A stretch of DNA of 64,000 nucleotides from Paenibacillus sp. BIC5C1. GTDB taxonomy: Bacteria > Bacillota > Bacilli > Paenibacillales > Paenibacillaceae. Position numbers and translations under genes: made by a program. The DNA is taken from the NCBI RefSeq assembly GCF_032399705.1, contig NZ_CP135922.1, positions 5,146,001-5,210,000 on the forward strand. Reading direction: 5' to 3'. A model generated the notes under the pieces. The model ran no database searches. It was not told the DNA's origin and saw only the letters and a program-made list of their open reading frames with translations. The first letter of the stretch is position 1, and each line of letters opens with the position of its first letter. Of the stretch, positions 1-64,000 are shown one piece after another.

Positions 1-490
1 ATCCAGCTGCTCGGGCATTTTCCAAACTGCGGTATACATCATCTGTATTATGAATCCGGCCAATACCTGTCAACAGATCATTTTGAAAAGCCTGTACTCC
101 AAAGCTGACACGGTTCACTCCGCCTTCTTTCATAACTGCGAGCTTCTCTGCATCGGTCGTGCCCGGGTTAGCTTCCATTGAAAACTCAATATCATCTGCC
201 CAATTCGGAAAATAGGTTTTGACGGACTTCAGGAATACGGCCATTTCGTCCGGTTTCAGTGCAGTTGGCGTACCGCCGCCCACAAATATGGTCTTGATTT
301 CTCCCGGCGGATTCGCTTTAACCGTATGTTCCATCTCCCGTTCCAGCGCTTCAAGGTACTGCATAACAGGCTGGTCCTTTAATACATAGGAGTTAAAATC
401 GCAGTAAAAACATTTATTTGTGCAAAAAGGAATGTGAAGATACACCGCTTGGGGTGCACCTGTCTTCCGGCTGTGTGCTGCCAATGTCAT
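1..490 (-). CDS. hemW: HemW-like radical SAM heme chaperone (partial, N-terminal part)
   Basis: The first 163 residues are visible; the C-terminal part lies beyond the left edge. The product belongs to the oxygen-independent coproporphyrinogen oxidase-like family now regarded as heme chaperone HemW. The radical SAM motif CxxxCxxC is present as CTNKCFYC (Cys23, 27, 30), followed by the glycine-rich FVGGGTPT stretch that binds SAM. The ATG at 490 lies behind a weak GGGGGAC ribosome site. It follows lepA on the same strand, as hemN/hemW does in Bacillus, but an intrinsic terminator and a repeat pair separate the two. Family assignment is firm; true coproporphyrinogen oxidase activity is unlikely for this subfamily. 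Confidence 0.93.
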   Translation of the reverse strand, partial: MTLAAHSRKTGAPQAVYLHIPFCTNKCFYCDFNSYVLKDQPVMQYLEALEREMEHTVKANPPGEIKTIFVGGGTPTALKPDEMAVFLKSVKTYFPNWADDIEFSMEANPGTTDAEKLAVMKEGGVNRVSFGVQAFQNDLLTGIGRIHNTDDVYRSLENARAAG

Positions 491-509
491 GGCAAGTCCC
501 CCTCTATTT

Positions 510-537
510 GAAAAAAGGAAAGCCATCCGGCTTCCCT
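510..537 (-). terminator. Intrinsic terminator between lepA and hemW
   Basis: On the minus strand an 8-bp stem (GGGAAGCC / GGCTTTCC, one G-T pair) with a GGAT loop is followed by six T residues. It would end lepA transcripts just before hemW, so hemW expression depends on readthrough or on a promoter in this short gap. Confidence 0.75.
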
Positions 538-577
538 TTCAGCTTGGTTTATTGGTTATTCTGTAATCTAATTTGAA

Positions 578-659
578 TACACACATTCTGTGTTGTACCC
601 GCGTTTGCAAGCAAACGGCTTACAATTCAATTTTGATACACACATTCTGTGTTGTACCC
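578..659. repeat. Two copies of a 23-bp hairpin-forming direct repeat behind lepA
   Basis: The identical 23-bp unit at 578-600 and 637-659 begins TACACACATTCTGTG and ends TTGTACCC. Each copy is itself an imperfect inverted repeat (ACACA TTC TGTGT core). Between the copies is a perfect small hairpin, CGTTTGC-AA-GCAAACG (602-617). The second copy is further bracketed by inverted AATTCAATTTT (624-634) and AAAATTGAATT (660-670). The array sits immediately after the lepA stop codon. Confidence 0.85.
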
Positions 660-671
660 AAAATTGAATTA

Positions 672-2486
672 TTAATCATCAATTTTCAGCACCGCCATGA
701 ACGCTTCCTGCGGAACCTCTACGTTACCAACCTGCTTCATCCGCTTCTTACCTTCCTTCTGCTTCTCGAGCAGTTTCCGTTTCCGCGAGATGTCACCGCC
801 ATAACACTTGGCAAGTACGTTTTTACGCATTGCTTTTACCGTTTCACGAGCTACAACTTTGGTACCCACAGATGCTTGGATCGGCACCTCGAACATTTGC
901 CGTGGAATCAGCTCGCGCAGCTTCTCACAGATAATGCGTCCGCGGTTATACGCACGGTCACGGTGAACGATGAAGGACAAGGCATCGACTTGCTCACCAT
1001 TAAGCAAGATATCCATTTTCGCCAGATTAGACTGACGATAACCGGACAGCTCGTAGTCGAAGGATGCATATCCTTTGGTGCTTGATTTCAATTGATCGAA
1101 GAAGTCATATACAATCTCGGACAACGGGATCTCATACGTAATGGTAACCCGAGTTGTGTCCAAATATTCCATATTCACATATTCACCGCGTTTATTCTGA
1201 CAAAGCTCCATAATGGTACCTACATAATCATTTGGTACGATAATCGAAGCTTTAACATACGGTTCTTCAACGTAATCAATTCTTCCCACCTCAGGATAGT
1301 TGGATGGGTTGTCAATCTGCATAACTTCACCATTGGTCAACGTCACGTGGTAAATTACGCTTGGTGCAGTCGTAATCAGTGGAATATTGAACTCACGCTC
1401 AATCCGCTCCTGGATAACATCCATGTGAAGCAATCCAAGGAATCCGCAACGGAATCCAAAACCGAGTGCACTGGAAGTCTCCGGCTCAAAGCTGAGTGAA
1501 GCATCGTTCAACTGCAATTTCTCCAACGCTTCACGCAGGTTAACATAATCCGATGTTTCAATCGGATAGAGACCGCAGTATACCATTGGATTAATTTTGC
1601 GGTAACCCGGCAAAGGTTCAGGTGTTGGATTTTTGGCATCTGTCACCGTATCCCCGACTTGTGTATCGCCTACATGACGGATACCTGCAACGATAAATCC
1701 AACATCACCGACGTTCAGCTCGTCCACGATAGTCATGCGAGGTTTGAACGCTCCAACCTCAATGACTTCAAAAGTTTTGCCTGTTGCCATCATTTTGATT
1801 TTGGAACCTGATTTGATCTTGCCGTCTACAACACGTACGTAAACAATTACCCCTTTGTACGGGTCATAGTGAGAGTCAAAAATCAGCGCTTTCAAAGGCT
1901 GGTCCGGATCACCTTGTGGAGCTGGTACACTTTGCACGACTTGCTCCAGAATCTCTTTGATACCAATTCCCGCTTTGGCTGAAGCCAAAACCGCATTGCT
2001 TGTATCCAGTCCAATGACATCTTCCACTTCCTGTTTAACCCGATCCGGGTCAGCACTAGGAAGGTCAATCTTGTTAATTACCGGTAAAATTTCAAGATCA
2101 TTATCTAATGCCAGGTACACGTTAGCCAGCGTCTGGGCTTCAATTCCCTGTGCCGCATCCACAACCAGCAAAGCACCTTCACATGCAGCAAGGCTACGTG
2201 ATACTTCATATGTGAAGTCTACGTGTCCAGGCGTATCAATCAGATTCAAGAGATACTCTTCGCCGTCATCGGCTTTGTAAGTCAGCGCTACCGCCTGCAA
2301 CTTGATCGTAATTCCACGTTCGCGTTCAAGTTCCATTTGGTCCAATACTTGTTCTTGCATTTCACGTGTAGTTAGCGCACCTGTGTACTCCAAGATCCGG
2401 TCCGCAAGTGTTGATTTGCCGTGATCTATATGTGCAATAATTGAAAAGTTACGAATTTTACGTTGTCTTGCCCGAATGTCAGTCAT
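672..2486 (-). CDS. lepA: Elongation factor 4 (LepA), ribosome back-translocase GTPase
   Basis: Full-length 604-residue translational GTPase. The G domain shows AHIDHGKS (G1, about residues 18-25), DTPGHVDF (G3) and [10 protein letters not shown] (G4), and the LepA-specific C-terminal domain ends in the basic [16 protein letters not shown] stretch. EF4 binds stalled 70S ribosomes and remodels or back-translocates them using GTP. The gene follows the yqxA-like gene and precedes hemW, the same order as in Bacillus. A good vegetative promoter lies just upstream (2524-2552). Confidence 0.98.
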
Positions 2487-2523
2487 TCCTTACCCCCAGA
2501 AACAGCCTAGTGTCAATCACTTC

Positions 2524-2552
2524 ATTATAACAGTTGATGCAGGGTGCATCAA
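2524..2552 (-). promoter_or_regulatory. Sigma-A type promoter for lepA with overlapping palindrome
   Basis: Minus strand: -35 TTGATG (2547-2552), 17-bp spacer, -10 TATAAT (2524-2529), about 38 bp before the lepA ATG. A perfect inverted repeat, TTGATGCA-N3-TGCATCAA (2534-2552), covers the -35 box and most of the spacer, the usual place for a repressor site. No candidate regulator is known to me. Confidence 0.65.
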
Positions 2553-2632
2553 TCCCGCGTTGCCTCAACTTTATAATTAGCGCCACAATTGCGAACTCCC
2601 AAGGGTATATTTTGCCTATATGTCACAACCTT

Positions 2633-2992
2633 TTATTCAGCGACTCCGCTAAATAAGGATACTACCCACTTCATTCCGTTATGGGACAGATTTTGAAGAA
2701 GACCTGCCGTTTTGTCAGCCAGCACGTCGACCGGCGCTTTGCTCTGCTCTGCACCAAGCACCTGACTCGGTGACAGAACAGGTACTGCTGGAGGTTCTTT
2801 AATCTCCTGTTGTACGGACGTGGTCGGAACAGACTCGGCAACCGGTGACACCGGCTGAGTTTTCACCACTGCAGGGTTGCCGGTCGAATCATCGCCCCTA
2901 TTAAAGCTGCTGCCTGCCAGCTGCATTCCAAACAGAACACCCAGCAACATTAATACACAGATGGAAAACAATCTTTTGCCGAATCTGGACAC
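2633..2992 (-). CDS. YqxA-like small membrane-anchored protein
   Basis: 119 residues starting at a GTG with a good ribosome site (AGGAGGCGAGGAAT). One N-terminal membrane segment (about residues 8-26) is followed by a Pro/Ser/Val-rich extracytoplasmic part and a short amphipathic C-terminus (MKWVVSLFSG). Its place between spoIIP and lepA is exactly that of yqxA (DUF3679) in Bacillus, which is the main reason for the call; sequence similarity to YqxA cannot be judged here. Function is unknown, and its link to sporulation is only by position. Confidence 0.6.
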   Translation of the reverse strand: MSRFGKRLFSICVLMLLGVLFGMQLAGSSFNRGDDSTGNPAVVKTQPVSPVAESVPTTSVQQEIKEPPAVPVLSPSQVLGAEQSKAPVDVLADKTAGLLQNLSHNGMKWVVSLFSGVAE

Positions 2993-3046
2993 ATTCCTCG
3001 CCTCCTGTTATATCTTTGTGTCTTCTATTCTTTCATCTCAAGAATA

Positions 3047-4342
3047 CTAGCCACCTTTTGACGTCTTTTCCGCACTCGCTTTGTCCACCTTCTGATCATC
3101 CCAGTACACCTCTGCAATCATGTCGGCGAGTACTTTGGATGTCCGTTCCAGTTCAGCAGCCGTATTATCAATGCCGCCAATCTCAATCAATATGCTGTTG
3201 GGAGAAAGCGTCTGGTTGTATTCACCATTGTTGGCCCCGCCACCATCTTTGCCCCAGACGCCCCGAGACACCCCTGGATACTTCGCTTCCAGCTTCTTAT
3301 GAATTTTGGCCGCAAAGGCTTCATTCTGCTGCCAGTTTGGATTTTCATGTCCTATAATAAAATATACTTTGGCATAACCCAGATTATTAATGGTCGTCGT
3401 TGTTTTGTTATGACGCTGAGAGTCACGGTGGATATCGATGAGATACGTAAGATCGTCATTTTGAGCGAGTGCAGCTTTCACTGTCTGACGAGAGTATTTA
3501 TAGGAATAATTCCAGTTATAATCTTTTACCTTGGTCGGATAATCTTCCTTAGCATGTTCCACCCCAATCCCCAGTTTCTCTAAACTGTCGGTCAAGTAGG
3601 TTCCCACTTGAAAAACATTACCAGTCGATTTACCAGAGGAAGGATTGTCACTCTTCGTGCCCAAGAGAGGATTGTATCCTTCACGTGGATGAGAATGGTA
3701 GACAAGGATCGCTTTTTTTCCTGTCGTTGGTTTACTCGGTTCATCTTTACCGCCACTCTTCGGTGGAGGATCACCCTTTACTTCACCATCACCGGGGTCC
3801 TTTGGATCGGATGGATCGGGATTATCCTGACCTGGCGGGATATGCTGCTCGCCACCTGATTTCCCTCCGCCTGCCGAGGCCGTATCAATGAGTCCTGGAC
3901 CCGGCTGATAATCTTCTGGAGCTTCAGCTTTTTCATTCCCCGATCCCGGTCGCAGCAATACGGGTTGATTGGAACCCATGCCAGGCATTTCTCTAGCGAT
4001 CAGGCTTTTGGGGTCTTGCGGATTCACATTCGTCAGCAGTTGGAACACAAACGAAGTCAGATTCTCACCAGAAAATGCAGAAGCCTGATCTTTCTTAGCT
4101 AGATGAGGCATTTCCATGCCGAGCATGTCCACAAAAAAGCTGCTTGATACGGCTCCCGCAAATCCTTTCATAGAAGAAACGGGCGAGCTATTCAAACGCT
4201 TCTCTGCCATGCCTCCTAGACCGAGTACAACAAAAAACAAAGCAGATATGATCATAAGCAACAACAACGTACGGCCCATGGCCAGCACGTGCAAACATCT
4301 CTTTTTCCATTTACCAATATTCCAGGCCAATATTTTGTTCAT
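3047..4342 (-). CDS. spoIIP: Stage II sporulation protein P, engulfment peptidoglycan hydrolase
   Basis: 431 residues when started at the ATG at 4342, which has GGGAAGGAG eight to nine bases upstream; a longer frame exists but has no ribosome site. A short cytoplasmic stretch and one membrane helix are followed by a long Pro/Gly/Lys/Asp-rich linker and a C-terminal SpoIIP amidase/endopeptidase domain. Seen there are the zinc/catalytic motifs YHSHPREGY, YLIDIHRDS and a terminal LIEIGG. SpoIIP works with SpoIID and SpoIIM to thin septal peptidoglycan during engulfment. It lies downstream of gpr, separated by a terminator, so it needs its own promoter. Confidence 0.95.
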   Translation of the reverse strand: MNKILAWNIGKWKKRCLHVLAMGRTLLLLMIISALFFVVLGLGGMAEKRLNSSPVSSMKGFAGAVSSSFFVDMLGMEMPHLAKKDQASAFSGENLTSFVFQLLTNVNPQDPKSLIAREMPGMGSNQPVLLRPGSGNEKAEAPEDYQPGPGLIDTASAGGGKSGGEQHIPPGQDNPDPSDPKDPGDGEVKGDPPPKSGGKDEPSKPTTGKKAILVYHSHPREGYNPLLGTKSDNPSSGKSTGNVFQVGTYLTDSLEKLGIGVEHAKEDYPTKVKDYNWNYSYKYSRQTVKAALAQNDDLTYLIDIHRDSQRHNKTTTTINNLGYAKVYFIIGHENPNWQQNEAFAAKIHKKLEAKYPGVSRGVWGKDGGGANNGEYNQTLSPNSILIEIGGIDNTAAELERTSKVLADMIAEVYWDDQKVDKASAEKTSKGG

Positions 4343-4430
4343 TGCTTCTGTCTCCTTCCCTGCTGGACAACGCTTATACTTCAACTCTATGAGCCTGCCA
4401 GATTTGATAGAACAGGAAAAAGAAGATTGC

Positions 4431-4462
4431 ACAAAAAAAGAAAGTCCGATAGATTCGGACCT
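4431..4462 (-). terminator. Intrinsic terminator between gpr and spoIIP
   Basis: On the minus strand GTCCGA-ATCTA-TCGGAC is followed by TTTCTTTTTTT. It follows the gpr stop codon closely and isolates gpr from spoIIP. Confidence 0.8.
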
Positions 4463-4503
4463 TCTTTACAGGAGTCTCAAGCATTTAAATTCCAAAATGT
4501 TAA

Positions 4504-5505
4504 TTAATGGGTGTACGCAGCTACATTCTCAGCATTTACTGCGTCATGGAGCGCGGCATTCAGACCTGTTGCAATAATATTGGCAATATCTTCGACAAAT
4601 TCGTCGATTTCTTTGGGGGTAACGATCAGATCATGACCTAGCGGCTCCAGTACCTCTTTTACCAAACTGAGACGGTCATTTTCGCCGATATCGTCCAGCA
4701 TGCCCATAATCTGTTTCGTCTGGTCGGTCTCTTGCCGAAAATGAGTACGCATCATTTCGATGACGTTATTCACAATGGTCGACGCATAACATACGGTAGG
4801 TACACCGATGGCAATGCAGGGAACACCCAAAATTTCACGTGTCAGTCCACGTCGCTTGTTCCCAATACCTGAGCCAGGATGAATGCCGATGTCTGCCACC
4901 TGAATCGTTGTATTAACACGTTCAAGGGAGCGTGAAGCCAGCGCATCAATTGCAATAATCGCATCCGGCTTCGTTCGATCCACGATCGCTTGTACGATGT
5001 CACTGGATTCTATACCCGTTGTACCCAGCACACCTGGCGCAATGGCACTGACTTCCCGATACCCCGGTGCAACCTGATCCGGCACCAGCTCAAAATACTG
5101 ACGGGTAACCATCAGATTCTCCACTACCAGCGGACCAAGTGAATCAGGCGTGACGTTCAGGTTGCCCAAACCCACAATCAGCACCTTGGATGTCTTGTTA
5201 ATTCCGGCCTTGGCCAAAAAATCTTCCATCTCCCGCGTGAATTCTGCCGCCACCCGCTCCTGAAGATCGGTATCCCCGTTACGAAGCGATGGAACCTCCA
5301 AAGTGACATAGTGCCCCTTCACACGCCCAATTGCTGAAGCGGCTGCATCATCAAGCACATCAATACGTGTGATTTTGATACCGTCTTTCTCATCCACATC
5401 CTCCCGCAGCCCGGGAATCGTCTGTTTCTGTCCCCCCTGAGCCATCTCCTTGGAGTCAATTGCCAAGTCGGTACGAACTGCATAATTTTGCAAATCCAGT
5501 GTCAT
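4504..5505 (-). CDS. gpr: GPR germination protease (A25 family) zymogen
   Basis: 333 residues, the usual length for the spore protease that degrades small acid-soluble DNA-binding proteins at germination. The N-terminus has the family's VRTDLAIDSKE segment, where the propeptide is removed late in sporulation. Conserved core stretches include VGLGNLNVTPDSLGPLVVE, AIDALASRS and HPGSGIGNKR. The upstream region holds a fitting forespore sigma-G/F promoter (5537-5566), consistent with synthesis as an inactive precursor in the forespore. It is divergent from rpsT, as in Bacillus. Confidence 0.97.
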   Translation of the reverse strand: MTLDLQNYAVRTDLAIDSKEMAQGGQKQTIPGLREDVDEKDGIKITRIDVLDDAAASAIGRVKGHYVTLEVPSLRNGDTDLQERVAAEFTREMEDFLAKAGINKTSKVLIVGLGNLNVTPDSLGPLVVENLMVTRQYFELVPDQVAPGYREVSAIAPGVLGTTGIESSDIVQAIVDRTKPDAIIAIDALASRSLERVNTTIQVADIGIHPGSGIGNKRRGLTREILGVPCIAIGVPTVCYASTIVNNVIEMMRTHFRQETDQTKQIMGMLDDIGENDRLSLVKEVLEPLGHDLIVTPKEIDEFVEDIANIIATGLNAALHDAVNAENVAAYTH

Positions 5506-5536
5506 CTGTCCCTGCCTCCCTTACCGCATTTGAGCA

Positions 5537-5566
5537 TATTGTGTGGGAAAATGGTGTGCTTTATGC
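5537..5566 (-). promoter_or_regulatory. Forespore sigma-G/sigma-F type promoter for gpr
   Basis: Minus strand: -35 GCATA (5562-5566), 18-bp spacer, -10 CACAATA (5537-5543). This matches the sigma-G consensus GNATR / CATNNTA with one mismatch and lies about 32 bp upstream of the gpr start, a fitting distance for a gene known to be forespore-expressed. Confidence 0.5.
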
Positions 5567-5595
5567 AGCACTATCGAACATCATAGGAAAATCTG

Positions 5596-5624
5596 TTGCA
5601 ATTTGCATGCCAGCGTGCTAGAAT
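5596..5624 (+). promoter_or_regulatory. Sigma-A promoter for rpsT
   Basis: TTGCAA (5596-5601), 17-bp spacer, TAGAAT (5619-5624), with the predicted start about 50 bases before the rpsT ATG. It is divergent from the gpr promoter. Confidence 0.6.
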
Positions 5625-5680
5625 ATTTTAAGTTGTGAAACGTTTGTATTCATGCAAATGCCTTACAGGAGGTGAATGTA

Positions 5681-5953
5681 ATGCCAAACATCAAATCCGC
5701 TGTTAAACGCGTAAAAACGAGCGACAAGCGCCGCGCACTCAACGCTTCCCAGAAATCTGCACTCCGTACAGCTGTTAAAGCTGCTGATGCTGCTCTGGTA
5801 AGTAACGAAGTTGATACTGCAAAAGCTGCGATTCAAGCTGCTTCCAAAAAGCTGGACAAGGCTGTAACTAAAGGTCTGGTTCATAAAAATGCTGCAGCCC
5901 GCAAAAAGTCTCGCTTGGCGAAAAAACTGAACGCTCTTTCCGCACAAGCGTAA
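5681..5953 (+). CDS. rpsT: 30S ribosomal protein S20
   Basis: 90 residues beginning [17 protein letters not shown], the typical S20 N-terminus; the ATG at 5681 has a perfect AGGAGGTG six bases upstream. The protein is Lys/Ala-rich and helical throughout, as expected for a 16S rRNA-binding protein of the small subunit. It is a single-gene unit with its own promoter and terminator, pointing against its neighbours gpr and holA, as in Bacillus. Confidence 0.98.
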
Positions 5954-5980
5954 GAAGCGTTACTTATACGATCTAATGGA

Positions 5981-6015
5981 AAAATCCTGAACAGCACGAG
6001 CTTTCAGGATTTTTT
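5981..6015. terminator. rpsT terminator, usable on both strands
   Basis: AATCCTGAA / TTCAGGATT stem with a 10-base loop and T-runs on either side; it lies about 30 bases after the rpsT stop codon. Confidence 0.8.
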
Positions 6016-6048
6016 AGTATCTGATTCTATAAGCACTCATTTAAACAG

Positions 6049-6096
6049 AGCGGCCTTTATTCCGATGATCTCACCATCAACGGATTAGAGGCCGCT
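6049..6096. terminator. Long hairpin between convergent rpsT and holA
   Basis: AGCGGCCT and AGGCCGCT arms with an inner TATTCCG / CGGATTA pairing. The following T-run is short (CTTTGT on plus, CTCTGTTT on minus), so it may be a weak terminator or a stability hairpin behind holA. Confidence 0.5.
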
Positions 6097-6119
6097 TTGT
6101 ATTACAGTTGTATCTGAGT

Positions 6120-7136
6120 TTAAGCTCCGAGCCTTAACAAGAAAAGCTCCAGTCCGAGCACTTTATCCACTGCCCCGGTCTTCATCTGATAATCCAGTTC
6201 ACTGAGGTGACTCAGAATCAACCTCAAACGTTCTGCCTGAAACTTGCGAGCCTGTTCACCAGCAATTTTAACAGCATACGGATGCAGACCAAGCTGGCTG
6301 GCAATTTGCTGTTGGGAGTAACTCTGCTGCCCTAACTCTTTTACCTGAATCATAATTCGAAATTGACGAGCAATCAAGGCAGCAATTTTGATTGGTTCTT
6401 CACGCTGCTTCAGCAACTCATAAAAAAGACCCAAGGCTTTCTCCAGCCTTAAGTTAGCGAGCTCCTCTACCAATGCGAACACATTCTGCTCCGTACTTCG
6501 CGCCACCAGTGATTCGATATCCGCGCGTGTGATCATGCCCCCGTTACCAGCGAACAGACATAACTTGTCCACTTCCGCAGATAACGTCTGAAGGCCTGTT
6601 CCTGCATAACTCACAAGCGTGTCAGCCGCTCCGGCCTCAAAAGATACATCCCGCTGCTTCGCCAGCTTTACAATCCAACCCAGCAGCTCCTCACCACTTA
6701 GCGGGGCAAATGCAAGGACAACGGCTTGTTTCTTGGCAACCTTCACTAGTTTTTTACGCTCGTCCAGTTTATCTCCTTGGGCCAAAAATACAATCGTACT
6801 GTAATCTGCCGGATTGTCCATATATGTAAGCAGCCGATCAATCTGGTGATCAATTTTGGAATCCTTGCCTGCTGTAAACAAATTAGCATCGCGAACGATA
6901 ATGAGTTTACGTGGAACAAGAAAAGGAACCGTCTCCGCTTCTTCAATGACCACCTCCACAGGTGTCTCAGAGAGATCATATGGAATGATCGCAAATTCTC
7001 GGTGTTCTTCTTCAATTACCTGTTGTTTTAACATATCCGTAAATTGCTGTATCTGGTACTTCTCCGTTCCGTACAGCACATATACCGGAGCCGTTTCTCC
7101 ATTACGTATTGCCTTTGTCGCACTCTTTACATCCAT
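6120..7136 (-). CDS. holA: DNA polymerase III delta subunit
   Basis: 338 residues from the ATG at 7136, chosen because GGGGG lies seven bases upstream; a GTG one codon earlier is the alternative. The clamp-loader delta subunit opens the beta sliding clamp. Family features seen are the N-terminal VYVLYGTEKYQIQQFTDML, the LIIVRDANLF segment and the C-terminal helical collar (LSELDYQMKTGAVDKVLGLELFLL in pieces). In Bacillus this gene (yqeN) follows comEC directly; here about 3.3 kb of other genes lies between. Confidence 0.95.
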   Translation of the reverse strand: MDVKSATKAIRNGETAPVYVLYGTEKYQIQQFTDMLKQQVIEEEHREFAIIPYDLSETPVEVVIEEAETVPFLVPRKLIIVRDANLFTAGKDSKIDHQIDRLLTYMDNPADYSTIVFLAQGDKLDERKKLVKVAKKQAVVLAFAPLSGEELLGWIVKLAKQRDVSFEAGAADTLVSYAGTGLQTLSAEVDKLCLFAGNGGMITRADIESLVARSTEQNVFALVEELANLRLEKALGLFYELLKQREEPIKIAALIARQFRIMIQVKELGQQSYSQQQIASQLGLHPYAVKIAGEQARKFQAERLRLILSHLSELDYQMKTGAVDKVLGLELFLLRLGA

Positions 7137-7180
7137 CACGGTGCCCCCTTATCTCTCTTATCCTACCAGAAAACGTAACA

Positions 7181-7225
7181 GACAACAAAGGGGCCTTACA
7201 TCCGGTTAACGGATGAAGGCCCCCT
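7181..7225 (-). terminator. Strong hairpin terminator behind the anti-sigma gene
   Basis: A perfect or near-perfect stem, GGGGCCTT-ACATCCG / CGGATG-AAGGCCCC, with a GTTAA loop (arms 7190-7204 and 7210-7224). On the minus strand it is followed by TTTGTTGT. It separates the sigma/anti-sigma operon from holA. Confidence 0.7.
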
Positions 7226-7394
7226 GTCCTACATCTATATAAACGCTGACACCAACAATTCTAGAAAAAGCTGGTGCGCGGTCATACGACGTCAGTTATG
7301 CCAACTGAGATAGGACGTTGTTGTTACTTTCAATATATTCTTGATACAACAGAAATGTTCGGCAAGTCTTGAGGCCAAACGTATAATTCACAGC

Positions 7395-8651
7395 CTATTT
7401 GGCAGAGGTTCCGCTTGAAGTAGTAGACACGTTAAACGATTTTTTCACTGTTGTTCCATCTTGATCTGTCTCGTAATTAAATACGGCGCTATCCTGAGAC
7501 CAGCTCGCAGATTTTAGTGTGCCCTCCACATTACGTTGCTCGACCAGATTTAGCACATCCGAGTCAGCGGCTGGTTTAGAGTAGATGCTGATCTGATCGC
7601 CGAGCAGCATGACCAGATAGGAGCCATCGGGTGACTTCCATTCTTTTGGAGTCGTGGTGGCAAGTGCCCCTGAATCCGTGGCAGCCAATCCTTTATTTCC
7701 TCCCGCTGCATCCATACCTGTCTCGGAATCAGGACTCGTCACGCCCTCTGTCGGCTCTTCTACCTTAACATCAGGCATATCCTGAGAAGTGAATGATTGT
7801 GCGTCCCCATTTTCAGGCTCTGTTGCTCCGCTCTCAGAAGAACCTGTCGAAGATCCCGTAGCAGGTCCTGAGTCTTGACTTTTTTGCTGATCCGCACTCT
7901 TGGTACTATCAGCAGGATTGGAACTGGAAGGGGCGTTCTTCGTTGCATCACTCTTGTTCAATTCTGAACCTGTATCCGGCTGTTTAGAAGTTTGGTCTTC
8001 CTTCAATTCAGGTTCCTGCTTCTTCTCTGAACTGTCTTCTTTAGGGCCAATTTCTTGAGCTTGTTTATCTTCAGCGGATGGCTGACTTTCCGAACTATCA
8101 ACCCAGACACTGTTATCGCTCTGTAGAGAGGAGGAAGAATCTTCATTGTTGATCTCTCTGCTCAGTGGATTTTGTCCCTCATTCCCGCCTTCTTGAGCAC
8201 TGCCTGTGCTCATTATCATTTCTGCATTTTCAATCTTCTCTGGCTGATATCCGAAAATAGCAACGCCCAGTACAACAGCTGCTGCTGCTGCGCCCATAGA
8301 CATCCGACCTGCCATGGAATTCAACCATCTTTGCTTCGGTTTCCGCTCACTTGAACGCTGTAAATTCTCAAATGCAGCAGGGACAGGACTCATTTCCTGT
8401 ATGGTACTGCTTTGTTCTCTTTTCGCTTCGTCGATTGCATCCAGTTGCGGCATAATGGCATCAACCAGACTGAATCTCGGGGTTACCTGCGGCAAATCTT
8501 CCAGTTCTCTGGAGAGAGCTCTGAGCAAACTAAAGTTTTCAGCGCACTCCGGACATTGGGCCACATGCTGTAGCATCTGCGCAGTTTCCGCCTCGCCCAG
8601 ATCATGATCCAGATACCGGTGCATCCATTCCACCACCTCTTCGCATTTCAT
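7395..8651 (-). CDS. Membrane-anchored zinc-finger anti-sigma factor
   Basis: 418 residues. The N-terminus (about 1-55) is a zf-HC2/ZAS anti-sigma domain with the HxxxCxxC zinc motif (HVAQCPEC). One membrane segment follows at about residues 115-133 (GAAAAAVVLGVAIFG), then an unusually long, low-complexity Ser/Glu/Gln/Asp-rich extracytoplasmic linker (about 140-310) and a C-terminal beta-rich domain of about 100 residues. Its start overlaps the ECF sigma gene by four bases (ATGA), so the pair is translationally coupled. It should hold the sigma factor inactive at the membrane until a cell-envelope signal arrives. The C-terminal sensor domain is not recognised. Confidence 0.85.
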   Translation of the reverse strand: MKCEEVVEWMHRYLDHDLGEAETAQMLQHVAQCPECAENFSLLRALSRELEDLPQVTPRFSLVDAIMPQLDAIDEAKREQSSTIQEMSPVPAAFENLQRSSERKPKQRWLNSMAGRMSMGAAAAAVVLGVAIFGYQPEKIENAEMIMSTGSAQEGGNEGQNPLSREINNEDSSSSLQSDNSVWVDSSESQPSAEDKQAQEIGPKEDSSEKKQEPELKEDQTSKQPDTGSELNKSDATKNAPSSSNPADSTKSADQQKSQDSGPATGSSTGSSESGATEPENGDAQSFTSQDMPDVKVEEPTEGVTSPDSETGMDAAGGNKGLAATDSGALATTTPKEWKSPDGSYLVMLLGDQISIYSKPAADSDVLNLVEQRNVEGTLKSASWSQDSAVFNYETDQDGTTVKKSFNVSTTSSGTSAK

Positions 8652-9196
8652 CCTGTCACACCACCTTTCTGATACTCCTGTAGTAGATTCTGTAATTGCT
8701 GTCTGGCTCTAAATAAATAAGATTTAACCGTATTCAACGGAAGATCGAGGCAATCCGCAATTTCGTTATAGGATAAGTCCTGCAAATATCTTAGAACAAT
8801 AACGGTACGATGATGCTCAGGCAACTTGTTAATAGCATCCTGAATATCCTTTGCCACATATGTGGACATCACTTCGAATTCCACATCCTGATTGTCCTGA
8901 AAAACCATATCATGCTCGTCAATGGAGACGGAAGGCTTGGTTCTTCTGAATTTATCAATACAGATATTCGTGACGATGCGCTGAACCCATGTCTTAAACT
9001 GGGCCTTTTCCTCATATGAATTAATCTTGGTGTAAATTCGGATCAACGCTTCCTGAGCAGCATCTAAAGCGTCCTGTTCATTATTTAGAATGTAATATGC
9101 GGTCCGATAAACATGCTGTTCAATGTCCCGCAATAGGGTAATTAGAGCGTCGCGATCGCCCGATTGAGCGGCTCTGATGAGTTCCGGCTCTACCAC
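8648..9196 (-). CDS. ECF-type RNA polymerase sigma factor
   Basis: 182 residues from a GTG with AGGGGGA nine bases upstream. Region 2 carries DALDAAQEALIRIYTKINSYE and FKTWVQRIVTNICIDKFRR; region 4 ends in LSYNEIADCLDLPLNTVKSYLFRARQ (helix-turn-helix). These are the two domains of the extracytoplasmic-function group. It is cotranscribed with its membrane anti-sigma factor and preceded by a plausible ECF-type promoter, which suggests autoregulation. The specific regulon cannot be named. Confidence 0.92.
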   Translation of the reverse strand: MVEPELIRAAQSGDRDALITLLRDIEQHVYRTAYYILNNEQDALDAAQEALIRIYTKINSYEEKAQFKTWVQRIVTNICIDKFRRTKPSVSIDEHDMVFQDNQDVEFEVMSTYVAKDIQDAINKLPEHHRTVIVLRYLQDLSYNEIADCLDLPLNTVKSYLFRARQQLQNLLQEYQKGGVTG

Positions 9197-9226
9197 AAAG
9201 GATCCCCCTCTCCCTGCAACCTTACA

Positions 9227-9253
9227 GACGTGACCATCAATAAAATTGTTGCA
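9227..9253 (-). promoter_or_regulatory. Possible autoregulatory ECF promoter
   Basis: Minus strand: TGCAAC (9248-9253), 17-bp spacer, CGTC (9227-9230). This resembles the TGAAAC-N16/17-CGT(A/C) class used by Bacillus ECF sigmas and lies about 30 bases before the sigma gene start. Confidence 0.45.
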
Positions 9254-9546
9254 AAGTTAAGTATTTTTTTTATTGCCATAACAAAATAACGGCTTATGTA
9301 TTTGGGGCCGCTGAAATCTTCTCTTAGAATAACAGAAATTGCATAACGAGTCATCAAGCCAGCTCAAAAGTCATTCCAGTACTTACACGACTCAATTTAA
9401 TTACAATGGCATACATTATAGCTAACAACACTTATAGCATTGAAAATAAAAAAGTTCAAATTTCGTACAAATTTAAGCTCATTTTAATGTAATTTTCATG
9501 AAAACAGTGTATTGTAAATTTACATTCATAACACGAGGTGATGAGC

Positions 9547-9849
9547 ATGCCAGCTCTTGCAAAAATTCAAGCGTTAAAAGAACAAATGCCCAAAGAATAT
9601 CAAAGCATATCCCATTTTGTGGAACATGCATTGCAATCTATCGATACCCTGGTTGAAGAACATCGGAAATACACCGCTGCACAGGCATTATACGGCGATA
9701 AAATTGTCGGATCGGAAGAACGCTTGTACAGAGAAACCGTGCTCGATGTTCGCGCACAGCTCTTGCTTACGCTTGAGAAAACTGTAGAAGATCTGTTGCA
9801 CAAAGGCGACAAACACTGGAGTAAACACTTCAAAGATGGCGTTGAATAA
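9547..9849 (+). CDS. Small helical protein of unknown function
   Basis: 100 residues from the ATG at 9547, six bases after GAGGTG; an ATG at 9541 would sit directly on that site. The protein has no signal peptide or membrane segment and looks fully alpha-helical and charged (SISHFVEHALQSIDTLVEEHRKY; LLLTLEKTVEDLLHKGDKHW). It is a single-gene unit with a strong terminator. I do not recognise a family. It sits in the block inserted between holA and comEC. Confidence 0.7.
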   Translation: MPALAKIQALKEQMPKEYQSISHFVEHALQSIDTLVEEHRKYTAAQALYGDKIVGSEERLYRETVLDVRAQLLLTLEKTVEDLLHKGDKHWSKHFKDGVE

Positions 9850-9876
9850 TTCCTTGTTATAAGTCATTCCAAAATT

Positions 9877-9928
9877 AGCCCGCTTTCCGGCATTCTCCCC
9901 GAGGAGTATACCGGAAAGCGGGCTTTTG
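9877..9928 (+). terminator. Terminator behind the 9.5-kb unknown gene
   Basis: AGCCCGCTTTCCGG (9877-9890) pairs perfectly with CCGGAAAGCGGGCT (9911-9924), followed by TTTTGG. Confidence 0.85.
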
Positions 9929-10147
9929 GTTTCATTCTACGAGCACATGATGTACTTCTTTAGTATTTATAGAGAGGCTTCTAGAAGTTATTGAGAAATG
10001 TGTAGATGTTATCATTATAGAGCGAACATGATGAACAAGGAATAACTCCCCACTTTAAACTAAATTTTACATTAGTCTCACATAAACAGCATAATTAGTC
10101 CCATTTTATAACTTATAATAGAAAATATAGCTACGTAGAGGAGGTAA

Positions 10148-10264
10148 ATCAGACAACTAACGGAAAAACGAGACACTATTTTTATAGTAATTCAAGCTGC
10201 ACTAACACGAATTAGAATTCACAACGGCGCAACAAAATTTATAACCGGATATGAGGCAGATTAA
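10148..10264 (+). CDS. Possible 38-residue peptide with a non-standard start
   Basis: An open frame of 38 codons follows AGAGGAGGT at once, but its first in-frame codon is ATC, only three bases after the site; there is no ATG, GTG or TTG nearby. It ends TAA in the arrangement TAATG, overlapping the start of the next small gene by one base, which is typical of coupled genes. The peptide is basic and mixed (QLTEKRDTIFIVIQAALTR). It may be a rare-start gene, a gene whose start codon was lost, or chance. Confidence 0.3.
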   Translation: MRQLTEKRDTIFIVIQAALTRIRIHNGATKFITGYEAD

Positions 10265-10443
10265 TGAATTTGAAAATTTTCTTAAAATACTTCCTAGGAT
10301 TTTTTCTACTCTGTAGTCTATCATTTATTGTATTCAATATGATAATACGCCATAAAACTTGGGATGAAATCGATCACATGATTAATATATTCAGTGCGAC
10401 TATAATTAGTTTAATAGTTGGTATTTCAAAAGCAAGAGAGTAA
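10264..10443 (+). CDS. 59-residue small membrane protein
   Basis: Frame MNLKIFLKYFLGFFLLCSLS to ...GISKARE. It is predicted to have two membrane helices (about residues 3-24 and 40-55) joined by a short charged loop (RHKTWDEIDH). Its start overlaps the stop of the frame above. Codon use is AT-rich compared with neighbours. A TATAAT hexamer lies at 10114-10119, without a clear -35. Function unknown. Confidence 0.5.
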   Translation: MNLKIFLKYFLGFFLLCSLSFIVFNMIIRHKTWDEIDHMINIFSATIISLIVGISKARE

Positions 10444-10470
10444 TCCATTTTAGTCAAGTCCCACAGAAAT

Positions 10471-13335
10471 TCATGAATCATCCATCGTCAACTTATAACG
10501 CACATTTATCTTCCCATCTTTGATTTTCATCTGAATTTCCCCCATTTGATCAGTTCGATAGATGTCTGTACTCGAATCTACAAGACGTTCGAGCACCCCA
10601 GGATTGGGATGTCCATATGTATTGTTGGCCCCTGCAGATATCACGGATGCGGATGCATTCCAGTACTGTAACCAAGCTTCCGTTGACGATGTTTTACTCC
10701 CATGATGTGCGACTTTTAATACATCTATGGTGACAGGAACCTCCTTATGATTCTCCCCCGAGTGATGTGTGAACATCTCCTGAACAGTACCATCTGCTAA
10801 CGTAGCATCTGCATCGTACTGTCCAAACGAGGCTGCGAGCGATCCATCCTGAATCATAAAGAGCAGATCCTGCTCGGCTGCAGCATCCATGTCTCCAGTG
10901 AACAATAATGAGGCGCCTGCCATTTCCAGCAAAAAGACAACTGAGTCATGATTCTGATGTTCCGATACGGGCAATCTTTCTCCTGTGTCCATCGCTTTCT
11001 CCAGATCCGGATATAAAAAATGCAATCTGGTTTCTCCATCCGGAGCGTAAGACATCCCTTGGCGAATGGCATATAACGGTATCTGCTTGTCTATAACGGT
11101 ATCCAGCAATTTCTCAAAATTGGCTGTACCACTGGTTGTCCCATTGAACATGAATCGTTCTACCGGGATCTGTTCGAGCACAGCCTGCAATCCCCCGGCA
11201 TGATCCTGATCGGCATGGGTTACGATTACGGCGTCCAGCCTATGAATGCCCCGCTTTTTCAATAAGGGAACGACCACCTTGGCCCCTACTTCATATGGAT
11301 CACGTCGTGTCTTCCAGGAATGTTCAGACTTCCCGAATTGAACTGTACCTCCACCATCAACCAATATATGTTTACCTTCAGGTGTTGTAATAAGTGTACT
11401 GTCCCCTTGACCGATATCCAAAAACTGCACCACTCCGGTCCCCGCAGGTTGCGGTGTCTGGTACGCCCACCATAATCCCGCCACAAAGCTGAGAGCCAGC
11501 AGCGTACACATCCATTTGTGGAAGACGTTCATCCGTTCACCAGAGTAAAAACCCGCCCCTCGCGCAGCAAATGCACTTGTATATTCCGGCCAGGCAATAC
11601 TTGCACTTAATGTTGTCATCGAACCAGGACTAACCTCACGTCGACCTTTATTTAATCCTTGTGATGATACATTAGACAACCCAGACAGCCCCAGAACCGC
11701 TTTAGGCGTTCCCCCAACATATCGGCGATCCAGCGGAGCCGTATCCTCTTCTGTGCCCTGAACAACAGGCTGTTCACCTCGGTCGCGATGAAGGATCCGC
11801 AAAAGTGCATAGAGAACGGCATAATATGCTGCAATCCACAGTAGCGATGGGGTAGCCCAGATCAGCACAAAACCAGGCAAACTATTCATCCACTCCACAC
11901 TTACAAAGGTCAATTTGTTCAGCATAATCGCAATCCACGCCAATGGTTTAGCCAGAGGCATCCAAATTAACGACAAAATCAGAGCGACCGTTCCAAGAGG
12001 AAGTACAATGGCACTGATCAAAGACACAAGCAGGAAGTTTGCGACAAATGAAAGCAGTGAAAACTGGTTGAAATACAGAATCGTGACCGGAAAAGAAATG
12101 AGCTGTGCGGTTACCGTCACAGAAGCTGTTGCTGCAAGGCCCTTGGGCCAACTGCTAAATATCCGATTAATCAGTGGCATGTAAATCATCAGTCCGGCTG
12201 TTACCAGAAAAGATAGCTGGAAGCTCACGCTTAGTAAAAAATACGGATTGCACCACATCATTAACAACGCCGCTGCACTGATCATCTGCAATCCGTCCCT
12301 GGCAAGGCCACGCCGTGCCATATACAAGCCAATCATCGACATGATACCCGCACGAATGACCGATGGCGAACCGCCAGACAACAGTACATACGCAGGTATC
12401 AGCAGCAACACAATGGTGAGCGATGTTTCTCGGGTTAACCTAAGCCAGGATAAAAGGAGCAGCAGCGATGCCACATACACCGCAACATGTGTTCCGGAGA
12501 TCGCCAATATATGAGTTAAACCAAGCTGTGAAAATTGCCCATATGTATCCGGATCGATATCATTAGCCATCCCGATAATCAGACCTTTCATATAGCCCGC
12601 ATGAGGTTCGGGAAATATCTGTTCTACCGCTGCGCCAAGCTTATGCCTGATGATGTCATTCCACCGAAGGATATTGAGTTTCCCCAGCCCTTCAGGTGGA
12701 ACGGTGGTTACTGAATTGGCCCCCTTCACTTTAAACAACCAATGGATATGAAGAGTCCTTAAGTATTTTCGATAGTCAAAGCCACCAAAGTTTCTGGCTT
12801 CACCAGGGAGCGCAAGGGAACCCGTCAACGTGATCGAATCTCCTCGCTTCCACCCCACTGCGACTTGCTGTTCTTCTTCCTCAGCCAGGCGAACTTGGAC
12901 AATTAGATGTTCTCTCAAGTTAGACGCATTTCCCGCTTCCGACCCTGCTGCTGTTGATGCCTCGGATAGTGGAAGTATCGACGTGACCTGCATTTCAAAA
13001 TCGGCCCGATCCCCATCTATGCGTACATCCGACATAAGGGTTCCTTCGAATGTAGCTGCATAACCATCCAAATCCTCCGCAGCCGTATGTGTGATATCGG
13101 GCAGACTGCTCCGATTCCGCGCATCATTCCATTCCCAGTGCACAGCACCGCCAACGAGTGCCCCGACCAGTAACAAGATGGACCAACCGCGTATATCAAT
13201 CCATTGTAGTATAAGTGGCAGACAAATTAATGCCCCCATCATTCCCACGATCAAGGACCACCCCGATAATGCACATGCCATCCCACTACCGCATAACCAG
13301 CAGACGGTAAATACCAGTAAAGGCCTGCCTTTCAT
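10471..13335 (-). CDS. comEC: ComEC/Rec2 DNA-uptake channel
   Basis: 954 residues, a full-length competence channel. The order is N-terminal membrane segments with an OB-fold-like DUF4131 region, then the multi-pass Competence domain (about residues 240-510, with HILAISGTHVAVY), a roughly 110-residue variable linker, a further membrane helix and a C-terminal metallo-beta-lactamase domain starting at DIGQGDS (about 638). The latter holds HADQDHAGG (about 705) and HHGSKTSS (about 877), the metal-binding signature. ComEC passes single-stranded DNA across the membrane and may degrade the other strand. The ATG has GGAGGGGGAG upstream. A terminator separates it from comEB. Confidence 0.97.
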   Translation of the reverse strand: MKGRPLLVFTVCWLCGSGMACALSGWSLIVGMMGALICLPLILQWIDIRGWSILLLVGALVGGAVHWEWNDARNRSSLPDITHTAAEDLDGYAATFEGTLMSDVRIDGDRADFEMQVTSILPLSEASTAAGSEAGNASNLREHLIVQVRLAEEEEQQVAVGWKRGDSITLTGSLALPGEARNFGGFDYRKYLRTLHIHWLFKVKGANSVTTVPPEGLGKLNILRWNDIIRHKLGAAVEQIFPEPHAGYMKGLIIGMANDIDPDTYGQFSQLGLTHILAISGTHVAVYVASLLLLLSWLRLTRETSLTIVLLLIPAYVLLSGGSPSVIRAGIMSMIGLYMARRGLARDGLQMISAAALLMMWCNPYFLLSVSFQLSFLVTAGLMIYMPLINRIFSSWPKGLAATASVTVTAQLISFPVTILYFNQFSLLSFVANFLLVSLISAIVLPLGTVALILSLIWMPLAKPLAWIAIMLNKLTFVSVEWMNSLPGFVLIWATPSLLWIAAYYAVLYALLRILHRDRGEQPVVQGTEEDTAPLDRRYVGGTPKAVLGLSGLSNVSSQGLNKGRREVSPGSMTTLSASIAWPEYTSAFAARGAGFYSGERMNVFHKWMCTLLALSFVAGLWWAYQTPQPAGTGVVQFLDIGQGDSTLITTPEGKHILVDGGGTVQFGKSEHSWKTRRDPYEVGAKVVVPLLKKRGIHRLDAVIVTHADQDHAGGLQAVLEQIPVERFMFNGTTSGTANFEKLLDTVIDKQIPLYAIRQGMSYAPDGETRLHFLYPDLEKAMDTGERLPVSEHQNHDSVVFLLEMAGASLLFTGDMDAAAEQDLLFMIQDGSLAASFGQYDADATLADGTVQEMFTHHSGENHKEVPVTIDVLKVAHHGSKTSSTEAWLQYWNASASVISAGANNTYGHPNPGVLERLVDSSTDIYRTDQMGEIQMKIKDGKINVRYKLTMDDS

Positions 13336-13370
13336 TTTCTCCCCCTCCTATGTGTCACCCGTATGAACGC

Positions 13371-13410
13371 AGAAAAACCCCCGGCAGCTGATACAGCAAC
13401 CGGAGGTTCT
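13371..13410 (-). terminator. Terminator between comEB and comEC
   Basis: Minus strand: AACCTCCGG pairs with CCGGGGGTT, with an inner GCTG-TAT-CAGC hairpin, followed by TTTCTG. It would lower comEC transcription relative to comEA-comEB. Confidence 0.6.
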
Positions 13411-13439
13411 TCCCCGCAAATTCGAATATTATATTGGTT

Positions 13440-13961
13440 CTAGTCACTTACGGTCATCATCGTCTCCCGCGGAGGCTGGTAATTTTCCAGCCGACGAAAC
13501 GTAATGCCTTTTTGCTTCATCATGTTTGTAACTTTGCCTGTGTCCTTGGGATACGGGCGATGAAACACGATTTCTGTAATACCGCTATTCGCGAGCATAT
13601 TGGAGCAAGTCCAGCAAGGTTCATCCGTGACATATACAGAAGAGCCTTCGCGGTCAATCCGATCGGTGAACAAAAGCAAATTCTGCTCCGCATGAATAGT
13701 ACGAATGCAGCGTTGCTTTTTGACCATTGCCTCCTGACCGTCGGTTACCACCAGCTCATATTCTTCCGAGATCATGCATCCTGCTTCAGAGCAGTCCGGA
13801 ACCCCCATGGGCGCACCGTTATAAGCTGTTCCAAGCAGTTTCTTCCCCTGTACAAGTACAGCGCCAACATGACGGCGTGAACAGCGGGAACGGGTAGAGA
13901 CCATATATGCGATGTCCATGAAATACGTATCCCAGTCTTTGCGTACGTCTGCTGTGCTCAT
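13440..13961 (-). CDS. comEB: ComEB, dCMP deaminase family protein
   Basis: 173 residues from the ATG at 13961, which has AGGGGAGGG upstream. Zinc deaminase motifs are intact: HAEQN (His and catalytic Glu) and PCWTCSNML (PCxxC). The family deaminates dCMP to dUMP for thymidylate synthesis; in Bacillus comEB is carried in the late competence operon but is not needed for DNA uptake. It lies between comEA and comEC as usual. Confidence 0.95.
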   Translation of the reverse strand: MSTADVRKDWDTYFMDIAYMVSTRSRCSRRHVGAVLVQGKKLLGTAYNGAPMGVPDCSEAGCMISEEYELVVTDGQEAMVKKQRCIRTIHAEQNLLLFTDRIDREGSSVYVTDEPCWTCSNMLANSGITEIVFHRPYPKDTGKVTNMMKQKGITFRRLENYQPPRETMMTVSD

Positions 13962-14094
13962 AACCGTTTCCCTCCCCTCGGATACAAGTTGAACCCATCT
14001 CATTGTCATCCAGACACTCAGCGTACAGAGAACATTGGGATGGCTATTCTGTCATTCAGATGCAACTTATATCCTAATATTTATTATTGCGTGA

Positions 14095-14682
14095 TTATCT
14101 GATCTGCACATAAGGAGCCATTTTCTCCAGCATCTTCATTCCGATTCCTTTCACTTTGGTCAGATCGCTGACTTTGGTAAAAGGACCATGGGAAATACGA
14201 TAATCAATAATGGCTTGCGCCTTTTTCTCCCCAATTCCGGGAAGTTCCATGAGCTTGGCAGCAGGAGCTGTATTGACATCAATTTTGCCATTGTCGACAG
14301 CTTCATTGCCCACCAACGCTTGGTTATTGTCTGATGAAGCAGCGGTTGCCTCGGATTTCGTTTGTGTCCCACCTGTAGAAGTATCCGTTTGCTTAACTGC
14401 AACTGTCTGATCAGCCACTTTCCCTGCTGCGTCATCAACCTGATTAGTCTCTACAGGGGCCTCTGTTGTTGACGGTATCTGTTCTGCATCGGAAGCCTTC
14501 GCATGTTCCTGAACCAAAGTAGCCGACTGTACAGCAGGGGGTTCCTGCTCTATCGTCGGCTTCTCGGTGGCGAGCTGCATAGGTTCCCAGCCAGAAGGCG
14601 GCTGTTCACTTTTGCCCGACCATAATATAAGTATACATCCGACCACCGCAGCAGCAATGGTCATCCCCTTGTTCCATCTCAT
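14095..14682 (-). CDS. comEA: ComEA-type membrane-bound DNA receptor
   Basis: 195 residues from the ATG at 14682 (GGGAGAGG upstream). A membrane anchor (about residues 6-22) is followed by a low-complexity linker rich in Thr, Gln, Ala and Glu (about 30-125). The C-terminus has two helix-hairpin-helix units ([20 protein letters not shown] and [17 protein letters not shown]). ComEA binds incoming double-stranded DNA at the membrane and delivers it to ComEC. I do not see the SLBB domain that Bacillus ComEA carries between anchor and HhH. Confidence 0.92.
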
Positions 14683-14868
14683 TTCTTCCACACCTCTCCC
14701 TGGATTCAAAATAAATCTATTCTGAACACGGGCGGTGCTTCCGAACCGTTGGACTTGCCTGGTAAACCAAGCTGTACTATTTTCATGTCATGTGAAGCAG
14801 GTCCTGACGCATACACTAGAGGGAAAGAACTGCGCCATTACCGTAAAGCATGAAAGGAGGCCTGAACA

Positions 14869-15714
14869 ATGAAGGTTGGATTTATCGGAACCGGCAGCAT
14901 GGGCAGCCTGCTGATCTATGCCTTGATTCAATCCGGTGCACTTGAGCCACGGCAGATCGCCGCCAGCAATAGAACTCCTTCCAAAGTACGGCAGCTATCC
15001 CTCCGTTACCCCGGTCTGCATGAATCACAGAGCAACCGGGAAACCGTCATCCGCAGCAATATCATCTTTTTGTGCGTGAAGCCACTTGAATTCAAACATG
15101 TCATTGACGACATCCTGCCTGTCGTGAATCCCAATCATATAATCGTCTCGATCACCAGTCCCGTGCAGCTGCGCCATCTGGAATCTTCACTTCCTTGCAA
15201 AGTCTCCAAAGTTATCCCCAGCGTTACGCACCAGGTCGGCAGCGGAGCGTCCCTGTGTATACACGGTGAGCGAATGACTACCGAAGACCGCGCTGTGCTG
15301 GAAGGGCTGCTCAGTCATATCGGCAGACCCTACCAAGTGGATGAAGCCTGTACCCGGATCACATCCGACTTCTCCAGCTGCGGACCTGCATTCATATCGT
15401 TCTTTCTGGAGCAATGGATCGAGAGTGCAGTCAAGCTTACAGACATCAAACGAGCCGATGCCTGCGCTCTTGCCGGCGAGATGCTCCTGGGAACAGGCAA
15501 ACTGCTTACCGAAGGAGGATACACCCCGCAAGAACTTCAAGCTCGAGTGGCTGTACCTGGCGGCATCACCGCACAGGCACTTGCCCTGCTAAAAGTGAAT
15601 CTGAATGGTGTTTTTGACAGCTTAATCCAGACAACTCATGACAAATATGATGAAGATTTGTTAAAGCTGGATGAACTATTCAAAACCGGTGAGATTAACC
15701 GGCAACAATATTAA
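14869..15714 (+). CDS. comER: ComER, pyrroline-5-carboxylate reductase family protein
   Basis: 281 residues, start preceded by GAAAGGAGG. The N-terminal NAD(P)-binding fold shows [16 protein letters not shown]; the C-terminal part has the family's [14 protein letters not shown] and [12 protein letters not shown] signatures. The family makes proline from pyrroline-5-carboxylate, but the comER branch, divergent from comEA, has been connected with competence and sporulation/biofilm control in Bacillus. The 3' end overlaps the convergent leuS by 20 bases. Confidence 0.92.
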
Positions 15715-18139
15715 CGAGTTTGCCTGGAACGGCAATGACCTTGCGAATGGTCTTGCCTTCCAGAGCCTGTTTCACAGGTGCCAGTTCCATTGTAAAGTCC
15801 TGCATGCCCTGTGCGTCCAGATCCTTCGCGATCGTAGCACGGGTTACAATTTTGCCATTCACTTGAACAACAATCTCCACTTCGGCGTCAACCGTCATGG
15901 ACTCATCATACTCAGGCCAAGCTACGTAAGAGATTCCACCTTCATGACCGAGACGGCTCCACAGCTCCTCTGCCATATGCGGTGCCAGCGGTGACAACAG
16001 CTGTACAAAGTTCTCCATGGCTTCACGCGGCAGCGTATCTGCTTTGTATGCATCGTTGATGAAGATCATCAACTGGCTGATCGCTGTGTTGAAACGCAGA
16101 TGTTCCAGATCCTCTGTAACCTTTTTGATTGTTTTGTGTGCAGTGCGCTTGAACTCATCGGTTCCACCATCTGCTGTGATCTTGTCGTTGATTGCACCTG
16201 TATCTTCATTGATGAACAGACGCCATACACGTGACAGGAAGCGGTGCATGCCCTCAACCCCGTTAGCATTCCACGGTTTTGTCGCCTCCAATGGTCCCAT
16301 GAACATTTCGTACAGACGCAATGTATCTGCACCGAATTCATTGACGATCTCATCCGGGTTAATAACATTACCACGGGATTTACTCATCTTCTCATTGTTG
16401 GTTCCCAGGATCATACCTTGATTGACCAGTTTGTGGAACGGCTCTTTGGTATGCACCACACCCAGATCATACAGCACTTTATGCCAGAAACGAGCGTACA
16501 GCAAGTGAAGCACCGCGTGCTCTGCTCCGCCGATATACAGATCAACCGGCAGCCACTGCTGCTGTTTCTCTTGAGAGATCAGTTCCTTGTCATTGTGTGG
16601 ATCGATAAAGCGCAGGTAATACCAGCAGCTACCTGCCCATTGTGGCATCGTGTTCGTCTCGCGACGTGCTTTCATTCCTGTTTCCGGATCTACGGTGTTA
16701 ACCCATTCCGTAACATTCGCCAGCGGTGATTCGCCAGTACCCGAAGGTTTGATCTGGTCGATATCCGGCAGCAGCAAAGGCAGTTGATCTTCTGGCACCG
16801 TCTTCATCGTTCCGTCTTCCAGATGCAGAATCGGGATTGGCTCACCCCAGTAACGCTGACGGCTGAACAACCAGTCACGCAGACGGTAGGTCGTTTTGCC
16901 TTGTCCCTTACCGTTCTCTTCCAACCAGGCAATCATCTTCGCAATCGCTTCTTCGTTGTTCAATCCGTTCAGGAAATCGGAGTTCACATGCGGTCCGTCT
17001 CCGGAATACGCTTCTTGTGTCACGTCGCCACCCTGTACAACCTCGATGATGTCCAGACCAAACTGTTTCGCAAACTCCCAGTCACGAGCGTCATGTCCCG
17101 GAACGGCCATGATCGCGCCTGTGCCGTATCCAGCCAGAACATAATCGGCAATCCAGATTGGCACCTTCGCTCCGTTTACCGGATTGATGGCATAAGTTCC
17201 TGTGAACACACCCGTTTTGTCTTTAGCCAGATCAGTACGTTCCAGATCACTTTTGCGAGCAGCCTGTTCCTGATATGCCTTGATTGCTCCACGCTGTTCA
17301 GACGTTGTAATGACTTCTACCAGCTCGTGCTCAGGTGCCAATACAGCATAACTTGCGCCAAACAACGTATCTGCACGTGTCGTAAACACTTTGATAACTT
17401 CTTCATGACCCTCAATGGCAAAAGTAACTTCCGCCCCGGTCGATTTACCGATCCAGTTGCGCTGCATATCCTTGATGCTTTCTGACCAGTCCAGCTCTTC
17501 CAGGTCCTCCAGCAAACGCTCTGCATATTCCGTAATTCTCAACACCCATTGGCGCATCGGTTTACGAACGACCGGATGTCCACCACGCTCACTCTTACCG
17601 TCGATAACTTCTTCGTTCGCCAGTACCGTGCCCAAAGCTTCGCACCAGTTAACAGGTACTTCATCTACATATGCCAGCCCTTTATTGTACAACTGGATGA
17701 AGATCCATTGCGTCCATTTGTAGTAGTCAGGGTCTGTTGTACTGATCTCCCGATCCCAGTCATATGAGAAGCCCAGTGATTTGATCTGGCGACGGAAATT
17801 GTCAATATTGCGGAATGTAATATGTCGTGGATGCTCACCAGTATCCAATGCATGCTGCTCAGCAGGCAGGCCGAAAGCGTCCCAACCCATTGGATGCAAT
17901 ACATTGAAGCCGCGCATACGTTTGAAACGGGATACGATATCCGTTGCCGTGTATCCTTCCGGGTGACCTACGTGCAGGCCTGAGCCAGATGGGTACGGAA
18001 ACATATCCAGGGCATAAAACTTCGGTTTAGCCGGGTCCTCACCCGTTTTAAACGTTTTATTGTCATCCCAGTACTGTTGCCAACTTTTCTCCATGACTTG
18101 TGGCTTGTAGCCGTGTTTTGGCTGTTGATTCTCACTCAT
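15695..18139 (-). CDS. leuS: Leucyl-tRNA synthetase
   Basis: 814 residues, usual bacterial length. The class I signatures are HVGHPEG (HIGH equivalent, about residue 58) and KMSKS (about 586). The editing domain (CP1) lies between, and the C-terminal VQVNGK anticodon-side domain is complete. The gene is controlled by a T-box leader directly upstream. Compared with Bacillus, leuS has been placed between comER and yqeM. Confidence 0.98.
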
Positions 18140-18181
18140 CTATTGTTCCTCCTCTGGTTATTCGCATTTATTGCAACAAAA

Positions 18182-18491
18182 AAACCTCAGCATCCCGTAG
18201 CGTTTGCAGCGCTAGGGACGAGAGGTTGAATTCCCGTGGTACCACCCTAGTTAGCGGACGATCGTGCTTCGTCATCCACTCCCTTTGGACCTGTAACGGC
18301 GGTTAACCGATGCGGATTTCCATTCCTGAACTGAGTGTTACTTCAGTCGGTTGCAAGATGGTGTAGTCACCGCATTTCTCCAAGGCGAGTTCGTGAAATA
18401 CTGTCAACCGACTTGCACCAACCGTCGGCTCTCTGTCATGTACAGGACTCACTACTGATCCTTATCATCGAAATATGTATACGATATGATC
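18182..18491 (-). promoter_or_regulatory. T-box riboswitch leader of leuS
   Basis: Minus strand, from the promoter start near 18491 to the terminator at 18182. The T-box sequence AGGGTGGTACCACGG is at about 18235-18250. It is followed by a terminator stem (CCTCTCGTCCCTAGCG / CGCTACGGGATGCTGAGG) and a run of seven Ts. Stem I contains GAA-CTC-GCC, where CTC would be the leucine specifier codon. Uncharged tRNA-Leu should stabilise the antiterminator and permit leuS transcription. Confidence 0.92.
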
Positions 18492-18497
18492 GGAAAC

Positions 18498-18526
18498 ATT
18501 ATATAAAAAAGAAGCATTAAAGTCAA
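18498..18526 (-). promoter_or_regulatory. Sigma-A promoter of the leuS leader
   Basis: Minus strand: TTGACT (18521-18526), 17-bp spacer, TATAAT (18498-18503); transcription would begin at about 18491. Confidence 0.8.
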
Positions 18527-18575
18527 TATTACACTGTCTGTTGAGTATAAGCAATGCCATGCATCAGTATACACA

Positions 18576-19532
18576 TTAAGACGACTGGAATCGCTTGATT
18601 CCTTCTTCTAGGTTATCAATCGTCCACTGAATGTGTTCCTTGTTATCGTATTGACGATACGGACACTCGATTCTCAGCGCCAGATCAAAGTACAGATCAT
18701 ATAAACTTCTTCTTTTTCGTTCGCTGTCTGTTGTAACTGCTCTTCCATATCCTTTGAGGAATCCTGGTGTATTATTAAAATGACTGAAGTAGTGCTCCAT
18801 CAGAGGATCTGCCCAGAGGGAACGTTCGAAATCGATAATGGCCGTGATTTGACCTGCCTCCACAAATACATTTCCATCCCACAAATCCCAATGTACAAGT
18901 ACAGGTTCTTTGACATCATCCAGCACACCTGATTTCTCTTGAATTAAACGCTCCAGTTCCTCATAACGAATCGAAAATTCCACACCCGCTGCTTTGCTAT
19001 CTGAGAGCATATCATCCATCAAATTCAGGAAAGCTTCTTTCCACGTCGCATAATGTGGTTTCTTTGAGGAAAAATACCCAAACTTCTCCCCTTTAATTTC
19101 ATTAATCCGGCGATTGTATACACCCAGCTGTTGCTCTATGGATTTCTGCCCTTCTGCACTGTACTGATCTTTGACTTTGTTATACGGCGTTCCTGGCATG
19201 TATTCCATAATAAAATATTCTGCCGGAACCAGGGTGAGCGATGGATCGTAGGCCAATACCCGGGGAACGGGTACATCCTGAAGTTCTGCCACAAGTCGTA
19301 GTGCCTCAACCTCAGCAACCATAACTTGCTGTTCACAGCGCATCAGCTTAATGCCATTAGAAGGAGCAATTTTGAGTACAACCTTCTGTCCGTCTTTCTT
19401 GGTGATAAAGTAAGCGTGGTTTGCCCAGCCGTCGATCATCTCTTTGTATTCTTGGATACCTGTGTTAAAGTGCTGCTGCACAATTCTGTCTAATTGTTCG
19501 GAAGTCAGCCTTGTTTTGTATATACTTTCCAT
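18576..19532 (-). CDS. APH/choline kinase-family phosphotransferase
   Basis: 318 residues when started at the ATG at 19532, behind GGGTGGGGTG; a TTG start 21 codons upstream is less likely. Kinase-fold motifs are HWDLWDGNVF (catalytic Asp and Asn, about residue 214) and IDFERSLW (metal-binding Asp). The N-lobe shows VVLKIAPSNG with the ATP lysine. The group includes aminoglycoside, choline, fructosamine and macrolide kinases; nothing here fixes the substrate. It is a single-gene unit. Confidence 0.85.
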   Translation of the reverse strand: MESIYKTRLTSEQLDRIVQQHFNTGIQEYKEMIDGWANHAYFITKKDGQKVVLKIAPSNGIKLMRCEQQVMVAEVEALRLVAELQDVPVPRVLAYDPSLTLVPAEYFIMEYMPGTPYNKVKDQYSAEGQKSIEQQLGVYNRRINEIKGEKFGYFSSKKPHYATWKEAFLNLMDDMLSDSKAAGVEFSIRYEELERLIQEKSGVLDDVKEPVLVHWDLWDGNVFVEAGQITAIIDFERSLWADPLMEHYFSHFNNTPGFLKGYGRAVTTDSERKRRSLYDLYFDLALRIECPYRQYDNKEHIQWTIDNLEEGIKRFQSS

Positions 19533-19663
19533 TCTACACCCCACCCGGAATTTAATTTTCAGGATTCTACTAATTAGAAAACGTTTTCCATCCAACTATT
19601 ATGGCTTCCTTTAATCCTACTGGCAATAACTTTTATTACATATAAAAAAACATTCTTATAGAC

Positions 19664-19700
19664 AAAGAACTGCCCTTATACATCATAAGGACAGTTCTTT
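19664..19700 (-). terminator. Terminator behind yqeM
   Basis: AAGAACTG-CCTTAT / ATAAGG-CAGTTCTT stem with one mismatch (A/C bulge) and a short loop, just after the methyltransferase stop codon on the minus strand. Confidence 0.75.
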
Positions 19701-19709
19701 ATCATACTC

Positions 19710-20480
19710 CTATTTCACGGCTACATAGAATAGACGCTGTGCGCCTTCTCCCGCCTCTTTCCACTCAAAATCAGCATATACACGGACATCTCTGAATCCG
19801 GCCTTCGTGAGCTCCAGCTTCATCCAGTCCGGATCATACGCACGCTGAACATGAACCTCTTCAAACCGTTGGTACATATCCTTGCCACTCTCAGCCACAC
19901 GTGAAAAGATACTTAGGTGATGCTCAATCTCACACCGATCATGATCCATATCACAGGTCCAAATATACGATACGGAGCGTTCGTCCAACACAAATGGTTG
20001 CTCCTCTTCGTATCGAATAAGGGTATTCGGATGATGTACATCGAACAGGAATGTGCCCTCCGGCTTTAGCATCTCGTAAGTACGCTGAAAGGTACGAACA
20101 ACATCCTCTTTTTCAAGCAGATAATTCACGCAATCACAGAACGATATCACCGAGTCCACAGGCTCCGGAACCCTCCAGTCCCGCATATCCTGCTGCACCC
20201 AGCGGACACTGCCTTCCCGATATAAGCGGTGGCCTTGAGGCGTGGCTTCCATTTTACTGCGTGCAACAGACAACATGTCCGCTGACAGGTCAATACCTGT
20301 AACTTCGAAGCCGGAGTTCACCAGCGGGATCGTAATTGAACCCGTGCCACAACCCAGTTCAGCCACACTTTTTGGCATGCCATGCCGTTCCCAAGCCGTT
20401 CTCGCAAACCTTATCCAGTCCGGATAAGGCATATCCTCCATTAATTCATCGTACACATAGGCAAATTTCCGGTAAGACAT
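19710..20480 (-). CDS. yqeM: YqeM-like SAM-dependent methyltransferase
   Basis: 256 residues from the ATG at 20480; a GTG three codons earlier is possible and neither has a strong ribosome site. The class I methyltransferase fold is clear: VAELGCGTGSITIPL (motif I), VTGIDLSADML (motif II) and FDSVISFCDCVNYLL-like motif IV. The N-terminus SYRKFAYVYDELM matches Bacillus YqeM, which also lies at the end of the yqeG-rsfS cluster. The substrate is unknown. A terminator upstream separates it from cvfB. Confidence 0.85.
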   Translation of the reverse strand: MSYRKFAYVYDELMEDMPYPDWIRFARTAWERHGMPKSVAELGCGTGSITIPLVNSGFEVTGIDLSADMLSVARSKMEATPQGHRLYREGSVRWVQQDMRDWRVPEPVDSVISFCDCVNYLLEKEDVVRTFQRTYEMLKPEGTFLFDVHHPNTLIRYEEEQPFVLDERSVSYIWTCDMDHDRCEIEHHLSIFSRVAESGKDMYQRFEEVHVQRAYDPDWMKLELTKAGFRDVRVYADFEWKEAGEGAQRLFYVAVK

Positions 20481-20527
20481 GTCAGGCACCGCACTTTCAA
20501 TTTCATTTTCGAATCTCTTTTGAACAA

Positions 20528-20572
20528 AAGAAAAAGCAGGGGCGTCCGGAGTTCACCCAGCCTTGCCCTGCC
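20528..20572 (-). terminator. Terminator between cvfB and yqeM
   Basis: Minus strand: GGCAGGGC pairs with GCCCCTGC (one bulge), followed by TTTTTCTTTT. Confidence 0.65.
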
Positions 20573-20618
20573 TTTACTTGTGAATTCAAGCACTTCCTTG
20601 ATCCATGATACCTGTTTG

Positions 20619-21524
20619 TTACTTGTCTTCGTTCTGATCCTGAGGTACAGACTCTGTCAGATAGGTCCAGTTTTCCTTTTGAGTTACCAGACCGTCCTTC
20701 ATCAGTTTGCCCAAGGCCCGCTTGAATGCGGATTTGCTGATACCAAAGCGCTGCTTGATGATGTCCGGTGGGGTTGCATCCGAATATGGCATGCCGCCCG
20801 TAGGGCGCTCTTTCATGAAAGCAAGTAGTTTGTCTGCATCTTCATTGCGACCAACCTCTTTGAGAGGAGACATCGCCAGATTGACACGTCCATCTTCACG
20901 TACCATGGTTACCCGGCATTTCACCTTTTCACCCAGACGCAGCATGCGGTTTCGTTCCGAAGAATGAATCATGCCGATAGCGCCAAATCCCAGCACTCCA
21001 CCTTCGACAAGTACAAACGTACCCATCTGAAGTGTCTTGTAGACTGTTGCTTCAACCCATTGATTGACCCACGAGGTTGGCGCATGGAAAGACAATGGTG
21101 CAAGCTCACGTTCTCCAGCCAATTTCGCCCGCAAACGTCCCTGCTTGTCATGTTCCATGATAACAAAGACTTCATCCCCCACCTGGGGACGCAGCTCTTC
21201 CAATTCAGACAGTTCACGAATCGGGAGCAGCAATTGCCGTCCAAGCCCCATTTCGAGGAAACAGCCGAGGCGTGGATGAATATCAGCCACAACCAGTCGT
21301 CCCATTTCGCCGAGTGTGAGATATGGTTTTTTCATGGTTGCCGCCAGGCGATCTTCCGTATCAAAGAACAGAAAGACCTCCAGCGTTTCTCCAATTTTAA
21401 CGTCACGTGTGAGCTCCGTATAGTGAAGCAGTACATCTTCCGATCCTGTCGTCAAAAAATAACCAAACGGAGACACTTCACGTGAAACCGGCAAGCTGAC
21501 GACTGTTCCTGCGATCAAACTCAT
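20619..21524 (-). CDS. cvfB: CvfB-like S1-domain RNA-binding protein
   Basis: 301 residues. The order is three S1/OB-type modules (about residues 1-60, 65-135 and 145-220, the last with FGAIGMIHSSERNRML...KVKCRVTMVREDGRVNLAM) followed by a C-terminal winged helix (FGISKSAFKRALGKLMKDGL). This is the CvfB/YitL architecture; CvfB binds RNA and affects virulence gene expression in Staphylococcus. It is coupled to rsfS by a four-base ATGA overlap, a placement not found in Bacillus subtilis. Confidence 0.88.
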   Translation of the reverse strand: MSLIAGTVVSLPVSREVSPFGYFLTTGSEDVLLHYTELTRDVKIGETLEVFLFFDTEDRLAATMKKPYLTLGEMGRLVVADIHPRLGCFLEMGLGRQLLLPIRELSELEELRPQVGDEVFVIMEHDKQGRLRAKLAGERELAPLSFHAPTSWVNQWVEATVYKTLQMGTFVLVEGGVLGFGAIGMIHSSERNRMLRLGEKVKCRVTMVREDGRVNLAMSPLKEVGRNEDADKLLAFMKERPTGGMPYSDATPPDIIKQRFGISKSAFKRALGKLMKDGLVTQKENWTYLTESVPQDQNEDK

Positions 21525-21868
21525 ACCGTTTCCACCACTTTGGCATCAGACCACAGACGCTCAATGTTGTAATACTCACGCTCATCGCGGTGGAAGATAT
21601 GAACAACCACATCGCCCATATCCATCAATACCCAACGTGCCGAATCCATACCTTCGATGCCTTTGATGTTCACGCCGGCTGCATGCGCCTGTTTGCGAAT
21701 CTCTGTTGCAATCGCCTGTACCTGAGTATCCGAATTCCCGTGACAGATAACAAAATAGTCTGCTACCAGTGAAATACCAATCAGATCCAGCGCTACAATG
21801 TTGGATGCCTTTTTATCGTCAGCGGCCGCAACCGCCATATTCATAAGTTCTTTCGATGATATTGTCAT
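21521..21868 (-). CDS. rsfS: Ribosomal silencing factor RsfS
   Basis: 115 residues from the ATG at 21868, which has GGAGG seven bases upstream. The family core is seen as VALDLIGISLVADYFVICHGNSD and ARWVLMDMGDVVVHIFH. RsfS binds uL14 on the 50S subunit and blocks joining with 30S when nutrients are low. It follows yqeK as in Bacillus (yqeL). Confidence 0.96.
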   Translation of the reverse strand: MTISSKELMNMAVAAADDKKASNIVALDLIGISLVADYFVICHGNSDTQVQAIATEIRKQAHAAGVNIKGIEGMDSARWVLMDMGDVVVHIFHRDEREYYNIERLWSDAKVVETV

Positions 21869-21890
21869 GAACCAACCTCCATAATCTAAT

Positions 21891-22457
21891 CTATAAATGT
21901 GCAATCAAATCATTTCGCGACAACATGGTCAAAGGATAAATAACACGGCGCTGCGAGATCAATAAGCTGATCGTCGAGTCGAAACCGGCAATTAAACCTT
22001 CTTCCAGACTGTGCTCAGCCTGTTCGCGAATATGATTCACTCCCGGAAAGTCTCTTCCCGGTTCAATATAATCCGCAAGACATACCACCTTATCCAGCAA
22101 GCTCATGCCTACTCGACCTGAGGTATGCCAACGAATAGCATTAATAATTTCGTCATCATTAATGCCATAGTCACGCTCGGCAACAAAAGCACCCACTTCG
22201 GAATGCCAGAGCTGCTTGTCATGCTGCAAAAGTTCTTGATTCAATCCATTATCACGGATGACCGCTTCCATCTCGGATACAGGCCAATACTTGGCCACAT
22301 CATGCAAGATTGCTGCCAGATCCGCTTTTACAGGATCAGCACCATATTTTTCAGCCAACATCACTGCCGACTCCATGACACCCAGCGTATGCTTCCAACG
22401 CTTCTCCGGCATTTGACCGGAAACTGCGCGGATCAGTTCGTCACGGCTTAGTCCCAT
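21891..22457 (-). CDS. yqeK: YqeK, HD-domain diadenosine tetraphosphatase
   Basis: 188 residues. Metal-binding HD motifs are seen: RWKHTLGVMESA, ILHDVAKYWP (HD) and VCLADYIEPGRDF (distal Asp). The YqeK family hydrolyses Ap4A symmetrically to ADP. The gene overlaps the end of nadD by 17 bases and has AAGGAGCGG before its ATG, so it is part of the same operon. Confidence 0.93.
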   Translation of the reverse strand: MGLSRDELIRAVSGQMPEKRWKHTLGVMESAVMLAEKYGADPVKADLAAILHDVAKYWPVSEMEAVIRDNGLNQELLQHDKQLWHSEVGAFVAERDYGINDDEIINAIRWHTSGRVGMSLLDKVVCLADYIEPGRDFPGVNHIREQAEHSLEEGLIAGFDSTISLLISQRRVIYPLTMLSRNDLIAHL

Positions 22458-23031
22458 ATAAACCGCTCCTTACAATGTATTGGTGCACCTCATCAGGAAT
22501 CATGAAACGTACCGAATGACCTTTGGCAAGACGTCTGCGTACGGCTGTCGATGAAATATCGACCAAGGGCATCTCGGCCAGCAGGACCCGATCCTGTAAT
22601 TCGTCTGGTAGATCATCCAGATGTAACTGGAAGCCTGGTCGACCAACCCCGATAAAGGTTAGGCGTTCTGCAAGTTCTTCAATCTGCTCCCATTTGGGAA
22701 GATAGTTCACCATATCCGCCCCGATAATGAAATAAAACTCATGTTCAGGATGGCGACGCCACAGTTCCTTCATCGTATCAATGGTATAAGACACTCCGCC
22801 AAGTTCCATCTCAATACCCAGCACCTCATATTGCTGCACACCTTTCACAGCCGCTTCCGTCATATCGAGACGTTGCTGTCCCGAAGCTCCGGCGCCGCGT
22901 TTGTGAGGTGGAACATGGGAAGGCATGAACCAGATCTCATCCAGTGCATGCGAATCCCTTGCCGCTTCAGCTGCCAGGAGGTGTCCCATGTGGATCGGAT
23001 CAAACGTACCACCCATGATACCGATCTTCAC
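22441..23031 (-). CDS. nadD: Nicotinate-nucleotide adenylyltransferase
   Basis: 196 residues from the GTG at 23031, ten bases after AGGGAG; a GTG at 23040 is only one base from that site. The start gives MKIGIMGGTFDPIHMGHL, matching NadD N-termini, with the T/HxGH nucleotide-binding motif. The C-terminal ISSTAVRRRLAKG motif is intact. It adenylates nicotinate mononucleotide in NAD synthesis. Confidence 0.95.
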   Translation of the reverse strand: MKIGIMGGTFDPIHMGHLLAAEAARDSHALDEIWFMPSHVPPHKRGAGASGQQRLDMTEAAVKGVQQYEVLGIEMELGGVSYTIDTMKELWRRHPEHEFYFIIGADMVNYLPKWEQIEELAERLTFIGVGRPGFQLHLDDLPDELQDRVLLAEMPLVDISSTAVRRRLAKGHSVRFMIPDEVHQYIVRSGLYGTKP

Positions 23032-23046
23032 CCGCGTCACACTCCC

Positions 23047-23340
23047 TTATCTAGGTAGTTCGATTTGTTTGTTATCGCGCGATTCTTTGTACAGGATGAT
23101 TGTGTTACCGATGACTTGTACAAGCTCACTACCCGTTTCACGGGCAACTTCTTCGGCCATCTCTTTTCTGTCCTCGTCATTGTTGTTGAGCACTTGCACT
23201 TTCATCAATTCGCGCTTCTCAATCGCATCTTCGATGTGACGGAACAGGTGCTCATTCGTTCCCCCTTTGCCGATTTGAAATACAGGGGTCAGATGATGTG
23301 CCTGTGAACGCAAAAAGCGCTTTTGTTTACCGTTTAACAT
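23047..23340 (-). CDS. yhbY: YhbY-family RNA-binding protein (CRM domain)
   Basis: 97 residues from the ATG at 23340 with AAGGAGTATGGAG upstream. The start MLNGKQKRFLRSQAHHL and the core FQIGKGGTNEHLFRHIEDAIEKRELMKV carry the GxxG loop of the CRM/KH-like fold. Members associate with pre-50S ribosomal particles. It lies six to fifteen bases before nadD. Confidence 0.95.
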   Translation of the reverse strand: MLNGKQKRFLRSQAHHLTPVFQIGKGGTNEHLFRHIEDAIEKRELMKVQVLNNNDEDRKEMAEEVARETGSELVQVIGNTIILYKESRDNKQIELPR

Positions 23341-23618
23341 GAATACTCCATACTCCTTATGGTGAGCAAGCCTCAGCAACAGCACAATGACTGTCGGGGC
23401 CTGACCGTTCAATTATATTTTTACATTCATAAAACGAACTAACAAAGTTTACACAGTGTGACTACGATTGCAGTACCATCTTACGATCGCTGTTATCCCC
23501 AGATTTCTTCATTTCATTTTTATAAAGGGGAAATCCGGTGATAAAGGCGAGCACTTCGTTTCTTCAGATTGCTTCTGCACTCTTCGTCATCGTGTAATCT
23601 TGATTTCATTTTACAATA

Positions 23619-24482
23619 TTAAAAACTGTCTAACACAGCAGGCCGCATCGTCTCCACGGGCGCCGGGATGCCGAGCCAGTGCTCGAAGGCTACGGCGCCC
23701 TGGTATATAAACATACCCAGGCCACCATGCACAGTACATCCACGCTCCCTTGACTCGCGAAGCAGACGTGTTTCCAGCGGATTGTAGATCAGGTCGCTTA
23801 CTGCTGCGCCTGCTCGAATGAGTGCAGGGTCGACAGGTACGTCATCTACATGCGGATGCATGCCTGCGGCCGTCGTGTTAATCACGATATCTGCCGAAGC
23901 CAGTACCGCAGCAGCCTCTTCCATTCCACTACCCGTGATGTCGCCCAGTCCATGAGCCCGCAGATCGGAAGCAAGGGCAACGGCTCTGTCGGCTGTACGG
24001 TTAAGAATACTAATCTGTGCAGGCTTTTCCAAGGCAAGGGCGTATATCACACCTCTCGCTGCTCCGCCAGCCCCCAGAACAGCAATACGTTTACCAGCGA
24101 GTTCCGGAACAGCTTCTTCCTTCAAGGAACGCACATAACCGATGCCATCCGTATTGTACCCTGTCAGCTTGCCTTCTTCATTGACAATAGTGTTCACCGC
24201 GCCAATCAGGCGTGCACTTTCATCAATGACATCCAGATACTGCATGACCTGTTCTTTGTGCGGAATGGTTACATTCACACCACGATACCCCAGCGCCACA
24301 ATGCCTCGAATGGCTGATTCCAACTGCTCGGGACGAACATGCAGTGGCATATACATTCCATTCACTCCTGCAGCCTGCAGAGCCGCATTATGCATGGCAG
24401 GCGATTTGGAATGTGCAATGGGATCACCCATGACGCCAAGCAGGACAGGCAGTGAAGGATTTGTTTTTTTCTGTTCCGACAT
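23619..24482 (-). CDS. aroE: Shikimate dehydrogenase
   Basis: 287 residues. The substrate domain shows GDPIAHSKSPAMHNAA and the catalytic lysine in NVTIPHKEQVM; the NADP domain has VLGAGGAARGVIYAL and NRT. Reduces 3-dehydroshikimate to shikimate. Ribosome site GGAGG at proper distance. A 278-bp gap without an evident gene separates it from yhbY; a TATAAT hexamer there suggests a possible second promoter. Confidence 0.97.
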   Translation of the reverse strand: MSEQKKTNPSLPVLLGVMGDPIAHSKSPAMHNAALQAAGVNGMYMPLHVRPEQLESAIRGIVALGYRGVNVTIPHKEQVMQYLDVIDESARLIGAVNTIVNEEGKLTGYNTDGIGYVRSLKEEAVPELAGKRIAVLGAGGAARGVIYALALEKPAQISILNRTADRAVALASDLRAHGLGDITGSGMEEAAAVLASADIVINTTAAGMHPHVDDVPVDPALIRAGAAVSDLIYNPLETRLLRESRERGCTVHGGLGMFIYQGAVAFEHWLGIPAPVETMRPAVLDSF

Positions 24483-24523
24483 ACTTCCGCCTCCGATCTG
24501 ATGGAAATACTGCTGTGATTACA

Positions 24524-25651
24524 TTAGATCAAGGATGGGCGGATCAGTACACGAATACCTTTTGGAGCATGAACAGCTACAAGGGCCCCATTCTCACCGT
24601 TAACCTTAATCCAGCCCAGTCCGGAAATGAATACATCCGACTGGCTGCCACGTTTGATTCGGAATTCATGTCTGGTCCATTCAGGCATATCTGCTGCATC
24701 TTCACGCGTTGGTGGAGACAGCAACTCACCCAGATGGTCACGATACAAATCGTCTGCACGTTCCAGCTTCGTCCGGTGAATATCAAGCGCAGTGCTGATA
24801 AAACAAGTGAAGGACTGACGATCTCCCTCCACAAAGTCAAAACGAGCCATACCGCCAAAGAACAGCGTCTGACCAGAATTCAATTGATAAACGGCCGGTT
24901 TAAGTGGTTTCTCTGGCATAATGGCAGCCAGATCTTTGCGGGATACAATCTCACTGAAACGCCAAGGGTATACAATTCCCGGTGTATCAATAATAGCTTT
25001 TCCATCGTCCAGCGGAATATTAACCATATCCAACGTTGTCCCCGGGTAACGTGATGTTGTGAGCTCCTGCTCGAGATCACTGTAGTCCCGAATCAGACGG
25101 TTAATCAGTGTGGATTTGCCCACATTGGTACCACCAACCACGTATACGTCACGATCTCCACGATACGTGCCTACAAGCTCAAGCAGTCGGTCGAAGCCCT
25201 GATTTTGCTTTGCACTGCACAGAACGACATCTACCGTACGCAAACCTTGTTCTTTGGCCTGTTTTTGCACCCAGTTGCGAACCTTGTTCCAGTTGGTTAC
25301 TTTTGGAAGCAAGTCCGTTTTGTTCACGGCAAGCAATACTGGATTGTTGCCTACAAAACGCTGCAAACCAGAGATGATACTGCCATCAAAGTCAAACAGA
25401 TCAACGATATGGATGACAAGTGCATCCTTATCCCCGATTTTGCTCAGCAGGGCCAAGAACTCGTCCTGGTCCACTGTAACGGATGATGACTCATTGTAAT
25501 TTTTGATACGGAAACAACGCTGGCAAATGACGGGTTCACGATCCAACGCTTTTTCGGGGATGAATCCTGGTAATTCCGGGTTTTCCGTTTGCAGATGCAC
25601 TCCGCATCCGCTGCACCTTACGGCAATATTGCCGTTATGCGGTTCTGTCAT
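24524..25651 (-). CDS. yqeH: YqeH, circularly permuted ribosome-assembly GTPase
   Basis: 375 residues. An N-terminal treble-clef zinc site (CSGCG...CQRCF) is followed by a G domain in permuted order: NKTDLLPK (G4), CSAK (G5), GGTNVGKSTL (G1), GTTLDM (G2), DTPG (G3). YqeH acts in 30S subunit maturation. The start overlaps the end of yqeG by four bases (ATGA). Confidence 0.96.
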   Translation of the reverse strand: MTEPHNGNIAVRCSGCGVHLQTENPELPGFIPEKALDREPVICQRCFRIKNYNESSSVTVDQDEFLALLSKIGDKDALVIHIVDLFDFDGSIISGLQRFVGNNPVLLAVNKTDLLPKVTNWNKVRNWVQKQAKEQGLRTVDVVLCSAKQNQGFDRLLELVGTYRGDRDVYVVGGTNVGKSTLINRLIRDYSDLEQELTTSRYPGTTLDMVNIPLDDGKAIIDTPGIVYPWRFSEIVSRKDLAAIMPEKPLKPAVYQLNSGQTLFFGGMARFDFVEGDRQSFTCFISTALDIHRTKLERADDLYRDHLGELLSPPTREDAADMPEWTRHEFRIKRGSQSDVFISGLGWIKVNGENGALVAVHAPKGIRVLIRPSLI

Positions 25652-26175
25652 TTCTTCTTATCCTCCTCAAGCCATAAGCCTTTCTTGCGCAAACTCGTTA
25701 GAGCAATCCGTTCCACGCGCCGATTGAAGCGGGTCATGAAGCCTTCATCTCCGATGGAGATCGGCAACACCAGAACCGTATAGAGTCCCAGTCGATTACC
25801 TCCAAAGACATCTGTAAGCATCTGATCGCCTACGACAATCGTTTTTTCAGGAGTTAACTCCATCATCTTCATTGCTCTACGAAACGGAACATTCGATGGT
25901 TTGCGTGCACTATGCACAAACTGGATATCCAGTGGCGTCGCAAACAGGGATACACGATTCAAATTGTTATTGGACACAATCATGAGCTGGAAACCAGCCT
26001 CTTTGACACGTGCGAACCACTCGATCAGTTCGGGCGTGGCATCAGGAGCTTTGGCCCCAACGAGTGTATTGTCCAGATCAGTTATAATTCCACGGTAGCC
26101 TTGAGCGTATAGCTCTTCCAGATTAATGTCAAAAACCGTGTCTACACGCAGCTTGGGCATTAATATTTCAAACAA
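25648..26175 (-). CDS. yqeG: YqeG family HAD-type phosphatase
   Basis: 175 residues from a TTG at 26175, chosen because GAGGTGA lies eight bases upstream and the result (xFEILMPKLRVD) fits the family; a GTG at 26202 is the alternative. HAD motifs: GIITDLDNTLVG (nucleophile Asp), VSNNN, and VVGDQMLTDVFGGNRLG. Substrate unknown in bacteria. First gene of the yqeG-yqeH-aroE operon. Confidence 0.92.
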   Translation of the reverse strand: MFEILMPKLRVDTVFDINLEELYAQGYRGIITDLDNTLVGAKAPDATPELIEWFARVKEAGFQLMIVSNNNLNRVSLFATPLDIQFVHSARKPSNVPFRRAMKMMELTPEKTIVVGDQMLTDVFGGNRLGLYTVLVLPISIGDEGFMTRFNRRVERIALTSLRKKGLWLEEDKKK

Positions 26176-26263
26176 AGAAGTCACCTCAGTTTCATACGAC
26201 ACACTATATCACAAATCCGTCTTTCCTGAAAATGCATACAGCGCCTGATGGCATAGGAAAAAA

Positions 26264-26300
26264 GGAAAAACGGGACGGGCGACATTACGCCCGTTCCGCT
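26264..26300 (-). terminator. Terminator overlapping the end of the transglutaminase gene
   Basis: Minus strand: CGGAACGGGCG - TAATGT - CGCCCGTCCCG followed by TTTTTCC. The stop codon TAA lies in the hairpin loop, so the last four codons of the gene form the ascending arm. Confidence 0.8.
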
Positions 26301-28498
26301 TTAAGTTCCTTGCGCAGCTTCAAGGCGGTCTGGTAGACGCCCTTCCAGTCGTCTGCAGTTACTGACGCCGGACTATAGCGAGTCTGTTCAAACTTCGCTA
26401 GAAGTTCATGCAATGTCGCTGCTGCAGCTGGTTTCGCCTGGCTCCAGCGGGTTACGGATTCACGAAGTGTCTCGTCCCCGCTCCGGGTCAATCCCTTGCG
26501 CTTCACATAACGAATCCAGCGTTCGGTCTCTGCCACTACCTTTTGTTCAGGCGTTAGCGGTCCACCTGTCCGCACACGAAGTACAAAGAATCGAAGCGAG
26601 AGACGATTTCGCCAGAACATATAAGCCACCCACAATACGATGATGGCTCCCGCAGCCCAGATTACAAAAGCCGGGATACTGGATGAAGCCTGCTCAGGCG
26701 CAGGAGTTTGCTCTTCCTCTTTTACCGGTTCCTCTTCAGGTTGTTCTTCAGGCTCATCTACAGGCTGTACATCTGGTTGTTCCGTGAGCAACGGCATGTC
26801 AAAGCCCGGCGTTGCTTCAACCGGAATCCATCCATACTCGCCAAAATAAACTTCAGCCCAAGAATGCGCATCTGCATTCGTTACAGTGTACGTTGTCTCG
26901 ATCTCAGCCCCAGGTTGGCGTGGGGCTTGCATGTCTGAATTCAACGACAACTGTCCCGGCGCGTACCCTTTCACCCAACGAGCGGGAATACCCTCGGAGC
27001 GTGCCATCATAACCAGCGCAGTCGAGAAGTAATCACAATACCCTTCACGAATGTCAAATAAAAATCCTTCAACAAAGTCACTGCTTACTTTTCGGGATAA
27101 ATCCGGATTGTTTGTGTAATCAAAATTTTGTTGTAAATAGTTTTGCAGTAATGCCACTTTTTCATACGGTGTATTTGCCGATGCTGTAATTTCAGCGGCC
27201 AGGTCCGTCACCCGATCAGGGAATCTGGATGGCAGCTGGAGATACATATCATCTGCCGGATTGCTCGTATACAGATCATCAAAAGATTTGGTACGAAGCT
27301 CATCTTCCACAATAACTGGCGCTTCGGATACAATCGTATACGTTTTGGGATATTGCGGTTGCTGGCGGTCTGTTACGACATGCAGCTCTGCCTGCTCCGG
27401 ATTCCATAACATCCGGTCCGAATTCGCCTCACCATTGACAGATGTGACTTCAGAGATAGAATAGGCTCCAAAGAGGATCGGATACACGTTGTCATTCAAC
27501 ATCGTCACTTTCTGAGTGACTTGCTTGGTAGTTACACTTCCGGATTCGTCATTCTCCAGAGCCTGTCCGGCCTCAACATCCTCTGTTGCACCTCGTCCAC
27601 GATCATCCCAGCCTGTTCCTGTATACTCTGCACGCGTCTCACCGCGCCAGTAACTGCGTTCATTGGTAGTGACGGACATGACAGGGGTATAGTCGAAGTT
27701 GAATCCTCCGCCAAGCTGGTTGTCTTCCCTGCTGTATCCTGACTCGGTAGCTGCGGGAATGTCCAGTGTTCCGTTGCCAGTCTGACTCCCCGAACTTCCG
27801 GTGTAGTTACGCCACGCGGTATAAGGATCAGTAAGGGTAGGAGGAACTTCCGGCATGTTCACACTGGCTACGATAATGAGAGAGAATATGATTGCAATGT
27901 TGGCCAGAATTTTATAGGGATATCGGATAATTCGTTTCCACCCTTGTGGATATTGCAGTTGGAAATTACGGAAGTGCTGACATACCAGCCATCCCATTCC
28001 CGCAAACATAACCCAAGCGATTTCAATCCAAAGTGGAAACTGAGTAAAGGAGTCCAGAATTCCCATGGATATAATGTTAATGCCCAGAAAAACGAGAATC
28101 CGGCGCGTTGTAGTCACCAAGCGCAGGGCAGCTTCAAGCATCACCCACGCGCATAGGGAGAACCAGATGTAAGGTGTCAGGTGCAACACAAATTGCTCTG
28201 TACGCTCCATTAACGTGCCATAAGGAATATAAACCGTGTAATCAGTTAAAGTCTTATGCAAAATATATACAAGGACAATCGCCTTGATTATCGTTCGAAT
28301 CATTATTTTGAAAGGCAGAATAACTTCCAGAATACAGACCGCAGCGAGTGTCCACAGTACCAATGAAGTGGTCTCCGTATACCAGGATTCCTGTGTAAAT
28401 GATATCCACTGCATGCCAATCAGGAAAATCCAGAGCAACGAAGCCGCATGATACCAGGATCTTCTCCCCACTGTCAGCTCTTGGCCATTAGTACTCAT
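26285..28498 (-). CDS. DUF3488/transglutaminase-like membrane protein
   Basis: 737 residues. The N-terminal third has about six or seven membrane helices (DUF3488/TgpA region). An extracytoplasmic transglutaminase core follows, with Cys in REGYCDYFSTALVMMAR, His in ADAHSWAEVYF and Asp/Glu region in GWIPVEATPG. Then comes a Glu/Pro-rich linker, a last membrane helix (about residue 620) and a cytoplasmic DUF4129-like tail. The trio with DUF58 and MoxR genes is a conserved operon whose substrate is unclear. The start overlaps the DUF58 stop by four bases. Confidence 0.9.
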   Translation of the reverse strand: MSTNGQELTVGRRSWYHAASLLWIFLIGMQWISFTQESWYTETTSLVLWTLAAVCILEVILPFKIMIRTIIKAIVLVYILHKTLTDYTVYIPYGTLMERTEQFVLHLTPYIWFSLCAWVMLEAALRLVTTTRRILVFLGINIISMGILDSFTQFPLWIEIAWVMFAGMGWLVCQHFRNFQLQYPQGWKRIIRYPYKILANIAIIFSLIIVASVNMPEVPPTLTDPYTAWRNYTGSSGSQTGNGTLDIPAATESGYSREDNQLGGGFNFDYTPVMSVTTNERSYWRGETRAEYTGTGWDDRGRGATEDVEAGQALENDESGSVTTKQVTQKVTMLNDNVYPILFGAYSISEVTSVNGEANSDRMLWNPEQAELHVVTDRQQPQYPKTYTIVSEAPVIVEDELRTKSFDDLYTSNPADDMYLQLPSRFPDRVTDLAAEITASANTPYEKVALLQNYLQQNFDYTNNPDLSRKVSSDFVEGFLFDIREGYCDYFSTALVMMARSEGIPARWVKGYAPGQLSLNSDMQAPRQPGAEIETTYTVTNADAHSWAEVYFGEYGWIPVEATPGFDMPLLTEQPDVQPVDEPEEQPEEEPVKEEEQTPAPEQASSSIPAFVIWAAGAIIVLWVAYMFWRNRLSLRFFVLRVRTGGPLTPEQKVVAETERWIRYVKRKGLTRSGDETLRESVTRWSQAKPAAAATLHELLAKFEQTRYSPASVTADDWKGVYQTALKLRKELKAERA

Positions 28499-29742
28499 AC
28501 ACTACCTCCCCCCATAACTGTTGGAAGCTCCTGCAAATGGGAAACGGTAAAGGATCTTGTGCCTCTTCCGCGCAGCATGGCATTCCACTCGGAACTCCGG
28601 CGGGAATCAGTGGGTTCAATCAGAATATGACAAGGGGTCATCCCACGTGTGTCAGCCCATCGGAGCAGTTCCAGAACTTTTTCATCTTTTTGGGGAGAAA
28701 TCACTACAAAATAAGCACCTTGAGGAAACTGACGTGACATCTTCTCGACACCTGGCAGCAGCCGTTTCTCCTGGCCATTATATTGGATATCTACCAGATG
28801 ATGAATCATCTTCTGCCGTTCCATCGGACTTTCGCTGGGAGCAAAAAATGATGTCATCTCCGACAGTGTCAGCAGCCCCATGCCCATTCGTTCTCTTGTG
28901 CCATATTCCAGCAGGGAGGCAGCCGTAGACACAGCTAGTTCAAAGGCCTCACCATGTTCGTAGCTGCCTGACAGCGCATCCAGCACCAGAATCGTTTTCG
29001 GCACCGATTCATGTTCAAATTCCTTGGACTTCCACGTTCCCGTCTTTGCCGTTGCATTCCAGTGAATGCGGGAAAGGCGATCTCCATAAACGTAATCACG
29101 GACGCCGTTAATCTGGGTCGTTTCCCTGCGTGAGCGGGTCAAGGCTGTCTGTGGACCAGATAACCGTGATTTGCGGTCGTACAGCTGCCAGTACGGTATA
29201 AATACCGTCCGCGGCAGCACCCGGAATTCGCCTTTGGCTTTGAACGTTCCCCGATGCTCAATCAGTCCAAAGATGTCCTCGCTGGCACATTCCGTTTCGG
29301 AAAAGACATACTTTCCTCGCTCCAGCGGGGGGGTCTGAAATGACAATTCACCATAACCTCGCATGCTTGGAATGAGGCTTTCTTTGAAAGACCAGGATTC
29401 GCCGTTATGCCGATGCAGCATTTCGCGCACAACCACATATGGAAGTGGTAAAAATCCCGGAATGTTCAGACTTAACTTTACCTGTACCTGATCACCCGCA
29501 TGCAGCAACTCTTCATGATCCTGGCCGGAAGAGAGCTTACGCACGCCGTGAGTACGCCTCACACCGCTAAAACCAGCAATCGCAAGGTAAATACAAAGCA
29601 GAGTCACCATCGACAGCAGCATCAGGGAGGTCTTCCCACCCTGGAACAAAACATAAGCCAAACAGCACATCCACACCGCCGCGATGCTCCATACGCGGGG
29701 GTGGCGTATTCCCCTTCTGACTGTACTCAAAAGCGGCTTCAT
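28495..29742 (-). CDS. DUF58 domain-containing protein
   Basis: 415 residues from the ATG at 29742, which nearly touches the MoxR stop codon (TAATTGATG). Two N-terminal membrane helices are followed by a beta-rich region and the DUF58 core (IHWNATAKTGTWKSKEFEHE), with a vWA-like C-terminal domain (LVLDALSGS). Family members are thought to be clients or partners of MoxR ATPases. Middle gene of the three-gene operon. Confidence 0.9.
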   Translation of the reverse strand: MKPLLSTVRRGIRHPRVWSIAAVWMCCLAYVLFQGGKTSLMLLSMVTLLCIYLAIAGFSGVRRTHGVRKLSSGQDHEELLHAGDQVQVKLSLNIPGFLPLPYVVVREMLHRHNGESWSFKESLIPSMRGYGELSFQTPPLERGKYVFSETECASEDIFGLIEHRGTFKAKGEFRVLPRTVFIPYWQLYDRKSRLSGPQTALTRSRRETTQINGVRDYVYGDRLSRIHWNATAKTGTWKSKEFEHESVPKTILVLDALSGSYEHGEAFELAVSTAASLLEYGTRERMGMGLLTLSEMTSFFAPSESPMERQKMIHHLVDIQYNGQEKRLLPGVEKMSRQFPQGAYFVVISPQKDEKVLELLRWADTRGMTPCHILIEPTDSRRSSEWNAMLRGRGTRSFTVSHLQELPTVMGGGSV

Positions 29743-29745
29743 CAA

Positions 29746-30702
29746 TTATTGCCCCATGGAGACGGGCACTCGAACCTGCTGAAGTACGGAATTTAATACA
29801 GCCTCAGAGCTCATGCTGTCCAGTCTCGATTCGGGACGCAGCACAATCCGATGGGAGATGACATAAGGTGCCATCGTTTTCACGTCATCCGGAAGCACGT
29901 AGTCACGTTCCTGCAAAAAGGCAAAAGCCTTCACCGCCATCATAAATGAAATGGCTGCCCGCGGGCTTGCGCCCAGCAATACGGATGGGTGGGAGCGAGT
30001 TTTGCGAACCACATCAAGCAGATAATCCATGACCGGATCACCGATGAATACTTCCTTGATCTCCTGTTGAATGGCTGATATCTGATCCATATGGGTTACG
30101 GATTCAAGCCGATCAACAGGCTGACCAGACTGGTGCTGCTTCAGCAGCGTTTTCTCGATATCCTTGTCGGGATAACCCAGACTTATTTTCAACATAAACC
30201 GGTCCAGCTGCGCTTCCGGCAATGTGTAGGTTCCTTCAAAATCGATTGGATTCTGGGTTGCACAGAGCATAAATGGATGAGGCAGATCATACGTATCGCC
30301 ATCTACCGTTACACTGCGCTCTTCCATGACTTCCAGCAAAGCGGACTGCGTTTTCGTAGTTGCCCGGTTAATCTCGTCTGCCAGCAAAATATTGGTCATC
30401 ACCGGACCCGGACGGAAGTAAAAGCGCTCGTCACGTGGATGGAAAACGGATACACCTGTGATGTCACTTGGCAAAATATCAGGATTACATTGAATGCGGC
30501 GGTACTCTCCGCGCATGGATTTCGATAATGCTTTAACCAACTGCGTCTTGCCTGTTCCTGGTACGTCTTCAATCAGAACGTGTCCGCCTGCAAGCAAAGC
30601 TGTGAGCAAAAGTTGAATTTCAAAAGATTTTCCCATTATGCATGATTCCAGATTAGAACGAACTGCTGATATGATTTGGATCGACTCTTTGCGCACAGGC
30701 AT
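29746..30702 (-). CDS. MoxR-family AAA+ ATPase
   Basis: 318 residues from the ATG at 30702, behind AGGAGGTTAGACCAC. Walker A is DVPGTGKTQL, Walker B ILLADEINRA, sensor 1 CATQNPIDFEGT. MoxR ATPases act as chaperones for the assembly of vWA/DUF58-type proteins. First gene of the operon with the DUF58 and transglutaminase genes. Confidence 0.94.
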   Translation of the reverse strand: MPVRKESIQIISAVRSNLESCIMGKSFEIQLLLTALLAGGHVLIEDVPGTGKTQLVKALSKSMRGEYRRIQCNPDILPSDITGVSVFHPRDERFYFRPGPVMTNILLADEINRATTKTQSALLEVMEERSVTVDGDTYDLPHPFMLCATQNPIDFEGTYTLPEAQLDRFMLKISLGYPDKDIEKTLLKQHQSGQPVDRLESVTHMDQISAIQQEIKEVFIGDPVMDYLLDVVRKTRSHPSVLLGASPRAAISFMMAVKAFAFLQERDYVLPDDVKTMAPYVISHRIVLRPESRLDSMSSEAVLNSVLQQVRVPVSMGQ

Positions 30703-30832
30703 GTGGTCTAACCTCCTAAAAAAGCATACAGATTTCCTTTTATTGTACATGATCCAAAGGCGCGCGTACACTCGAAGGAACTCAACATTTGTTTCCAGCC
30801 GTCAGATTCGCCGCAGTTATCGCATGATTACG

Positions 30833-30872
30833 ACAAAAAGAGGCTCGGATAGAAGTTATCCGAAGCCTCTGC
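30833..30872 (-). terminator. Terminator of the spoVA operon
   Basis: Minus strand: AGAGGCTTCGGATA - ACTTCT - ATCCGAGCCTCT (one bulge) followed by TTTTTG, about 40 bases after the spoVAE stop codon. Confidence 0.85.
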
Positions 30873-30909
30873 TGATTCCATATATAATGGGTAGCTCTGC
30901 CATGCTCTA

Positions 30910-31260
30910 TTACCCTTTGGGCCGAACCACCAATGCCGCGAGAAAAGAAAAGATTATCGCTGAGGAAATACCCGCGGCGGTCAAATCGAATATCCCCGTA
31001 ATGACACCAATCCATCCCTCTTTCTCCAGTTCCGTCAATGCCCCGTGCACGAGGGAGTTACCAAAACTGGTAATGGGAATAGAAGCTCCTGCCCCTGCAA
31101 ATTTGACGAGTGGATCATACAGCCCAAACGCATCCGCAACCGCACCAGCCACTACAAGTGTACTCATCGTATGTGCAGGCGTCAGTTTGACACCATCCAT
31201 CAGAAGCTGTCCCACGACACATATCAACCCGCCAACAATAAAAGCCCATAAAAATTGCAT
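30910..31260 (-). CDS. spoVAE: Stage V sporulation protein AE
   Basis: 116 residues, almost entirely membrane-embedded (three to four helices; FLWAFIVGGLICVVGQLLMDG, STLVVAGAVADAFG, IITFSFLAALVV-like end). Ribosome site AAAGGAGGG. SpoVA proteins form the inner-membrane channel that loads Ca-dipicolinate into the developing spore and releases it on germination. Last gene of the spoVAC-D-E operon. Confidence 0.93.
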   Translation of the reverse strand: MQFLWAFIVGGLICVVGQLLMDGVKLTPAHTMSTLVVAGAVADAFGLYDPLVKFAGAGASIPITSFGNSLVHGALTELEKEGWIGVITGIFDLTAAGISSAIIFSFLAALVVRPKG

Positions 31261-31263
31261 CCT

Positions 31264-32280
31264 TTATCCCTCCTTTTCTATGGCCACAGCATGTGCAATA
31301 CAAGGAATGCTCTCGCCCTGCTGGTATGAAAGTGGAGACAACAATGCACCGGTAGCGACCACCAATACCTTATTGAGTTCACCCTTTTGCATCCGGTTCA
31401 AAATGTGACCATAGGTCACTGTCGCTGAACATCCACAGCCGCTTCCTCCGGCCACAACCTGAGGCTGCTTTTCCAGGTTATATATCATCAAACCACAGTC
31501 ATTGAAGACCGTTTGTTCCATAGGGATACCCTCTTTATGCAAAAGCTCCTTAACGATGGGCAATCCAACCGAAGCAAGGTCACCTGTAACGATCAGATCA
31601 TAATAACCAGGTTCCAGGCCTGTGTCCCGGAAATGAGAAACGATGGTATCCGCTGCGGCTGGAGCCATGGCAGCCCCCATATTAAACGGATCTTTGATAC
31701 CCATATCCATAATTCGGCCAATTGTCGCTCTGGTGACTACCGGGCCCTGACCCGTACGCGATATCACACTACACCCTGATCCCGTAACAGTATATTGGGC
31801 ATATGGCGGCTTCTGGGAACCATATTCTGTTGGATAACGAAATTGCTTTTCCACCGTACAGTTGTGACTGACCGTACCCGCGAGTACATAATCCCCTGCA
31901 CCCGAATCCACGATGAGCGAGGCCAGGGCCAACGTCTCCATTGAGGTTGAACAGGCACCAAATACCCCCAGATAGGGAACACCCAACTTGCGGGCAGAAA
32001 AGGAACTACTGATAATCTGGTTCATCAGATCTCCGCCGACAAAGAACTGAAGCTCTTCCTTCGTAATATTCGCATTGATCAACGCCATTTGGGATGCCTG
32101 TTCAAGGAGTTTGCGCTCTGCCTTTTCCCAGGTCTTCTCCCCAATCTCCAAATTGTCATATACATAGTCAAAATCAGATGCCAGAGGCCCTTGGCCTTCA
32201 TCTGGTCCTCCGACTGCCGACCTGCCAATAATGCGTGGACGGTTCTCAAATTGCCAGGTTTGTTGTCCCAGGAGCTTCAT
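31264..32280 (-). CDS. spoVAD: Stage V sporulation protein AD, dipicolinate-binding
   Basis: 338 residues from the ATG at 32280 (GGAGGTGGACATCT upstream); a longer in-frame extension lacks a ribosome site. Thiolase-like fold with FGACSTSMETLALA and GGSGCGCSATVTYG. SpoVAD is the soluble dipicolinic-acid-binding member of the channel. Its start overlaps the spoVAC stop by four bases (ATGA). Confidence 0.96.
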   Translation of the reverse strand: MKLLGQQTWQFENRPRIIGRSAVGGPDEGQGPLASDFDYVYDNLEIGEKTWEKAERKLLEQASQMALINANITKEELQFFVGGDLMNQIISSSFSARKLGVPYLGVFGACSTSMETLALASLIVDSGAGDYVLAGTVSHNCTVEKQFRYPTEYGSQKPPYAQYTVTGSGCSVISRTGQGPVVTRATIGRIMDMGIKDPFNMGAAMAPAAADTIVSHFRDTGLEPGYYDLIVTGDLASVGLPIVKELLHKEGIPMEQTVFNDCGLMIYNLEKQPQVVAGGSGCGCSATVTYGHILNRMQKGELNKVLVVATGALLSPLSYQQGESIPCIAHAVAIEKEG

Positions 32281-32780
32281 AGATGTCCACCTCCGAAGCC
32301 AAGAATGGCGTATATGATCCCCACGATGAAGGCAGCAACTACACCAAACACGATGACCGAACCAGCCAATTTGAACATGTTCGCACCAACACCCAGCACG
32401 AGTCCCTCGGCGCGATGCTCCAGTGCTGCCGAGCACATGGAGTTGGCAAATCCGGTAACAGGGACAGCCGTTCCGGCACCAGCCCATTGCGCCATTTTAT
32501 CGTAGACACCGAGGCAAGTCAGGATAACTGAAATAAGAATCATGACCGCAACGGTTGGACTGGCTGCTTCCTTGGAAGTCATGTCAAACCCGGCCATAAA
32601 AGCTTCCTGGATAGCCTGTCCAATGACGCAGATGAATCCGCCGACGAAGAATGCCTTAATACAGTTCGCCCAGATAGGACGAGCAGGCTCATGTTTTTTG
32701 GCGACTTTTTTATATTCCTGTTCACTGATGGACAGGGATGATGATGATTTTTTTCCGCTACCCTTATTTTGAGCTGGCAA
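32277..32780 (-). CDS. spoVAC: Stage V sporulation protein AC
   Basis: 167 residues from a TTG at 32780 with AAGGAGG nine bases upstream. A short charged N-terminus (about 40 residues) precedes four to five membrane helices, including IKAFFVGGFICVIGQAIQ and GTAVPVTGFANSMCSAALEH. SpoVAC behaves as a mechanosensitive channel component in Bacillus. First gene of the operon; a forespore sigma-G promoter is expected, but I found no convincing match upstream. Confidence 0.95.
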   Translation of the reverse strand: MPAQNKGSGKKSSSSLSISEQEYKKVAKKHEPARPIWANCIKAFFVGGFICVIGQAIQEAFMAGFDMTSKEAASPTVAVMILISVILTCLGVYDKMAQWAGAGTAVPVTGFANSMCSAALEHRAEGLVLGVGANMFKLAGSVIVFGVVAAFIVGIIYAILGFGGGHL

Positions 32781-32969
32781 GATACAGAACCTCCTTGAAA
32801 TGAAAATCAGTCAACAGTTGTGACTGCACATACTGTGTGTAATCCTGTATTCATTGTTTGTTAAGGTTGGGAAAGTTATGTATCCGGCAAATGGCAGCAT
32901 TTGTTTCCAGCACAATGAAGCAGCCGAATCAGATGAGTCGCTCAGCGCCGGATCAGAGTCTTGAGAAAG

Positions 32970-33053
32970 TTATAAATAAAGCAGAACGATCACGAGCAAA
33001 ATAAAGAGGACGATAAAAAGCATGGTTTCATTGCCTTCATCGGGTAGCTTCAT
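32970..33053 (-). CDS. 27-residue hydrophobic peptide, YjcZ-like
   Basis: Frame MKLPDEGNETMLFIVLFILL followed by VIVLLYL. A short acidic head leads into one membrane helix ending at the C-terminus. AAGGAGC lies about eleven bases before the ATG. The tail resembles the YjcZ/SscA-type small sporulation peptides (VLFILLIIV), and the place upstream of spoVAC fits. The rest of the 32,781-33,394 gap shows no other gene or strong signal. Confidence 0.5.
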   Translation of the reverse strand: MKLPDEGNETMLFIVLFILLVIVLLYL

Positions 33054-33394
33054 CTATTGTCCCAGCTCCTTCCTGTTGTCAGGCAAGTGAAATTAGTAGC
33101 CTATTAAATAACCTCATCGAAAAAGGTTAAGCAAAATGATTTCTCACTCTATGCATATTCAATGTTGCTGCTTGTCGACTGTGTTTGGTGCGGATTTAAT
33201 GTCCCGATGAATCATCAAACGAGCAAGCATTTATGCCTGAGATACGTGACATAACCATGGACAATTACTTGCGCAAGGTTCATACTGTAGTGTGACCAGT
33301 GGTTAAATAAACGTTCTTCTTTTTCGAAGGACAACAGTCCGGCAGCCGTTCTGCTGAGACCTGATCTACATACAAGCAGAGGAGTTGTCGACAC

Positions 33395-34468
33395 ATGAAT
33401 CAAAAAACGTTGGAAATGTTTCGAACGTTAACGGAATTCCCTTCCGTTTCAGGGTTTGAACGCGAGCTTCGCGGATGGATGAAAGAACAAATGTCTCCTT
33501 ATACGGATGAATTTGTCCAGGATCGCCTGGGTAGCCTTTTTGGTGTATTGCGAGGAGAAGCGTCTGGACCCAAAGTCATGGTTGCAGGTCACTTCGACGA
33601 AGTTGGCTTCATGACCACAGGCATTACGGAAACAGGCATGATCAAATTCCGCCCACTTGGTGGATGGTGGAGTCAGGCTGTACTATCACAACGTCTGGAA
33701 CTCATCACTCCGGATCGCAGAATTACAGGGGTTGTCGGTTCAACACCTACTCATCTTCTCGATGAATCCCAGCGCAATAAACCGGTTGATCTTAACCATA
33801 TGTACTTGGATATTGGTGCAGATAACCGTGCAGAAGCAGAGTCTTGGGGAATCCACCCGGGTATGCAGATCGTACCGATCTGTGAATTCACACCGATGGC
33901 CAATCCGAAGAAAATCATGGCTAAGGCATGGGATAACCGTTACGGTGTAGGACTTGCACTTGAGCTGGTTGAAGCATTGCATAAGGAAAAATTGCCAAAC
34001 ACCCTCTATTGCGGTGCAACAGTTCAAGAGGAATTGGGACTTCGCGGCGCACGTACAGCTGCCAATCTGATTGAACCAGATATTTTCTTTGCATTGGACT
34101 GCAGTGCTGCGAATGATATGACCGGGGATAAACAATCATTTGGACATATTGGACAAGGCGCTTTGCTGCGAATCTTCGACCCAGGCATGTTCACCCATCG
34201 CGGCATTGTTGAATATGTTCAGGACACAGCATCATCCAACCAGATCAAAATGCAATATTTCATCTCCCCTGGTGGAACAGATGCCGGAGCGGTTCATTTG
34301 AGCGGTATCGGTGTACCATCCACGGTAATTGGCATCTGTGCTCGCTACATTCATACTTCTTCTTCCATTATTCATACGGATGACTATGATGCAGCAAAAG
34401 AGTTGCTCGTGAAGTTGGTGAAGGGTCTGGATCAGACAACACTGAACACGATTATCGGAAACGCATAA
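33395..34468 (+). CDS. M42-family metallo-aminopeptidase
   Basis: 357 residues, start behind GAGGAG. Metal ligands and catalytic residues of the M42 fold are visible: VAGHFDEVGFM (His, Asp), AWDNRYGVGLALE (bridging Asp), VQEELGLRGA (catalytic Glu and ligand Glu), FALDCSAAND (Asp) and IHTSSSIIHTDDY (His). The group includes glutamyl aminopeptidases and tetrahedral TET peptidases; some are annotated as endoglucanases in error. Cytosolic peptide turnover is the likely role. Single-gene unit with a strong terminator. Confidence 0.93.
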   Translation: MNQKTLEMFRTLTEFPSVSGFERELRGWMKEQMSPYTDEFVQDRLGSLFGVLRGEASGPKVMVAGHFDEVGFMTTGITETGMIKFRPLGGWWSQAVLSQRLELITPDRRITGVVGSTPTHLLDESQRNKPVDLNHMYLDIGADNRAEAESWGIHPGMQIVPICEFTPMANPKKIMAKAWDNRYGVGLALELVEALHKEKLPNTLYCGATVQEELGLRGARTAANLIEPDIFFALDCSAANDMTGDKQSFGHIGQGALLRIFDPGMFTHRGIVEYVQDTASSNQIKMQYFISPGGTDAGAVHLSGIGVPSTVIGICARYIHTSSSIIHTDDYDAAKELLVKLVKGLDQTTLNTIIGNA

Positions 34469-34540
34469 TTGTGGATTCATGGCAGAATCTTGAGACTACA
34501 TTTGCTTCATTGCTTAACTTCATTTAAATTAATAAATTCA

Positions 34541-34577
34541 AGAGAGATCCTGACTTCATCAGGGTCTCTCTTTTTTT
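34541..34577 (+). terminator. Terminator of the M42 peptidase gene
   Basis: AGAGAGATCCTGA - CTTCA - TCAGGGTCTCTCT followed by TTTTTTT. Confidence 0.9.
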
Positions 34578-34673
34578 GATGCAACTAGTTTAATAGCTAG
34601 AACATTTATAGAAAAGATACATAATATACAACAACGGTAGAAGAAATAAAGATCAAGCAGCGGGGGACCTATT

Positions 34674-34991
34674 ATGGCAATGAGAAGGAATGGAAAATCG
34701 AATAAGGGTTCCAAAAAAACAGATGCTGCAAATACCCTTCTCAACGGTAACCTAAAAGGAAAAAATCTGGAGATTATCGTTGCAGCCTTGCTCGTAAGTG
34801 GAAAATTAAGAGTTGATGCCGTAACGTTGTTTCGAGAAGCCACACTCGTTGTTGAATTAGTTGGTCAGTACAAAACACTTAAAAATATTTCGCCGTCGAA
34901 CGCCGATAAGCTAGTCCAATTTCTTGACGAAATGGGCGACATGACACTGGATGATGTAGTACGGGCTTTTCAACAAAGGATAAATTCCTAG
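34674..34991 (+). CDS. Conserved-looking protein of unknown function
   Basis: 105 residues; GGGGGA lies six bases before the ATG. A lysine-rich N-terminus (MAMRRNGKSNKGSKK) is followed by predicted helices (LEIIVAALLVSGKLRVDAV; NADKLVQFLDEMGDMTLDDV). The region is too polar to be a clear membrane protein despite the AALLV stretch. I do not recognise a family. It may form a unit with the 40-residue membrane peptide 22 bases downstream. Confidence 0.6.
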   Translation: MAMRRNGKSNKGSKKTDAANTLLNGNLKGKNLEIIVAALLVSGKLRVDAVTLFREATLVVELVGQYKTLKNISPSNADKLVQFLDEMGDMTLDDVVRAFQQRINS

Positions 34992-35012
34992 ATAGCATGA
35001 AATGAGGTTGGG

Positions 35013-35135
35013 ATGATGTCTGACTTTGACGGAATCGGCTTCGCCGAACTGATAATTGTAGTTATCCTTGTAATGTTATTTGTATTTGGTTCAACAGATA
35101 TTGAAGGTTTGTCAAGTACACCCACAACCACATGA
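35013..35135 (+). CDS. 40-residue small membrane peptide
   Basis: Frame MMSDFDGIGFAELIIVVILV continuing MLFVFGSTDIEG and ending PTTT. One membrane helix (about residues 11-27) is preceded by a Gly/Phe/Asp-rich head. GAGG lies five bases before the first ATG. The layout resembles small sporulation membrane peptides of the YjcZ kind, but the match is loose. A strong terminator follows. Confidence 0.45.
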   Translation: MMSDFDGIGFAELIIVVILVMLFVFGSTDIEGLSSTPTTT

Positions 35136-35174
35136 CCCTCTCCATATTGATTACAGCCATGGATATGAACAAAA

Positions 35175-35208
35175 GAAATACCAGTCCTCTTGCAGGACTG
35201 GTATTTTT
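35175..35208. terminator. Bidirectional terminator between convergent genes
   Basis: AATACCAGTCCT - CTTGC - AGGACTGGTATT is a perfect 12-bp stem with T-runs usable in both directions. Confidence 0.9.
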
Positions 35209-35214
35209 GAGATT

Positions 35215-35922
35215 TTACAGAAATAAAGGGGAGAACGCAATCCAGGCCAAAATGAGAGCCAGTACAATACACACATTTTCCACAACAGCTCCATGCTTCG
35301 TGCCCGTACTCATAAGATTGACCCTTATACGCCACTTGAGTGGCGGCAATGGACGAATGCCGCGATTCGTCAACGAATCAGCCAGTAGATGCATGACATA
35401 CGCTGTACCTCCGGCTACCCAGATCTCTGGACCTTGCAGATGAGTTGTACTGTAGAGCAACCCAGCCCATACCGCGGTCCCATATAATGTGTGGGTTAAC
35501 CCCCTGTGGGTTAACGTGGTACACAGCATTAACAGACTGCCAGCAATTAGATTCCACGGTGCGAATGCATGTCCATAAAATACAAGTCCCAATCCGATCG
35601 CAAACATCAACACTTTGCGCAGGGAACGGGACGGCAGGAAAGATACCATCGCAATCAGAATGGCAAGCAGCAGATTCCAGGGTTTCGCCTGAACATAGAA
35701 GTACACAAATACGGCGACAGGCAGCAGGATTGTCTGTAACAGCCGAATAAGACTGTTCGGCAATGCCTTGGATACCAGTAGCGAATTGGGCTCATCAATG
35801 TCTGGCAGCAGCGAACCGATCAGGGCCACGGTAACCGCTGGTGCAGTCACGGGCATGCCGGCCAATTGCAAAACAGAGAGGGATACAGTTGTCCCGATAA
35901 TCAGGTGGGATCTTCCCATCAT
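35215..35922 (-). CDS. YdjM-like membrane-bound metal-dependent hydrolase family protein
   Basis: 235 residues from the ATG at 35922 (AAAGGAAG upstream). The N-terminus MMGRSHLIIGTT and VALIGSLLPDIDEPNS carry the family's His and Asp residues; further conserved spots are LTHRGLTHTL and MHLLADSLTNRGIRPL. Four or more membrane helices. Assigned to the DUF457/YdjM group; the predicted phospholipase-like hydrolase role is not proven. Confidence 0.85.
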   Translation of the reverse strand: MMGRSHLIIGTTVSLSVLQLAGMPVTAPAVTVALIGSLLPDIDEPNSLLVSKALPNSLIRLLQTILLPVAVFVYFYVQAKPWNLLLAILIAMVSFLPSRSLRKVLMFAIGLGLVFYGHAFAPWNLIAGSLLMLCTTLTHRGLTHTLYGTAVWAGLLYSTTHLQGPEIWVAGGTAYVMHLLADSLTNRGIRPLPPLKWRIRVNLMSTGTKHGAVVENVCIVLALILAWIAFSPLFL

Positions 35923-36088
35923 GGTGCAAAAACTTCCTTTCGAAGAAATAGGGAACATATACGGCCCACTCCAGATATTACAACGAAAACAATATAAGAA
36001 CAATAGTTCGCATTTCTCAATTCATTTAACTATAACCTATATCCCTACTTATATGAATTGATATTCATAAAATAATTAAAAAAGCTTC

Positions 36089-36130
36089 CGTGACAGGCAT
36101 CACACTTTGAACTTGTCATGTCTCTATAGT
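36089..36130 (+). promoter_or_regulatory. FNR-type box and promoter 1 of the nir operon
   Basis: The box CGTGA-CAGGCA-TCACA (36089-36104) fits the Bacillus Fnr consensus TGTGA-N6-TCACA. A -10 TATAGT (36125-36130) is centred 31 bases downstream, so the box falls near -41, the position of a class II activator. Confidence 0.6.
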
Positions 36131-36134
36131 ATTT

Positions 36135-36177
36135 AGTGAATTTAATCACATTTAATGTCACAATTGAACGTTATGAT
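36135..36177 (+). promoter_or_regulatory. FNR-type box and promoter 2 of the nir operon
   Basis: A second box, AGTGA-ATTTAA-TCACA (36135-36150), is followed by -10 TATGAT (36172-36177), centred 32 bases downstream. The spacing repeats that of promoter 1. Transcripts would begin about 36184, 56 bases before nirB. Confidence 0.6.
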
Positions 36178-36239
36178 TCAAATATAAACCACTAAAAATG
36201 ATTGTAATGTACAGTGTTCACTAAAGGAGGCATATACAC

Positions 36240-38669
36240 ATGAACGGAAATAAAGAAAAACTGGTTATCATCGGTAATGGTATGGCAGGCATAAGTACAG
36301 TTGAACAAATTTTGAAATTGAGTTCCCGGTTCGACATTACCGTCTTTGGCACAGAGCCCTATCCCAATTACAATCGGATAATGCTGTCCTATGTGCTGGA
36401 AGGCAGCAAAACAATTGATGATATTGTGCTTAATGATCTGCATTGGTATGAAGATTACGGTATCACCCTCCATACGGGTACAACCATAACACGCATTGAG
36501 TCAGAAACACGTGAAGTAGTAACTGCGGAAGGCTTACGTTTCCCTTACGATAAAGTCATCATCGCAACCGGCTCCAGCTCTTTCATTCTTCCTGTACCGG
36601 GTCATGACAAACAAGGGGTCGTTGGCTTCAGGGATATAGCGGATTGTAACGTCATGCTGGAAGCAGCGAAACAATATAAAAAAGCGGCTGTCATTGGAGG
36701 AGGTCTTCTCGGCCTCGAAGCTGCCAAAGGCTTGGTCCAGCTCGGCATGGAAGTTACAGTCGTGCATCTGATGCAGGATCTGATGGAACGCCAGCTTGAC
36801 CCTCAGGCATCTGCGATGTTAAAAACCGAACTTGAGCGACAGGGCATCCGGTTCAAGATGGGCGCACAAACCGCAGAGCTTCTCGGTGGAGAACGGGTAG
36901 AAGGTATTCGTTTTGCAGACGATTCCGTGCTGAACACTGATTTTGTTGTCATGGCAGTAGGCATCAAACCCAATACGGGTGTAGCCCGGGAAAGTGGCCT
37001 GGAAGTTAACCGAGGCATTGTAGTGGATGACTATATGCAGACGTCACTAAATAACGTGTATTCCGTCGGAGAATGTACCGAACATCGCGGTGTATGCTAC
37101 GGCCTCGTTGCCCCACTGTTTGAACAGGGCATGATTCTGGCCAAACATATATGCGGTGTTGATACAGCTCCCTATGAAGGTTCTGTGGTATCCACGAAAT
37201 TGAAAATTTCGGGCGTAGACGTCTTTTCCACCGGTGAATTTATCGACAGTCCCGAACATACGATCATTTCACATAAAGACGACTGGAAACGCACCTACAA
37301 AAAAATTCTGCTTCGGGATAATATCATGGTTGGCGCTGTACTCTTTGGTGATATTACGGATTCTGCCGAATTACAGAAATTGATTAAACAACAGGCTGAG
37401 ATGACAGATGAACTGTATGCTTCACTGATGGGTACAGGTTGCGGTGGGCACAAAAAAGCCACATCCGTGGAAACCATGGCAGAAGACGAAATTGTCTGTG
37501 GATGTAACGGAGTAACCAAAGGAACCATTGTCGATGCCATTACGAATGAGGGATTGACCAGCGTAGACGAAATCAAAGCCTGTACGGGTGCAACCCGCTC
37601 CTGCGGCGGCTGTAAACCGGTTGTTGAACAGATTCTGCAATATGTGCTTGGAGACAACTTTACAGCGGGTGCCAAACAGGGAATCTGCGCTTGCACCTCC
37701 CTCAGCCGGGATGAGATCGTAGCGGAGATTAGACAAAAAGGATTGCAAACGACCAAAGAGGTCATGCATGTTCTGGGTTGGAATCAACCCGAAGGGTGTT
37801 CCAAATGCCGCCCGGCCATTAACTATTACCTTGGTATGATTGCACCAGATACTCATGTGGATGAAAAGGAATCCCGTTTTGTCAACGAACGTATGAATGC
37901 CAATATTCAAAAAGACGGCACGTATACGGTGGTACCGCGCATGTATGGCGGCGTCACAACGCCGGAAGACTTGAAACGCATTGCCGACATTTCGGTCAAA
38001 TACGATGTAAAAGCCGTCAAAGTGACTGGAGGTCAGCGGCTGGACCTGATTGGAGTCAAAAAAGAAGATCTGCCCAAAGTCTGGGCTGAATTGGATATGC
38101 CTTCAGGCTATGCATACGCCAAATCGCTGCGTACAGTCAAAACATGTGTCGGCTCACAATTTTGCCGCTTCGGCACGCAGGATTCCATGGCGATGGGTGC
38201 TCTGCTAGAACGCAAGTTCGAACGTCTCGATCTACCTGCCAAGTTCAAATATGCCGTAAACGGTTGCCCTCGTAACTGTGCAGAGTCGTGTACAAAAGAT
38301 ATCGGAATCGTGGGCAATGACGGCGGCTGGGAAATATTTATTGGAGGCAATGGCGGCATCAAGGCCAGACTGGCTGACTCTCTGTGCAAGGTGAAGACCG
38401 ATGAAGAACTAGTTGAGCTTTGTGGAGCGATCATGCAGCATTATCGGGAGACAGCCAACTACCTGGAGCGGACTTCCGAATGGGTGGAACGTGTTGGGTT
38501 GGAGCAGATTCGGGCCGTTGTTGTCGAAGACGTAAAAGAGCGTAAGGCGCTTATGGAACGAATTGAATTCGCTCTTGAGCAAGTGGAAGATCCTTGGAAA
38601 AAAGCACTGCGTAACGAGGAAGGCCAGAACAAACTTTTCCAGGGCATAGAAGTTTCTGCTCGACCGTAG
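36240..38669 (+). CDS. nirB: Assimilatory/fermentative nitrite reductase large subunit
   Basis: 809 residues; AAAGGAGG before the ATG. Order: FAD/NAD(P)-binding pyridine-nucleotide oxidoreductase (VIIGNGMAGIS, IGGGLLGLEAA), BFD-type [2Fe-2S] region (CGCNGVTKGTI...CGGC and a second set ACTSLSRDEIV...CSKC), then the siroheme/[4Fe-4S] sulfite-reductase-like domains with TCVGSQFCRFGTQDS and GCPRNCAESC. Reduces nitrite to ammonium with NAD(P)H. First gene of nirB-nirD-nirC, behind two FNR-type promoters, which points to induction without oxygen. Confidence 0.97.
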   Translation: MNGNKEKLVIIGNGMAGISTVEQILKLSSRFDITVFGTEPYPNYNRIMLSYVLEGSKTIDDIVLNDLHWYEDYGITLHTGTTITRIESETREVVTAEGLRFPYDKVIIATGSSSFILPVPGHDKQGVVGFRDIADCNVMLEAAKQYKKAAVIGGGLLGLEAAKGLVQLGMEVTVVHLMQDLMERQLDPQASAMLKTELERQGIRFKMGAQTAELLGGERVEGIRFADDSVLNTDFVVMAVGIKPNTGVARESGLEVNRGIVVDDYMQTSLNNVYSVGECTEHRGVCYGLVAPLFEQGMILAKHICGVDTAPYEGSVVSTKLKISGVDVFSTGEFIDSPEHTIISHKDDWKRTYKKILLRDNIMVGAVLFGDITDSAELQKLIKQQAEMTDELYASLMGTGCGGHKKATSVETMAEDEIVCGCNGVTKGTIVDAITNEGLTSVDEIKACTGATRSCGGCKPVVEQILQYVLGDNFTAGAKQGICACTSLSRDEIVAEIRQKGLQTTKEVMHVLGWNQPEGCSKCRPAINYYLGMIAPDTHVDEKESRFVNERMNANIQKDGTYTVVPRMYGGVTTPEDLKRIADISVKYDVKAVKVTGGQRLDLIGVKKEDLPKVWAELDMPSGYAYAKSLRTVKTCVGSQFCRFGTQDSMAMGALLERKFERLDLPAKFKYAVNGCPRNCAESCTKDIGIVGNDGGWEIFIGGNGGIKARLADSLCKVKTDEELVELCGAIMQHYRETANYLERTSEWVERVGLEQIRAVVVEDVKERKALMERIEFALEQVEDPWKKALRNEEGQNKLFQGIEVSARP

Positions 38670-38739
38670 TCCTCTGTCTCTGCCATTATGATATATATTG
38701 ACCCTGTAACGTGAACCTGATAATGAAGGAGATGTTCAT

Positions 38740-39066
38740 ATGACAACACAGCAATCTGCCATCTACTATCCTGCCGGAGAGATCGAAGAATTTCTGCCCC
38801 AGATAGGTAGAGTGGTTGAGATCAAAGACCATGAACTAGCTGTATTTCGCACCTCAGATGGCACCATCTTTGCTGCAGAAAATAGAAATCCTCATCCCAA
38901 GGGTGGACCGCTGGCGGAAGGGATTGTCTCCGGGTATTATCTGTATGATCCACTGTATGATTGGAAAATCGACCTGAACACAGGTCTTGTGCAGGCACCC
39001 GATCAGGGACAAGTCCAGATGTATTCTGTGAAGATCGAGAACGGGCAGGTCTGGATCGCTTTATAG
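38740..39066 (+). CDS. nirD: Nitrite reductase small subunit
   Basis: 108 residues with a Rieske-like fold (AVFRTSDGTIFAAENRNPHPKGGPLAEG, YDPLYDWKIDL). The cluster-binding cysteines are absent (NPHP and PLYDW in their place), as in many NirD proteins, so it probably has a structural or assembly role beside NirB. Lies 70 bases after nirB with AAGGAG before the ATG. Confidence 0.93.
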   Translation: MTTQQSAIYYPAGEIEEFLPQIGRVVEIKDHELAVFRTSDGTIFAAENRNPHPKGGPLAEGIVSGYYLYDPLYDWKIDLNTGLVQAPDQGQVQMYSVKIENGQVWIAL

Positions 39067-39120
39067 TTAGATAAAAAGTTCACTGTCAACGACAGATGCA
39101 CGATAATGGGGGAAATCGTC

Positions 39121-39903
39121 ATGTATACATCAAATGTTGAAGGAATTATTGAAGCAGCGGTTAAAAAACGAGATCAAATGAACGCAAGCCTGCCTCGTTA
39201 CATGGTTGCCGCTTTGATGGCTGGCGCATATGTAGGCCTTGGCATCATTCTGATATTCAGTATCGGCGCCCCACTGCTAGCTGCTCAGTCCCCACTGCAA
39301 ATGATGCTGATGGGCATGTCTTTTGGACTCGCCCTCACACTCGTCATCTTTGCTGGTTCGGAGCTGTTTACTGGTAACAATATGTTCTTTACAATGAGCA
39401 CGCTGGCTGGTCGGACTACTATTCGGGATACTCTCAAAAACTGGGGACTCGTCTTCCTTGGCAATCTGATCGGTGCCGTTCTGCTCAGTCTGCTTATTGT
39501 GGGGAGCGGTCTCTTCAAGACTGCGACTCCGGAACATCTGCTTTTTGTCGTTTCTGCCAAAAAGATGGCTGCTCCCGTTAGTGAACTTTTCTTCCGTGGC
39601 ATTCTCTGTAACTGGCTGGTCTGTCTGGCGATCTGGATGGCGGCCCGTTCAAAAGAAGATATTGCCAAACTCGTCCTCATCTGGTGGTGTCTGTACGCCT
39701 TTATTGCGAGTGGATATGAACACAGCGTCGCCAATATGACTTTGCTCTCCTTGTCCTGGTTGTTGCCAAACCACCCGGAAACAATTACTCTGGCAGGCTG
39801 GATGCATAACATGATTCCGGTCACGCTCGGTAATATTATCGGCGGTGCGCTGTTTGTAGGTATGGCGTACTGGTTTGTTTCGCCCGTGAGGAAAAAAGGC
39901 TAG
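39121..39903 (+). CDS. nirC: Formate/nitrite transporter family protein
   Basis: 260 residues from the ATG at 39121, behind GGGGGAAATCGTC. Six membrane helices of the FNT pentameric channel family; family spots are GAYVGLGIIL, FAGSELFTGNN and SGYEHSVANM. Moves nitrite (or formate) across the membrane. The place after nirBD argues for nitrite. Confidence 0.92.
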   Translation: MYTSNVEGIIEAAVKKRDQMNASLPRYMVAALMAGAYVGLGIILIFSIGAPLLAAQSPLQMMLMGMSFGLALTLVIFAGSELFTGNNMFFTMSTLAGRTTIRDTLKNWGLVFLGNLIGAVLLSLLIVGSGLFKTATPEHLLFVVSAKKMAAPVSELFFRGILCNWLVCLAIWMAARSKEDIAKLVLIWWCLYAFIASGYEHSVANMTLLSLSWLLPNHPETITLAGWMHNMIPVTLGNIIGGALFVGMAYWFVSPVRKKG

Positions 39904-39960
39904 CTTATTCCCCATCCTTTTCCCATCCGCAATATCTTAAATGAACGGATGTAGATAAAT

Positions 39961-40015
39961 GCAAAAGCCATCTTATTCTCTGATTCTACTTTCAGAGAAT
40001 AAGATGGCTTTTGGC
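39961..40015 (+). terminator. Terminator of the nir operon
   Basis: A 20-bp stem: CAAAAGCCATCTTATTCTCTGA side pairs with TCAGAGAATAAGATGGCTTTTG across a 9-base loop (only arms' ends quoted as AAAAGCC / GGCTTTT). The T-run is TTTT. Confidence 0.85.
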
Positions 40016-40128
40016 TGTCCAGCGATTCGACTTCTACTTTACCTTCGACTGTATCAGGGTTAATCTGTAGTTGACATAATCAAGTTATAATTAGTGCATA
40101 CTTATAACTAAAAAGGATGATTGCACAC

Positions 40129-40758
40129 ATGGGAATTCACACGTACTTTAGATCACTCAACGATCTCGAGCGCATTATTCGTACCCCGGGAAAATTCAAG
40201 TTCGAGGAACACAGCGTATCCGCCCACTCCTGGAAAGTCGTGCAGTATGCCAAAACACTCGCCGATATTGAGGAACAGCATGGGGTCGCCATCGATTGGA
40301 AGAAGCTTTACGAAATTACCAGCAGTCATGATTATGGTGAAATCTTCATCGGTGATATCAAAACGCCGGTCAAACATTATTCACTGGAGCTTCGTTCGAT
40401 GCTGCAACAGGTAGAAGAAGGCATGGTTGAGCATTTTATTAACGAAAATATTCCTGAAGAATTCCAGCCGATTTTCCGCAGACAGCTGCGTGAAGGCAAA
40501 GATAACTCTGTCGAAGGACTTATTCTGGAAGTGGCCGACAAAATGGATCAGGTGTACGAAGCGTTTGCTGAACTGCAGCGTGGCAATACAGAAAAGGAAT
40601 TTATCGTGATGTACCGATATGCCCTGATCAAAATCAAAAATATTGACCTCCACTGTGTACACTATTTCCTCGAGCAGATTCTCCCCGACATCATTGAGGA
40701 AGGCAATCGTTCCCCATTTGATATCCGCCAAATCACGGAAGATGCTTTGTCACAATAA
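40129..40758 (+). CDS. YfbR-like HD-domain nucleotidase/phosphohydrolase
   Basis: 209 residues from the ATG at 40129 (AAAGGATG nine bases upstream). HD motifs: EEHSVSAHSWKVVQYA (His), TSSHDYGEIFIGDI (HD) and LEVADKMDQVYEA (Asp). YfbR-type enzymes dephosphorylate deoxyribonucleoside 5'-monophosphates; this subgroup is close but the substrate is inferred. Single-gene unit. Confidence 0.85.
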   Translation: MGIHTYFRSLNDLERIIRTPGKFKFEEHSVSAHSWKVVQYAKTLADIEEQHGVAIDWKKLYEITSSHDYGEIFIGDIKTPVKHYSLELRSMLQQVEEGMVEHFINENIPEEFQPIFRRQLREGKDNSVEGLILEVADKMDQVYEAFAELQRGNTEKEFIVMYRYALIKIKNIDLHCVHYFLEQILPDIIEEGNRSPFDIRQITEDALSQ

Positions 40759-40765
40759 TCAGCTC

Positions 40766-40812
40766 CAGTCATCGTGGTTCTTCAAGAGCCATGGACAGGG
40801 CTTTTTTTCGTT
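40766..40812 (+). terminator. Terminator behind the HD hydrolase gene
   Basis: Two adjoining hairpins, CATCGTGGTTCTT/AAGAGCCATG and AGCC-N8-GGCT, followed by TTTTTTTCG. Confidence 0.65.
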
Positions 40813-41569
40813 ATTGTAACCTTTGGCGATATTCGCTGGGATAGAGTCCCGTTTTGTTTTTGAAAATACGGCTAAAATAATGGGAATCACTATATCCCAC
40901 CGCTTTACCTACTGTCTTGATATCCATATCATCAAAGGCCGCGAGCATGCGTTTTGCTTCGTTGATTCGGAGCCCTGTCATGTATTTGAGCGGGGTCTCA
41001 CCCGTCACCTTTTTGAAACATTTCCCCAGGTAATCCACACTAAAATGCATCTGGCCTGCCATGTCCTGCAACGTAATTTCATGCATATAGTTCTGTTTCA
41101 GATACAATTTGACTGCCTCTGCAATGTCCTCCGGCTTCACCTGCTCATCCAGCATTGCACTGACATGTGCCAGCGAATCCCCTGCATGGCCAAGCTTTAA
41201 TTCCATTGCATCCAGCAGAGATCGAAGCTGTTCTTCCGTAAGGGGTTTAAGCAAATAATCCTCTACCTTGTAACTGATGGCCTGGCGTGCAAACTCAAAC
41301 TCATGGTGGCCGCTCAGGATCACGATCTTGACATGCGGATAGGCAAAATACAGATGTTTCGCCAGTTCCAGTCCATTCATGACGGGCATCTGAATATCGG
41401 TAACGACCAGATCAGGCACTGTATGTTCAATCAATTCCAATGCTTCCTGTCCATTTCTAGCTTCACCGATAACCTCAAACCGTGTGCCCAGCTCGCTGAA
41501 TTTCCGGGACACATTGCGGCGAATTAACGCCTCGTCCTCCACAATAATGGTTCTATATGTCATCACCAT
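40811..41569 (-). CDS. YesN-type response regulator with AraC output domain
   Basis: 252 residues. The receiver domain (1-120) has VEDEALIRR, the phospho-acceptor Asp in LVVTDIQMPVMNG and Lys in EDYLLKP. The C-terminal AraC/XylS domain holds two helix-turn-helix units (MAGQMHFSVDYLGKCFK; VGKAVGYSDSHYFSRIFKNKTGLYPSEYRQ). Five bases separate it from the sensor kinase gene. Likely target: the divergent sugar ABC operon. Confidence 0.93.
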   Translation of the reverse strand: MVMTYRTIIVEDEALIRRNVSRKFSELGTRFEVIGEARNGQEALELIEHTVPDLVVTDIQMPVMNGLELAKHLYFAYPHVKIVILSGHHEFEFARQAISYKVEDYLLKPLTEEQLRSLLDAMELKLGHAGDSLAHVSAMLDEQVKPEDIAEAVKLYLKQNYMHEITLQDMAGQMHFSVDYLGKCFKKVTGETPLKYMTGLRINEAKRMLAAFDDMDIKTVGKAVGYSDSHYFSRIFKNKTGLYPSEYRQRLQ

Positions 41570-41574
41570 GCGTT

Positions 41575-43455
41575 TTAACTGTGCTCCTTTCGAATGGAAC
41601 CGCCAATCGTAATGCTGACGCCGCCAGAAGGTTTATTCCTAATATGCATATGTGCCGCGGAACCATACCATAATTTGAGTCTGATCCAGATGTTTTTCAA
41701 TCCCATCCCGTTGATCTCAAGTTCAGGCATAGCCTCCCATTCCTGTGATTGTTGTATGTACTGCTGGATGAGCGTAAGCGCCTCGGGTTCCATGCCAGGT
41801 CCGTTATCTTCCACTGTCATTAGCCAGGTCTCCTGCAAAGTGTCCAGCTCTCCAATGATATACAGTTTCCAGGGTGGAGTATCACGCAGTCCATATTTCA
41901 TGACATTTTCCAGTAAAGGCTGAATGAGCAGCATGGGGACCTGAAGATTTTTCATCAAGTCCGGAACATGGAATTCATAAAGCAGATCATCTTCGAACCG
42001 AATTTTCATACACTTCAAATATCGCTCACAGTAGTCGATTTCTTTTTCCAATGGAACACCGCTTTTGTTCGGAGCCGAGATGTAACGCAGCATGGATGCA
42101 ATGTGACCACAGAACGCAACGATCTGTTCATTCATGCCCTCTTCCGCCATGATGCTGATGTTCGTAATGTTGTTATACAGAAAATGAGGGTTCATCTGGG
42201 ACTGCAACGCCAGCAATCTGGCATCCGTTTCCTGAGATTTGATCGCCAGCATGTCTTGGAAGGATTGCACAAGCTGTTGATTCAATTGAATAAAGGTATC
42301 ATTCAACTCATCCATCTCACGGATGGAACCCGGATATTCCAACTTGAACAACTGGCCAGAGTCCTGACCTGTGGTCAGATCGTGGAGGCCAGTTTTCTGA
42401 ATAATGCGCTGCAAACGGTGGAGCGGTAAGGTAACACGTTTGGAGATCAGATATGAGAGGAGCAGAATAAGAATTAAGGTAGCTAAAGTTGCCCCCATAA
42501 ACAGAAAAGCCATGCGATTCAGATTCGCAAACAGGGATTGTTTGGACTGCATCACGATAACCGTCCATCCGGTCTCCTGCGAGGTCGTGTAGGTCATCAT
42601 TTGCTTTGAATTTCCTTTGGGATCTACCACTTCTTGCATCGTTTCTGGTGGATAGCGGTCGTTACGAATCAAGTTAACAACGTCGGAATGGGGTGCATTT
42701 AACGGATGTTCATTGGACAAAAAAGGATATAACAGCTCATTACGTTCATTCAATACATAGACACTCAGATCTTCGTTCCCCGCTTGCACCTCATTCAAAT
42801 GCTGGAACAGGGTTCCGGCATCCTGCAAAATTTCCACTACTCCTTGCGAGACATAATTTCCATCCTTATACACCCGGGTAAGGGAGAGATATGGTTTACC
42901 TGACTCCCCCTGCCCTGTTGGCATCGGTAATGCCCCACCATCCAGTAAACTTATGACACGCCAGCCATTGCGCGCCCACGTTTCCTCGTACCACGGTCTT
43001 TGGGTCAGATCTACAGACAGCTGTCCATTGAACGCACCGGCACCCAGCATTTTACCGTTCACATCATAGATATTAGCTTGTTTGGCTGTGTTGGAGCTGC
43101 TAATGATCGCCAGAATGACATCAATCAGCGTTGTTGTATCCTTGTAAAACGCCGGGTCACTTGTGAGCGTCTGTTCGTTGTTCTCCGCTGGAGATAAATA
43201 GTGACTGAAGTGCTCCTTGACCAGATTGGAATATACGATGTTCATGGAGAAATTATTCATTTTGACGATCTCCTGATCCAGATTGCCCACCATCGAGTTC
43301 CCCAGCTGTTTCTGCTGTTCGGCACTTCGACTACGAATGTCATTGGCAAGAAAAACATACAAGAGACTGGCTACAATCAATGAAAATACAATAAATACCG
43401 CAGAGTAGTAGGCAAACAGACTTTGCTGAAGCGTCCGGAATCGGTACTTAACCAT
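41575..43455 (-). CDS. YesM-type sensor histidine kinase
   Basis: 626 residues. Order: membrane helix (about 13-33), extracytoplasmic Cache-like sensor region, second membrane helix (about 325-347), HAMP, then His_kinase (PF06580-type) with the phosphorylation His in LQSQMNPHFLYNNITNIS (about 430) and ATPase motifs VEDNGPGM and GMGLKNI. The usual partner of YesN-type regulators and sugar importers. Confidence 0.94.
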   Translation of the reverse strand: MVKYRFRTLQQSLFAYYSAVFIVFSLIVASLLYVFLANDIRSRSAEQQKQLGNSMVGNLDQEIVKMNNFSMNIVYSNLVKEHFSHYLSPAENNEQTLTSDPAFYKDTTTLIDVILAIISSSNTAKQANIYDVNGKMLGAGAFNGQLSVDLTQRPWYEETWARNGWRVISLLDGGALPMPTGQGESGKPYLSLTRVYKDGNYVSQGVVEILQDAGTLFQHLNEVQAGNEDLSVYVLNERNELLYPFLSNEHPLNAPHSDVVNLIRNDRYPPETMQEVVDPKGNSKQMMTYTTSQETGWTVIVMQSKQSLFANLNRMAFLFMGATLATLILILLLSYLISKRVTLPLHRLQRIIQKTGLHDLTTGQDSGQLFKLEYPGSIREMDELNDTFIQLNQQLVQSFQDMLAIKSQETDARLLALQSQMNPHFLYNNITNISIMAEEGMNEQIVAFCGHIASMLRYISAPNKSGVPLEKEIDYCERYLKCMKIRFEDDLLYEFHVPDLMKNLQVPMLLIQPLLENVMKYGLRDTPPWKLYIIGELDTLQETWLMTVEDNGPGMEPEALTLIQQYIQQSQEWEAMPELEINGMGLKNIWIRLKLWYGSAAHMHIRNKPSGGVSITIGGSIRKEHS

Positions 43456-43527
43456 CTCACACCTCGTTATTGGATGATATCTTGCAACTTACTCGAAAAT
43501 GTCCACCCAACAGAACGCTTTTGTCTA

Positions 43528-43556
43528 TTGAGCACATTCTTCGTTCCGCGTAAAGT
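43528..43556 (+). promoter_or_regulatory. Candidate promoter of the first ABC operon
   Basis: TTGAGC (43528-43533), 17-bp spacer, TAAAGT (43551-43556), in the divergent gap with yesM. A cre-like site (43567-43580; AGAATACGCTTACA) overlaps the predicted start and would allow catabolite repression; it deviates from the consensus at two positions. Confidence 0.35.
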
Positions 43557-43631
43557 TATCCACATAAGAATACGCTTACATGAAGCGTTTCGGCAAGAGC
43601 TATTATTCTTTATTCCATGGGAGGTTCATTG

Positions 43632-44933
43632 ATGAGAAAACGATTTCTATTATCCCTCGTAGGTGCGCTGCTGCTGTCCAGCCTGCTTCTTGCCGGGTGC
43701 AACTCCGGTAAAAGTTCCGAAGGTTCAGGGAAGGTAACACTAACGTTCGGAACAAGTCAGAGCGGCATTCCACGTACGGGTATCATGCAAACGATGGCGA
43801 AAGAATATGAGCAGGAAACGGGTGTGAAAATTGACTTTCAGGTGGTCCCTGATGCCCAGTGGCGTGACCTGATTAAGGTGAAGCTTGCCTCAGGCGAAGC
43901 TCCAGATATTTTCAATGTGGATGTGGACCCGCTGAGCATGCCTGCCAACGTAAGACCTGAGGAAAATGCAATTGATCTGACCAATGAGGAATTTACAGGA
44001 CGCATGTCCGAAGAGATTTTACCAACGGTTAGCTATAAAGAGAAGGTGTATGGAGTTTCTTTTGCACCATCGAAAATCTGGTATGTGTACTATAACAAAC
44101 GCATTTTTGAAGAGCTCGGTATCCAGCCTCCAACGTCCTACGCCGAGTTCAAGGCAATCAGTCAGAAGATCAAGGACAAGGATATCATTCCGTTCTATCA
44201 GGCCCCTGCCAGCGGATGGTATCAGGTACTGCCATTGTTTGAAACCGGCCCAAACTATGAGCAAGCAACGCCGGGAACGTACGAGAAGCTGAACAACAAT
44301 GAGATGAAGGTCGCGGATTTGACGCAGCTCAAGACGGTCATCGAGCAGTTAAAGGAATTTGCGGATCTTGGTTACTTCGGCAAGGATTTTCTGTCCAATA
44401 CGGTCGAGGCTGGCATTGAAGCCTTTGGTCAGGAGAAAGCAGCCATGCTGCTTCGAGTTCCAGGCACTGAAAAGGAAGTGTCTGAGGCCTATCCGGACAT
44501 GAAGGACAATATGGGATTTTTCGTGATGCCATGGGGCGATAATCAGACGATTGGTGTGAATCCAGGCGGTTCGGCTGCGATGTTTGGCAACAAAAACAGC
44601 AAGCACCCGGAAGAGGTACTGAAGTTTTTCCGGTGGATCACGGAGCATGATCATCTGCAGCGTGTATTCGATGGGGGTGAAGGCAACCTGACCATCTGCT
44701 GGCCTGAAATTGAACCGAAGCTGACACAGGACTATATCGACTACGAGAAAAATCATGAGAAAGGCACGGTCATGCAGGCCGCTGTAAAGTACATTGATCC
44801 GCAGTGGATGGATATCGGCAAGGATCTTTCCGGCATGTTCGCTGGAGCGATGACCCCGGATCAGATTCTGCAAAATATAGATAAACGCCGGGCTGAACAA
44901 GCCAAAGTGCTGAAAGATGATGCGTGGCAATAA
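43632..44933 (+). CDS. Sugar ABC transporter substrate-binding lipoprotein
   Basis: 433 residues from the ATG at 43632 (GGGAGG eight bases upstream). Lipoprotein signal with lipobox LLLAGC. The rest is a family 1 solute-binding fold (YEQETGVKIDFQVVPDAQWRD; GEAPDIFNVD; SILEIEG-like regions absent). With the two permeases downstream it forms a carbohydrate importer; the ATPase is missing here and is probably a shared MsmX type. Substrate unknown. Confidence 0.92.
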   Translation: MRKRFLLSLVGALLLSSLLLAGCNSGKSSEGSGKVTLTFGTSQSGIPRTGIMQTMAKEYEQETGVKIDFQVVPDAQWRDLIKVKLASGEAPDIFNVDVDPLSMPANVRPEENAIDLTNEEFTGRMSEEILPTVSYKEKVYGVSFAPSKIWYVYYNKRIFEELGIQPPTSYAEFKAISQKIKDKDIIPFYQAPASGWYQVLPLFETGPNYEQATPGTYEKLNNNEMKVADLTQLKTVIEQLKEFADLGYFGKDFLSNTVEAGIEAFGQEKAAMLLRVPGTEKEVSEAYPDMKDNMGFFVMPWGDNQTIGVNPGGSAAMFGNKNSKHPEEVLKFFRWITEHDHLQRVFDGGEGNLTICWPEIEPKLTQDYIDYEKNHEKGTVMQAAVKYIDPQWMDIGKDLSGMFAGAMTPDQILQNIDKRRAEQAKVLKDDAWQ

Positions 44934-45045
44934 CAGCGCATATTCTGTGTAAACACATGAGGCTTGTGGCTACTACCGTCACATGCAGCGAGGTGAGGCG
45001 CCATGCACTCATGCATTTTGGCAGGAAGGACAGGTGTAACAGTTT

Positions 45046-45918
45046 ATGAATGTAAATAAGATATATCCTTGGTATTTCTCATCTGGAGCGATTGTGCTGT
45101 ATCTGCTGTTCATCGTCGCTCCCGCCCTGCTGGGCATCTATTATTCCTTCACCGATTGGAACAGCTACAGTTCGGAGAAAAACTTTATTGGTCTGGAGCA
45201 TTTCCGAACCATTCTGGCGGGTGATCCAACGTATTTACTTTTTATTAAAAATACAGTCCTTTTCACCCTGATTACTTCGATCGCCAAGACGGTTCTGGGC
45301 CTATTCCTAGCTCTGTTGCTTGTCAGCGGTGTGAAGGCCGCCAATCTGCACCGGATGATCATATTTTCACCCCAAGTCCTTTCGTTCCTGATTGTTGGCC
45401 TGGTCTTCAAAAGCCTGCTCGATCCCAACAACGGCTTCGTTAACGTGACGCTGCGTTCGCTGGGGCTGGACGTTCTGGCCCAGAACTGGCTGGGCTCCCT
45501 CACTTGGGCAATGCCATCCATTATGGCGGTGGATACGTGGAAAGGCATGGGGTACATTATGGTGCTGTTCATTGCTGGACTGCTTGCCATTCCTCGCGAT
45601 TATTATGAAGCGGCATCGATTGACGGTGCCGGCTTCTGGCAGAAGCTGTTTCGAATCACGATCCCAATGCTGATGCCGACGATTACCATCGCCACGGTAC
45701 TCAATATTACATATGGCCTGCGTGTATTTGATGCGGTATATGTACTGACCAACGGCGGACCGGGCAATGCGACTGATGTGATTAACACAGCGGTGTATTC
45801 CTCTTTTGCTAAAGGCTATTGGGGAATTGGCAGTGCATTATCCACGATTCTGTTTGTCATTATGGCGATCATCTCCTTCTTCATCATCCGCTTGATGAAC
45901 CGAAAGGTGGAATACTAG
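45046..45918 (+). CDS. Sugar ABC transporter permease (MalF type)
   Basis: 290 residues, six membrane helices. The inner-membrane EAA loop is YYEAASIDGAGFWQKLFRITIPML. Partner of the permease that follows directly. Confidence 0.95.
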   Translation: MNVNKIYPWYFSSGAIVLYLLFIVAPALLGIYYSFTDWNSYSSEKNFIGLEHFRTILAGDPTYLLFIKNTVLFTLITSIAKTVLGLFLALLLVSGVKAANLHRMIIFSPQVLSFLIVGLVFKSLLDPNNGFVNVTLRSLGLDVLAQNWLGSLTWAMPSIMAVDTWKGMGYIMVLFIAGLLAIPRDYYEAASIDGAGFWQKLFRITIPMLMPTITIATVLNITYGLRVFDAVYVLTNGGPGNATDVINTAVYSSFAKGYWGIGSALSTILFVIMAIISFFIIRLMNRKVEY

Positions 45919-46743
45919 ATGCGTGTGAAAAAACGGCTGATTTCCATCGGATTAAATGCACTCGCTTGGCTGCTTAGCCTGGTGGTATTGATTCCTTTTG
46001 TCGTCATAGTACTGAATTCATTCAAATCCGATGCCGAAGCCAAAGTGCTCAAACTGACCCTACCTGAGAAGTTCATCTTTGAAAATTATAAAATCGTCTA
46101 TGAGCAGGGACACCTGGGTGGTTCCTTTTTCAACAGTCTGCTGCATTCAACGGCTTCTTCCCTGCTGCTGGTGTTTGTTGTAGCGTTCTCGGCCTTCACG
46201 TTATCACGAAATTATTCAAAGCTAAGCAAGTTCCTATATTTCTTTCTCATTCTGGGCATTACGCTGCCATTGAACTACATTCCATTAATGGAGGTCATGA
46301 AGTCGCTGGGCATGATTAATTCGCATGTGGGCATGATTCTGCTCTATACGGCGATGGGCATTCCGATCTCGCTATTCATCACATATGCGTTTGTATCCAA
46401 TATTCCAAAAGAACTGGATGAAGCAGCGATCATGGACGGATGCAACGGAATCAAGCTGTTTCTCAGAATTATTGTGCCTTTGTTAACCTCTGTACTGGTT
46501 ACGGTATTTGTTCTTAATTTCCTGAGTGTCTGGAATGAGTTTACCGCCCCACTCTACATGCTCAATACCGTCGAGATGTGGCCAATGACGCTCGCTGTCT
46601 ATAACTTCTTCGGACAGTTCAGTGCTCAGTGGAATCTGGTCAGTGCGGATATCGTGCTTACGTCCCTGCCTGTGTTGATTGTGTTCCTGATTGGGCAAAA
46701 ATATATTGTGGGTGGTCTGACTTCCGGGGCGGTTAAGGGTTGA
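45919..46743 (+). CDS. Sugar ABC transporter permease (MalG type)
   Basis: 274 residues, six membrane helices, EAA loop ELDEAAIMDGCNGIKLFLRIIVPLL. The ATG directly follows the stop codon of the first permease, with GAAAGGTGG upstream inside that gene. No hydrolase or ATPase gene follows and I see no terminator behind it. Confidence 0.95.
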   Translation: MRVKKRLISIGLNALAWLLSLVVLIPFVVIVLNSFKSDAEAKVLKLTLPEKFIFENYKIVYEQGHLGGSFFNSLLHSTASSLLLVFVVAFSAFTLSRNYSKLSKFLYFFLILGITLPLNYIPLMEVMKSLGMINSHVGMILLYTAMGIPISLFITYAFVSNIPKELDEAAIMDGCNGIKLFLRIIVPLLTSVLVTVFVLNFLSVWNEFTAPLYMLNTVEMWPMTLAVYNFFGQFSAQWNLVSADIVLTSLPVLIVFLIGQKYIVGGLTSGAVKG

Positions 46744-46801
46744 GATGTATCCGAAATGAGAACGGAGAACTCAATACACTTAGCTAATTCGAAATTTATA
46801 A

Positions 46802-46838
46802 TTGACATCGCGTTCATTTGTAACTATTATAGTTACAA
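46802..46838 (+). promoter_or_regulatory. Promoter and autoregulatory operator of the Rrf2 gene
   Basis: TTGACA (46802-46807), 17-bp spacer, TATTAT (46825-46830). The -10 is enclosed by a perfect inverted repeat with 9-bp arms, TTGTAACTA and TAGTTACAA, three bases apart (46818-46838). Binding there would block the promoter. Confidence 0.75.
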
Positions 46839-46853
46839 CGGTGGTGATCATGC

Positions 46854-47279
46854 ATGAAACAAATCAGCAGTCGCTTTTCCATTGCGGTTCATACGCTGTC
46901 CCTGATCGCTGTTGTGCCCAATGAGTGCACGGGAGATTTTATCGCCAAAAGCGTGAATACCAATCCCGTCATTATTCGGCGCATTATGTCCAAGCTGAAA
47001 CAGGCCGGCCTGATTGAGGTCAGACCCGGTGTCGGCGGTGCTTCTTTATTAAAGGCCCCCGCGGACATTACCCTTTTGGATATATATCGTGCACTTGAGG
47101 TGGTGGAGGATGGCGAGTTGTTTAACTTCCACAAGCATCCGAACCCAAATTGTCCGGTTGGCAGCATGATCGAACAAACCTTGCGTGCCGAACTTATTGA
47201 GGCTCAGCTAGCTATGGAGCAGCGTTTGAAACGTGTAACGATACAACAGATGATGGATCAGGTTCACGTCTCTGAATAA
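46854..47279 (+). CDS. Rrf2-family transcriptional regulator
   Basis: 141 residues. N-terminal winged helix (SSRFSIAVHTLSLIAVV, SVNTNPVIIRRIMSKLKQAGLIEVRPGVGG). Only two cysteines (in NECTG and NCPVG), not the three-Cys cluster set of IscR/NsrR, so a YwnA-like redox or ligand sensor is more likely. The promoter operator suggests autorepression. The oxidoreductase gene 140 bp downstream is a likely target. Confidence 0.9.
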   Translation: MKQISSRFSIAVHTLSLIAVVPNECTGDFIAKSVNTNPVIIRRIMSKLKQAGLIEVRPGVGGASLLKAPADITLLDIYRALEVVEDGELFNFHKHPNPNCPVGSMIEQTLRAELIEAQLAMEQRLKRVTIQQMMDQVHVSE

Positions 47280-47306
47280 AAAAAGCTCATTACGAGCTTT
47301 TTTTAA
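47277..47306 (+). terminator. Terminator of the Rrf2 gene
   Basis: AAAAAAAGCTC - ATTAC - GAGCTTTTTTT beginning at the stop codon. Confidence 0.9.
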
Positions 47307-47314
47307 ACCTTTCG

Positions 47315-47343
47315 TTGTAATCACACCTGTTATAACATATACG
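47315..47343 (+). promoter_or_regulatory. Candidate promoter of the NmrA-type gene
   Basis: TTGTAA (47315-47320), 17-bp spacer, TATACG (47338-47343). The spacer ends in the palindrome TGTTATAACA (47328-47337). Confidence 0.4.
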
Positions 47344-47374
47344 ATTACATCTATTCATGTAGTTAACATTTCAC

Positions 47375-47392
47375 TTTTGTGTCGACACAAAA
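47375..47392. promoter_or_regulatory. 18-bp perfect palindrome before the NmrA-type gene
   Basis: TTTTGTGTCGACACAAAA, perfect in both arms, about 25 bases before the ATG at 47417 and downstream of the candidate promoter. It looks like a dimeric repressor site acting as a roadblock. It differs from the operator of the neighbouring rrf2 gene. Confidence 0.7.
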
Positions 47393-47416
47393 TATACCTT
47401 ATAGGAGGAAAATACA

Positions 47417-48274
47417 ATGAAAATTTTAGTTACTGGAGCAACAGGTCATTTGGGTTCACTGGCCGTAGAAGCACTGTTAAAAACGGTATCTGCTGGGGAT
47501 TTGGCTGTAAGTGTACGCAACCCGGAGAAAGCGGAAGCATTGCGCACTCAAGGTGTTGACGTTCGTCAAGGTGATTTCGATCAACCGGAAACGCTGGAAA
47601 AAGCATTTGCAGGGGTGGATCGGCTGCTGTTGATCTCCACAGACGGTGACAATGAAACACGTATTCGCCAACATCAAGCTGCCGTGCACGCTGCCAAGAA
47701 AGCAGGCGTTGGATTCATCGCTTATACCAGCGTTGTGAATGCGGAGAAAAACACCCTTTCACTGGCTGAAGTACATCGTGCCACAGAACAGGCTATCCGC
47801 GAATCCGGCATTCCTTATTCCATCCTGCGCAACAACTGGTACCTGGAAAATGAAGCAGGCAGCGTTCAAGCAGCTTCCCAGGGCGCACCTTGGGTGCATG
47901 CAACTAACGCCAGCCAAGTGGGCTGGGCTACTCGCAGTGATTATGCGCATGCTGCCGCTGCAGTACTGACAGGTGAGGGACATGAGAATTCAGTATATGA
48001 GTTGTCTGGTAAACTTCGTACCCAAGCTGAGCTTGCAGCCATCGTTGGGGAAGTGCTTGGACAGGACATCAACGTGCAAAACGTGGACGATGCCGCGTAT
48101 GCGGACATCATGAAGGGTGCAGGATTGCCTGACTTTGTAGTCTCCATGCTCGTTGATATGCAAAGTGCCATCCGTGAAGGCGCACTGGCTGTAGAGAGCG
48201 ATACACTGGAGACATTGCTTGGCCGTCCGGCTCAACCATTGAGTGAGGGTGTTAAAGCGATTTTGGGCAAGTAA
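47417..48274 (+). CDS. NmrA/SDR-family NAD(P)-dependent oxidoreductase, QorB-like
   Basis: 285 residues; AGGAGG before the ATG. The N-terminal Rossmann motif is VTGATGHLGSLAVEALL; further on come YTSVVNAEKNTLSLAEVHRATEQAIRESG and LRNNWYLEN, as in NAD(P)H:quinone oxidoreductase type 2 (QorB) proteins. Likely reduces quinones or similar electrophiles, or acts as a redox sensor. It lies behind the Rrf2 regulator gene. Confidence 0.88.
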   Translation: MKILVTGATGHLGSLAVEALLKTVSAGDLAVSVRNPEKAEALRTQGVDVRQGDFDQPETLEKAFAGVDRLLLISTDGDNETRIRQHQAAVHAAKKAGVGFIAYTSVVNAEKNTLSLAEVHRATEQAIRESGIPYSILRNNWYLENEAGSVQAASQGAPWVHATNASQVGWATRSDYAHAAAAVLTGEGHENSVYELSGKLRTQAELAAIVGEVLGQDINVQNVDDAAYADIMKGAGLPDFVVSMLVDMQSAIREGALAVESDTLETLLGRPAQPLSEGVKAILGK

Positions 48275-48308
48275 GATTTTTGGGTAAGATAGCATTTCAG
48301 ATCCGCAT

Positions 48309-48357
48309 AGAAAATCAAAAAGGGACACACCAGCAAATGTTGGATGTGTCCCTTTTG
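48309..48357 (+). terminator. Terminator of the NmrA-type gene
   Basis: AAAGGGACACA pairs with TGTGTCCCTTT across a 14-base loop, followed by TGG; an inner CCAGCA/TGTTGG pairing extends it. Confidence 0.75.
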
Positions 48358-48480
48358 GTGCAGCTATGAACGACAACACGATCTGTAAGCTACATATTGC
48401 TTTTATACCCGTGCATGTACTTTAATCCACTGAAACTGAAAGAAAAACCGACCTGAAGATGTCAGCGCGACCACGGGCCT

Positions 48481-48696
48481 GAATGTACAAACACACGAGC
48501 ACTAACGAATCGAAGGCGTCTTATTCAGGGATTTGAAGTACCAGCAGAAATCTAAGAAACCTGAGACACGCTATAATTGAATAAACAGCCGATTACAGCG
48601 TTTTTATCAGGAATTTCAGAAAATAACGTGTCTGAGGTTCCTTACTTTGTACATAGAGCACCAGCAGGGGAAATAAGACGTCCTGAGTTCCTTAGA
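48481..48696. repeat. Degenerate direct and inverted repeat field
   Basis: No gene is visible between 48,358 and 48,745. AAGAAACCTGAGACACG (48554-48570) pairs with CGTGTCTGAGGTTCCTT (48627-48643) at 15 of 17 positions. A third variant, ACGTCCTGAGTTCCTTAG, lies at 48678-48695. Direct repeats are also seen: GCGTCTTATTCAGGGATTT against GCGTTTTTATCAGGAATTT, and ACCAGCAG at two places (48539, 48659). This looks like remains of a short mobile or palindromic intergenic element. Confidence 0.6.
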
Positions 48697-48745
48697 AAAT
48701 GGTCTTCTCATTCGTCAGGATAAACCGGCTTGGACTATGAGACCG

Positions 48746-49285
48746 TTACGATTGCTCAATATACCGTGCCGGAATGTGTTCAGCCAGCCAAATATTTTCG
48801 TTGCCATGATAGAAAAGAATTCCGTCCTTGGCCGCTTGAGCGGCATTAATTTTCAATATTACCGGCTCGTCATCACGTCTTCTTCCCACCTGAGTGGCGG
48901 TATCCATATCTGCAGAAAGATGTACATATTGCCTTTGGCGCGGCTGCAAACCTTGTTCCATAATCGAAGCAACCGACCGCAGCGGCGTGCCGTGATAGAG
49001 TATATTGGGTGGAGTGGCAGGTGTCTTGGATATCCTCTGCGGAGTCGAATGACCATATAATGCCCGGATGCGGCCAGAACGGATTTCATGTCTCTTTTTC
49101 TCAGAAGCTTGAATCATCTGCTCCAGATTCGCTTCCGTGACATCTTTCCACTGTGGACTTTCATGTAAAGCCACCAGCAATTGCGGAATCTCCACCCAGC
49201 CCTCTTCGTCCAGCTCCAGCTCGTACTCCCAAGGGGCGTGACGCAAGGCGTATGAGAGCTCTTTACTTAACTTCATCAGATCCAT
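48746..49285 (-). CDS. kptA: RNA 2'-phosphotransferase, Tpt1/KptA family
   Basis: 179 residues from the ATG at 49285, nine bases after AGGGAG. Family motifs are complete: KLSKELSYALRHAP, IRALYGHS, ILYHGTP, YVHLSADMDTATQVG and IWLAEHIPARY. In eukaryotes Tpt1 removes the 2'-phosphate from spliced tRNA with NAD as acceptor; bacterial KptA keeps the activity but has no known tRNA-splicing role. It sits between a repeat field and an immunity-like gene. Confidence 0.9.
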   Translation of the reverse strand: MDLMKLSKELSYALRHAPWEYELELDEEGWVEIPQLLVALHESPQWKDVTEANLEQMIQASEKKRHEIRSGRIRALYGHSTPQRISKTPATPPNILYHGTPLRSVASIMEQGLQPRQRQYVHLSADMDTATQVGRRRDDEPVILKINAAQAAKDGILFYHGNENIWLAEHIPARYIEQS

Positions 49286-49372
49286 CGCGCTCATCTCCCT
49301 AACAAGTTAAAGAATTCATTAGACATACAGACTGTCTGTCCCACTACGTGAAGAGGTGAACCCTCTGTTTCC

Positions 49373-49816
49373 TCAATTTCTTTCCGGTTGTACCGCAGCC
49401 AAAATCTCCTGAATGTTGCGGGCCAACCCTTCATCATCTTCCTGGTTAAATTGACGGTGTCCATCAATCCCACGATGAATAATCGTGTTCATCACGGGGT
49501 GCACCTCACGGTCTGAAGCCACCCGGATCAGATCATCGGCAAAATCCACAGCCTGCTGCTCACTATAGTTAAACGGTTTAATCAGCATCCGGATACTCAG
49601 TGCATGAGCCTGCGGCTCCGCAAGTTGATCCCGATGGGTAATGCCATATACAGCCCCAAAACCGAAAGCAGCCATCACCTGACGCTCCAGCTCTGTTGTC
49701 TGTTCCAAAGGCGTACCGATCAGTTCACAAATTTTGTCCACCATCTGCTCCAGCTCTGAAGCAGCCGCAGCCAAAATTACGTCGTTAATATCGTCAGCGT
49801 TGATAAAATCAGTCAT
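49373..49816 (-). CDS. Imm48-like immunity protein
   Basis: 147 residues from the ATG at 49816 (GGAG nine bases upstream). Soluble, acidic, helical. The segments AFGFGAVYGITHR, FNYSEQQAVDFADDLIRVAS and NTIIHRGIDGHRQF recall the Imm48 family of polymorphic-toxin immunity proteins as I remember it; no toxin gene is next to it. Standing alone it could be an orphan immunity gene or a family with another role. Confidence 0.5.
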   Translation of the reverse strand: MTDFINADDINDVILAAAASELEQMVDKICELIGTPLEQTTELERQVMAAFGFGAVYGITHRDQLAEPQAHALSIRMLIKPFNYSEQQAVDFADDLIRVASDREVHPVMNTIIHRGIDGHRQFNQEDDEGLARNIQEILAAVQPERN

Positions 49817-50062
49817 ATTGTAGTTCTCCATTTCTGAGCCGTATTGAATCCATTCTCTCAGACTCTATGAAAACATTGTATCGGAGTTAGGGGCGTGAGT
49901 TCAAATAAAATGATTAATTCTCTCCGCTTCAGGAAGAACAAGCAAAATAAAAAATTCGATCCATACCTATAACGCAAGAAAATAGTATAGACGTTATCCG
50001 AAGCAGATGCCCGAATAACGCCTTGCATAAATTTGTTTCATATAGTTCTCTTAAAAGTCTGT

Positions 50063-51655
50063 CTAACACTCCCCTGCCAGTTCCGCATCTGTCCAATGAA
50101 GCTGAACACCCTGGCGAATCAGCTGTGCCTGATAGGCACGAAGATGTTCCGTCGAAGCCCTCACCTCTGAGGGCTCTACTTGTTGTGCAATGGCATAAGC
50201 GGCAAGGGTGCCGGCAGCCTCGCCAATATTCCATTCGGTGGGATGCAGACGGTAACAACCGTTCGCAATCTGGGTCATGGAGATATTTTTGCAAGCCGGA
50301 AGCAAGTTCTTGACTCGCACCGGGATGAGTGCACCCAGCGGAATTTCATAGGGATGGTTCGGTATATAAAAAGTCCGCTGGCTCACGGTTGTTGGATGGA
50401 GATCCAGATGATAACTGCCGACACCCACACTATCCTCGTAACATTTGACTCCCTCTACTCCGCGCAATTCCTTGCTCACATCATGCTCGGTAATGGTATA
50501 TACGCCTCGGATTCGCCGTGATTCCCGAATATACGGTGCTTTGGCGAGACCGTCTTCCGTACCGAGCACATCTCCACGCAGCCTTACGCCCGGATAACCC
50601 TTTCCGCCGTCCAGGCGGGGAGCTGCCGTCTGAAGCCAGTATACTAAGGAAAGAGTTAGTTGCCTCGCCGCTTCCAGATGCCGCTCGCGTTCCTCCCGCG
50701 ATACGCCAATGATCGGCCCGGCGTAATAATCGTTCAGTGCCCAGTTGAGCAGCGTGACTTCACCATCATTCAGTGACTCTGTCCATATAGTCGGGTCAAC
50801 GATCCGCCGATAATCCCACAGGGAGGTTATGCCCTGATCATTCGGGAACATCGTGAACTCTTTCAGCTTGGAGGTATCATTGGCATCCGAAGCGTACCAG
50901 CTCAGAATCGGATACAGTGAGAACGTGGGCACATACTGACGCCAGTAATCATAATCCCTCGGACGAGGGATCGTGAAGTCTCCACCCGCTACATAATCTA
51001 CTGCAGCGACATGGGTAATCGACTGCATGTCTAGCGGGTCCGCTTCATCCAGGGCATGTGGTTCACCCGTTTCCCGCCGAGATTCCGCTCCACTTACATG
51101 CTCTACTCTGGCGAGGGGAAGCAGGTCGCTGCATTCTGTGGCATCCAGATAATAGGCACCCCGGAGCTTAATCAATTCCCCACTTCGCTCTTCACATACA
51201 GTCACGCCAGTCACCCGGTCACCTGCTGTCTCTACATGAACTGGCACGGTATGATAGAGCACCTCGATCCGACCGGTATTCACGTATGGCGCAAGCATCT
51301 CATGTAAAACAGCAAGCGCGACCTTCGGCTCATGCGCCAAGCGGCTCACCCAGCCATTACCGGGGTTAAGAACAGGATCCTTCTTGGCGACATCCGTAAG
51401 CGGGTAGTTCCGTCTGTAGTAATCTCTGACCCGGCTGCGGAACTCACGGTACGAAGCTGTACTACCAGATTGTTCAATCCAGCGATGCTCATCCGGCGGT
51501 ACTGCCTGTGAGGTCAATTGACCGCCAAGCCAGTCCGTCTCTTCCGTCAAAAGTACCCGTAGCCCTGCCTTGGCTGCAGCCAGCGCAGCTGCAGTCCCGC
51601 CAAGACCACCGCCAATAATGACGATATCACTGTGTTTCTCCTGTTCAATCCCCAT
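50063..51655 (-). CDS. FAD-dependent oxidoreductase of the amino-sugar operon
   Basis: 530 residues from the ATG at 51655 (GGGAGGAG upstream). N-terminal FAD-binding motif IVIIGGGLGGTAAALAAAKAG with LLTEETDWLGGQLT, typical of the FAD_oxidored (PF12831) group; the C-terminal FAD-contact is AAGTLAAYAI. Overlaps the ROK gene by 11 bases, so it is the last gene of the operon. Proteins of this group often lie in glycan clusters with unknown substrates; oxidation of a sugar hydroxyl is a reasonable guess. Confidence 0.85.
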   Translation of the reverse strand: MGIEQEKHSDIVIIGGGLGGTAAALAAAKAGLRVLLTEETDWLGGQLTSQAVPPDEHRWIEQSGSTASYREFRSRVRDYYRRNYPLTDVAKKDPVLNPGNGWVSRLAHEPKVALAVLHEMLAPYVNTGRIEVLYHTVPVHVETAGDRVTGVTVCEERSGELIKLRGAYYLDATECSDLLPLARVEHVSGAESRRETGEPHALDEADPLDMQSITHVAAVDYVAGGDFTIPRPRDYDYWRQYVPTFSLYPILSWYASDANDTSKLKEFTMFPNDQGITSLWDYRRIVDPTIWTESLNDGEVTLLNWALNDYYAGPIIGVSREERERHLEAARQLTLSLVYWLQTAAPRLDGGKGYPGVRLRGDVLGTEDGLAKAPYIRESRRIRGVYTITEHDVSKELRGVEGVKCYEDSVGVGSYHLDLHPTTVSQRTFYIPNHPYEIPLGALIPVRVKNLLPACKNISMTQIANGCYRLHPTEWNIGEAAGTLAAYAIAQQVEPSEVRASTEHLRAYQAQLIRQGVQLHWTDAELAGEC

Positions 51656-52598
51656 GGGTTGTCTCCTCCCTGTCAATGCCTTCAGACCAACCAATGCCGT
51701 TCTCACGCAGGCGTTCCAAGGCCAGCTGCGCCGCCCCGAAACAGCCTGCCCAGTTACCGAGTTCAGCCACTGCAACCCGGTCTGCCAATCCGACACTGTA
51801 TAACCTAGCGGTAAGCATCGGCCACCACATAGCCTGGTCTTGGGTCACACCGCCACCAAGAATCATCAATTCCGGATCTATCGAGGCAGAAATATTCGCA
51901 ATAACCAAGGCCAAATCAGATATGTAACGCTCCAGAATGTTCAACGCTATTGCTTCTCCCTGGCTTGCAGCGGCCATAATCTCCCGGCCGTGAGTATGCG
52001 TGTTGCCCTTCTGTTCCCGCGCCAGCCGCATCAGTGCACTACCGGAAATGTATTGCTCCACGCAGCCGCGTTTGCCACAATTGCAAGGTAGACCGTCAGG
52101 CACTAGCACACTGTGCCCCCAGTCCCCACCGCGCCAGTCTCCTCCCCGTAACATCCTGCCACATGCCATATTGGCCCCACCAACCCCAGTTCCGAGTGTC
52201 AGCATAACCAGGTTCTGCTTACCACGGCCGATACCAAGCCACGCCTCGCCGAGCAGTGCAGCATTGGCGTCGTTATCGGCAGTTGAAGGCAGGCCAAATT
52301 CCGCTGTTGCCCATTGTGTTAGTGGCATTCCCTGCCAGCCAGGTAAATTGTTCGTTGCGTGAATCACTGCACCCGTCTCCACATTCACCCTTCCTGCCGA
52401 GGCAATACCCAGGGCCTTCACTTCTTCACAGCTAGACAACAGTTCACTTACTAACCCGTGAAGTTGGCCAAGTATAGCCTTTCGGCCCAACCGGGCCTCG
52501 GTTGCACATGTAGCTTCTACCAGAACGACTCCTGCTTCATTGACCACAAGCCCTTTAATGCCTGTGCCTCCTACATCCACGCCAATGACCTGCGGCAT
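51645..52598 (-). CDS. ROK-family sugar kinase, probable ManNAc kinase
   Basis: 317 residues; GGGGGAAAG before the ATG. ATP motif GVDVGGTGIKGLVV, catalytic region TADNDANAALLGE, zinc motif CNCGKRGCVEQYISG with the family's cysteines. No N-terminal helix-turn-helix, so an enzyme and not a repressor. Next to nanE, the likely reaction is ManNAc to ManNAc-6-P; glucokinase or another hexose kinase activity is the alternative. Confidence 0.85.
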   Translation of the reverse strand: MPQVIGVDVGGTGIKGLVVNEAGVVLVEATCATEARLGRKAILGQLHGLVSELLSSCEEVKALGIASAGRVNVETGAVIHATNNLPGWQGMPLTQWATAEFGLPSTADNDANAALLGEAWLGIGRGKQNLVMLTLGTGVGGANMACGRMLRGGDWRGGDWGHSVLVPDGLPCNCGKRGCVEQYISGSALMRLAREQKGNTHTHGREIMAAASQGEAIALNILERYISDLALVIANISASIDPELMILGGGVTQDQAMWWPMLTARLYSVGLADRVAVAELGNWAGCFGAAQLALERLRENGIGWSEGIDREETTHGD

Positions 52599-52626
52599 CT
52601 GCTTTCCCCCTATTCACACAAACCCT

Positions 52627-53454
52627 TCAATAAATACGGTCGATAACCGCCCTGGCCGTTAATTCCTTCATCTTTTTAGTCTCTTCGCCATGCTCGCGCT
52701 CCAGTCCCTGGCAGAGTAAGTCGATAATAAACAGCTGAGAGATTTTAGCTCCTACAGAACCGCCTTCAAGGGGAGACTCCTTCCCCGCGGTCAAGAGCAA
52801 GATATCTGCAATAGAAGCAATGGGGGATTTGGCATAGTTCGTCATGGCAATCACCTTAGCCCCGTTTTGTTTGGCCTTCATCAACATATCGTTGGTATCC
52901 AGCGTACTGCCGGACACGCTGATGCCAAAAGCCACGTCACCTTCTCCCATCGTTACCGCCATCATGGACTGAATATGGCTGTCTGAATTCGCTTCCGCAC
53001 GCCGCCCGATACGCAAAAATCGGTTCTTGGCATCCATAGCGGTAATGCCTGACGAGCCCACGCCGAAGAATTGCACATGTCGTGCGCTGTCCAGAGACTT
53101 TACTGCCTCTTCCAACTGGCTGCGATCCAGCATACCCAAGCTGGATTGCAGCACACCCACCATCGATGCATATAAATGGTCGGCGTAATCGTCCTTTCCC
53201 TGCTCGCCGTCTGGCTGGTTCTGCCGTTTCGGCAGTCCTTGGGCCAGCATCAGCTTGAAATCCTGATAGCCTTTAAACCCGATTTTACGGCAGAATCTCA
53301 TCACCGTAGTCTCTCCGGTACCAGCAAAATCAGCCAGCTCAGTCACAGAAAAATAGATGATATTATCCGGATTGTCCCGTACGCACCTGGCCACCTTCTG
53401 CTCCGACTTGGTCATGGAAGGATAATACGTATTAATTCGGTCATTCATCTCCAT
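52627..53454 (-). CDS. MurR/RpiR-family transcriptional regulator
   Basis: 275 residues. N-terminal HTH_6 domain (SMTKSEQKVARCVRDNP...LADFAGTGETTVMRFCRKIGFKGYQDFK) and C-terminal SIS sugar-phosphate domain (FFGVGSSGITAMDAKNR; AFGISVSGSTLDTNDML). Overlaps nanE by 14 bases. Probably senses an amino-sugar phosphate such as ManNAc-6-P and controls this operon. Confidence 0.92.
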   Translation of the reverse strand: MEMNDRINTYYPSMTKSEQKVARCVRDNPDNIIYFSVTELADFAGTGETTVMRFCRKIGFKGYQDFKLMLAQGLPKRQNQPDGEQGKDDYADHLYASMVGVLQSSLGMLDRSQLEEAVKSLDSARHVQFFGVGSSGITAMDAKNRFLRIGRRAEANSDSHIQSMMAVTMGEGDVAFGISVSGSTLDTNDMLMKAKQNGAKVIAMTNYAKSPIASIADILLLTAGKESPLEGGSVGAKISQLFIIDLLCQGLEREHGEETKKMKELTARAVIDRIY

Positions 53455-54157
53455 TACTCTTCATCCTCGCTTTTCTGGTCACTGCTGCGAACTGTCGGGT
53501 AATTAGCTGTGGCCGAGTTATTGCGGAGCCCACCACAACAGCGTATGCCCCCAGATCAAGCGCCTCTTCTACCTGAGAGGGTTTACTAATCCGCCCTTCG
53601 GCAATGACCGGAATCTTCAACCGCTGTGCGGACATCCCCAGCAGCTCCAAATTCGGCCCTTCCTGCTGCCGGGAATACGGTGTATAACCCGATAGGGTAG
53701 TCGAAACACAACTGACTCCAAGCGACTCAGCATATAAAGCTTCCTCCAGAATGGAGATGTCTGCCATGGAAACCACCCCATTGGCGTTCAGATAGGCGGT
53801 GATTTGCTCCAATGTATGATTTTTCGGCCTGCTCTGGCGGGTCGCATCAAATGCAATGATATCCGCTCCGGCCTCCAGCAGCTCGTCAATTTCTCTGATG
53901 GTTGGGGTGATATATACAGCAGAATCCGGGTAATTGCGCTTTATGATGCCAATAACCGGCAATGAGACTGTCTGCTTGATCGCACGCACATCTGCTGCCC
54001 CATTCGCCCGAATACCCGCGGCCCCTCCTTCCTCCGCAGCCGCCGCCATACGGGCCATCATCGCCGCGCCATGCAGCGGTTCATCAGACAGCGCCTGGCA
54101 AGAAACAATCAGCCCCAAATGCAGTTTCTCCAGCACTACCTTTGTCAGGGTTCTCAC
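53441..54157 (-). CDS. nanE: N-acetylmannosamine-6-phosphate 2-epimerase
   Basis: 238 residues. TIM-barrel motifs: LIVSCQALSDEPLHGA, GIRANGAADVRAI, GIIKRNYPDSAVYITPT, IIAFDATRQSRP, IAEGRISKPSQVEEAL and VVGSAITRP. Converts ManNAc-6-P to GlcNAc-6-P. The start is taken at a GTG close to AGAGAGAGG; a second GTG seven codons in is possible. Lies eight bases after DUF4127. Confidence 0.94.
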   Translation of the reverse strand: MRTLTKVVLEKLHLGLIVSCQALSDEPLHGAAMMARMAAAAEEGGAAGIRANGAADVRAIKQTVSLPVIGIIKRNYPDSAVYITPTIREIDELLEAGADIIAFDATRQSRPKNHTLEQITAYLNANGVVSMADISILEEALYAESLGVSCVSTTLSGYTPYSRQQEGPNLELLGMSAQRLKIPVIAEGRISKPSQVEEALDLGAYAVVVGSAITRPQLITRQFAAVTRKARMKSNGDE

Positions 54158-54165
54158 CCTCTCTC

Positions 54166-55719
54166 TTATATTCTGCTTTCCTTACTAGGGTTGGATGGTA
54201 CGAATCGTACAGACAGGCCCACTTCGAACATCCGGTTCCATGGCATGTAACAATCAGTAATCTGTATACTCCCTGCTTCAGTATCGATCCGCACAGCAAG
54301 CTCTTGACGCAGCCTCTTCTCTACTCGGGCGGCAACAAGGCCGCGAGGCCCATCCAGCAAGTACTTGCCATAACCCATCTCCTGCACCGGGCCATTGCTA
54401 AGTTCTCCCCGAACGACCGAACAATAGCAGACATCCTCGGCATAGCGGAGGGCGAGGAAATCAAGATGCGACTGTGTAGGACCATAGAGCAGATAGATCA
54501 TCGCCTGCGAAATAACGGTGCCAAGTGAGTTGGAACTGGTATTCCAGGCGGCATATCCAGCCAGATCAAATAACATGCCTTTTTGTCGCAGCATCTTGAC
54601 CAGCTTCTGATCCCCACCATTGGCATATCCCACATCCGCTACAGCCACCGGCTTCTCCTTGCTCCTGAGCAGAAAGTGTCCGTATTCCACCAGTTCCATC
54701 AAATTTCGGTATACATCATAGCTGTAAAAAGAATGCTGCTGCGACACCGCTTCCGCCATCGTCTCTCCAGGTGTACTAATCAACAGCACCAGATCTGCTT
54801 CAGTCTCACTGGACGCAATCAACCCACCTGCAGCCAAAATCTGATATTTGAGCGTCTCATAGAAAAATCGATCCTCGAATAGCGGGGTAACAAACGCCCC
54901 CTGAACAGATGATAATCGTGGGTACACCAGCGGCATCCGGCCGCGAGCCTTATTCATCATTCTGGAGAGCAATACGCAACCAACTTCGTCCGCACCAGGA
55001 TACATGTAGACTTCAAGTTCCAGATCAAGGGTGGTAATCCGGGCTCGCACTTTCTCCTGATCCTTGGCTGTATGTCCATAAGGCGCTGAATCATCCTGCG
55101 GCACAATCATGAAGTCGATAATGCCTTCCTGGATCAGAACCAGCACTTGCTTGTTAGCTTCAATATTTACGGCCCTGCGTCCCAGGTAATCTTCCAGCAC
55201 TTCCATTGGTAGACGATTATCGATATCGGCCAGCTCGCGGATCTCCTCATCCGTCGCAATTCCGAGCTCCAGCCGATGGCTGATGAAACCTTTGCGAAAA
55301 ATCTCTCTTCCCCAGTCGGCGTAGTAATCCGGCTCCTCATCGGACAGGGAATATTGCGGGCAGCGCATAATCAGTTGGAACGTATACAGGGTTAGCTGCG
55401 GGTACTGTTGCTTGATCCCCCGAAGGCGCTCCAGACGGGCCGTCAGTTCATCTGGCTTCAACTGATGCAGCCGGGAAGGAATAATCCCGCCATAGAGCAA
55501 CGTATCCAAAGCAACGATTGCTCCATCTGCCCTTGCACAGCTCTCCTCAAACCAGGTCCATAACTGTTCTACATCGCCCGGACGTTTTTTCAGACCCATG
55601 ATTTCAAGTGGGGGACGCTCCACTGTGAATTCCGTTCCCTGTGCCAACAAATAAGGAAATTCATAATTGCAAGGCCGTTCATCTAACGGAACAAAGGTTA
55701 GCTTATACTGCTTCGGCAT
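54166..55719 (-). CDS. DUF4127 family protein
   Basis: 517 residues from the ATG at 55719 (AAAGGGTGAACGC upstream). N-terminus LTFVPLDERPCNYEFPYLLA and internal ALDTLLYGGIIPSRLH, IVPQDDSAPYGHTAKDQ, YPGADEVGCVLLSRM and VADVGYANGGDQ are the conserved parts of the family. Soluble and without signal peptide, hence cytoplasmic. No reaction is established. The strict colocation with nanE and a sugar importer suggests a role in processing an imported amino sugar or glycoside. Confidence 0.88.
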   Translation of the reverse strand: MPKQYKLTFVPLDERPCNYEFPYLLAQGTEFTVERPPLEIMGLKKRPGDVEQLWTWFEESCARADGAIVALDTLLYGGIIPSRLHQLKPDELTARLERLRGIKQQYPQLTLYTFQLIMRCPQYSLSDEEPDYYADWGREIFRKGFISHRLELGIATDEEIRELADIDNRLPMEVLEDYLGRRAVNIEANKQVLVLIQEGIIDFMIVPQDDSAPYGHTAKDQEKVRARITTLDLELEVYMYPGADEVGCVLLSRMMNKARGRMPLVYPRLSSVQGAFVTPLFEDRFFYETLKYQILAAGGLIASSETEADLVLLISTPGETMAEAVSQQHSFYSYDVYRNLMELVEYGHFLLRSKEKPVAVADVGYANGGDQKLVKMLRQKGMLFDLAGYAAWNTSSNSLGTVISQAMIYLLYGPTQSHLDFLALRYAEDVCYCSVVRGELSNGPVQEMGYGKYLLDGPRGLVAARVEKRLRQELAVRIDTEAGSIQITDCYMPWNRMFEVGLSVRFVPSNPSKESRI

Positions 55720-55746
55720 GAATGCGTTCACCCTTTCTGTGTTTTT

Positions 55747-56595
55747 TTATCCTTTAATCGCTCCGGCAATGCCTTCCATATAGTATTTTTGGGTGAAAAG
55801 GAACACGATGATAATCGGCAGCACCGAGATCATGGTGCCGGCGGCAATCCAGCCGAAGTTATACGAGAACTGACCGTTCAGATACGTCAGGGCCGCAGCC
55901 AATGGATATTTCTGCGGATCATCCAGCACCACAATCGGCCACAGGAAATTGTTCCAGAATGCCATGACTTCAAGCAAGCCAATGACGGCAACCCCTGGTT
56001 TCACCAGTGGCATGACAAGTTGCACGAAGATACGGAACTCGGAGGCTCCATCCATTTTGCCAGAATCCCGAATATCTGTCGGTATGCCCAGAAACGTTTG
56101 TCGCATCAGAAAGATGTTAAATACCGACACCGCGGCCGGAAGCACAACCCCAAGAAACGTATTGCCCAAGTGAAAGGCCTGAATCGTTAAATAATGCACA
56201 ATCATCGCCGTTGCCGAAGGAATAATCATGGTCGAGATCAGCAGCGTGAACACCAGATTCCGTCCCTTGAACCGAAAGGTTGCGAGTGGATACGCCGTGA
56301 GGCAGGAAAGGAAGATGTTAAACACTACCCCAAGGAGCGTAATCACCACCGTATTTATGATGTAGCGTGGAAAATCCATGAACTCCCACACCTGCACGTA
56401 GTTATCGAAAGCGATGAAGGTAGGTAGAATGGCTGGTGGATTCGCGAACACATTACGGCCAGGCATCAGCGATACGCTGAGCAGCCACAGAAAAGGACCC
56501 ATCATAAACAGGGCAAGCAAAATCAACAGTACATAAATGATCAAATGACGAAGGACTTTTTTCATTTTTTTGGACGAAAACGCACTCCGAATCAA
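55747..56595 (-). CDS. Sugar ABC transporter permease (MalG type)
   Basis: 282 residues; the TTG start overlaps the TGA of the preceding permease (TATTGA), with GGCGGGGTG upstream. Six membrane helices; EAA loop DIRDSGKMDGASEFRIFVQLVMPLV. Confidence 0.94.
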   Translation of the reverse strand: MIRSAFSSKKMKKVLRHLIIYVLLILLALFMMGPFLWLLSVSLMPGRNVFANPPAILPTFIAFDNYVQVWEFMDFPRYIINTVVITLLGVVFNIFLSCLTAYPLATFRFKGRNLVFTLLISTMIIPSATAMIVHYLTIQAFHLGNTFLGVVLPAAVSVFNIFLMRQTFLGIPTDIRDSGKMDGASEFRIFVQLVMPLVKPGVAVIGLLEVMAFWNNFLWPIVVLDDPQKYPLAAALTYLNGQFSYNFGWIAAGTMISVLPIIIVFLFTQKYYMEGIAGAIKG

Positions 56596-57473
56596 TAGGT
56601 ATTCACCCCGCCTCTCCGGTTCAGCCGGAACACCAGCACACTGAGCGCAGCTACCATCACACTGACGATCAGCCCAAGCGCCGAGGCATACCCGAAATTG
56701 AATTGCTCCAGCCCTTTTTGGAAAATGTATACGCTTGAGGTCAGCGTGGACGTTCCCGGCCCGCCTTTGGTGAGAATATAGACCTCATCAAAAACACGAA
56801 CGGCACCCATCACCGAAATTACGGTGCAAAAGAGAATATGTGGCCGCAGCAGCGGAAGCGTCACATGAATAATCAGTCTCAGTGGTCCAGCTCCATCCAC
56901 TCTGGCGGCTTCATATAGATCTGCCGGAATTCCCTGAAGCCCGGCCAGATAGAGCATCATATAATAGCCGAGACCCTTCCACATGGTGATGAACATCAGC
57001 ACATACAGCGCCGTACTGCTCGTGGAAAGCCAGGAGATCTGCTCACTAAGAATGCCAACCTTCAGCAGCAGGTAATTGACCACGCCGTTATTGCCCAACA
57101 ACCAGCTCCAAATCAGTGCCACCGCGACCATGGAAGTTACAACCGGTATGTAGTAGGCAGCCCTGAACATTTTGACACCCGGAATCCGGCTGTTAACCAG
57201 AATGGCCATGAGGATCGAGATGATTTGAATCACCGGCACAACCAGCACATACACCAGCGAATTCCACAGCGAAATCAGGAAATTGTGATCTTGAAAGGCC
57301 CGGGTAAAGTTATCCAAACCAACGAAATGTGTCTCCGTAATGACAGAATAATCGGTTAATGAGAGGGGTATCCCGTAAATAATCGGCCAAAAGGTGAAAA
57401 CCGCCAGAAACAACAATCCCGGTGCCATAAACGCCCATGCAGCAAAAGATTCGGATCGAATCGCCTTGTACAC
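56592..57473 (-). CDS. Sugar ABC transporter permease (MalF type)
   Basis: 293 residues from a GTG with AGGAGG. Six membrane helices; EAA loop LYEAARVDGAGPLRLIIHVTLPLL. Pairs with the MalG-type permease. Confidence 0.95.
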   Translation of the reverse strand: MYKAIRSESFAAWAFMAPGLLFLAVFTFWPIIYGIPLSLTDYSVITETHFVGLDNFTRAFQDHNFLISLWNSLVYVLVVPVIQIISILMAILVNSRIPGVKMFRAAYYIPVVTSMVAVALIWSWLLGNNGVVNYLLLKVGILSEQISWLSTSSTALYVLMFITMWKGLGYYMMLYLAGLQGIPADLYEAARVDGAGPLRLIIHVTLPLLRPHILFCTVISVMGAVRVFDEVYILTKGGPGTSTLTSSVYIFQKGLEQFNFGYASALGLIVSVMVAALSVLVFRLNRRGGVNTY

Positions 57474-57499
57474 GGCTACGCCTCCTCTCTTCTAGGATC

Positions 57500-57519
57500 G
57501 AGGGGGAGTACTCCCCCTC
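57500..57519 (-). repeat. 20-bp perfect palindrome between binding-protein and permease genes
   Basis: GAGGGGGAGTACTCCCCCTC, 21 bases after the binding-protein stop codon, without a T-run. It should form a very stable RNA hairpin that protects the binding-protein message and lowers permease expression, as seen in other ABC operons. Confidence 0.75.
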
Positions 57520-57540
57520 ATTAGACTGTATCGCATAAGT

Positions 57541-58854
57541 TCAGGAATCCTGGTTAAGAATTTGGTTAACTTCCTTCTCCACTGCGTTCAGCGTTTCTTT
57601 AATATCTGCTCCGTTCATCAAAATCTCCTGCAAGCCCCGTGCCAATGCGGAGTTGATATCTCCTGCATTCGGTACGCCGACCATGTAATCAGTGGCTTTA
57701 TCGAGACTTTGTGAGGAGGCTACCTTGGCTTCGGCTTCCAGCGATCCGTCGGATTGAGTAAAGAACGGATCTTCAATGGAGGCTTTGCTCGACGGCAGCG
57801 TATTGGCTACTTTGGAGAAGGCAGTCTGGTTCTCTGCATTGGTCATAAAGGCGGCAAATTCCACCGCTTGCTCAGGGTTTTTGGATTTCTGTGGCACAAC
57901 GAGATCCATGGAATTGGAGAGCCGCAGGTTCGCTTTGCCCGTTGGGAGCGTTACCGCAATCGTATTCTTGTAAACATCCGGTGCAGACTTCTTGATGAAG
58001 TTGATAAAGGTTGGACCCGACAATTGGAAAGCGACCTGCTCCCCGGAAAAATACTGGATCTGCTTGCTGAATTCCGCATCCTCCTTCAGCACTACGCCTT
58101 CGGCCATCAGATCACGCATTTGAGCGATCATCGCCTCTGCTACCGGCGTATTGAAAGCCGCGGCCGTTTTGTCTTCATTTAGAATGGGGATGCCGTCGAT
58201 TGGAAACAGCTTGGAGACAAGCTGCTGCGCATAACCGGCCACTCCGGTCTTTTCATGGACCTGACGGGCCCACTCCACGAGTTCCTCTCGGGTCTGCGGC
58301 GGATTTGAAGGATCAAGGCCTGCCTCCTTCACCAGCTTGGTATTCATGAACAACACTTCCGTACCTGTGTACCAAGGAAGCGCGTAAGCTTTGCCATCCA
58401 AAACAGTCGAATTATAAATGCCTTCAAAGTAACTCTTCGCTTCCTCATCTGTCAGGTATTCATTCAGATTCAGCAGCGCTCCCTTACTTCCCAATTGACT
58501 GGCAAATTCGGTATTGAGGTTCACAACATCAGGGCTTTTGCCACTGGCCGTACTGGTCAATAAACGCTGTGAAATGGCATCATATGGATAGTCCTTCCAC
58601 TCGACTTTCACGCCAGGATGACTGCTCTCATACTTGGCAATCAATTCATTGAAATAATCGTTGAACGTTGGCTGTAAAGCAATCGTCCAAAATTCCAGCG
58701 TCACCGGCTTTCCAGCTTCCGTACCCGTCTCCCCAGTGCTTCCCGGACTCGGCGTACCAGCCGTATTGTCATTTCCTCCGCAGGCGGCAAGCAGCATAGA
58801 CATCATAACGACTAGCAGCAAAGATACTGTGAAGCCCTTTCTGTTGGTGGTCAC
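57541..58854 (-). CDS. Amino-sugar ABC transporter substrate-binding lipoprotein
   Basis: 437 residues from a GTG behind GGGGGAATGTTGT. Lipobox MLLAACGG; a Gly/Thr/Ser-rich linker; family 1 binding-protein fold (YESSHPGVKVEWKDYPYDA, GKSPDVVNLNTEFASQLGSKG, ALPWYTGTEVLFMNTKL). First gene of the operon. No ATPase is encoded with it. Confidence 0.92.
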   Translation of the reverse strand: MTTNRKGFTVSLLLVVMMSMLLAACGGNDNTAGTPSPGSTGETGTEAGKPVTLEFWTIALQPTFNDYFNELIAKYESSHPGVKVEWKDYPYDAISQRLLTSTASGKSPDVVNLNTEFASQLGSKGALLNLNEYLTDEEAKSYFEGIYNSTVLDGKAYALPWYTGTEVLFMNTKLVKEAGLDPSNPPQTREELVEWARQVHEKTGVAGYAQQLVSKLFPIDGIPILNEDKTAAAFNTPVAEAMIAQMRDLMAEGVVLKEDAEFSKQIQYFSGEQVAFQLSGPTFINFIKKSAPDVYKNTIAVTLPTGKANLRLSNSMDLVVPQKSKNPEQAVEFAAFMTNAENQTAFSKVANTLPSSKASIEDPFFTQSDGSLEAEAKVASSQSLDKATDYMVGVPNAGDINSALARGLQEILMNGADIKETLNAVEKEVNQILNQDS

Positions 58855-58920
58855 ACAACATTCCCCCTCAGTTTGGTATAAGACGGGAGCCGGCGCTTAC
58901 GTCAGATTTCCTGGCTAATT

Positions 58921-58941
58921 ACTCCATCTTTCCAATGGAGT
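58921..58941. promoter_or_regulatory. Inverted repeat upstream of the amino-sugar operon
   Basis: ACTCCAT and ATGGAGT arms, seven bases apart, about 67 bases before the operon's first gene. Could be the operator for the RpiR-type regulator encoded in the operon. A second small palindrome, GAAGTATTCTTC, lies at about 58966. No clear -35/-10 pair was found. Confidence 0.4.
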
Positions 58942-59033
58942 ATATGCAGGCCCTGGAGTTAGAATGAAGTATTCTTCCAGAAATAAATAAAAAAAAGAAA
59001 TAATTTTTCTTTTAGGCTAAAAAACACAAAAAA

Positions 59034-59076
59034 CAAGCCAGTTCGATCCGTATAAGGACCAAACTGGCTTTTTTGT
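59034..59076 (-). terminator. Terminator of the protein kinase gene
   Basis: AAGCCAGTT and AACTGGCTT arms with flanking T/A-runs (minus strand ends in TTGTTTTTTG). Confidence 0.8.
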
Positions 59077-59106
59077 TACAACTATATGTATAAGACAAGG
59101 CTGCAA

Positions 59107-60096
59107 TCAAGCCGTCTCATGCTGTTTCTTCGGCTCTGCTTCGTAGACTTGGGTATGTTCATTCTCAGCTAAAACCCATTCTACTGTGCCAGGTTTGCGT
59201 ATTTTCCACATCCAGGCCTGTACTTGAAGTGATCTCTTAACCCAAGCGAGGGAAGCACACCGTTGCTCGGAACGAACCGATAATCCCCAGTGAATAACGC
59301 GTGCGAGCCACCGATTCACATACTCATTATGAGAACGTACAGATGGCAATTCATCGCGGAACAGTCGCTGTTTTACATCCATAGGGGGCTGCCCGCATGT
59401 CCAATAATGAAGCAACGCTGCCAGGCTATATATGTCTGACATCGGTCCCTGACTGGATTTCTCCGAGTAGAACTCAAGCGGCGAATACCCGGCCGATGTA
59501 AAGATCGCCTGTTTTTCCCCGGATTGTACAGGCCAACGAGCTGCTGAACCGAAGTCCAGTAGTTTCGGCGTACCGTCTTCCATCACCATAATATTGGATG
59601 GCTTCACATCGCGATGAAGAATTCCCTGCTTATGAATATAGTCCAGTGTATCTACTAGCGGAAGCAATGTTTCCGTAATAAATGCCGCGTCCAGCGCATG
59701 ATTTCGCTCAATCAGATATTCGGTTAAGGTTACCCCTGTACAATATTCCATAACAAGATACCCTGTGTCATTTTCTTCGAAATGATCCACGTACGACACA
59801 ATATGAGGATGATGCAACGTGGATAACAGCTCTCCTTCGACCAAAAATGCAGCAAGAAGTTCCTGATACTGACCACTGAACCCCCGTGAAGAACAGAACA
59901 CTCCCCGTTTGTCAGCCTGACGTGTTGCCAGCCTCTGGGGGAAAAACTCCTTAATCGCTACCTTTGCACCTGTATTCCGATCTCTTCCTGCATATACAAT
60001 AGCCAGCTCACTGCTAGCCATGAGATGTCTTACCTGATATGTATCATTTAAAATTACATTGCGCTGCAATGCCATTTTGCAATTGTCCTTTTTCAT
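59107..60096 (-). CDS. Hanks-type serine/threonine protein kinase
   Basis: 329 residues from the ATG at 60096 (GAGGG upstream). Kinase motifs: VAIKEFFPQ (ATP lysine), HRDVKPSNIM (catalytic loop), DFGSA (metal Asp), SAGYSPLEFY (APE equivalent). The glycine-rich loop is degenerate, MASSELAIVYAG instead of GxGxxG. No membrane segment or PASTA repeats, so it is cytoplasmic, unlike PrkC. Substrates unknown; no partner phosphatase is adjacent. Confidence 0.9.
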   Translation of the reverse strand: MKKDNCKMALQRNVILNDTYQVRHLMASSELAIVYAGRDRNTGAKVAIKEFFPQRLATRQADKRGVFCSSRGFSGQYQELLAAFLVEGELLSTLHHPHIVSYVDHFEENDTGYLVMEYCTGVTLTEYLIERNHALDAAFITETLLPLVDTLDYIHKQGILHRDVKPSNIMVMEDGTPKLLDFGSAARWPVQSGEKQAIFTSAGYSPLEFYSEKSSQGPMSDIYSLAALLHYWTCGQPPMDVKQRLFRDELPSVRSHNEYVNRWLARVIHWGLSVRSEQRCASLAWVKRSLQVQAWMWKIRKPGTVEWVLAENEHTQVYEAEPKKQHETA

Positions 60097-60251
60097 AACA
60101 GACCCTCTTTTCAACCTTGTCGATCGGAAGACTTGCCGCATGTTGCATCATTCGGTCCAACCAGACAGGCGTTTCATCGCCAACCATGTATATAAACCAA
60201 ATGATGCAATTTGAATCACAACCATGCGGAAATATTAAAAAAATTCTAAAT

Positions 60252-61121
60252 TTAATAATTCTTCTGTAAAAATTGCTGAATTTCTTGGTTCATCTGCATC
60301 AACACGTCTTGAGACGGAAAATGACCTGTGTCGTATTTGATTGCTTTGACATTCGGAATAATCTTCTGCGCTCTTTCAATGACCTTATCTGCCGGGAAAA
60401 AAACATCCTTTTCTCCCACCAGCAGCAGAGTTGGCGATGTATAATTCACCAACTCGTCCTGCTCTGTAAGCTTGGGCATATCCTGCTCCAGACTGACGTA
60501 TTTGAAGATTTTCCCGATTATATTTTTATCTATTTCTTTCATACAACTGCATGACATGATATCCGCGATCTTTTGCAAAGAAGTTGGAGAAGAAGTCATT
60601 TTGTACGTTACAAGTGGCAACACGATATCCTGAGCCATTTTAATTTTGGATCCCACGGCCAGTCCAGCGGGTGCTACCAGAACAGAACATGCAATTCGGT
60701 CCGGAATGTAAGTTGCCAGTCTTAGGATAATTCCGCCTCCAAAGGAAGGACCGATAAACGCACTTTTTTCGATCTTGTAGTGATCCAGCAAATCAGAAAT
60801 CCACAAAGCCAAACTATCAAACCTTGCCGAAATTCGTGTTTCTTCACTGTAGCCTGGATGACCGATCGTATCCGGCGCGATAATCCGGTAATCTTTGAAA
60901 AGAGAAGAGAACCATGACAACGTCATCGGATTCACACAATTTCCGCCCTGAAGAATAAATAGCGGCTTACCGTCTTCTGGACCTGTTAATAAAACATGCG
61001 TTTGTCCAAAACGTGTCTCGACGTACTCTCGTGTAAAATCCTCGCCCAATTGCTCAACATACGCTTCGTATTCCTCAAGTATGCTGCTCTTGCCTTCTTC
61101 ACTTCTATAAATGGAACTCAT
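60252..61121 (-). CDS. Alpha/beta-fold hydrolase
   Basis: 289 residues from the ATG at 61121 (AGGAGG six bases upstream). Nucleophile elbow GPSFGGGIIL (Ser), acid in LLVGEKDVFFP (Asp), His in KYDTGHFPSQD; oxyanion region FILQGGNC. Cytosolic, no signal peptide. Substrate not predictable. A terminator separates it from the upstream RNase H gene. Confidence 0.88.
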   Translation of the reverse strand: MSSIYRSEEGKSSILEEYEAYVEQLGEDFTREYVETRFGQTHVLLTGPEDGKPLFILQGGNCVNPMTLSWFSSLFKDYRIIAPDTIGHPGYSEETRISARFDSLALWISDLLDHYKIEKSAFIGPSFGGGIILRLATYIPDRIACSVLVAPAGLAVGSKIKMAQDIVLPLVTYKMTSSPTSLQKIADIMSCSCMKEIDKNIIGKIFKYVSLEQDMPKLTEQDELVNYTSPTLLLVGEKDVFFPADKVIERAQKIIPNVKAIKYDTGHFPSQDVLMQMNQEIQQFLQKNY

Positions 61122-61179
61122 GTCTGCCTCCTGCAAAGTATACTCTTTCAACATTTTATGGATTTTAAGGTCCATAAAT

Positions 61180-61208
61180 ATAAAAGAGCCCGCTGATGAC
61201 AGGCTCCT
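61180..61208 (-). terminator. Terminator behind the RNase H gene
   Basis: Minus strand: GGAGCC - N11 - GGCTC followed by TTTTATATTT. Confidence 0.6.
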
Positions 61209-61316
61209 TCATATGTGTAACTTATCATAATGAACTGATTATAGAATGGAAACTGGAAATTGTAAACATCGTTTCTCATAGAAAATTAATAATACAGAAA
61301 TTGTAGAGAAATAGGG

Positions 61317-61979
61317 CTATTTTCGGCCGTAATCTGCCTTGATTTCGCCCCACTGCTTGGTCTGCCATTTTAGCACTTTATTACTGTACGTATTCGTTCG
61401 GAGCCACTGCTCTGCACGGTCAATCATCAGCCAGATCTCTTCGGTGGAGGCATCCCTTGCGAGTGTGGTGGACACCGCTTTTTGCTTCAACCATTTCATC
61501 GCATTGACGGAGTCCGTATAAACCGTCTTGCTACTGCCCTCTTTTTTGAGATACGCCAAGGCATGTACGATGGCCAGAAATTCCCCGAGGTTATTTGTAC
61601 CTTTGGAGATTGGCCCAACGGAGAAAATAATCTCACCCGTGCGGGTATCTACGCCTTTATACTCTACCGGCCCTGGATTCCCACGCGTACCAACATCAAC
61701 CGAGATGCTGTCATAGTCAATTTCTGCGGAGGTCTCCATGCCCGCACTTCTTCCGCTGCTGCCAGACTTCGTCTTTGAAGAAGCGCCTGAACCACTGGCA
61801 CCAGTACCCCAGTTTCCTTTCCATCCTGCACGATATGCCTCTTCTGCGGCAGCTTTCGATTCATACGATTTATATTTTGCTCCGGTAAAATGATCCGTTT
61901 GTGCTTTGCATTCAGCCCATGTGCTGTATACGCCAGGCTGCTTTCCTGCCCAGACGACATAGTATTTCTGCTTTGCCAA
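61317..61979 (-). CDS. RNase H with N-terminal viroplasmin domain
   Basis: 220 residues from a TTG at 61979, behind AAGGAGCGGG. N-terminal caulimovirus viroplasmin/RNase H1-type RNA-DNA binding domain (KYYVVWAGKQPGVYSTWAECKAQTDHFTGAKYKSY; about 1-45), Gly/Ser-rich linker, then RNase HI fold with SVDVGTRGNPGPVEYKGV (first Asp), NLGEFLAIVHAL (Glu) and VYTDSVNAMKWL (Asp). Removes RNA from RNA-DNA hybrids. Confidence 0.9.
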   Translation of the reverse strand: MAKQKYYVVWAGKQPGVYSTWAECKAQTDHFTGAKYKSYESKAAAEEAYRAGWKGNWGTGASGSGASSKTKSGSSGRSAGMETSAEIDYDSISVDVGTRGNPGPVEYKGVDTRTGEIIFSVGPISKGTNNLGEFLAIVHALAYLKKEGSSKTVYTDSVNAMKWLKQKAVSTTLARDASTEEIWLMIDRAEQWLRTNTYSNKVLKWQTKQWGEIKADYGRK

Positions 61980-62066
61980 TATGACCCGCTCCTTCGTATG
62001 CTGCATTCAATTCCTTATTGTAAACGATAGGGAGGTCAGATTGAAAGAAACGTGTTCATCTAATTT

Positions 62067-62564
62067 CTACACTTGATACCTCCATTTCTTCAACATGTCT
62101 AATGCTACTTCCAGAAGCTTGCTTGGGTTATGTGAGATTTGCATTTCAATAATTTGTTGACACCTAAGGTTTTGTAAATCCGATAACCTATCCATCATTT
62201 GTTCCAGCAACATAAATGACTGCGCGCTCACTTCCAGACTGGAATCACCGATAAATGGAATAATGTTCTCAATATGTACTATGTAATCCAGATTTTCAAG
62301 AGCGTATAGCAATGTGCCTCTGCTTCCTGATGTCTTGGAGTCGGTGATGACTTCAATTAACGGTTCAACTGCTCGATCATCTCCAATGTCAGATAAAGCG
62401 ATAGCAATTGTGTTGCGTAATATGGTGTTGTCCGTAGATTTCAGGAGTTCAATCAAGAAAGCGAATTGAGTTATATCCTTTTTTTCACCAATATATGATA
62501 TTTGTTTAACAACGCCTTCCATATCTCCTTGGGAAAGATGCTTTTGTATCATGTTTGTATACAT
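62067..62564 (-). CDS. HEAT-repeat-like protein
   Basis: 165 residues from the ATG at 62564; GAGGAG lies 14 bases upstream, so a start at 62552 is also possible. Helical repeats of the HEAT kind are visible (DITQFAFLIELLKSTDNTILRNTIAIALSDIGDDRAVEPLIEVI and SRGTLLYALENLDY). AT-rich codon use compared with neighbours. Probably a protein-binding scaffold; partner unknown. Confidence 0.75.
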   Translation of the reverse strand: MYTNMIQKHLSQGDMEGVVKQISYIGEKKDITQFAFLIELLKSTDNTILRNTIAIALSDIGDDRAVEPLIEVITDSKTSGSRGTLLYALENLDYIVHIENIIPFIGDSSLEVSAQSFMLLEQMMDRLSDLQNLRCQQIIEMQISHNPSKLLEVALDMLKKWRYQV

Positions 62565-62778
62565 TGTACGTTGTATCACTCCTCATTTTGTTAGAATAAA
62601 GCTCTCCATAATAATATCGGTCATTTCCTTATTTTAGGATGTAGTATAATGGTCCTTATAATGTCGGGACTATTTTCCTCATCCACATCTCTTGTCCTAA
62701 GCAATTGTATATTTCAACCAGATCAGGAACAGGCTAAGAAATACGACACATGATTTGGTACAGAAAGGAATACAACCA

Positions 62779-63345
62779 ATGGACTGGATATGGAAATCCA
62801 TCTTGCTTGTACTGATTGGCATGATTCTGTTGCGGATTGCTGGACGTAAATCCATATCGCAAATGAGTGTAGCCACGACGGTCATTATTATCTCAATCGG
62901 AACAACGATTGTGCAGCCAATTGCGAATCATGAGTTAGGCAAAGCGATCGGATCAGCGGCGGTGTTTATCCTCACACTTCTGATCGTTGAACAATTGCAA
63001 TTGAAATTTAATTGGTTTGAAAAACTGATGAGCGGAAAATCGAAGGTTGTTGTGGAAGATGGGAAGTTAAATCTGCCGAATTTGAAACGCATGCGCTTTT
63101 CCGTGGACCAATTGGAGATGCAACTGCGGGAAAAAGGAATTACAAGTATTGCCGATCTGGAAACGGCCACGGTGGAGCCAAACGGACAACTCGGATACGT
63201 GCTCAAACGGCACGCACGCCCAGTAACCATAGGTGATCTGGAAGCACTCCTGAAGCAAGGTACATGGCCCACGGAATCCAAGGAACTGTTCCAGGAGGTC
63301 ATCCAGGACGGACACTCGCGCCCCATTGACTCCAAGATACAGTAA
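62779..63345 (+). CDS. DUF421 (YetF/YrbG-like) membrane protein
   Basis: 188 residues from the ATG at 62779 (AAAGGAATACAACC upstream). Three N-terminal membrane helices with GRKSISQMSVATTVIIISIG, followed by the cytoplasmic DUF421 domain (LMSGKSKVVVEDGKLNLPNLKRMRFSVDQLEMQLREKGI). Some spore-formers use relatives for germinant-receptor function in spores. Role here is open. Confidence 0.88.
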   Translation: MDWIWKSILLVLIGMILLRIAGRKSISQMSVATTVIIISIGTTIVQPIANHELGKAIGSAAVFILTLLIVEQLQLKFNWFEKLMSGKSKVVVEDGKLNLPNLKRMRFSVDQLEMQLREKGITSIADLETATVEPNGQLGYVLKRHARPVTIGDLEALLKQGTWPTESKELFQEVIQDGHSRPIDSKIQ

Positions 63346-63347
63346 AT

Positions 63348-63386
63348 GAAAAAGACACCCGAAGGATTCATTCAGGTGTCTTTTAA
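63348..63386. terminator. Terminator between DUF421 and ssuD-like genes
   Basis: AAAAGACACC and GGTGTCTTTT arms with a 15-base loop between convergent genes; T-runs suit both directions. Confidence 0.8.
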
Positions 63387-63411
63387 TTTTCACTGGTAAT
63401 CCCTTATGAAA

Positions 63412-64000
63412 TTAGGACTTAAAAGTAACTTCCGTTTTGACCGGGTGGTCCGGAATGTTGTTATTGGCAATGATCTCTCCAAATGGACCAACAAAGGAAT
63501 GATCGCCGCATTCTCCATGTTGCGAGTACTGAAGTTTTGGAAACAGCAGTTCGGCCGTACGATAACATTCTTCCAGATGCGGATAACCGGATAAAATGAA
63601 AGTCTCAATCCCCAAATCTTCATATTCTCTGATTTTGGCTGCCACCTGATCGGGATCACCCACAAGTGCGGTTCCGGCACCACCTCTAACCAATCCGATC
63701 CCCGCCCACAGATTGGGGCTAATCTCTAGGTTGGAGCGATCCCCATTATGCAGCCTGGCCATTCTCTGCTGGCCCACGGAATCCATGCGGGCATAGATCT
63801 TCTGGGCAGCGGCTATTGTATCCTCATCCAGATGGGAGATTAGCTCATTTGCGGCCTTCCATGCTTCATCTGCTGTCGGACGTACAATAACATGCATACG
63901 TATGCCAAAACGAATGCTTCTTCCTCTTTTCGAAGCCAGCTCCCGCATTTGATGAATTTTAGCTTGCACCTGACTTGGTGGTTCACCCCACGTTAGATAT
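63412..64000 (-). CDS. ssuD: SsuD-type FMNH2-dependent monooxygenase (partial, C-terminal part)
   Basis: About 195 C-terminal residues are visible; the frame stays open to the right edge (it reads [15 protein letters not shown] there), so the N-terminal half lies beyond. Belongs to the luciferase-like LLM class; YLTWGEPP and [41 protein letters not shown] match alkanesulfonate monooxygenase, which frees sulfite from alkanesulfonates under sulfur limitation. Confidence 0.88.

Follow-up and report, generated by a model that had tools for sequence, protein, structure and literature searches.

Eight minus-strand open reading frames extending from position 58854 to 50063 of the window, the 64,000-nucleotide stretch of Paenibacillus sp. 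BIC5C1 DNA analysed here, make up an operon that we tentatively interpret as a dedicated route, probably under its own regulation, for a small ManNAc-containing oligosaccharide with beta linkages, from which a protein of family DUF4127 would release ManNAc by cleavage. The ORF list and Pfam profile matches give the gene order solute-binding protein (SBP), permease A, permease B, DUF4127, NanE, RpiR, ROK kinase and PF12831 flavoprotein, bearing out the tightly packed eight-gene operon and the families named in an earlier sequence-only reading. A gap of 67 nt separates SBP from permease A, the two permease genes overlap by 4 nt, and gaps of 15 nt and 8 nt follow permease B and DUF4127 respectively; NanE and RpiR overlap by 14 nt, RpiR and the ROK gene are 28 nt apart, and the ROK and flavoprotein genes share 11 nt if the latter starts at ATG 51655. 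Judged on sequence, this start (530 aa) is more likely than GTG 51796, and several relatives of the flavoprotein start at the corresponding place. Hairpin scanning placed a terminator-like structure 3' of the last gene (49989..50023, minus strand) and a terminator-type hairpin on the operon strand at 59070-59035, the 9 terminator-type hairpins in the region being not above the 8.3 found in shuffled sequence. A search with a defence-system library gave no match.

The operon encodes a CUT1-type ABC sugar importer consisting of a lipoprotein SBP (57541..58854, minus strand; PF01547, 150 bits; lipobox-like LLAACGG) and two BPD_transp_1 (PF00528) permeases on the same strand, A at 56592..57473, with UgpA-like similarity below cut-off, and B at 55747..56595. 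The top-scoring solved chains for the SBP were 6wpm and Lin1841 5ysb. None of the eight genes encodes an ATPase, and a shared MsmX-kind ATPase is usual for such importers. The N-acetylmannosamine-6-phosphate 2-epimerase NanE (53441..54157, minus strand; PF04131) scored 300.5 bits against NCBIfam PRK01130.1 (cut-off 189), as expected of a nan-operon NanE, and aligns with both of the two other NanE proteins of the genome. The ROK sugar kinase (51645..52598, minus strand; PF00480), proposed to act on ManNAc, is a family member that reached only 116 bits against the NanK equivalog (cut-off 450); its CNCGKRGCVE stretch is presumably the zinc motif, GDWGH stands where we would expect ExGH, and its solved relatives are glucokinases and ManNAc kinases.

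The operon shares NanE, a ROK kinase, an RpiR-type regulator, a sugar ABC importer and GlcNAc-6-P as end product with nan operons but differs in lacking NanA and sialidase and in having DUF4127 and the flavoprotein. Pfam profiles detected no NanA lyase among the eight genes, and the earlier observation that NanA, NagA and NagB are missing holds for the operon but not for the genome, which has two nagA matches over cut-off, one nagB match and a NanA-like protein scoring below the NanA cut-off. The absence of NagA and NagB is uninformative about the pathway because both are encoded elsewhere, and it was discarded as a clue. The NanA-like gene, at 4.18 Mb, adjoins a sialidase gene in a separate cluster with ABC, NanE and ROK genes, and because this cluster exists the operon NanE probably serves a ManNAc source other than sialic acid. 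The proposal that the pathway starts from something other than free sialic acid is thus probably right, and sialic acid was rejected as the most likely start. NanE is usually taken to indicate that sialic acid is used; in this genome, where the sialic acid genes form a separate cluster, it would point to a different, unnamed route. A further NanE gene adjoins a PTS gene whose best score is glucose-specific.

The sixth gene encodes a MurR/RpiR-type regulator with a SIS domain (52627..53454, minus strand; PF01418 and PF01380). Upstream alignment and pattern search revealed a conserved palindrome, AAAGAAA-N5-TTTCTTT (58994..59012, minus strand), which had been missed by a general palindrome scan and is likely the RpiR operator. 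The exact core was present in 27 of 30 RpiR-bearing Paenibacillaceae-type loci, the other three having one mismatch, two mismatches and no operator, respectively, and in none of eight loci without RpiR (one has a single mismatch) or of five loci of Bacillus type, whose RpiR is 42-43% identical; the pattern was derived from these same upstream regions. A count over 4.53 Mb (both strands, loci L033 onward) gave 27 exact cores, each located upstream of an SBP gene whose operon includes RpiR. An RpiR gene accompanied by a conserved palindrome whose exact form the RpiR-less loci lack is consistent with an RpiR-regulated operon, the operator being a prediction. A wider regulon was rejected: a search of 7.08 Mb gave a single exact copy, and sites with one mismatch numbered seven more, just as many as a reversed-pattern control gave. 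A possible -10 hexamer, TATACT (58939..58944, minus strand), is conserved in an alignment of 11 upstream regions and was not listed by a consensus promoter scan.

The DUF4127 protein (54166..55731, minus strand), our candidate for a ManNAc-releasing glycoside-cleaving enzyme, matched PF13552 with 534.1 bits (cut-off 27) over positions 2-488 of 489, and sequence searches of the PDB gave no credible relative. Residues shared by at least 85% of 22 distant members include D17, R19, S86, R87, R123, D213, D214, D248, D366, N397, N401, D433 and R500. Our literature search found no paper on DUF4127 or PF13552, and none naming an N-acetylmannosaminidase. Members occur in Deinococcota as well as Bacillota, and in a bin with a cyanobacterial label. 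A tree of 79 DUF4127 rows placed all but one of the 43 rows labelled as NanE-linked (42) in one supported group of 58. Distant members sit in unrelated contexts, such as alpha-glucan genes (L143) or SLH, PHP and D-Ala carboxypeptidase genes (L151), so the link of the reaction to ManNAc does not hold for the whole family. The flavoprotein (50063..51655, minus strand), an FAD-dependent oxidoreductase with a GGGLGG dinucleotide motif, scored 362.6 bits against PF12831 (cut-off 27). Its matches to solved chains cover the N-terminal part only, and PDB sequence searches with the catalytic part returned nothing useful.

Among 49 DUF4127 loci fetched from relatives, NanE was encoded on the same strand in 38 and the flavoprotein was present in 41, with both in 36; the association of these two genes with nanE, which the sequence-only reading had made its test, thus recurs in other genomes. 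NanE was absent from the DUF4127 strand in the other 11, one of them on a contig of less than 5 kb. A GH84 beta-N-acetylglucosaminidase gene occurs in 17 of 33 chosen DUF4127-bearing genomes and adjoins DUF4127 in all 17; the product shows an APKDD site and lacks an obvious signal peptide. None was found in the window's genome or in 15 others of the 33; a PF07555 search of the window's genome alone had left its controls unmatched, and the 17 positives come from its repeat over the 33 genomes. A GH20C hexosaminidase gene neighbours DUF4127 in Psychrobacillus, and a Deinococcus plasmid carries a divergent nagZ, a GH20-type protein, ABC and FAD genes and DUF4127. Carnobacterium and E. faecalis plasmids have the order NanE, HAD hydrolase, DUF4127 and PTS IIC with RpiR, and no flavoprotein or kinase was recognised nearby in stretches of 15-20 kb, most unlabelled E. 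faecalis ORFs having been compared only with the queries of this analysis. The Carnobacterium IIC matches 3qnq, a cellobiose-type IIC (E 3.4e-64), while for the E. faecalis IIA the matching chains are IIA proteins for cellobiose and N,N'-diacetylchitobiose; the matched systems transport beta-linked disaccharides. A Priestia plasmid encodes two ROK proteins, an acetylxylan esterase, DUF4127, manA, PTS IIC, NanE and RpiR, and no flavoprotein was recognised beside NanE and DUF4127 in the fetched stretch.

On the basis of gene content, conservation, neighbours and the conserved palindrome, a pathway can be proposed in which the ABC importer would take up the oligosaccharide whole and cytoplasmic DUF4127 would cleave it to give ManNAc, or, in the PTS versions, would split a 6-phosphodisaccharide to yield ManNAc-6-P. 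Free ManNAc would be phosphorylated by the ROK kinase, and NanE would convert the resulting ManNAc-6-P to GlcNAc-6-P, the breakdown of which would be completed by NagA and NagB encoded elsewhere. RpiR would act on the upstream palindrome and probably senses ManNAc-6-P or GlcNAc-6-P; the roles of NanE, NagA, NagB and SIS-domain sensing come from established families, and we infer the effector, the substrate and what DUF4127 and the flavoprotein catalyse. The flavoprotein may add an accessory redox reaction, acting either on the sugar taken up or on its second half. The most plausible substrate would contain ManNAc and GlcNAc, as a fragment of Paenibacillus secondary wall polymer or of a teichoic acid linkage unit, so that the cell-wall ManNAc glycoside suggested by the sequence-only reading is also our best guess, its wall origin being presumed. 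According to excerpts of PMC6801904, P. alvei and P. polymyxa have wall polymers built of ManNAc-(1-4)-GlcNAc repeats. GHL10, the domain family of the peptidoglycan lytic transglycosylase Cwp19 (PMC6016235, in excerpt), recurs as a neighbour of DUF4127, and SLH and wall-related genes are among the neighbours too. Chitobiose and wall-recycling operons (ChbBCA, NagZ/MurQ) resemble this one in the proposed import of a beta-linked aminosugar disaccharide, in RpiR/MurR-type control, in the hexosaminidases of variants and in the cellobiose/chitobiose kind of PTS of the plasmid versions, but here entry is through NanE, implying ManNAc, and the proposed cleaver belongs to an uncharacterised family.

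That DUF4127 and the flavoprotein together open the sugar was the earlier suggestion, and an unlikely reading is that the flavoprotein oxidises a hydroxyl, such as that at C3, of an imported aminosugar glycoside whose glycosidic bond DUF4127 then eliminates. The flavoprotein gene lies within 10 kb of DUF4127 on the same strand in at least 58 of 63 Paenibacillaceae genomes with a DUF4127 of at least 52% identity, a different PF12831 subfamily (25% identical) occupies its place in a clostridial operon, and the two genes overlap in Deinococcus. On stereochemical grounds, moreover, beta-ManNAc would not easily fit the 2-acetamido-assisted mechanism of GH84 and GH20 (PMC6499197, in excerpt), and excerpts of PMC10628242 and PMC10646112 give a precedent in flavin or NAD 3-oxidases that with eliminases split C- and O-glucosides. 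The operon resembles these 3-keto-glycoside cleavage systems in placing a redox flavoprotein beside an unknown enzyme in a sugar operon. Eliminases of such systems are of the TIM-barrel PF01261 kind. Pfam assigned no GMC-type or Gfo/Idh oxidase with a TIM-barrel eliminase here: the flavoprotein belongs to PF12831 and not to GMC, PF01261 gave no match to DUF4127, and neither protein matches a Pfam family of the known systems. The pair is also separable, weakening its standing as obligatory: among the matches listed, 20 of 96 flavoprotein genomes had no DUF4127 of at least 36% identity, and of 46 rows for more distant DUF4127 proteins (36-44%) only 10 had a flavoprotein gene no more than 10 kb away, with strand shared in 4. 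Because the fetched Carnobacterium, Enterococcus and Priestia stretches hold NanE and DUF4127 without a recognised flavoprotein, oxidation is probably not an obligatory step everywhere and DUF4127 is the better cleavage candidate of the two.

It is quite unlikely that DUF4127 instead alters or removes a ManNAc substituent (pyruvate ketal, acyl or lactyl) ahead of NanE and leaves the glycosidic bond uncut, although variant clusters contain esterases (AXE1, Esterase family) and a GNAT enzyme and Paenibacillus wall ManNAc is 4,6-pyruvylated (PMC6801904, in excerpt). In the PTS clusters DUF4127 is the sole candidate among genes without other assignment for opening the imported sugar, which supports cleavage by DUF4127 and argues against this reading unless a monosaccharide is imported or another locus helps; the sugar could also be opened by a phospho-glycosidase from another locus of these cells. 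Import of free ManNAc, another N-acetylhexosamine monosaccharide or an oxidised derivative on which the flavoprotein and DUF4127 act is very unlikely: ManNAc alone would suffice for the kinase and NanE, but relatives have GH84, GH20C and NagZ-type neighbours and disaccharide-type transporters, and the genome already has the NanE beside the glucose-scoring PTS gene. The least probable reading replaces the bacterial wall polymer by a glycan from outside, for example a fragment of a host N-glycan. In L139, from another Bacillota genome, a GH38 alpha-mannosidase gene adjoins a DUF4127-NanE cluster and could suggest other glycans, but the GHL10, SLH and wall-related neighbours speak for the wall, and to our knowledge N-glycans contain no ManNAc.

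If DUF4127 does release ManNAc from beta-linked disaccharides, a family without known function gains a reaction, and it becomes testable what happens to the ManNAc of S-layer-anchoring polymers and of the linkage units of teichoic acids. A broader and doubtful extension is that DUF4127 founds a family for beta-N-acetylmannosaminide cleavage, 6-phospho in PTS operons, in a widespread salvage of ManNAc-GlcNAc wall material to which PF12831 proteins would add an oxidation where the bond resists 2-acetamido-assisted hydrolysis. The plasmid PTS version offers a clean test case, with few enzymes between the transporter and NanE.

The operon comprises eight minus-strand genes (window 58854-50063) that by Pfam and NCBIfam encode the solute-binding protein (SBP) and two permeases of a CUT1-type ABC importer, DUF4127 (PF13552), NanE, an RpiR regulator, a ROK kinase and a PF12831 FAD oxidoreductase, and the ORF coordinates agree with the gaps and overlaps described in the sequence-only reading. 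The most likely start of the FAD gene is 51655 rather than 51796, several relatives starting at the equivalent position. The host genome is a single contig of 7.08 Mb, and among named genomes its nearest relatives are records of Paenibacillus taichungensis, with DUF4127 identities of 97% and 96%. Two nagA genes and one nagB gene were found above cut-offs elsewhere in this genome, and NanE is present in three copies including that of the operon. The second belongs to a cluster that also encodes a sialidase, a NanA-like lyase, an SBP, two permeases and a ROK protein, the lyase scoring 242.5 bits for N-acetylneuraminate lyase, under the cut-off of 281, and 128.6 for DapA; the third adjoins an RpiR gene and a PTS IIBC gene (best score glucose-specific). 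With NanE present both in this separate sialidase cluster and beside a PTS gene, the operon therefore probably serves a source of ManNAc other than that of the remaining NanE loci. The only Rfam match in the window at gathering threshold was a T-box leader RNA (18211-18477, minus strand, 112.9 bits).

Loci of 49 DUF4127 relatives were collected by a pattern scan of a named genome collection, a method favouring close relatives and giving loci that are not independent. Counting genes on the DUF4127 strand inside the fetched flank, with some loci cut by contig ends, SBP and both permeases were present in 44/49 loci, FAD in 41, NanE in 38, RpiR in 37 and ROK in 30. The expectation that DUF4127 and the flavoprotein travel with nanE across genomes was borne out, NanE and FAD occurring together in 36 of the 49 loci. 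A DUF4127 at least 52% identical to that of the window was present in 63/295 Paenibacillaceae genomes, at least 58 of which carry the FAD gene within 10 kb, always on the same strand; for DUF4127 proteins of 36-44% identity the FAD gene lay within 10 kb in at least 10 of 46 rows and on the same strand in at least four. The flavoprotein is common, yet not universal. Among the FAD matches listed (103 rows, 96 genomes), 20 of the 96 genomes had no DUF4127 of 36% or more, and in a Bacillota-wide sample of 398 genomes the window's FAD subfamily was found in 11 (E 1e-60) and DUF4127 of some kind in 63. Plasmids also carry flavoproteins 48-55% identical to that of the window: the 12 records listed, of 68, include Rhizobium, Streptomyces, Deinococcus and Allomeiothermus, and in four Rhizobium rows the gene overlaps that of a LacI regulator.

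A midpoint-rooted tree of 79 DUF4127 proteins, with NanE labels from a simple ORF caller, placed 42 of 43 NanE-linked rows in a single group of 58 rows with support 98/95. The remaining row (locus L148) lies outside on a long branch, and NanE-less rows of close relatives are nested inside the group. In two loci, L042 and L077, the caller overlooked a NanE that tblastn detects. NanE was present somewhere in 24 of 25 hand-picked genomes, six of which, all of one genus (g7), have a single copy far from DUF4127; the one genome without it (G087) has the flavoprotein. Several DUF4127 matches (G236, G157, G202, G283 and others) were flagged with one internal stop, possibly because the alignment overruns the end of a shorter protein.

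DUF4127 has no credible relative among solved structures by sequence, and neither DUF4127 nor PF13552 was named in any paper of the open-access literature searched, a scope outside which preprints and most subscription papers fall. Residues D17, R19, S86, R87, R123, D213, D214, D248, D366, N397, T398, N401, D433, R500 and others are kept in at least 85% of 22 distant rows, and from their conservation look like an active site. Distant members have gene contexts quite different from that of the operon, so the chemistry shared across the family must be broader than ManNAc. The host genome itself encodes a second, distant DUF4127 (L162 7496-9349, at about 1.40 Mb; 617 aa, 23% identical over part), with a matrixin-like protein and a protein without family match as the two neighbours tested; a similar distant match is present in many Paenibacillus genomes of the 295-genome set. 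In a Ruminococcaceae bin, two DUF4127 genes in tandem (L075 3132-6240) adjoin NanE and an HD-domain gene.

A smaller version of the cluster, with a PTS in place of the ABC importer, lies on plasmids. A Carnobacterium plasmid carries, in this order, NanE, a Cof-type HAD hydrolase, DUF4127, PTS IIC and RpiR; an Enterococcus faecalis plasmid carries PTS IIA, NanE, HAD, DUF4127 and IIC, with RpiR divergent. A solved cellobiose-type IIC, 3qnq (the chitobiose transporter ChbC), is matched by the Carnobacterium IIC; for the E. faecalis IIA the matches are IIA proteins for cellobiose and diacetylchitobiose. PTS of this type deliver 6-phosphorylated beta-linked disaccharides, and DUF4127 is then the best candidate within the cluster for the enzyme splitting them, with the presence of NanE pointing to ManNAc-6-P as product. 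An enzyme encoded elsewhere in the Carnobacterium or Enterococcus cell may split the sugar instead; in the two plasmid stretches themselves, annotation and BLAST with chosen queries revealed no flavoprotein, ROK kinase, GH84, GH20C or GHL10. If DUF4127 is the splitting enzyme, the ABC version would carry out the same step on a sugar that is not phosphorylated, the ROK kinase being an addition; that DUF4127 would split the imported sugar in both versions is our main inference. A Priestia plasmid carries DUF4127 with two ROK genes, an esterase, manA, PTS IIC, NanE and RpiR; the Priestia and Enterococcus records were typed as mobilizable.

Neighbouring genes suggest a wall polymer as substrate. 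One extra gene (cluster c7) lies between permease and DUF4127 in 13/49 loci, and the member tested (L041) is a GH84 beta-N-acetylglucosaminidase. Eight GH84 proteins (six c7, two clostridial) have the APKDD site and an N-terminus without obvious signal peptide. GH84 was found in 17 of 33 genomes chosen for an operon-type DUF4127, adjoining DUF4127 in all 17, with a second full copy elsewhere in three; it was absent from the window's genome and the 15 others. Bacillus, Psychrobacillus and Cytobacillus relatives have extra cluster genes, in one locus (L067) GHL10, an esterase and GH20C. Two clostridial loci (L136 and L137) share the order RpiR-ROK-SBP-permeases-GHL10-FAD-GNAT-DUF4127-GH84, where the GHL10 assignment is from BLAST similarity only, those of GNAT and FAD are from Pfam on L137, and that of GH84 is from PF07555 on both; NanE precedes RpiR in L136, the L137 stretch starts at RpiR, and the flavoprotein is a PF12831 protein of a different subfamily (25% identical). 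A Deinococcus plasmid, from another phylum, is annotated with a divergent nagZ followed by genes for an SBP, a GH20-type protein, permeases, FAD and DUF4127; the stretch has no annotated NanE. At 20 loci taken around flavoproteins remote from operon-type DUF4127 (one, L183, holds a 35% DUF4127), 81 chosen neighbours included nine sugar-binding proteins, five GHL10, five SLH and two NanE; the choice was non-random, some labels being known beforehand, so these counts are an observation and not a claim of enrichment. Two of the GHL10 proteins near a flavoprotein gene bear SLH and exceed 1570 aa (L188 3290-8005 and L190 9993-14714). GHL10 is the domain of Cwp19, a demonstrated peptidoglycan lytic transglycosylase according to PMC6016235, and the wall polymer of P. 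polymyxa is described in PMC6801904 as a pyruvylated ManNAc-(1-4)-GlcNAc repeat. The 2-acetamido group assists GH84 and GH20 in removing beta-linked N-acetylhexosamines (PMC6499197). In beta-ManNAc this group would lie on the leaving-group face, so a mechanism other than that of GH84 and GH20 would be needed, and an alternating polymer would suit a hexosaminidase and a new enzyme as a pair.

Aligned upstream regions of 11 loci revealed a palindrome, AAAGAAA-N5-TTTCTTT (window 59012-58994), as a predicted operator. Its core, AAAGAAARANNATTYC, was derived from such regions, so that matches in source loci are partly by construction while absence elsewhere is not; an exact copy is present in 27 of 30 RpiR-bearing loci of the Paenibacillaceae type, in 0/8 RpiR-less loci (a single mismatch in one) and in 0/5 Bacillus-type loci, and the loci from L033 onwards (4.53 Mb, both strands counted) contain no further exact match. 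Across the 7.08-Mb genome the full palindrome is found a single time, and thus the RpiR regulator probably controls this operon only. In one DUF4127 cluster ROK and RpiR are fused in a single protein (L081 8300-9985, both domains by Pfam), and a 566-aa frame with a ROK match (L138 11330-13030) suggests, from its length, a similar fusion.
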